Shown: in pieces, positions 1-21,660 of the stretch | Numbering within the stretch: position 1 is the first letter of the stretch | Layout: every line of letters begins with the position of its first letter | IMG/VR virus record: IMGVR_UViG_3300030419_005488 | Span: 1,218-22,877 of that record | Source: a virus | Reading direction: 5' to 3' (one strand) | DNA: 21,660 nt | Translations under genes and position numbers: made by a program | Notes under the pieces: model-generated | Database searches by the model: none | The model's input: the letters and a program-made list of their open reading frames with translations, nothing else | What the model was told of the DNA's origin: nothing

Positions 1-89
1 ACTGGATCAACCACACATTTGGTCAAAAACTCTTCATCTTCATACTCTACATTATCTTCTCCTAGATCAGGTCTTAGATTTTCTTCCAT
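1..89 (-). CDS. Unidentified protein, N-terminal 29 codons only
   Basis: An ATG at 87-89 on the minus strand opens a frame that stays open to the left edge. GGAG lies seven bases upstream (96-99), a good ribosome binding site. The visible start is strongly acidic: MEENLRPDLG, then a Glu/Asp-rich stretch ending EEFLTKCVVDP. It continues the leftward structural operon after the 253-residue gene, 47 bases downstream of that gene's stop, so it is probably another tail or baseplate gene. That is inference from position only. I do not recognise the family from 29 residues, and it does not look like the start of T4 gp6 or gp25 as I remember them. Confidence 0.7.
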   Translation of the reverse strand, partial: MEENLRPDLGEDNVEYEDEEFLTKCVVDP

Positions 90-136
90 ATGGTTACTCC
101 ATTATCATAGCAGTATAAAGGAAAACCAGAAAAAGG

Positions 137-898
137 TCAACCCGTTATTGTGTTCTGTCCAGCATATTTGGGATCATTTGCCTTAGGATCAGGATAATCC
201 TCCCAAGTTTTACCTTCATATTCTACCACTAATGGATTAATATCCTTCCTTTCTGCAAAAATATGATAGAAACAATGAATAGGCATTCCTCCTTTAGACT
301 GAAGATATACCTTTTCTGTATCCCACCTCTTTACAATAATATCTTGGTGTGCACCTATCGGTTGAAGTTGAACTGTAATACTATTCTGATGTACTAAATC
401 TTTCCAATAAGGAGGTAAATATATCTCTTTCTCATTCTTCAACATTCCTCTATGATAAACACCAACCTCAGGACCTTCTATACAAGCATGAGCAAGACGC
501 ATTCCCTCTTGAGAAGGGTGAGGTATATCAAACTTCTTGGGTAAAGCATCTGCAACAGAATGTCTTGCTTCTAATCTTCCAACAGAAATACAATCAACAG
601 ATCCGGTAGTGTATAAATCTCCTTCTACATATACATTTCCTTTAATTTTTATGCCCGTAGGTTGATTCCCAGAAATACCTAAAGAACTCTCTGGCATTGT
701 AGAATCAGGATCATCATTACTACAAGGTCCAACCATTAATGTTGCTTCTTGTGCACCAAATGCAGTAGGACTACCAAACACTACTGGCCCTTCTGCCAAC
801 ATAGATCCATTAATCTTTTTTCTTCCCTCTTTAATAGCAGCACAAACTCCGGTTCCTACCTTCAGTTGACCACCAACATTTACGTCATCAAATTGCAT
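137..898 (-). CDS. Virion structural protein, two-domain, T4-like cyanophage type
   Basis: This is a 253-residue protein. The N-terminal part (about 1-110) begins MQFDDVNVGGQLKVG and looks like repeated short beta strands (GIKIKGNVYVEGDLYTTGSV). The C-terminal part (about 120-240) begins KKFDIPHPSQEG and contains ACIEGPEVGVYHRG, then PIGAHQDIIVKRW and GGMPIHCFYHIF. I recognise this C-terminal module from marine T4-like phages, and related HACLEGPE-type segments occur near the ends of tail fibre proteins. Its biochemical role is not known to me. GGGGAGG six bases before the ATG is a strong ribosome binding site formed by the last codons of the preceding gene, whose stop lies one base upstream. 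Its place after the hub genes suggests a baseplate or spike-associated part. Confidence 0.7.
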   Translation of the reverse strand: MQFDDVNVGGQLKVGTGVCAAIKEGRKKINGSMLAEGPVVFGSPTAFGAQEATLMVGPCSNDDPDSTMPESSLGISGNQPTGIKIKGNVYVEGDLYTTGSVDCISVGRLEARHSVADALPKKFDIPHPSQEGMRLAHACIEGPEVGVYHRGMLKNEKEIYLPPYWKDLVHQNSITVQLQPIGAHQDIIVKRWDTEKVYLQSKGGMPIHCFYHIFAERKDINPLVVEYEGKTWEDYPDPKANDPKYAGQNTITG

Positions 899-899
899 C

Positions 900-1583
900 T
901 TAAACCTCCCCGTCGCTAAGATCGTTTCCTAAAGTTGCTGCTGCTAATGCTGTTTGAGCAATAACATATGCTTGTCCACCTACTTTTGAATTCTTAAATA
1001 CACATCCATCAGATACTCCACGGAATACGGATCCATACATCTGCAATACAGCATTTGCAACAACTTCACCAATTCCTGGAGTAGCAATTCTATAATAGCA
1101 TTTAGCAGACATCATCAATTTCTTAGAATTAGTAATAATACTCTCAGTGGCTTCCATTTTTATGTTACCTTTAGAGTCATCCTCACCAACTGCAATCAAT
1201 TCAATATCAGTTCCCTGTAATCGAATCTTGCCATTAGCAGCAGTTATTATTATATTACCATTTTTTGCCGTTAAGCACAAACTATCTTCTGCTTCCTCCT
1301 TAGCACTACCACACTCAACTGTAAAATTTCCCGGACTAGTAGAAGTAGTCCATCCTTTTCGAGGTCCATCAATATCCAAAGAAAGTTGATGTTCTGCATC
1401 AGGTGTTTGAAGTATAACACCAGCAGTTACATCACCTTGTTTGTGAATATGACCTAATCTAACTGATCCTTTATCATTGGACCAACCAACCTCAGTATAG
1501 TTTTGCTTAGATCCCTTTCCAAGTTTAGTATTAGAACTATTTCTAGATACTGCTCCAGGAGAGTCAAATTTACTATTAGTCAT
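900..1583 (-). CDS. Beta-rich virion protein, candidate spike/needle component
   Basis: This is a 227-residue protein of unassigned family. The middle (about residues 95-160) alternates short hydrophobic strands with Gly/Asn turns, for example LCLTAKNGNIIITAANGKIR, LQGTDIELIA and GNIKMEATESIITN. Such a pattern is typical of the triple-stranded beta-helix at the C-terminus of T4 gp5 and of other phage spikes. The last 60 residues are less repetitive and end acidic (DLSDGEV). AAGGA seven bases before the ATG gives a clear ribosome binding site. It lies 11 bases after the stop of the 2053-residue gene and one base before the next gene, so it is co-transcribed with the hub genes. That it supplies the needle missing from the gp5-like protein is inference. 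Confidence 0.65.
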   Translation of the reverse strand: MTNSKFDSPGAVSRNSSNTKLGKGSKQNYTEVGWSNDKGSVRLGHIHKQGDVTAGVILQTPDAEHQLSLDIDGPRKGWTTSTSPGNFTVECGSAKEEAEDSLCLTAKNGNIIITAANGKIRLQGTDIELIAVGEDDSKGNIKMEATESIITNSKKLMMSAKCYYRIATPGIGEVVANAVLQMYGSVFRGVSDGCVFKNSKVGGQAYVIAQTALAAATLGNDLSDGEV

Positions 1584-1594
1584 TTTAATTTCCT

Positions 1595-4500
1595 TTAGAT
1601 TAGATTCTCAGGAGTACCTGGAATATTAAGTCGTGGATCATTACCACCTGGATCGCTACCCTGTCTAAGAATTGCAGATGGTGGTGTAGTTACCATACCA
1701 TCAATACTTTCTTGAAGTGTATCATAAACTTGAACCATTTCACCAGCAGTTTTATACCATCCTGAATATTTAATGCCATTCTCATAGAAAACAGCACCAT
1801 AATAAGGTTTACCTTTATAATATCCTGTTTTTTTAATTCCAACTAAATCAGTCACTTGAATAATATCAGGAATGTCAGGAGGAACCCTAACAACTTCAAA
1901 TTGTAATGCAATATCCAAATTAACTCCTGTAGGAGATTCAATTATAACATCAGGAGGTTCCGTAAAATATCCCTCACCTTCTATACAAATCTTCTCAATT
2001 CTACCAAATGGACCACATTGGCACATAGAGAGTGTTACACCATTAGAAGGTTCTAATCTTATAATATTCTCAGGATCACCACACTTATAATTTATACCAG
2101 GATCTTTAACAATAGGTGGTTTCATTTTTAAGACCACTGGATAACCACTAGTACCAGTAGGTGGGGGATACTCACCAGTATCTTCAACAATGGGATCAAT
2201 AAGTCTTCCCTTTCCTTTAATTTTCCTAGGACAAGGAGGAGGAATAAGTTTTGCAGACACACCTATGGGATTTTCTTTCCAAGATTTATAAGTACCAGTT
2301 CCCACCGTCATCCGTGTATAAATTCGAAGAGCAACTCCTGTGGGATCCTTTAAAAATACATTACTTGCAGTACCATTGACCAATTCTATTCTTATAGTAT
2401 GTTTACCTTTTCCAACATCTATATTTTTTATATTATATTCATTCTCTTTAAAATTGTCCTGTACTTTTAATACTTCTTTATCATCAATAAACAATGTTCC
2501 TATATTATCAGCCACAAGATTAATCTGATACTTTCCTGTCTGAGGGAAATCAACATTTTTCCATGTCAGTATCTTTTTCCCACCAATATTATCATTAGGA
2601 TCAGATAAACTTTGAGTCGGTGTTCCAATGGGAGAAACTCCTTCCCTATTAATAACTTTACCCCAACGACTATCAGTATAATGGAATAAATGAGGTCCTT
2701 GATAAGTTACTCCTCTTCTGGTTGTACCACCACCAACTCCACCAGCTACTTGCGTCTCCGAACCTACCACATATTTACACTTATTCCCATTAAAATCAAA
2801 GAATCTTCCCTCAGTAGCAGCACATATTATATCTGTCCAATCATTATCAAAATGATCTTCCATTCTAACAACAGACTCACCATCATTCCTTAATTTTATA
2901 TTTCCAGTATTATCACTACCACTAGAGAATTTAACAGTTTTTGTTACACTACCCCTCCTATCTTTTGTTATTCTCCATGTCTTATTACCAATTTGAATAG
3001 ATTGCAATGCCCTCCCAGATATATCTGCTCTATCATTCCAATCTAAAGTAAATGTAGCCTCATTACCATTAACAATAAGTCTTTCACCATCATCAGAGAA
3101 CTTTACATTACCACGATCAATAGTAAATGATGCATTTACATCAAATCCATTACCCGGATTATCATCAAACTGAATTGCTTTATTTCTCCGTATAACCCTA
3201 AAAGGTCTTTTCACTCCATTATACTTAATTCCCCAATTTTTCTGACTTCCCTTACTGCTACTAAAAAATTCTACATCATAGACCTTATTCACCTCTACTT
3301 CTTTTTCACGAGTTACATTTATCTGACCTCTTTGTCCCTGACTTACAGGTGTAAAAGCTTTGGATTCATGAATACCTAATTCTGGTATTTTTATACTATT
3401 AGCAAACATCGAACCAGAAGTTATTTTAAATCTAATTACTTTCTTTTCTGGTTTAACAGCACCACCACCAATCCAGTCCATTGTGTTAAAGACTTTTGCA
3501 TTAATATCTTTAGTCTTTGCAGATGAAAAATTCTCAACAACAACTTTAATCTCGTGATTAACCGCAGGATCTCCGTGTTTTACAGGTCCATCAATGTAAA
3601 CTAATTTTTCATCAAAAGTCTTGTTCCTTCTCCTATCTAAATCCAATATTTTCTTATCATCAACCCACAACTCACCTATATCATCAACCTCCATTTTAGC
3701 CTTATAGTATCCTCCACTCTCAAAAGTCTTAGTCCAACTATTAGTAAAACTACCTGACTCATTAGGGGGTATTTGACTTACTCTATAAGTTAAATCATAA
3801 GTTGTTCTTTGTCCTTTAAGAGCATTTACTTTCTTTGGATTTGATGCAGTAAATTGTCCTGCACCTGCTTGTATTTGAAGATCATCAGCATCATCAAGAG
3901 TATCTAAAAAGTCTGCAAAGATTATATCTCCAGTACCTTCAGATCCTTTTTTAAATTTATCATTATCTTTACCTTGAGCAGTCTTACCCAACTTCTTAAG
4001 AAGTCCCTGTTCTGCCAATTCAATAACCTTAGAATTGTCACCCCATTCATCATTGATTGTTCCTTGTGGGGCTGCTCGTTGGCCAATTACTTTTACATTA
4101 TAAGTAGTATTCAATTTAACTTTTTGAGTCTCCTTCCTATTACCTCTTCTTACTTTAGCAGTATCTCTTATTGTAAAAGTATGAGATCCATCTTGAGAGG
4201 TGAATCTATATCCCAATCCTTTAGTTCTATGAGGAGAATACCAATGAACCTCAAAAGGTACATCAACTAAAGGTTGTCTATCTTCATCATATGGAGGAAG
4301 AGGTGAAATTCCATGTTGATTTAATAACTTACCCCATCCATCATATCTAACAGGATACCATTTTTCTTTAGCACCAGGAAATCTAGTTGTCCAGAATGGA
4401 TTATTGGGACACCTACCTTCGGCTTTAGGAACAGGTTCTTGTGGAATAGGTGGTGGAGGTGCATCAATTGTTAATGCAACACCCATAGGATTCTCATTCC

Positions 4501-7500
4501 AAGATTTCTGGACTATTACTTCTTTTTTACTATAAGTAGTCTCAATATTAATTGCCAAAGCCATAGGGTTAATACCCTTAACAGTATTATCTACTCTAAA
4601 CTTACACCTATTTCCTTGAACCCCATAAAATTCACCCCGATTTATTGTACAAACAATATCCTGCCAATCACCATCCTTATAATCTTCCATCTCCAATCTT
4701 CTACCATTATCCTTTAACCTTATTCTGACATTCTTACTTTGGACACTACTTAATATAACATCATATTCCTTTTCAACATTTACTTGTCTAGTAACAGTTT
4801 GATTTATTTGAGCACCTTCACCACCATATTCCTTTCCTACAGAAAATAATCCAGGAATAGTTATTTTATTCGCATAAAGAGATGAAGATGATACCTTAAA
4901 ATTAACTTCACTCTTTTGAATTTGTTTACCATCAGGTGCTCTAAAAGAATATGCACCACCAGGTTTTTGGTATAAATCTGCAGTAATAGTATGATTGCCA
5001 GCTTTAATATACCTAGTTAATTTTAATTTGCCTGTACCTACATCAGTATCTCCAATAAATCCCTTTTTATTAATTTTAACTTGATCTCCAATCTTCAAGT
5101 CTACATTATCATCCACTTCTACCTCAATATCATAATTTCCATCAATAGGGAAATTAACATTAGGCCATACAATCTTATGGGTTCCTGCATATGGATTATC
5201 TTTTAATTGAATATTAGTATTGAAAGGACAAACACCATAGTCATTTAAAAATCCACCCCTACTATAAACATTTGTTCTCCATAACTTTCTATTTGCTTTA
5301 TTAATATAATCAATAGTATTAAAAACTTCTGCAGTCTTTTGTCCCTTAGATCCTTCAGACTTTCCTGTCTTTTTAGGGGGATGAGGAACACTAAAATATG
5401 CTATGTTTCCTTTTAGATCAGTAAACTGTCCAGCACTAGCAACTACAATCAAATCCGTCCAATCATTATCATGGAATTCTTCCATCTGAATGACATTAGG
5501 ATCCTTAGTTCTTAATCTAATAGGTTCAGGCTGTACCCCCGCTAAAGTAATAACGTGAGTTTGGCTTCCCGTTCTTCCCTTCCTTCTCCATATTTTATCT
5601 CCAATTTGAATACTATCAACAGCATGTTTATAATAAACATCATCTCTCCAAGAAGCAGTTAGTTTAATATTTCCAGTTCCTTGAAGTTTTCTACCGTCAG
5701 AAGAAAACTTTGCTTTTCCAGAATCAACCTCAAGTGAGAAATTAGTATCATTACCATCACCATCTAACAATTCAATTCTCTTTGCACCTCTAGCAAGTCT
5801 AATCTTCTTATTGACCGGATGCAATCCAGTATATTTAATATCACCTTGAGTTCCTTCTTTACCTTTACTGGTGAATACTACTTTATACTTCTTTCCATAC
5901 TCAATCTTTCTTTCATGAGTTACATTTAATTGTGCCTTTTGTCCCTGTCCCTTAGTAAAAGGTTTTGATTCATCAATATCAAGTCCTTCTATTCTGACTC
6001 CATTACCAAACATAGAACCTGTTGTTATTTTAAAGGTTACATCCTTACTAGCAGGTGGAGGAGGTTGTTGTTGAGTAAGCTCACCCTTTTCAGGTTCATT
6101 ATAAAGTTCTAACTTAAGTCTTTTCTTCCCCTTAGACAAGGTTATTTTATTACCATATCCTTTCTTCGGAGATACTTTTCCACTTAAAGGATTAGTTCCT
6201 GTAAAAGTTACCAGTTTATCTGTATAAGATTCTCCATCAATGGAAATCCTTGATCTATTATCTCTTGCAGTATGAAAAACATATTCTCCATTATAAGGAA
6301 AATCAATATCCCATTCAAAAGTAAACCATCTTCCTGCAAAATCTGATCCTTTTGCATTTGAAGGGGGTTTAGGTGATATAGCATAAGAATTCATAAATCC
6401 TGGTGGAATCTCTACTCTGCCAGTCTGTAATCTATAAGTTAAATCATAGGTAGTTCTTTTACCTCTCTTTCCTTCTACTTTCCTTGCATTTTTTGCAGTA
6501 AATTTTCCCCTATCTGCTGCTACTTGCAAATCATCAGCATCATCTAAAGTATCAAGAAAATCAGCAAAAATTTTATCTCCCGTACCTCCAGTTTCTGCTT
6601 TAAATTTATCAATATTCTTACCACCTTGAGTTCCTCCTAATTTCTTAAGAAGTCCTAACTCTGCTAGATGAATTACCTTATCATTATCAATCGTTCCTTT
6701 TTTATTCTGAGGTGGTCTTTTTCCAATTACTTTTACATCATAGGTAACATTCTCCCTAACCTGATATACATCCTTTCTACTACCATCATTCTTCTTACTA
6801 ATATCTACTACTTTAAAAGAATGAGATCCATCTCTTGCAATAAAATGAAATCCCAATCCTTTAGTTCTATGAGGAGAATGCCAACGTATATCAAAAGTTA
6901 CATTACTCAAAGGAGTTTTACTACCAGGTCCCCAAGTCCAATGCTGTACTTTGTAAAAACTCTTAGTAGTTTTCCCATCAGAAGTTATTTGTAAGGGAGG
7001 TTCTTTTCTTGTCGTCCACCAATCCTTACCAGATTCATTGAGTTTCTTAATATACTCATCTAATACATCACTAAAAGGAATCTTTTTATCTTCTGTATAA
7101 ACTTTAGGAATCCAAGGTCCTAAATCCTTTCCTTCTGGACTCCACCTTCTACCATAAGGAGATTTTTTTGAGCGATTCCCTTGATTCTTACCACCATCTG
7201 AAGGACCATCAGTATAACGATTTGTGCAAATATTATACTCTTCAAATTCATCCTCATCAGTATAATATATTGTCTGATCAGCAACCGTACCAACACCAAC
7301 CTTTGCTACAGCTCCTGCACCTATTCCACTATCATCATGTATCTTAACAATTGGTGGATATTGATATCCATATCCTGGACTTACCAAATCAATGGCCATT
7401 ACTCGGCCATCATTACTAATAACAGGATTAGCTGCAGCACCTACTCCACCACCACCCATAAAGACTACTCTCGGAGGGCCAGGAGTAGCATTCATATTAA

Positions 7501-7756
7501 GACCATCAGGACAACTCTTATCCTTATTTGCCTTGTCTGGTTTTTCACCTAACTCATTAACCTGATTAATATTTAAAAAATTAACTGTCTTCCTATCAGG
7601 CTTATAAATGAATGTTTCACCAGGATTCTTTTTAGCAAGAAGATTAGCTGCACAAATATCTACCCCTTGGACATATCCCCTTTCAGTGGAAATATATCCA
7701 ACCTTAATATCATTTTTAGTTATTGCACCAAAAAGGTTAAATGTAGGATCTGACAT
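1595..7756 (-). CDS. Giant modular virion protein with duplicated domains and PA14-like segments
   Basis: This 2053-residue protein is by far the largest in the window. Four segments look PA14-like (a fold often binding sugars): about 474-546, 860-932, 1338-1412 and 1726-1804. They share the pattern of a W/F plus FP.(D/T/N)G.Y strand, then DD or DN, then a strand such as GELWVDD or GTLFIDD. A second module is duplicated at about 289-443 and 1169-1325 (SPHRTKGLG; FADFLDTLDDADDLQ; RTTYDLTYR). A third occurs at about 572-789 and 1438-1664, with a short copy at 951-1054. NPMGVALTID-type linkers and W...G..LN..G..P lead-ins recur. Both termini carry G.GY beta repeats. It sits after gp5, under a late motif, so a baseplate or side-fibre adhesin is likely but inferred. 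AGGA touches the ATG directly, an unusually short spacing; an in-frame stop three codons upstream excludes an earlier start. Confidence 0.8.
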   Translation of the reverse strand: MSDPTFNLFGAITKNDIKVGYISTERGYVQGVDICAANLLAKKNPGETFIYKPDRKTVNFLNINQVNELGEKPDKANKDKSCPDGLNMNATPGPPRVVFMGGGGVGAAANPVISNDGRVMAIDLVSPGYGYQYPPIVKIHDDSGIGAGAVAKVGVGTVADQTIYYTDEDEFEEYNICTNRYTDGPSDGGKNQGNRSKKSPYGRRWSPEGKDLGPWIPKVYTEDKKIPFSDVLDEYIKKLNESGKDWWTTRKEPPLQITSDGKTTKSFYKVQHWTWGPGSKTPLSNVTFDIRWHSPHRTKGLGFHFIARDGSHSFKVVDISKKNDGSRKDVYQVRENVTYDVKVIGKRPPQNKKGTIDNDKVIHLAELGLLKKLGGTQGGKNIDKFKAETGGTGDKIFADFLDTLDDADDLQVAADRGKFTAKNARKVEGKRGKRTTYDLTYRLQTGRVEIPPGFMNSYAISPKPPSNAKGSDFAGRWFTFEWDIDFPYNGEYVFHTARDNRSRISIDGESYTDKLVTFTGTNPLSGKVSPKKGYGNKITLSKGKKRLKLELYNEPEKGELTQQQPPPPASKDVTFKITTGSMFGNGVRIEGLDIDESKPFTKGQGQKAQLNVTHERKIEYGKKYKVVFTSKGKEGTQGDIKYTGLHPVNKKIRLARGAKRIELLDGDGNDTNFSLEVDSGKAKFSSDGRKLQGTGNIKLTASWRDDVYYKHAVDSIQIGDKIWRRKGRTGSQTHVITLAGVQPEPIRLRTKDPNVIQMEEFHDNDWTDLIVVASAGQFTDLKGNIAYFSVPHPPKKTGKSEGSKGQKTAEVFNTIDYINKANRKLWRTNVYSRGGFLNDYGVCPFNTNIQLKDNPYAGTHKIVWPNVNFPIDGNYDIEVEVDDNVDLKIGDQVKINKKGFIGDTDVGTGKLKLTRYIKAGNHTITADLYQKPGGAYSFRAPDGKQIQKSEVNFKVSSSSLYANKITIPGLFSVGKEYGGEGAQINQTVTRQVNVEKEYDVILSSVQSKNVRIRLKDNGRRLEMEDYKDGDWQDIVCTINRGEFYGVQGNRCKFRVDNTVKGINPMALAINIETTYSKKEVIVQKSWNENPMGVALTIDAPPPPIPQEPVPKAEGRCPNNPFWTTRFPGAKEKWYPVRYDGWGKLLNQHGISPLPPYDEDRQPLVDVPFEVHWYSPHRTKGLGYRFTSQDGSHTFTIRDTAKVRRGNRKETQKVKLNTTYNVKVIGQRAAPQGTINDEWGDNSKVIELAEQGLLKKLGKTAQGKDNDKFKKGSEGTGDIIFADFLDTLDDADDLQIQAGAGQFTASNPKKVNALKGQRTTYDLTYRVSQIPPNESGSFTNSWTKTFESGGYYKAKMEVDDIGELWVDDKKILDLDRRRNKTFDEKLVYIDGPVKHGDPAVNHEIKVVVENFSSAKTKDINAKVFNTMDWIGGGAVKPEKKVIRFKITSGSMFANSIKIPELGIHESKAFTPVSQGQRGQINVTREKEVEVNKVYDVEFFSSSKGSQKNWGIKYNGVKRPFRVIRRNKAIQFDDNPGNGFDVNASFTIDRGNVKFSDDGERLIVNGNEATFTLDWNDRADISGRALQSIQIGNKTWRITKDRRGSVTKTVKFSSGSDNTGNIKLRNDGESVVRMEDHFDNDWTDIICAATEGRFFDFNGNKCKYVVGSETQVAGGVGGGTTRRGVTYQGPHLFHYTDSRWGKVINREGVSPIGTPTQSLSDPNDNIGGKKILTWKNVDFPQTGKYQINLVADNIGTLFIDDKEVLKVQDNFKENEYNIKNIDVGKGKHTIRIELVNGTASNVFLKDPTGVALRIYTRMTVGTGTYKSWKENPIGVSAKLIPPPCPRKIKGKGRLIDPIVEDTGEYPPPTGTSGYPVVLKMKPPIVKDPGINYKCGDPENIIRLEPSNGVTLSMCQCGPFGRIEKICIEGEGYFTEPPDVIIESPTGVNLDIALQFEVVRVPPDIPDIIQVTDLVGIKKTGYYKGKPYYGAVFYENGIKYSGWYKTAGEMVQVYDTLQESIDGMVTTPPSAILRQGSDPGGNDPRLNIPGTPENLI
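2765..3445 (-). repeat. Duplicated module B, last copy
   Basis: This stretch encodes about residues 1438-1664 of the 2053-residue protein and is the full-length partner of 5390-6045. It keeps FKITSGSMFANS at the start, SIQIGNKTWR in the middle and HFDNDWTDII near the end. The downstream PA14-like segment follows after a W-G-N-G-P lead-in, the same order as in the other blocks. Confidence 0.8.
3783..4250 (-). repeat. Duplicated module A, second copy (diverged)
   Basis: This stretch encodes residues of about 1169-1325 of the 2053-residue protein and matches 6430-6890 in order and content. Shared marks are SPHRTKGLG, KVIGQR/KVIGKR, LLKKLG, GTGDIIFADFLDTLDDADD and RTTYDLTYR. The DNA has diverged, with short near-identical patches such as CTTTAGTTCTATGAGGAGAA on the plus strand. 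It is an old intragenic duplication. Confidence 0.85.
5390..6045 (-). repeat. Duplicated module B, first copy
   Basis: This stretch encodes about residues 572-789 of the 2053-residue protein: FKITTGSMFGNG, INVTHE-like strands, FSSDGRKL, SIQIGDKIWR and FHDNDWTDLI. It corresponds to 2765-3445 (FKITSGSMFANS, FSDDGERL, SIQIGNKTWR, HFDNDWTDII). A shortened third copy lies at about 4595-4905 (FKVSSSSLYANK, YKDGDWQDIV). Edges are approximate because they were found by eye on the protein. Confidence 0.8.
6430..6890 (-). repeat. Duplicated module A, first copy
   Basis: This stretch encodes residues of about 289-443 of the 2053-residue protein, the partner of 3783-4250. It has the same order of SPHRTKGLG, a DGSH(S/T)F strand, KVIG, LLKKLGG, IFADFLDTLDDADDLQ and RTTYDLTYR. 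Insertions differ between the copies, so each has evolved separately since duplication. Confidence 0.85.
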
Positions 7757-7795
7757 TCCTTTTTATATAAATCCGAGAACGTATATCATTTTTAA

Positions 7796-7803
7796 TATTT
7801 ATC
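7796..7803 (-). promoter_or_regulatory. T4-type late promoter motif GATAAATA
   Basis: The minus strand reads TGATAAATA, with the TGA being the stop codon of the gp5-like gene (7802-7804). It fits the NATAAATA late consensus recognised by the gp55 sigma factor with gp33 and the gp45 clamp (known from T4). The ATG of the 2053-residue gene follows about 40 bases downstream, a normal distance. Confidence 0.6.
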
Positions 7804-10519
7804 AGTACATATCCAATGCACTATCTAGACCAGCAGCTTTACCCGCTTCAACCTGCTTTAAAGCATCATCTACTTCTTCTTGAGTTAATCCAGAACCCAA
7901 TCCCCCAATAACTTCATCAGGTTGTAAGTTAATAGAAGGTTGATTCGGTGCAGGGGTTGCAAAAGGCATGCTAGGTACTGAGGGAGCCACATCTTTAATC
8001 TTACTAACTGCTTTATCAATTGATTGGGAACTAGGCAAGTCTGTTTCAGGTTGACCAGCCCCACCTCTTGCTAAAGTATAAAAATCCGAAACAGCCATAT
8101 TAGGTGGTGTCTCAAAGGGGAAAATATTTCCCATAAGATTCTTAAAGTCTAATGCTTGAGTCATATTACCAGACATTCCACCTAACATCTGAAGCATATC
8201 ACCCAATTGCTGTCCAGCAGGGGGTTTAGAATCAGCAACTGATCCCTGAGTATCGCCAGGAGTAACAGGACCTGCAGTAGCTTTCTTTTCTCCGGGATCC
8301 ACTACTTGAGTAATAACAACACCACAATTCTGACCACTTCCTTGCTGGGAAACTACCAATAATTCTCCCATTTTATAACCACTACCTGGATTAGAAATCT
8401 TTATACCACCATTTGCTACAGTATTAACAGTACCTCTTACTTTATCAACAGTAAAGGTTGCATAAGTAGTTGGATTTATAGCGGCTTGAGAACCCTGAGA
8501 AATAGTAAGAACATCACCATTTTTATAATTTGCTCCTGCAGTATTAGTAGTAATACCAGTAATCTTACCACTCGCTATAGTGAAATTTAACTTAATTCCT
8601 GACCCAGAACCACCAGTAGCACTTATACCTGTTGTAGTCCCTGTACCCGATACTCCACCTCCATTAGCAGTATCAACGTAATATCCAGCACCTTCATCAT
8701 TTATTGTAGCAAAACTATTATCATACCAACCACCATCAGGTACTACAATATCAACCTTCAATCCAGTACCACTACCTCCTGTACAAGGTGCACCATTCTC
8801 TGAATAATAATTTGTACCGCCTTGAGGTAAATCATCCTCCTCTTCATCAGTAAACCCAGTAACCTTCCCCAAATTACTCTTATCATATGACCTTCCTTTC
8901 AATTCATCATCAGTTTGATCTAATTGACTCTTAACACCATCTAAAAAGCGGTTGTAATTTTTATGTTGAGTTGAAGCAATGTCTTGAATTTTCTGTTTAT
9001 TGACTGCTATTCCTTGTGCAACAACATCCTCAGCATAACAAAGAGGAACTTTTGGAGTCCTAATATCATTAACATTACTCTGAGTTGTCACATTACCACC
9101 ACCAGCAGTAGTTCCACTAGAACCACTAGAAGTAGAAGTATCATCATCACTAGTTAAATCAATTACACCTGTTGCTGCAGATTGAGAATTGGGATCCGCC
9201 CATAAAGCCCCACTAGCAGCAAGTGCATCCGCTTGTTTTTTTAATTGAGGAATATTTAATTTTGCCTTTAAAATACCTTCCATCTGATCACACATACCAT
9301 TAGTGATCTCATTATATTGCTGAACGGTCTCTTGAGTATTAAGGAATTTCTGGTCTCCAAACATATACCTTAAACTAGATGGCATTGCTGCTACAACTGA
9401 TGTCAATTCATTATTCATCTTCTTATTTTGATACTCTCCAATCTTATCCATAATAATTTTTTGGAATTTAGAAACTTTACATGCAGTCTTTCTAATTTCT
9501 TTATCTAAATCATTTTGATTGGGAGGACCTGATACAGCATCAATATATTCTTTTCTAGATCCCATAAACTTATCAACTTTTGCCGTAAGATTATCAATCT
9601 CAATCTGTATAGACTTAGTTGCTGACCCAATAGCATCTTCCTGTTTTAATGGAGCAACAACTTTTTCTTGATACTTATCTTCTCTTTTTACATCACCAGC
9701 AGCTAATTGATGAGGATTATCTGTTGATTCTATTGTAGGTCCTGGCTCAGGATCCGCACTAGGAGATTTTGCTGCTCCAGCACGATTCTTAATTCCACTT
9801 TGAACTACATTCTTAATCTTATCAATAGCAGCTGTTCCAGTTAACCCAGAAGTCTGTGCTTGCAATCTTCCACTTGCAATATCATTTAATATTGATTGTG
9901 TTCGTGGACGAGCCGAATCTAATCCAAATTGATCTATAATTGCTCCAGGTGCAGAAGGAGCTGATTCAATTGCAATATCTTTCTTTACTGGTTTCTGTGT
10001 TGTAAGTCCTTCATCAGGAACTTTTTCCTTTTTTGTTCCTGTTTTAGGGACTTCTCCATCAGCATATCCACTTCTTGCTAAACTTCCATTCTGAGTTGTA
10101 CTAACAGCATTATCAGGTTTTCCAATCTTCATTCCCAATGCTGTTTGGGAATTAGTTGCCATAACCCCCATAATGACAGGAACCTGCATATCCTGTCCAT
10201 CCATCCAAAATCCAAAGACAATATTACCTTGCCTTAAGTTTGATGACATCCAAGAGTTAGTTTGCCCACCACCAGCAGTGACGGGATACATTATATTTGC
10301 CCAAGGCAATTCGGAAGAAGGAACAACAGTCTCACCCTGATCATGGATACCCATGATCCTTACTTTATAACGTGTACCAAATCCAGGAATAGTTTCTTTA
10401 TCTGGAAACTTTCCAGTAAGCTGGTTATCTCTCCAGGTGGAATCGTCAGCTATCTGACCAATCCACCAGAGAAAACTGCTACCTAAGATACCAGGATTAA
10501 ATAGGGCTCCTCCTTCCAT
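7802..10519 (-). CDS. gp5: Baseplate central hub protein, gp5-like, without lysozyme domain
   Basis: This is a 905-residue protein. Residues 1-125 match the N-terminal OB-fold of T4 gp5: FLWWIGQIAD, YKVRIMGIHD, then LPWANIMYPV (T4 has LPWMSVIQPI) and a glycine-rich turn before NIVFGFWMDG. This fold sits on the gp27 trimer at the tip of the tail tube. A low-complexity linker follows, then a charged, partly coiled-coil region (about 290-440), then a Gly/Ser/Thr-rich beta-repeat region (about 566-743, with GSGYKMGELLVV). I see no T4-lysozyme domain, in particular no E-D-T catalytic pattern, and no long beta-helix. The start is the ATG three bases after the previous stop; GGAGGA lies just inside the frame rather than before it, so translation is probably coupled. 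Identification as gp5 rests on the OB-fold and the neighbouring gp27. Confidence 0.8.
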   Translation of the reverse strand: MEGGALFNPGILGSSFLWWIGQIADDSTWRDNQLTGKFPDKETIPGFGTRYKVRIMGIHDQGETVVPSSELPWANIMYPVTAGGGQTNSWMSSNLRQGNIVFGFWMDGQDMQVPVIMGVMATNSQTALGMKIGKPDNAVSTTQNGSLARSGYADGEVPKTGTKKEKVPDEGLTTQKPVKKDIAIESAPSAPGAIIDQFGLDSARPRTQSILNDIASGRLQAQTSGLTGTAAIDKIKNVVQSGIKNRAGAAKSPSADPEPGPTIESTDNPHQLAAGDVKREDKYQEKVVAPLKQEDAIGSATKSIQIEIDNLTAKVDKFMGSRKEYIDAVSGPPNQNDLDKEIRKTACKVSKFQKIIMDKIGEYQNKKMNNELTSVVAAMPSSLRYMFGDQKFLNTQETVQQYNEITNGMCDQMEGILKAKLNIPQLKKQADALAASGALWADPNSQSAATGVIDLTSDDDTSTSSGSSGTTAGGGNVTTQSNVNDIRTPKVPLCYAEDVVAQGIAVNKQKIQDIASTQHKNYNRFLDGVKSQLDQTDDELKGRSYDKSNLGKVTGFTDEEEDDLPQGGTNYYSENGAPCTGGSGTGLKVDIVVPDGGWYDNSFATINDEGAGYYVDTANGGGVSGTGTTTGISATGGSGSGIKLNFTIASGKITGITTNTAGANYKNGDVLTISQGSQAAINPTTYATFTVDKVRGTVNTVANGGIKISNPGSGYKMGELLVVSQQGSGQNCGVVITQVVDPGEKKATAGPVTPGDTQGSVADSKPPAGQQLGDMLQMLGGMSGNMTQALDFKNLMGNIFPFETPPNMAVSDFYTLARGGAGQPETDLPSSQSIDKAVSKIKDVAPSVPSMPFATPAPNQPSINLQPDEVIGGLGSGLTQEEVDDALKQVEAGKAAGLDSALDMY

Positions 10520-10522
10520 AGA

Positions 10523-10789
10523 TTACTCGTCGTATACTCTACACTCTTCAGCATCAGGATGATTATCACAATAAACTTCTAAGTGTTGATCTTGATGTCT
10601 TGTGTGCCAATCATTAATAGCACCATCATTTCTATCAACTTCTTCACCCTTATGATACTCATCATAATAAGCATGAGCACTTTCTAAGTCTTCCTTAGTG
10701 TACTCCATCTTACCGTGGTTAATATGTTCCTTGCCATCTTTAGGGTCAAGGTAGACTTCATGGTCTAAATCGTGTTTAATTTCTGACAT
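10523..10789 (-). CDS. Small acidic His-rich protein between gp27 and gp5 genes
   Basis: This is an 88-residue soluble protein with ten histidines, many Asp/Glu residues and two cysteines (C74, C83) in CDNHPDAEEC. It has no signal peptide or membrane segment. I do not recognise a family. The His and Cys content could bind metal, but no standard zinc-finger spacing is visible. It has its own late motif (10811-10818) 22 bases before the ATG and an AAGG-type ribosome binding site about 11 bases upstream. Its stop lies three bases before the gp5-like ATG, so it probably helps couple gp5 translation. The position between two interacting hub genes suggests a role in hub assembly, which is inference. 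Confidence 0.75.
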   Translation of the reverse strand: MSEIKHDLDHEVYLDPKDGKEHINHGKMEYTKEDLESAHAYYDEYHKGEEVDRNDGAINDWHTRHQDQHLEVYCDNHPDAEECRVYDE

Positions 10790-10810
10790 AAAATTAGTCC
10801 CTTACTCTCG

Positions 10811-10818
10811 TATTTATT
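10811..10818 (-). promoter_or_regulatory. T4-type late promoter motif AATAAATA
   Basis: The minus strand reads TAATAAATA; the TAA (10817-10819) is the stop codon of the gp27-like gene. It matches NATAAATA and lies 22 bases before the ATG of the 88-residue gene. It would give a short leader that still includes the AAGGGA ribosome binding site. Confidence 0.6.
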
Positions 10819-12238
10819 ATCTTTGAGGAGGTTTTCTTCCAAAAGAATCTCTAATCAAATCCAATTTAGTTAATGTATGTTTGGCTGATACATAATGACA
10901 CAAATTAGCAATAACATAATTACCACCAGTCTGCTTATCTACAGTATCATTACTAGGATCTGTTACTCTTGCAGGAGCATCTAAAAATATAGCATCTCCT
11001 GCTTTTAATGTAAAATCTCCCGGTATCATTATTGATGCCTGTAAAGCAAATAACTGATTTAATCTCATCATACCTTGATTCAACACCTCACCAACTTTAT
11101 TATTTTCTTCCTTAGATTTCTTAAGTTGCTGTTGTTCATCACCAGTTCCTGTTCCTTCAGGCAAAGAACCAGTATCAAGTACCATAAATGTTGTTCTAGA
11201 AAACTCTTTACCCTCTTCCTTATTAAATTCTTCATTCAAATATGGTAATTTTTTTCCACCAAGTTTTAACTTATCTTGAGATCCTTCCTCATTAGCTGCT
11301 GCTATTCCCTTATTAACTTTAGCATTCGGGAAAAATGTAGAGTACATCTGGTCAAATGGATTAAAAGTAATAAGCTTACTAGAATAAGCTCCCATTTTCA
11401 ATTTACCTTGAACATCAACTTTATTTTCTACACTATAATCGAGAACTTTAGCATCATATCCATCAGGAATATCACATCCACCCATATCAGGAGTCTCATT
11501 AAAGATATATTTTTTCTTAATAGGATTTGTCTCAGTATTCATTAACCAATCAATAGATTTAAAATTAAATCCATCTGCTGTTTCCCAAAAGAGATATCCT
11601 GCACTATTTTTAGGTGCATCAGTATTACTAGAAGGAACTGCTCCTCTTGCTAACCAATTAATTGTATAAAATGGTTTCTTATTACCACCAATGAAATTTC
11701 TATTATTTGAAGTATCTTCAATATCTACTTCTTTATCAGTATTCAAATAATTTTGGCCACCTTTCTCATCTTTTGTTAAAATCTTTTCAACTGCTTCTGA
11801 TATCTTTCCATCAAATCTTGTAATAATTCTTACTTTATCATTATCAAAAAATTCTTTAGATACCAAATTCAATTGGATTAAAGATTTTCTTGTATCATCT
11901 AAAAGTTGAGTTGGTTTATTTACATATAACTTAGCTTCCAATTTCCCATCATTATTATCTTCTACTTTAATAGATGCACGTTCTGATCCATATATTGGTA
12001 ATCCTTCCATGATTCCCTTTCCATCAATAGTATTACCAGAATCAGTAAAAGATACTGTTGTTCTAATACAATCTTGCAATAGACTCTCATAATATTGAAA
12101 TACTACTATACCATTAACAATACTAACAGTCTTTGACGTATCTTCATTAGATGTAATATCAAATTTAAGTACGCCAGCACCTTTTCCTTCTTTAAATGCT
12201 GCTAATGCAGCTTTTGCTCCTGCGATTTTTTGTGCCAT
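10817..12238 (-). CDS. gp27: Baseplate hub protein, gp27-like
   Basis: This is a 473-residue protein resembling the gp27 hub subunit that forms the trimeric ring holding gp5 at the end of the tail tube. Visible marks are an N-terminal beta domain (VLKFDITSNED, then VVFQYYESLLQDC) with TTVSFTDSGN, a central AGYLFWETADGFNFKSIDWL, which is a typical hub/gpD-like segment, and a late beta-barrel segment FTLKAGDAIFLDAP near residue 420. T4 gp27 is 391 residues, so this one is longer. Translation starts at an ATG with AGGAGG eight bases upstream, the best ribosome binding site in this part of the window. The order gp27-like then gp5-like fits their known physical contact. The family call is from motif memory and context, not from an alignment. 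Confidence 0.75.
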   Translation of the reverse strand: MAQKIAGAKAALAAFKEGKGAGVLKFDITSNEDTSKTVSIVNGIVVFQYYESLLQDCIRTTVSFTDSGNTIDGKGIMEGLPIYGSERASIKVEDNNDGKLEAKLYVNKPTQLLDDTRKSLIQLNLVSKEFFDNDKVRIITRFDGKISEAVEKILTKDEKGGQNYLNTDKEVDIEDTSNNRNFIGGNKKPFYTINWLARGAVPSSNTDAPKNSAGYLFWETADGFNFKSIDWLMNTETNPIKKKYIFNETPDMGGCDIPDGYDAKVLDYSVENKVDVQGKLKMGAYSSKLITFNPFDQMYSTFFPNAKVNKGIAAANEEGSQDKLKLGGKKLPYLNEEFNKEEGKEFSRTTFMVLDTGSLPEGTGTGDEQQQLKKSKEENNKVGEVLNQGMMRLNQLFALQASIMIPGDFTLKAGDAIFLDAPARVTDPSNDTVDKQTGGNYVIANLCHYVSAKHTLTKLDLIRDSFGRKPPQR

Positions 12239-12260
12239 TAGTATATCCTCCTACTTATAT

Positions 12261-14420
12261 TTAACTACCTTTATATAAAATCTCATACGGATCATGACCA
12301 CCTCCTGTTGGAACTGGCATATACCGTACTTCTCCTGGTTCACCCGATCCTTCATCACTAGGATCACTCGCTACAGGAGAAGCCATAACCAATTCTGATT
12401 CTGGTTGTTCATAAGGAGCATATGTTTTAATTGCATTCATTATAGCTTCATCTGAATCAGCAGTACTAATAGCAAATAGCAACTTCTTCTTATTAGAAGG
12501 TCCATCATCAGAACGTTTAAAGAGATTAGATAAAGGAGAAGAGAATGGTAAAATAAATTTACTCAATTGAACATCTTTAGATGGTTCTTGTTCTTTCTTA
12601 TCATCCTCATCCAATTCATATTTAATATCATCTCCTTCTCCTGATCCTACATCATCAATAGAATCATCCGTTTTTTCTCCTCCTGGTGGGAAGAAAGATT
12701 TAATTAATGCAGGTACAGTCTGCACTGGGTTCATCAACCATAAAAGATTTGGAATCTCTTTACCCATTAATAGGGATAAAGGTCCTATCAGAACTTTTAA
12801 TCCAGTCTTAAAAGCATTCCAAATCTTCTTCTTAGAACCAAATCCAAATCCAGGAATCCACTTCGGTGGTTCCTCTGGGAAATCTGGCACCTTAAATTTA
12901 GGTACAGCCTGCCAGAATCTACTAAATCCAGCACCAACCCATTGTGCAACCGCCTTTCCTGCATTAAGAATCTTCAACAAATCGTTCTTCAATTTATTAA
13001 CAACTGCTCCAGCACCACCACCTCTGAATAAAGTATACAATAAATCTCCAACATAAAAACCAATTGCTCCACCTAATAAAGTACCTAATACTGGAATTGG
13101 AATAGCCGTTCCCAATAGTTCCCCAAGTGCAGTTCCCACTCCAATGAATAATGCTTTATCCCATTTTCCTTCTGCAAGATAAGAAGTTAAAGCTGCTAAT
13201 ATAGGACCAACAATAGGAATCCTAACTCCCTTTGCCATTTTAGATAGTCCTTTCATACTTTGAACCATCCCCTTATTCATTCTCATCCCCAATCGGGTAA
13301 CAGTTTTACCTACAGCACCTTGAGCTTTTGTAAGTGCACCACCAACCTTCTGAGTAGTCTTACTGGCAAATTGTCCAACTTTTTGAGTAGCCTGTCCAAC
13401 TTTTTGAGTAGCCTGTCCAATTCTTTGAGTGGTCTGACCAACAACCTTTTTAGCTCCAGCAACCTTTCTTAATCTTGCAAATTTCTTTGCTGCTGCTGCT
13501 TTTTTAGCTGCTGCTAATTTCCTTGCTTGCTTTATCCTCTTAATATTTTTTATTCTTTTTAATTTATCAGCACGTTTAGGATCAAATCTTCTTCCAAGTT
13601 TCTTTCTAAATCTCTTTAATTTATTCTTTGCTCCTCTTTTAGGTCCTTTAGGACCTTTAGATCCTTTAGGACCCCTCATCTTTCCTGCAGCCAGTCCAAG
13701 AACAACAAATAGGTTCATCACCTTATTCATTACTCCCATAAAGGAATCAAATTTCTGGGCTGCTCCTTCTCCTAACTTATCTTTAACCTGTTTTCTAGTC
13801 CAATCATAAGCATCATATCCAATCTTAATAGCACCTGCAAGAATATTAACAACCCCAATACCAACACCAATAATCCACTCAGCTACTGCTGCAATTTTAG
13901 GTAAAATCTCAATAAGTTTTGGTAAAAGGGGAAGCAATTTCATTGCTATCATACCCCAAAACATAGTAATAAAGAATTTCTTTATACGTTCCCAAAAACT
14001 CGCAACCTTTTTAGCGCCTGGTATAGGTAAACTAAGCTTACCTTTATTATCCTTTTCTAATTCATCTTCTGCTTTAGTACGCTTAAGTTTTTCTTTAGTC
14101 TTTATTTTATTTTTCTCTTGCATCTTATCAAGTGCAAGAGATCCCTTCAATAAAGTATTAACTTCAATAGTCGTAAATTTTATTCTTAATGCAGTATCCT
14201 TTAAAGATTCTGATGTTGACCTACCCTTAGACTTGCTTATATTTTGTGATGCGGAAGCAACAGGAGAATCAAAACTAATCTGAGGATTCTCTTTTTGTGG
14301 TACTGGAGTAGGCTCCTTCTTACCTACAACCTTAGCAGCAACAGCAGCGCCAGTTTGTTTTTTCTTTCTACCCTTGAGCATTCCTGCTCCTACTTTTGCT
14401 ACTAAACCAAGAAGAGCCAT
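12261..14420 (-). CDS. Tape-measure-like tail protein 2
   Basis: This is a 719-residue protein. In order it has a basic N-terminus with Lys-rich linkers, a hydrophobic membrane-like block at about 143-200 (WERIKKFFITMFWGMIAMKL, then a long apolar helix region), a very basic segment at about 248-330 starting with GPKGSKGPKGPKRG repeats, heptad repeats GQATQKV at about 327-350, and a second Gly/Ala-rich hydrophobic block at about 405-470. A Pro-rich, acidic C-terminus follows. Paired hydrophobic blocks in a long helical protein are usual for tail tape measure proteins, which set tail length and enter the host envelope on infection. It starts four bases after the preceding gene with no clear ribosome binding site, so translation is probably coupled. 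Tape measure or inner-tail protein is inferred from composition, repeats and position. Confidence 0.6.
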   Translation of the reverse strand: MALLGLVAKVGAGMLKGRKKKQTGAAVAAKVVGKKEPTPVPQKENPQISFDSPVASASQNISKSKGRSTSESLKDTALRIKFTTIEVNTLLKGSLALDKMQEKNKIKTKEKLKRTKAEDELEKDNKGKLSLPIPGAKKVASFWERIKKFFITMFWGMIAMKLLPLLPKLIEILPKIAAVAEWIIGVGIGVVNILAGAIKIGYDAYDWTRKQVKDKLGEGAAQKFDSFMGVMNKVMNLFVVLGLAAGKMRGPKGSKGPKGPKRGAKNKLKRFRKKLGRRFDPKRADKLKRIKNIKRIKQARKLAAAKKAAAAKKFARLRKVAGAKKVVGQTTQRIGQATQKVGQATQKVGQFASKTTQKVGGALTKAQGAVGKTVTRLGMRMNKGMVQSMKGLSKMAKGVRIPIVGPILAALTSYLAEGKWDKALFIGVGTALGELLGTAIPIPVLGTLLGGAIGFYVGDLLYTLFRGGGAGAVVNKLKNDLLKILNAGKAVAQWVGAGFSRFWQAVPKFKVPDFPEEPPKWIPGFGFGSKKKIWNAFKTGLKVLIGPLSLLMGKEIPNLLWLMNPVQTVPALIKSFFPPGGEKTDDSIDDVGSGEGDDIKYELDEDDKKEQEPSKDVQLSKFILPFSSPLSNLFKRSDDGPSNKKKLLFAISTADSDEAIMNAIKTYAPYEQPESELVMASPVASDPSDEGSGEPGEVRYMPVPTGGGHDPYEILYKGS
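13375..13442 (-). repeat. 21-base tandem repeat, about 3 copies, encoding GQATQKV heptads
   Basis: Units beginning at 13375, 13396 and 13417 on the plus strand (CCAACTTTTTGAGTAGCCTG, two nearly identical copies and one diverged), with a partial unit at 13438, encode GQATQKV and GQTTQRI. The seven-residue period suits a coiled coil inside the tape-measure-like protein. A degenerate copy precedes it near 13351. Confidence 0.85.
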
Positions 14421-14424
14421 AATC

Positions 14425-16524
14425 TTATACCGATATTCCTAGAGTACTAATCTTCGCTTGAGATATCATTGCTCCGGCATCAATTTGAGGTAAATCTTGT
14501 CTTGCCTGACCAGCAGCTCCTGGTAATTTAGATTTTGCTTGTGATTCCTTTTCCTTCTCATAAGCAATAGTTGCTGATGATTTTTTCTCTGGAGCTTTAG
14601 GAACATTAACCTTTGGATCAGATTTAGCAATACTTTTTTCTGATTTAGCAGTTTTCTCCTTACTTTCCTTTAAAACTTCTATTAAGTAGGTTTTATTTGT
14701 TTTTATAGTAAGTTTTTTCTGCTTTCTTCTTTTCGCAGCAGATCTTCCCATCTGCCTTACTTCACCACCTTCATTGAAATGCTGAATAATATTAGGTGAA
14801 GTATAGGATGAAGATCCCTCTGCTGTAGAATAGAATTTCGAATTATCTACAAGACCACCCTTATTATAATTAATCGTCGGTGCATTACTACCACCACCAG
14901 CAGCTGCATTCATGCCCTCTAGAGTATCTGTACCCCATTTTTGAACCGCAGGTCTAGACATAACAAATTCACCAGGAGTTAGCATTGCAGGAACTGTATC
15001 CTTATTAGGTCCACTTCCAGGAACTGATCCACCTCCAGCAAATTTTTGTACTGGTTTTACTGTTGGATCAGGAGGTTGTACAAATCCACCTTCTGCAAAT
15101 TTTTGTATTAATTCAGGAGGTTGTACAAACCCACCTTCCGCAAATTTTTGTATTAATTCAGGAGGTTGTACCAATCCACCTTTATTAAACATCATCCCCA
15201 AACCACGTTGCTGAACCGTTTCATTCATCAACTGAGCACCACTGGGAGTTTCATCATTAGATGGATCATCATCTTGTCTGCTTTCAGTAAATTCTGTTGG
15301 TGTTACAGTACTAGCATCATCTTGTTGATTAGATTCCTCTCTTAATCTTTCATTTCTCCTACTACTCATATATGCAGCACCACCTACAACAGCAGCAGTT
15401 CCAAGAGCAGCCCATCCCCACGGTCCCATTGAACCAATAGCTTTAAAGAGAGCTGGAATAACTTTTGCTACAAGTTTTGCTGTCCATATCACTAACTTTG
15501 CAGCCATTCCAGTTATAAATCTACCTAAAGCATTACCAAATAGTAAATATGCTCCTAATAACGCAGGCCAAAAATCTTTAAGAAATCTTCCTATTGCATC
15601 TATCTTTTCTCTGTTCTTAGGATCAGCAAACCAATCAAATAATTTCATCGCAACTCTACCTAAAAGAATAGTAGTTATGAAATTAAGAAGTTTTTCCCAC
15701 AAACTTTTAACAGGACCAAGTACTTTAGATCCTATCTGTTTTATTCCACTAAATTTACTTTCTAGATCCTTTTCTTGTTTTGCTCTACTAGCTTTTTCTG
15801 CATCCTTTCTTTGTCTCTCTGCTGATTTCTCATCTAATTTCTGTTGATCTAATACAGTATTCTTAATAGAATCCATATTATCAGCAATATCTCCAAGAAT
15901 TTTTACTATTCCACCACTACTTCCAGGTAACTTATCTCCTATAGTGTCACCTGCATCCTGCTTTTGGTTTTCCTTTGCTATATTTTTTAAACTAGTAATC
16001 TTCCTAGCATTTAATGCACTAAGTTCTTCTAATTTACCTACTCTAATAGTAACTCCTTTAACAATATCTGCTAACTTTCCACCAGCAGTATCTGCAGCAA
16101 TTTTATCTGCTTTATCTACAGAACTACCTTTCTTTATATCTGCACCTTTTATCTTACGTTTCTTAAATCTTGGTTCACCATCTAATAGAGCAACCCCTCT
16201 CCTTGCTCCTTCATCACCAAATACCTCCTTTTCACCGCTTGATCCAGCAGATGATTCCCATTCATCAGCTTCATCAGCCCAATCCCCAATATCTTGTTCT
16301 GGGGATTGTTTTTCTTGTCTTAACTCAGCAACCTGTTTCTCAAGCGCAAGTACACGTATTAAGGTCTTCCTTTGCATTCCAAAGGATTTACTCATTGTTT
16401 TATGCAACTGAGCAACTTGAATTGCTAATCCTTTCTCAAGACCTTCAACATTAGACGCTAGCTTATAATGAGGATCAAACTTCCCCCTTAAATCCCCTAT
16501 TATATTATTATTTTTGCTAGGCAT
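14425..16524 (-). CDS. Tail tape measure-like protein 1
   Basis: This is a 699-residue protein. The first 290 residues are charged and largely helical, with a coiled-coil stretch (LHKTMSKSFGMQRKTLIRVL, then ALEKQVAELRQEK) and EKDLESKFSGIKQ further on. A hydrophobic region (about 265-380) contains LWEKLLNFITTILLGRVAMK and ends in WGWAALGTAAVVGGAAYMS. The C-terminal third holds FAEGGFVQPPELIQ repeats and DTVPAMLTPGEFVMSRPAV, a motif I know from the end of many tape measure proteins. Its ATG overlaps the stop of the 60-residue ORF by eight bases (ATGCCTAG) and lacks a ribosome binding site, so translation is coupled. Following the gp26/60-residue pair, it occupies the usual tape-measure position. 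T4 gp29 is 590 residues; similarity to gp29 itself was not seen directly. Confidence 0.75.
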   Translation of the reverse strand: MPSKNNNIIGDLRGKFDPHYKLASNVEGLEKGLAIQVAQLHKTMSKSFGMQRKTLIRVLALEKQVAELRQEKQSPEQDIGDWADEADEWESSAGSSGEKEVFGDEGARRGVALLDGEPRFKKRKIKGADIKKGSSVDKADKIAADTAGGKLADIVKGVTIRVGKLEELSALNARKITSLKNIAKENQKQDAGDTIGDKLPGSSGGIVKILGDIADNMDSIKNTVLDQQKLDEKSAERQRKDAEKASRAKQEKDLESKFSGIKQIGSKVLGPVKSLWEKLLNFITTILLGRVAMKLFDWFADPKNREKIDAIGRFLKDFWPALLGAYLLFGNALGRFITGMAAKLVIWTAKLVAKVIPALFKAIGSMGPWGWAALGTAAVVGGAAYMSSRRNERLREESNQQDDASTVTPTEFTESRQDDDPSNDETPSGAQLMNETVQQRGLGMMFNKGGLVQPPELIQKFAEGGFVQPPELIQKFAEGGFVQPPDPTVKPVQKFAGGGSVPGSGPNKDTVPAMLTPGEFVMSRPAVQKWGTDTLEGMNAAAGGGSNAPTINYNKGGLVDNSKFYSTAEGSSSYTSPNIIQHFNEGGEVRQMGRSAAKRRKQKKLTIKTNKTYLIEVLKESKEKTAKSEKSIAKSDPKVNVPKAPEKKSSATIAYEKEKESQAKSKLPGAAGQARQDLPQIDAGAMISQAKISTLGISV
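15070..15180 (-). repeat. 45-base tandem repeat in tape-measure-like gene
   Basis: Units begin at 15070, 15115 and 15160 on the plus strand (AGGAGGTTGTACAAAYCCAC). The first two are almost identical and the third is partial. Each encodes 15 residues, QPPELIQKFAEGGFV, in the C-terminal third of the protein. A single-base change every dozen or so bases between copies suggests a recent duplication. Confidence 0.9.
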
Positions 16525-16699
16525 TAGCTGCTTGTTGTTTCTGCTTTAACTCTTCTTCTTCAAGGTGTGCTTGAAGGAGACCCACATAGATGTCTCGTTC
16601 CCAAGGCATCATATTTTCAATCTCTGTTAAGCTATATTTATGGTACTGCATCAACGCAAAATTGAGCCTAAAGTAATTCTCCAGGTTCATATGCGTCAT
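16517..16699 (-). CDS. Small ORF downstream of gp26, probable frameshifted C-terminal domain of a tail-assembly chaperone
   Basis: This is a 60-residue, largely helical ORF: NYFRLNFALMQYHKYSLTEI, then MMPWERDIYVGLL, then a Glu/Gln/Lys tail (EEEELKQKQQ). It starts two bases after the gp26 stop. No Shine-Dalgarno sequence precedes either possible ATG (16699 or 16690). It lies in the -1 frame relative to gp26, immediately past a slippery heptamer, so its product is probably made at least partly as a 301-residue gp26 fusion (gp26 residues 1-238, then RVA, then this ORF). Its position directly before the tape-measure-like genes matches the T part of the lambda G/GT chaperones. Marine phage annotations sometimes call such small ORFs hub-assembly proteins; I am not certain which T4 gene corresponds. 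Confidence 0.7.
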   Translation of the reverse strand: MTHMNLENYFRLNFALMQYHKYSLTEIENMMPWERDIYVGLLQAHLEEEELKQKQQAANA

Positions 16700-16701
16700 G
16701 G

Positions 16702-17421
16702 CTACGCGAAAAAAGACGCTAAACCCTCCAATACAACCTCACTTTTAACTTTAGTTTTTGGATTTGTTATTTTAATAGTATGAGATAACTTAGGCATAGT
16801 ATCAAAGAACTTCTCAATTTCTTTAAACTGAGATGAATTCATCGACTCAAGAAAATCATTCATTTCTTTCTTAGTACAATCATCAGCAGCCCATACTTCT
16901 TCTTCATTATAAATTTTATCAATACAAGTAGCAATCAACTCAAATGATTGATCCATCTGATTCGTCTCAGTAAAATCAAAATTAGATTTGATAAATTGCT
17001 CCAATGAAGGATATCTCAATTCCATCATTAAATTAGAATCAAGTTGAACTTTAGTAGTATGATCTTCATTCTTCTGAACTTGAATATCATCTAGATCAAT
17101 CTTCACAGGAACCTGAGTTGTTTCATCATCTGGACAAATAACATTTACTTCCAACTCTTCTCCCACAGACTTACCACGAATATTAAGAAATAGATACTCA
17201 ATATCAAATGTAGGAAGTTGTTCTACTTTAATTCCTTTCGAGAGAACACAATTTCTTAATACCGATTTAATTGCTGTAGTGATCTGTTTGTTATCTTCAC
17301 TCTCTAATGCAATTACAAGTACTTTTTCTTCTTTAACTAGAAATGGTCTGTATTTAACAGTCTGTCCAGTTGAAGGCAATTCCAACTCATATGTTGGCGT
17401 AGCAATTTTTGGTAAAGGCAT
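16702..17421 (-). CDS. gp26: Baseplate hub/assembly protein gp26, likely tail-assembly chaperone
   Basis: This is a 239-residue acidic protein of the T4_baseplate type (gp26). The start MPLPKIATPTYELELPSTGQ, then VKYRPFLVKEEKVLVIALES, is typical of gp26 from marine T4-like phages. A middle beta segment (LEVNVICPDDETTQVPVKID) and a helical C-terminus (CIDKIYNEEEVWAADDCTKK) follow. In T4, gp26 is needed to build the central baseplate hub. The gene has a late motif CTAAATA 27 bases upstream and AGGA four bases before the ATG. Its last codons TCT TTT TTC GCG TAG contain a -1 slippery heptamer, and the next ORF is in the -1 frame. This suggests it acts as the G part of a G/GT-like tape-measure chaperone, a role that is inferred here. 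Confidence 0.75.
   Translation of the reverse strand: MPLPKIATPTYELELPSTGQTVKYRPFLVKEEKVLVIALESEDNKQITTAIKSVLRNCVLSKGIKVEQLPTFDIEYLFLNIRGKSVGEELEVNVICPDDETTQVPVKIDLDDIQVQKNEDHTTKVQLDSNLMMELRYPSLEQFIKSNFDFTETNQMDQSFELIATCIDKIYNEEEVWAADDCTKKEMNDFLESMNSSQFKEIEKFFDTMPKLSHTIKITNPKTKVKSEVVLEGLASFFA
16708..16729 (-). promoter_or_regulatory. Candidate programmed -1 frameshift site T TTT TTC with upstream GGAGGG
   Basis: On the minus strand the gp26 codons read GCG TCT TTT TTC GCG TAG. T TTT TTC (16714-16708) is a canonical X XXY YYZ heptamer in the correct phase. GGAGGG (16729-16724) lies nine bases upstream, close to the spacing of the stimulatory internal Shine-Dalgarno sequence of E. coli dnaX. 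After a -1 slip the frame reads CGC GTA GCC ATG, joining the 60-residue ORF. A small GCGT/ACGC stem is possible just downstream. Confidence 0.65.
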
Positions 17422-17448
17422 AATATCCTAATACAATTCAGTGTACTT

Positions 17449-17455
17449 TATTTAG
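17449..17455 (-). promoter_or_regulatory. Late promoter motif CTAAATA upstream of gp26
   Basis: The minus strand reads TTCTAAATAAAG in the 44-base gap between the gp54-like and gp26 genes. CTAAATA is a late promoter variant used in marine T4-like phages. It lies 27 bases before the gp26 ATG, and the AGGA ribosome binding site falls inside the predicted leader. Confidence 0.6.
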
Positions 17456-17465
17456 AAGGGTAATC

Positions 17466-18251
17466 TTATCTTAGTAATCCAGGTGCATTTACCTGAATAG
17501 GACCTACGTTAATCGCTCCCCCAGTAACCAAAGTTCCCGCAGCATCACCAAGAAAATCATTTCCTGTGATGTTATCTACAGCATCATCGACCAAATTACC
17601 AATAAGACTCTTAAGATTAAATTGAGACTGTTGAAATGGATTATATGGTCCAGAAGCCATTCCACTAACAGAACTAACAACATACCTTACATATGTCATT
17701 TGAACACTACATTTCAATAAAGAAGATCCATCATAACTAACAGGCATAGAAGTTATACTCCGAGGATAACTCCTTACAAATTCATATTCCAATTTAGACT
17801 GCATATCTCTTTCAAATTTTATTACCTTTAATCCCTGTGCAACATAATCGTTGGGATATCTCACTCTATAATTATATTCTCCAGCCCTTGCCTCCCTTTG
17901 ATCCTCATTAACAATTCCACTAATCCATTCTTCAAAAAATTTAATAGGAAGATAATTACCAGCGTCTACATAAAAACTTAAATCAATAGTTTCATCATAT
18001 ATTCTTCTATAAGCATGTCTTTCAGTAACACCAGTAAAATCGTTATTAATTTCCGTTGTTGCTAACTGAGATCCAGGAAGAACTGCATCACTACACATCA
18101 AATTTAATTTATCCTGATTAACCCCTAAAAAAGTCCTAAGACTTTGACCTAGAGAACTACTAGGCAATCCAATTTCAACCTCAAAATGTGACGTTAAAGA
18201 TGGACGCAATAATGTCGCCTTAATAGTATCGATGTTTCTTATAGTAGGCAT
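17466..18251 (-). CDS. gp54: Tail tube-fold baseplate protein, probable tube initiator gp54
   Basis: This is a 261-residue protein with the signature of the T4 tail-tube fold shared by gp19, gp48 and gp54. It has an N-terminal strand (SHFEVEIGLP), then CSDAVLPGSQLATTEINNDF, then a strand and helix ETIDLSFYVDAGNYLPIKFF followed by EEWISGI, and finally MTYVRYVV. The start MPTIRNIDTIKATLLRPSLT resembles proteins labelled baseplate tail tube initiator in cyanophages. In T4, gp54 sits on gp48 and starts tube polymerisation. It is the first gene of the leftward unit, diverging from gp4 across 42 bases. No ribosome binding site or good minus-strand late motif is visible upstream. It could instead be a tube paralogue of gp19; the length (gp54 is about 320 and gp19 163 residues in T4) does not settle this. 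Confidence 0.65.
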   Translation of the reverse strand: MPTIRNIDTIKATLLRPSLTSHFEVEIGLPSSSLGQSLRTFLGVNQDKLNLMCSDAVLPGSQLATTEINNDFTGVTERHAYRRIYDETIDLSFYVDAGNYLPIKFFEEWISGIVNEDQREARAGEYNYRVRYPNDYVAQGLKVIKFERDMQSKLEYEFVRSYPRSITSMPVSYDGSSLLKCSVQMTYVRYVVSSVSGMASGPYNPFQQSQFNLKSLIGNLVDDAVDNITGNDFLGDAAGTLVTGGAINVGPIQVNAPGLLR

Positions 18252-18252
18252 C

Positions 18253-18260
18253 TATAAATA
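18253..18260 (+). promoter_or_regulatory. Perfect T4 late promoter TATAAATA for gp4
   Basis: This is an exact match to the T4 late -10 element. It begins one base outside the divergent gp54-like start codon and lies 33 bases before the gp4 ATG. It should drive the rightward gp4-134 aa-gp48-gp53 island. Confidence 0.8.
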
Positions 18261-18293
18261 CTTTTTGACCTTATATATTATGTAGCCAAGATA

Positions 18294-18734
18294 ATGGCAG
18301 AAAGTATTAAAAGTCTATTTAAACCCACCAAACCACGCAAATATAAGGGTGATATTAACAATATTATATGTCGAAGTAGTTGGGAAAAAAGATTTTGTAG
18401 TTGGTGTGACCTGAATGAAAGTATTATAGAGTGGGGAAGCGAAGAATTTTGGATCCCCTATCGTGCTCCTGATGGTAAGACTAGAAGGTACTTCCCAGAC
18501 TTTATTATAAAAGTCAAAGAAAGTACTGGTCAAGTGAAAACATATGTAATTGAAGTTAAACCCGCAAAACAAACCAGACCACCAAAACCAAGAAAAAACG
18601 TGAGCAAATCTTATCTCTATGAATGCAAAACCTATGCTGTCAACCAAGCAAAATGGGCAGCTGCAAATGAGTGGTGTAAAGATAGGAAAATTGAATTTAA
18701 AATTGTTACCGAAAGAGAATTAGGTATCAGATAA
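18294..18734 (+). CDS. gp4: Head completion protein gp4, PD-(D/E)XK nuclease fold
   Basis: This is a 146-residue protein close in length to T4 gp4 (about 150). It aligns by eye with T4 gp4 over KYKGDINNIICRSSWEKRF (T4 KYRGDPKKITYRSNWEKFF), W47-G48-S49-E50, RRYFPDF, EVKPAKQTRPP and NQAKWAAANEWCKDRKIEF. The residues E31, D69, E87 and K89 form the TnsA-like PD-(D/E)XK nuclease pattern (PD at 68-69, EVK at 87-89). In T4 it completes DNA-filled heads so that tails can attach. It is the first gene of the rightward island. No Shine-Dalgarno sequence is visible before its ATG. Its stop overlaps the next start by one base (TAATG). Confidence 0.93.
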   Translation: MAESIKSLFKPTKPRKYKGDINNIICRSSWEKRFCSWCDLNESIIEWGSEEFWIPYRAPDGKTRRYFPDFIIKVKESTGQVKTYVIEVKPAKQTRPPKPRKNVSKSYLYECKTYAVNQAKWAAANEWCKDRKIEFKIVTERELGIR

Positions 18735-19138
18735 TGACAAACACTCCTGGTAAAGAATTTGTATTTGATGAAGACTTTGATCAAAATATAAACAGGATAG
18801 TAGGTAATGATATAAACCTCAGAACTGACGACCCTGAAGAAATGATGATGGAAATAATGGAGTTATTGAATAATACTGTAACACCCATACCAGAAGTAGG
18901 AAAGTTCTATACCTTTGTATATAATGCTAAGACTCCTGGAGAAACATATGACCAACACCCACTCATTGCTTGCACATCGTTAGAGCAGTGGGGTTTTAAA
19001 GGACTCAACTTTCACTGGCAAAAATCCAGGAACTATACCTGGAATGAACTGGCAGGTCAATTATATATTGTACAGTGGAATGAACTTGATGACCTCCTGG
19101 CCATACCTTATGCAAAATTCATCCTAAATCAACCCTAA
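18734..19138 (+). CDS. Conserved-looking unknown protein between gp4 and gp48
   Basis: This is a 134-residue protein. Residues 1-45 are acidic (DPEEMMMEIMELL). Residues 50-125 form a compact beta-rich domain with GKFYTFVYNAKTP, YDQHPLIACTSLEQWGFKGL, NFHW and YTWNELAGQLYIV. I recall similar hypothetical proteins in marine T4-like phages at this position but know no function. It has no membrane segment or signal peptide. The start ATG overlaps the gp4 stop (TAATG), with AGG nine bases upstream, so translation is coupled. Its stop codon forms part of the late motif for gp48. Location between a head-completion gene and a tube-cap gene suggests a virion or assembly factor. Confidence 0.85.
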   Translation: MTNTPGKEFVFDEDFDQNINRIVGNDINLRTDDPEEMMMEIMELLNNTVTPIPEVGKFYTFVYNAKTPGETYDQHPLIACTSLEQWGFKGLNFHWQKSRNYTWNELAGQLYIVQWNELDDLLAIPYAKFILNQP

Positions 19139-19145
19139 ATAAATA
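19135..19145 (+). promoter_or_regulatory. Late promoter motif CTAAATAAATA before gp48
   Basis: Two overlapping matches, CTAAATA (19135-19141) and AATAAATA (19138-19145), fall on the stop codon TAA (19136-19138) of the 134-residue gene. The gp48 ATG follows only 13 bases after the motif, so a transcript from here would have a very short leader. Confidence 0.6.
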
Positions 19146-19158
19146 AAAAACTTGTATA

Positions 19159-20565
19159 ATGTCCGTCGTACATCCCAATCCTCAAACCTCATACGGATCT
19201 AACTCGATACAAAATAGAGTAAAGCCTGGTGGTACTTTGGGTAGCAATCAATATTATTATACAACTAATGCAAAAACTGGTGAAATTACAGTAAATCGAT
19301 ATGCAAGAGAAAAAGTAGGAAGAGGAAGTTTCAGAAATGTAGAAACTAAAGTAGGAACTATACCTCAAGGAGGTTCATTTGTTCCAAATCCAAGTACAAG
19401 TGATGCTGAAAAAACATTCTATGGATCAGAGCAACAAAAGAGTAAGGTAAGACAACAAGCTCTTCAAATTGCTAGAAGAGAGTGGGATGGAAGAACACAA
19501 CCACCACCAAATACAGCAATCTATGGGGAAAATGCAATAAATGCAGCCTATGGTGCAACTAATAGTAATGGAGGTACTGAAAACTATACAACACCACAAA
19601 ATCTGGCTGGTGATATTAGTGATGCAGCTAATATTTTTAACTCTGCAAATAATAAAGGACTATCATTTGGTGAAGGATTGGGACTCGCTGCTGATTTATT
19701 AGGTCTAGGAGGAAGTAGTGGATCCAAACCAGTACTAGTATATCCTACATCAATGAGAAGAAGTGGAGCACAAGCTCAAGACTATATTCAAATTGATATG
19801 CTAAAATATGCACCTAAAAAAATGGGTGCAACGAGTGGTAATATATCAGGATTTGGATCTAGACAAAAAAATAGAAAAACTTTAGGAACAGTAGTTCTTC
19901 CTATTCCAGGAGGAATTAGTGATTCCAATGCAGTCACTTGGGGTGGTGATAAAATGAATGCAGCAGAAGCAGCAGCTGCATCAGTTGCCTTGGCAGGTGT
20001 TACAGAAAATTTAGGAGCTGCAGCAGGTAAAGCAGGAGAGGCATTTAAAGCAGGTACGCGAGGTACTGGTGGAGCAGAAGTAAAAAAAGCTCTCGGTACT
20101 GCTATCGCAGGTGCAGCATCAGGTACAGGTGCAAGTCTATTAACTAGAACCACTGGTAATATAATGAATCCCAATATGGAACTTTTATTCAAAGAACCAT
20201 CATTAAGACCCTTCAACTTCACTTGGAAACTTTCTCCAAGAAGTAAAGAAGAAGCACAAGAAATAATTAAAATTATTAGATTCTTTAAAAAAGGAATGGC
20301 ACCTATTAAGAGTGAAGCTAATCTATTCCTTCAATCACCTAATACATGGAAACTCAGTTATAAGCACAAAGGACAAGACCATAAGTACTTAAATAGATTC
20401 AAAGAATGTGCAATAAATTCATTCACAGTTCAATATACACCAGATGGTAATTATGCAACCTTTGAAGATGGTGTAATGACATCATATTCAATAACTATGG
20501 CACTTCAAGAACTTGAGCCAGTCTTTAGCAATGATTATAAAGATGCTCCAGGAATAGGTTACTAA
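19159..20565 (+). CDS. gp48: Baseplate tail tube cap protein gp48
   Basis: This is a 468-residue protein. Residues of about 336-468 carry the tube-like core: NMELLFKEPSLRPFNFTWKL, PRSKEEAQEIIKIIRFFKKG, LNRFKECAINSFTVQYTPDG and YSITMALQELEPVF. In T4, gp48 (about 360 residues) caps the hub and begins the tube with gp54. Here the N-terminal 330 residues are longer and low in complexity, rich in Gly, Ala and Asn, with a small-residue stretch at about 265-330 (AAEAAAASVALAG). No Shine-Dalgarno sequence precedes the ATG; the upstream 20 bases are the late motif plus AAAAACTTGTATA. One base separates it from gp53. The core makes the family clear. Confidence 0.85.
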   Translation: MSVVHPNPQTSYGSNSIQNRVKPGGTLGSNQYYYTTNAKTGEITVNRYAREKVGRGSFRNVETKVGTIPQGGSFVPNPSTSDAEKTFYGSEQQKSKVRQQALQIARREWDGRTQPPPNTAIYGENAINAAYGATNSNGGTENYTTPQNLAGDISDAANIFNSANNKGLSFGEGLGLAADLLGLGGSSGSKPVLVYPTSMRRSGAQAQDYIQIDMLKYAPKKMGATSGNISGFGSRQKNRKTLGTVVLPIPGGISDSNAVTWGGDKMNAAEAAAASVALAGVTENLGAAAGKAGEAFKAGTRGTGGAEVKKALGTAIAGAASGTGASLLTRTTGNIMNPNMELLFKEPSLRPFNFTWKLSPRSKEEAQEIIKIIRFFKKGMAPIKSEANLFLQSPNTWKLSYKHKGQDHKYLNRFKECAINSFTVQYTPDGNYATFEDGVMTSYSITMALQELEPVFSNDYKDAPGIGY

Positions 20566-20566
20566 A

Positions 20567-21238
20567 ATGTCAAATTATTTTAAACAAGTCCCCGATTTTG
20601 AATATGTTAGCCGCCTTCCTGGTTCTAAGATATCGGATTATATTACAGTAAAGAATCTCTTTAAAAAAGCTGTCTTAGCAGATGATATTTTACAAGATCT
20701 ATCACTACATACCAAATACAAAATTATTGGAGACGATAGACCTGATAATGTTGCTTTTGATTTCTATGGTAGTTCTGAAATGGATTGGTTAGTATTAACC
20801 TGTAATAATATTATTAATATTCAAACAGAATGGCCAATGTTACAAAATGATTTTGACAGATTTATTTTGGACAAATATGGAAGCTATGCTAACGTAAACG
20901 CAACTCACCATTATGAAACTCAAGAAGTAAAAAATAGTAATGATGTAATTATAGTTCCTAAAGGACTTGAATGTGAATCAAATTATTCTGTAACTTATTT
21001 TGATTACAATACTCAACGAGAAGTAACTGTGCTTAGTGCAGATTGTACAACAGAAGTTACAAATTACACTTACGAAGAAAGAATAGAAAATGCAAAAAGA
21101 AATATTTACCTACTTAAACCAAGGTACATCAATGTAATACGTGATGATATGGAAATAGCAATGGAATACAAAAAAGGGTCCACACAGTATGTGAACCCTA
21201 CGCTTAAAAAAGCCGAAAATATTAAACTTTATCAGTAA
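20567..21238 (+). CDS. gp53: Baseplate wedge protein gp53
   Basis: This is a 223-residue protein of the gp53 family (T4 gp53 is 196). It has the family mark of a YG...W strand: FYGSSEMDWLVLTCNNIINI, then QTEWPM (T4 IYGNPQLYWVLLMCND, then a YYGW). Before it are LFKKAVLADDILQD and DRPDNVAFD. The C-terminal half adds a YEERIENAKRNIYLL segment and a basic tail. In T4, gp53 completes the wedge and clips wedges to the hub. AGG lies eight bases before the ATG. Its stop (21236-21238) directly abuts the stop of gp32 on the other strand, and its 3' end contains a minus-strand terminator hairpin. Confidence 0.92.
   Translation: MSNYFKQVPDFEYVSRLPGSKISDYITVKNLFKKAVLADDILQDLSLHTKYKIIGDDRPDNVAFDFYGSSEMDWLVLTCNNIINIQTEWPMLQNDFDRFILDKYGSYANVNATHHYETQEVKNSNDVIIVPKGLECESNYSVTYFDYNTQREVTVLSADCTTEVTNYTYEERIENAKRNIYLLKPRYINVIRDDMEIAMEYKKGSTQYVNPTLKKAENIKLYQ
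21165..21198 (-). terminator. Intrinsic terminator for leftward gp32, inside the gp53 coding end
   Basis: On the minus strand GGGTTCACA and TGTGGACCC form a nine-pair stem with one mismatch and a five-base loop (21198-21176), followed at once by six T residues (21175-21170). On the plus strand the same hairpin lacks a T run, so it should work only leftward. It lies about 41 bases after the gp32 stop. Confidence 0.65.
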
Positions 21239-21660
21239 TTATTCCTCAGCAAGTTTCTGGAAATAACTTAGTGCATCATCTTCTTCAGAACTAGCAGATG
21301 CTACAGCAACAGGTGCTTTGCGACTAGCAAAATCTGGTTTAGATGATGGATAATCAGCACTTACTGATCCACGACCTTCACTCTCGTCCTCTAGTTCTTC
21401 ATCGAAGACACGACGAGCAGGAGGTTTCTGTCCTAAAACATACTTAAGACGCTTAGAAAGATCATCATATGATTTAAACTGATCGGCAGCAGTAAGAGCA
21501 ACAAGAGAATACTGCTTCTTCCACAGTGCTTCTAGTGCTTCATCATCCTCAAGAAGTGGTGATGGAGAATCAAACTCTGACTTATCATAGTTCCAATAAC
21601 CATCCTTCTTAACAATCTTCAACTTGAAGTTTGCACCTTGCCAGAAGTCAAAAGGATTAA
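21239..21660 (-). CDS. gp32: Single-stranded DNA-binding protein gp32, C-terminal part
   Basis: The frame is open to the right edge and shows NPFDFWQGANFKLKIVKKDG, then WNYDKSEFDSPSPL, which closely matches the end of the T4 gp32 core (NPFDFWEGANFKLKI, RNYDKSEF). After the core comes a Ser/Pro/Ala-rich linker and an acidic tail (SASSEEDDALSYFQKLAEE). In T4 that tail recruits replication and recombination partners. gp32 coats single-stranded DNA during replication and repair. About 140 codons are visible and the gene begins outside the window. A TTG at 21620-21622 is not its start, because homology continues upstream of it. It is a replication gene abutting the structural cluster, convergent with gp53. 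Confidence 0.95.
   Translation of the reverse strand, partial: NPFDFWQGANFKLKIVKKDGYWNYDKSEFDSPSPLLEDDEALEALWKKQYSLVALTAADQFKSYDDLSKRLKYVLGQKPPARRVFDEELEDESEGRGSVSADYPSSKPDFASRKAPVAVASASSEEDDALSYFQKLAEE

Follow-up and report, generated by a model that had tools for sequence, protein, structure and literature searches.

What is the 2053-aa protein encoded at 1595..7756 of this viral DNA, where does it belong on the virion, and could it bind the host? The window, the whole 21,660-nucleotide stretch analysed here, spans positions 1,218 to 22,877 of IMG/VR record IMGVR_UViG_3300030419_005488. An earlier note, made from the sequence alone, had described the product as a modular baseplate or fibre protein with two copies of a module A, two full and one short copy of a module B and four PA14-like segments, and had proposed it as a host-binding device. 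The gene lies on the minus strand, where all 2053 codons at 1595-7756 are open; the plus-strand reading is full of stops, and complete homologues of 1054-2645 aa support the gene call.

Self-comparison, which the note had suggested and which was made here with fragments, recovered repeats of module A (301-461 vs 1181-1340, 55%, E 5e-51), module B (604-784 vs 1473-1658, 41%, E 2e-35) and short B (987-1055 vs 1597-1664, 35%, E 8e-11), with E-values computed for a very small search space. Profiles seeded from the window protein and iterated inside its family agreed with the composition described in the note. They placed module A at residues 283-444 (6425..6910; all features here are on the minus strand) and 1163-1327 (3776..4270), with a weak third match at 570-670 (E 2e-4) that overlaps B1. 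Module B resolved into three parts. Its first copy comprised B1 at 571-633 (5858..6046), B3 at 746-791 (5384..5521) and, between them, B2 at 654-738 (5543..5797). The short B, 108 residues long (949-1056, 4589..4912), consists of B1 (949-1007) and B3 (1010-1056) without B2, and the last copy has B1 at 1439-1502 (3251..3442), B2 at 1521-1610 (2927..3196) and B3 at 1620-1665 (2762..2899). The three B3 parts carry, in order, the loops MEEFHDNDWTD, MEDYKDGDWQD and MEDHFDNDWTD, found by profile and also by loop pattern. PA14 profile matches fell at 444-567 (main body of PA14-1, 6056..6427), 823-947 (PA14-2, 4916..5290), 1314-1426 (PA14-3, whose body after module A covers residues about 1345-1426, 3479..3724) and 1688-1812 (PA14-4, 2321..2695, also matched by Pfam); a fifth, partial match at 1131-1226 is the portion of PA14-3 preceding module A. 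Two linkers were matched, at 1063-1107 (4436..4570), with two NPx strands, and at 1804-1847 (2216..2347, by profile).

The PA14 assignment drew on both sequence and predicted structure. Pfam PA14 (PF07691) matched four stretches of the protein (whole-protein E 4e-16, 59.6 bits vs a cut-off of 24), and 13 of 23 aligned single copies reached E 0.01 alone. The best PDB sequence matches of the PA14 alignment were 6qdi (E 2e-15) and the anti-sigma factor RsgI3 (6qe7, E 2e-11), which have two PA14 matches per chain, whereas the giant protein has four, the outer ones predicted to be discontinuous. A predicted model of relative L060 aligned over 223..527 with residues 391-557 of beta-glucosidase chain 3abz (Z 9.0, rmsd 3.5, 122 aligned), a stretch that we take to be the PA14 domain of that enzyme and that has the jelly-roll fold. 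The segments stand as candidates for carbohydrate binding.

Two AlphaFold models, of window residues 192-1107 and of L060 (pTM 0.40-0.50), suggest that the domains are nested, as read from the first and last residues of structural alignments. PA14-1 appears to be discontinuous and to enclose the B modules and PA14-2, while B2 seems to split B1 from B3, and A to split PA14-1 and PA14-3. Among the 50 VIA rows listed for the window model, 42 spanned model positions 40-54..908-913 (best Z 8.8, rmsd 2.9, 125 aligned) and seven spanned 615-619..881-885, a range that covers the short B together with PA14-2 and the first strand of the linker. In the L060 model, which is without B modules, 48 of the 50 VIA rows listed started at 220-223 and ended at 526-528, aligning 122-142 residues (best Z 10.7, rmsd 3.6, 125 aligned), even though this range has PA14-2 in its middle. 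On this prediction, strands near residues 238-281 and 1090-1102 would complete PA14-1; the first NPx strand of linker 1 would end PA14-2 and the second would close PA14-1. The second copy of module A sits in a different PA14 loop from the first, and relative L007 is missing module A at the site of copy 1. Among the matches listed by whole-model Foldseek searches, none exceeded a TM-score of 0.12 normalised by query length, and unrelated multi-domain beta proteins came first.

The pair formed by B1 and B3 is similar to calcium-dependent lectins of the PA-IIL/DUF4114 fold. The top two of three PDB matches of its profile (E up to 10) were to PA-IIL/LecB (E 0.58 and 0.97), and these alignments, near E 1 and not significant alone, were in register across the EDxxDNDYND loop. 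In the window model the short B had a lectin-like fold, with a BclA lectin match at window residues 946-1041 (88 aligned of a 127-residue chain, rmsd 2.9) at a Z of 7.8, in the range graded common by the structure-comparison tool. DUF4114 matched 6 of 23 B1-B3 members (best E 0.001). In 10 of the 23 members scored against the Pfam cut-offs, both DUF4114 (best 20.4 bits vs 27) and PA-IIL (14.8 vs 21) fell short, and the short B of the window matched no Pfam family at E 1. The exact loop E-D-x-x-D-N-D-Y-N-D occurred in 5/76 B3 copies and a looser acidic pattern in 35/76, including all three window copies. The looser pattern was absent from the rest of the 112,967 residues that make up 71 relatives. 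Module A, considered as a possible lectin relative, compared with B1-B3 at a profile E of 0.0013 but a probability of 18%, with no PDB match at E 10 and no meaningful Pfam match; for B2 the best PDB match, at E 0.38, was not significant.

The C motif occurred in 126 ORFs, of which 93 were complete and 73 distinct; dropping one of 275 aa (L102) and setting apart one of 374 aa (L081) left these 71, some of them closely related to one another. Their frame was N-[PA14..PA14-linker]x2-C. Complete proteins were chosen by their N and C motifs, so the presence of each once in 71/71 holds by construction, and part of the loci were found via linker-1 patterns; linker 2 and PA14 counts were unselected. 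The linker was present twice in 71/71 and PA14 matches numbered four in 52, five in 16 (partly one domain split into two matches) and three in 3. Module numbers ranged over 0-3 for A (a noisy profile whose counts include partly B-type rows in L141, L118, L075 and L147), 0-4 for B1, 0-4 for B2 and 0-3 for B3. The array therefore does not grow by PA14 duplication; it is mainly the A and B modules that vary. The earlier idea of growth by domain duplication thus fails for the near-fixed set of four PA14 domains, and the constant module count that the note had taken as evidence against its proposal is approached by PA14 and not by A and B. When partners in other proteins whose C domains were more than 85% identical were left out, 287 of 288 PA14 matches, split ones included, had their nearest neighbour in the corresponding half of a different protein. 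Of 274 nearest neighbours of B1, B2 and B3, 29 were the copy in the opposite half of that very protein and another 29 came from the opposite half of a different one. The simplest reading of this cross-half similarity is that B modules may have been copied between the halves.

These patterns bear on whether the array could be purely structural, widening or stiffening the hub or baseplate or binding other tail proteins, with the lectin-like fold as mere scaffold. The acidic loop pattern is missing from 41 of 76 B3 copies, scores fall short of the PA-IIL and DUF4114 cut-offs, and neither catalytic nor receptor evidence attaches to the array. However, the N domain, C domain, linker and PA14 are kept while A and B modules come and go and are alike across halves, which suits variable partners, and the loop, where present, coincides with the calcium loop in the LecB alignment. 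We regard a structural role as unlikely, if the most serious of the alternatives.

The origin of the protein was indicated by its ends. The phage is a marine one, related to cyanobacterial phages, and the N domain (residues 1-158, 7283..7756) and the C domain (1843-2053, 1598..2230) of the giant protein both find matches in gp5, the baseplate hub/spike protein, of other T4-like cyanophages (Kyanoviridae), within its C-terminal half. Profiles of the two matched five of six larger gp5 proteins, those of P-TIM68, S-SCSM1, S-B05, P-SSM2 and S-CAM9, at whole-protein E 7e-11 or better (best E among 600 shuffles 3.5e-4 for N and 3.9e-3 for C), and the 850-aa gp5 of S-SM1 gave no clear match to either. 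In the five, the N match started at profile position 84-89; the first ~80 residues of the N domain were matched only in the split form and are followed by a GGGG...GxGYxxPP beta-repeat common to the N domain and the C-terminal half of fused gp5. The gene directly upstream in the window (7802..10519) encodes a gp5 homologue, a hub OB-fold protein (phrog_33098, E 5e-163; its Gp5_OB match under the Pfam cut-off), which stops early, where the homology of the giant protein to fused gp5 begins. Likewise, in S-SM2 and Bellamy the alignment of gp5 with that of P-TIM68 runs no further than residues 431 and 440. Counting near-duplicate loci, gp5 was immediately upstream of the giant gene in 66/70 loci (4/70 were without it) and a needle-like gene was downstream in 67/67. 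In the window this is a 227-aa protein (900..1583), by gene order and profile-PDB matches a probable needle of the VgrG/gp5C-type beta-helix (All3320 of 7b5h, E 0.006; VgrG of 8gra, E 0.019).

Two relatives lack the array. The 405-aa protein of SynMITS9220M01 aligns to P-TIM68 gp5 residues 469-566 and 705-848, its N profile ending at 144 and its C profile starting at 146. L081 has its ends joined and gp5 about 6 nt upstream. Array loss in L081 was considered, as a first tree put this protein, weakly supported, within the array-bearing ones. A tree that united all 59 array-bearing rows in a single clade was not rejected (p-AU 0.57), so a single gain of the array without loss stands and loss is not shown. 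SynMITS9220M01 fell outside the rest at the starred fork (96/95) on a long branch, and it and the fused rows may attract each other.

Because its ends match gp5, the giant protein is best described as the split-off C-terminal half of gp5 and not as a fibre; of the note's two options, the baseplate is retained, through gene order in the hub cluster. A side fibre or receptor-binding protein merely located in that cluster, unattached to gp5, might be imagined, as cyanophage PA14 proteins exist elsewhere, for instance an S-CAM22 protein, encoded near psbA/psbD, that has two PA14 matches and four of B2. The match of both ends to gp5 and the conserved position between the gp5 and needle genes make this improbable. 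The VIA rows, mostly GH2 glycosidases, could point to an enzyme digesting host surface polysaccharide. This is very improbable, since the GH2 rows cover only about the first 150-230 residues of far longer chains, presumably a non-catalytic jelly-roll, and Pfam found no catalytic domain.

We therefore consider the giant protein to be, probably, a hub-attached and glycan-binding adhesin candidate: a separate gp5 C-terminal half with nested PA14 and exchangeable lectin-like modules. The C-terminal half of the hub/central-spike protein would be produced from its own gene, with the array inserted where array-less relatives have two beta-repeat units side by side. In each of the two superrepeats of the array, a discontinuous PA14 would surround a second PA14 and optional lectin-like modules, namely B1-B3, in some cases split by B2, and A, lodged in the PA14 itself. 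By analogy with T4, the conserved ends may attach the protein to gp5 and the needle beneath the baseplate, probably in three copies, where the PA14 scaffold could hold Ca2+-dependent lectin-like domains that bind host-envelope glycans, and module exchange would tune adsorption. More tentatively, and with some doubt, the central spike may have become a host-recognition organ, in which gp5 split, its C-terminal half took up the nested array, and calcium-dependent lectin cassettes, interchangeable and moving between two symmetric halves, are displayed on a fixed scaffold of PA14 domains, so that glycans are recognized at the needle and not by fibres alone. If correct, a receptor-binding candidate stands behind records named "virion structural protein", "PA14 domain-containing protein" or "hypothetical protein", and a contractile-tail spike has diversified via domain nesting rather than fibre-tip swaps. 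To our knowledge, little has been established about the receptors that marine cyanophages use.

Compared with T4 gp5, the hub/lysozyme, and VgrG spikes, the likeness lies in the neighbouring gp5 gene and in the match of the giant protein to the cyanophage gp5 C-terminal half. In contrast to T4, the giant protein is a separate chain, Pfam found no lysozyme domain in the window's gp5, and a further gene probably encodes the needle. The C-terminal extensions of VgrG offer an analogy for the giant protein. With the DUF4114/PA-IIL calcium lectins (LecB, BclA), the B1-B3 pair aligns end to end and in some copies has a similar acidic loop pattern, whereas it falls under the Pfam cut-offs, is often split by B2, is nested in PA14 and in many copies is without the loop pattern. 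The functional likeness would be lectin domains on a tip device. Published members of this group include PilY1.1, located at the pilus tips of Myxococcus (PMC9109919), and, in Acanthamoeba, AcMBP-1 (PMC11934332).

A cyanophage PA14 gene and a gene hot-spot near gp5 are already in print. In the consulted excerpts of Sullivan et al. 2010 (PMC3037559), a carbohydrate-binding PA14 domain figures among the Synechococcus-enriched genes, for which a hot-spot close to gp5 is named. The 1424-aa PA14 domain-containing "virion structural protein" of S-SM2 (T4-GC 1038) is the same gene, with the same slot after gp5 and the same frame; the gp5 origin, two-fold nested frame and lectin-like modules are absent from those excerpts. 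Titles and abstract openings on cyanophage PA14, baseplate/gp5, phage PA-IIL/LecB lectins and DUF4114 likewise held no mention of gp5 origin, nesting or lectin-like modules. In the excerpts seen, the PA14 domain of a cryoconite phage is outside this family (PMC7468147) and "PA14" in PMC2771037 is a strain name.

Relatives of two query alignments were encoded on 271 and 305 IMG/VR stretches (80 each listed; possibly redundant). Metagenomic contigs come without a host, and a C-domain alignment scan of genome contigs gave 52 pattern matches and no relative. With 165 family-like ORFs set aside, the module profiles matched 2 of 2738 ORFs from the loci and the window. The array was carried by two isolates in the phage collection, and the split gene by three named-host isolates, S-SM2, Bellamy and SynMITS9220M01, all from Synechococcus. 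A tblastn search with one B1-B3 domain returned three phage records, two of which were Bellamy.

The giant ORF (1595-7756, minus strand, 2053 aa) contains real repeats, as the earlier note had claimed, and lies among tail genes of the T4 type. Besides gp5, the window, which covers positions 1218-22877 of a virus record 22,877 bases long, carries a gp53-type wedge gene, a gp4-type head-closure gene, a tail tube gene and genes for a gp26-type hub protein and a tail protein, with gene names taken from S-SM2 and an order in agreement with that of Synechococcus phages Bellamy and S-SM2 (Kyanoviridae). The ORF matched the gp5-adjoining genes of Bellamy (1993 aa), S-SM2 (1424 aa) and a single-cell virus (1736 aa), as well as a 405-aa protein next to gp5 in SynMITS9220M01 that lacks the array, i.e. 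everything between the N and C domains.

The last 200 residues of the giant protein matched the C-terminal part of gp5 itself in P-TIM68 and S-SCSM1, and neither record has a separate gene at that place. The 405-aa query recovered many additional gp5 genes, including those of P-SSM2 and S-CAM9. N- and C-domain profiles matched five of the six gp5 proteins tested (P-TIM68, S-SCSM1, S-B05, P-SSM2 and S-CAM9), with no clear match in S-SM1. Aligned to P-TIM68 gp5, the short gp5 of S-SM2 reached residue 431 and that of Bellamy residue 440, and the split protein began at residue 469. We conclude from these sequence comparisons that gp5 is split in the window's lineage. The N match ran to residue 144 of the 405-aa protein and the C match began at 146; about 1685 residues separate them in the window protein (157 to 1843). 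A second relative, L081, also lacked the array. SynMITS9220M01 fell outside all others in the core tree (support 96/95), on a long branch, and a single origin of the array was not rejected (p-AU 0.57). The gp5 of the window's clade (~900 aa; 7802-10519, minus strand) has extra GxGY-type beta-repeats at residues ~560-770 that are absent from gp5 of S-SM2 and Bellamy (615-625 aa).

We compared 71 distinct complete proteins (1054-2645 aa) from IMG/VR and phage loci, selected by their N and C domains. All 71 had two linkers, and PA14 matches numbered four in 52 proteins, five in 16 and three in three, against ranges of 0-3 for module A, 0-4 for B1, 0-4 for B2 and 0-3 for B3. The shortest protein with four PA14 matches, L060 (1078 aa), reads N-PA14-PA14-LK-PA14-PA14-LK-C (LK, linker). 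Among loci with 1.5 kb or more of upstream sequence, near-duplicates included, gp5 lay immediately upstream in 66 of 70, and the gene for a 227-aa product lay downstream in all 67 loci with 0.9 kb or more on that side. Loci L022 and L036 had gp5 at 1.9-2.2 kb from the giant gene, and it was not seen in the 1.7-2.4 kb upstream in L051 and L073. At 2405 and 2645 aa, the proteins of these last two loci are the longest relatives, and their B3-B1 modules stand in changed order. A 363-aa open frame with two PA14 matches (L041:7593-8681) gave no N, C or linker profile match and is perhaps a broken or separate copy. An S-CAM22 protein near psbA/psbD (L164:5112-8465) had four B2 and two PA14 matches; its annotation, 'major head protein', is probably wrong, as in phrog_773.

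For each module copy we located the most similar other copy. For PA14, 287 of 288 nearest copies lay in the corresponding half (one of two superrepeats) of a different protein and none (0/288) in the same protein. Of the 274 copies of B1, B2 and B3 together, 216 had their nearest copy in the corresponding half of a different protein, 29 in the opposite half of their own protein and 29 in the opposite half of a different one. By these counts, the PA14 frame seems to be both old and fixed, and some B modules appear to have been copied from half to half. For A, 39 of 41 nearest copies lay in the corresponding half of a different protein. The window's two A copies (61% identity over 160 aligned residues) sit at different PA14 profile positions (~12 vs ~33), which speaks for an inserted module and not duplication of a whole half. 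Both are absent, each with a clean boundary, from L007, a member of the window's own clade placed between the window/L094 pair and L095/L096 with starred support.

Structure models of window residues 192-1107 (pLDDT 81, pTM 0.40) and of the entire L060 (pLDDT 79, pTM 0.50) consisted mostly of beta-domains, and nesting of domains in the array is predicted. For L060, 48 of the 50 structure matches listed were to one jelly-roll from 220-223 to 526-528 (122-142 residues aligned; best Z 10.7 among those listed), a range that contains PA14-2 (372-498). The window model, in its own numbering, had a comparable match from 40-54 to 908-913 in 42 of the 50 listed (best Z 8.8), and seven of the 50 spanned 615-619 to 881-885, as if PA14-2 itself enclosed the short B (B1 plus B3 without B2, window residues 949-1056). 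Each linker carries two NPx strands, both linkers doing so in 64 of the 71 proteins; the first strand is predicted to complete the inner PA14 and the second the outer. The gap from B1 to B3 had a median of 2 residues without B2 (43 cases) and 122.5 with it (30 cases), so B2 looks like an insertion within a B1-B3 domain.

Three PDB sequences matched the B1-B3 profile (23 rows) with E no higher than 10; the two best were LecB/PA-IIL (E 0.58 and 0.97), with the alignment running through the calcium loop, and short B of the window model matched BclA (Z 7.8, 88 residues). Pfam gave DUF4114 in 6/23 members and PA-IIL in 3/23, all under curated cut-offs. An acidic loop pattern occurred in 35 of 76 B3 copies (exactly EDxxDNDYND in 5/76) and nowhere outside B3 in the 112,967 residues of the 71 proteins. 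PMC9109919 describes DUF4114 from BclA, RSIIL and PA-IIL and reports that mutating the calcium motif in DUF4114 of PilY1.1 stops colony-level motility; PMC11934332 reports, from recombinant protein, mannose binding by the DUF4114 domain of AcMBP-1. The B1-B3 fold is predicted to be lectin-like, short of a proven lectin.

Alongside the homology, gene order, gp5 split, near-fixed frame and variable modules observed here, we propose that the giant protein would be attached to the hub in three copies and that its array is a putative calcium-dependent binder of host glycans, whose modules may tune adsorption. Calcium is abundant in seawater. The 227-aa product (900-1583, minus strand) is probably the needle, encoded by its own gene; the best PDB matches of its profile were the C-terminal parts of All3320 (7b5h; E 0.006) and VgrG (E 0.019).

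The presence of PA14 was already known, as a 2010 study noted that Synechococcus phages are enriched in a PA14 gene and have a hot-spot for genes of that kind near gp5 (PMC3037559). The gp5 origin, the two-fold nested frame, the contrast of near-fixed PA14 with variable modules, and the lectin-like modules were absent from the titles and abstract openings searched on cyanophage PA14, gp5 and baseplates, on PA-IIL and DUF4114, and on LecB-type lectin domains of phages.

Elsewhere in the window, a 253-aa protein (137-898, minus strand; phrog_17490) carries the motif HPSQEGMRLAHACIEGPEVGVYHRG. Between the tail protein and gp5, an 88-aa ORF (10523-10789, minus strand) carries at its end the C-terminal motif of CP12 (PF02672, E 9.5e-8), and CP12 is annotated on the ORF after the tail protein in S-SM2, S-SCSM1, S-CAM9 and S-SM1.
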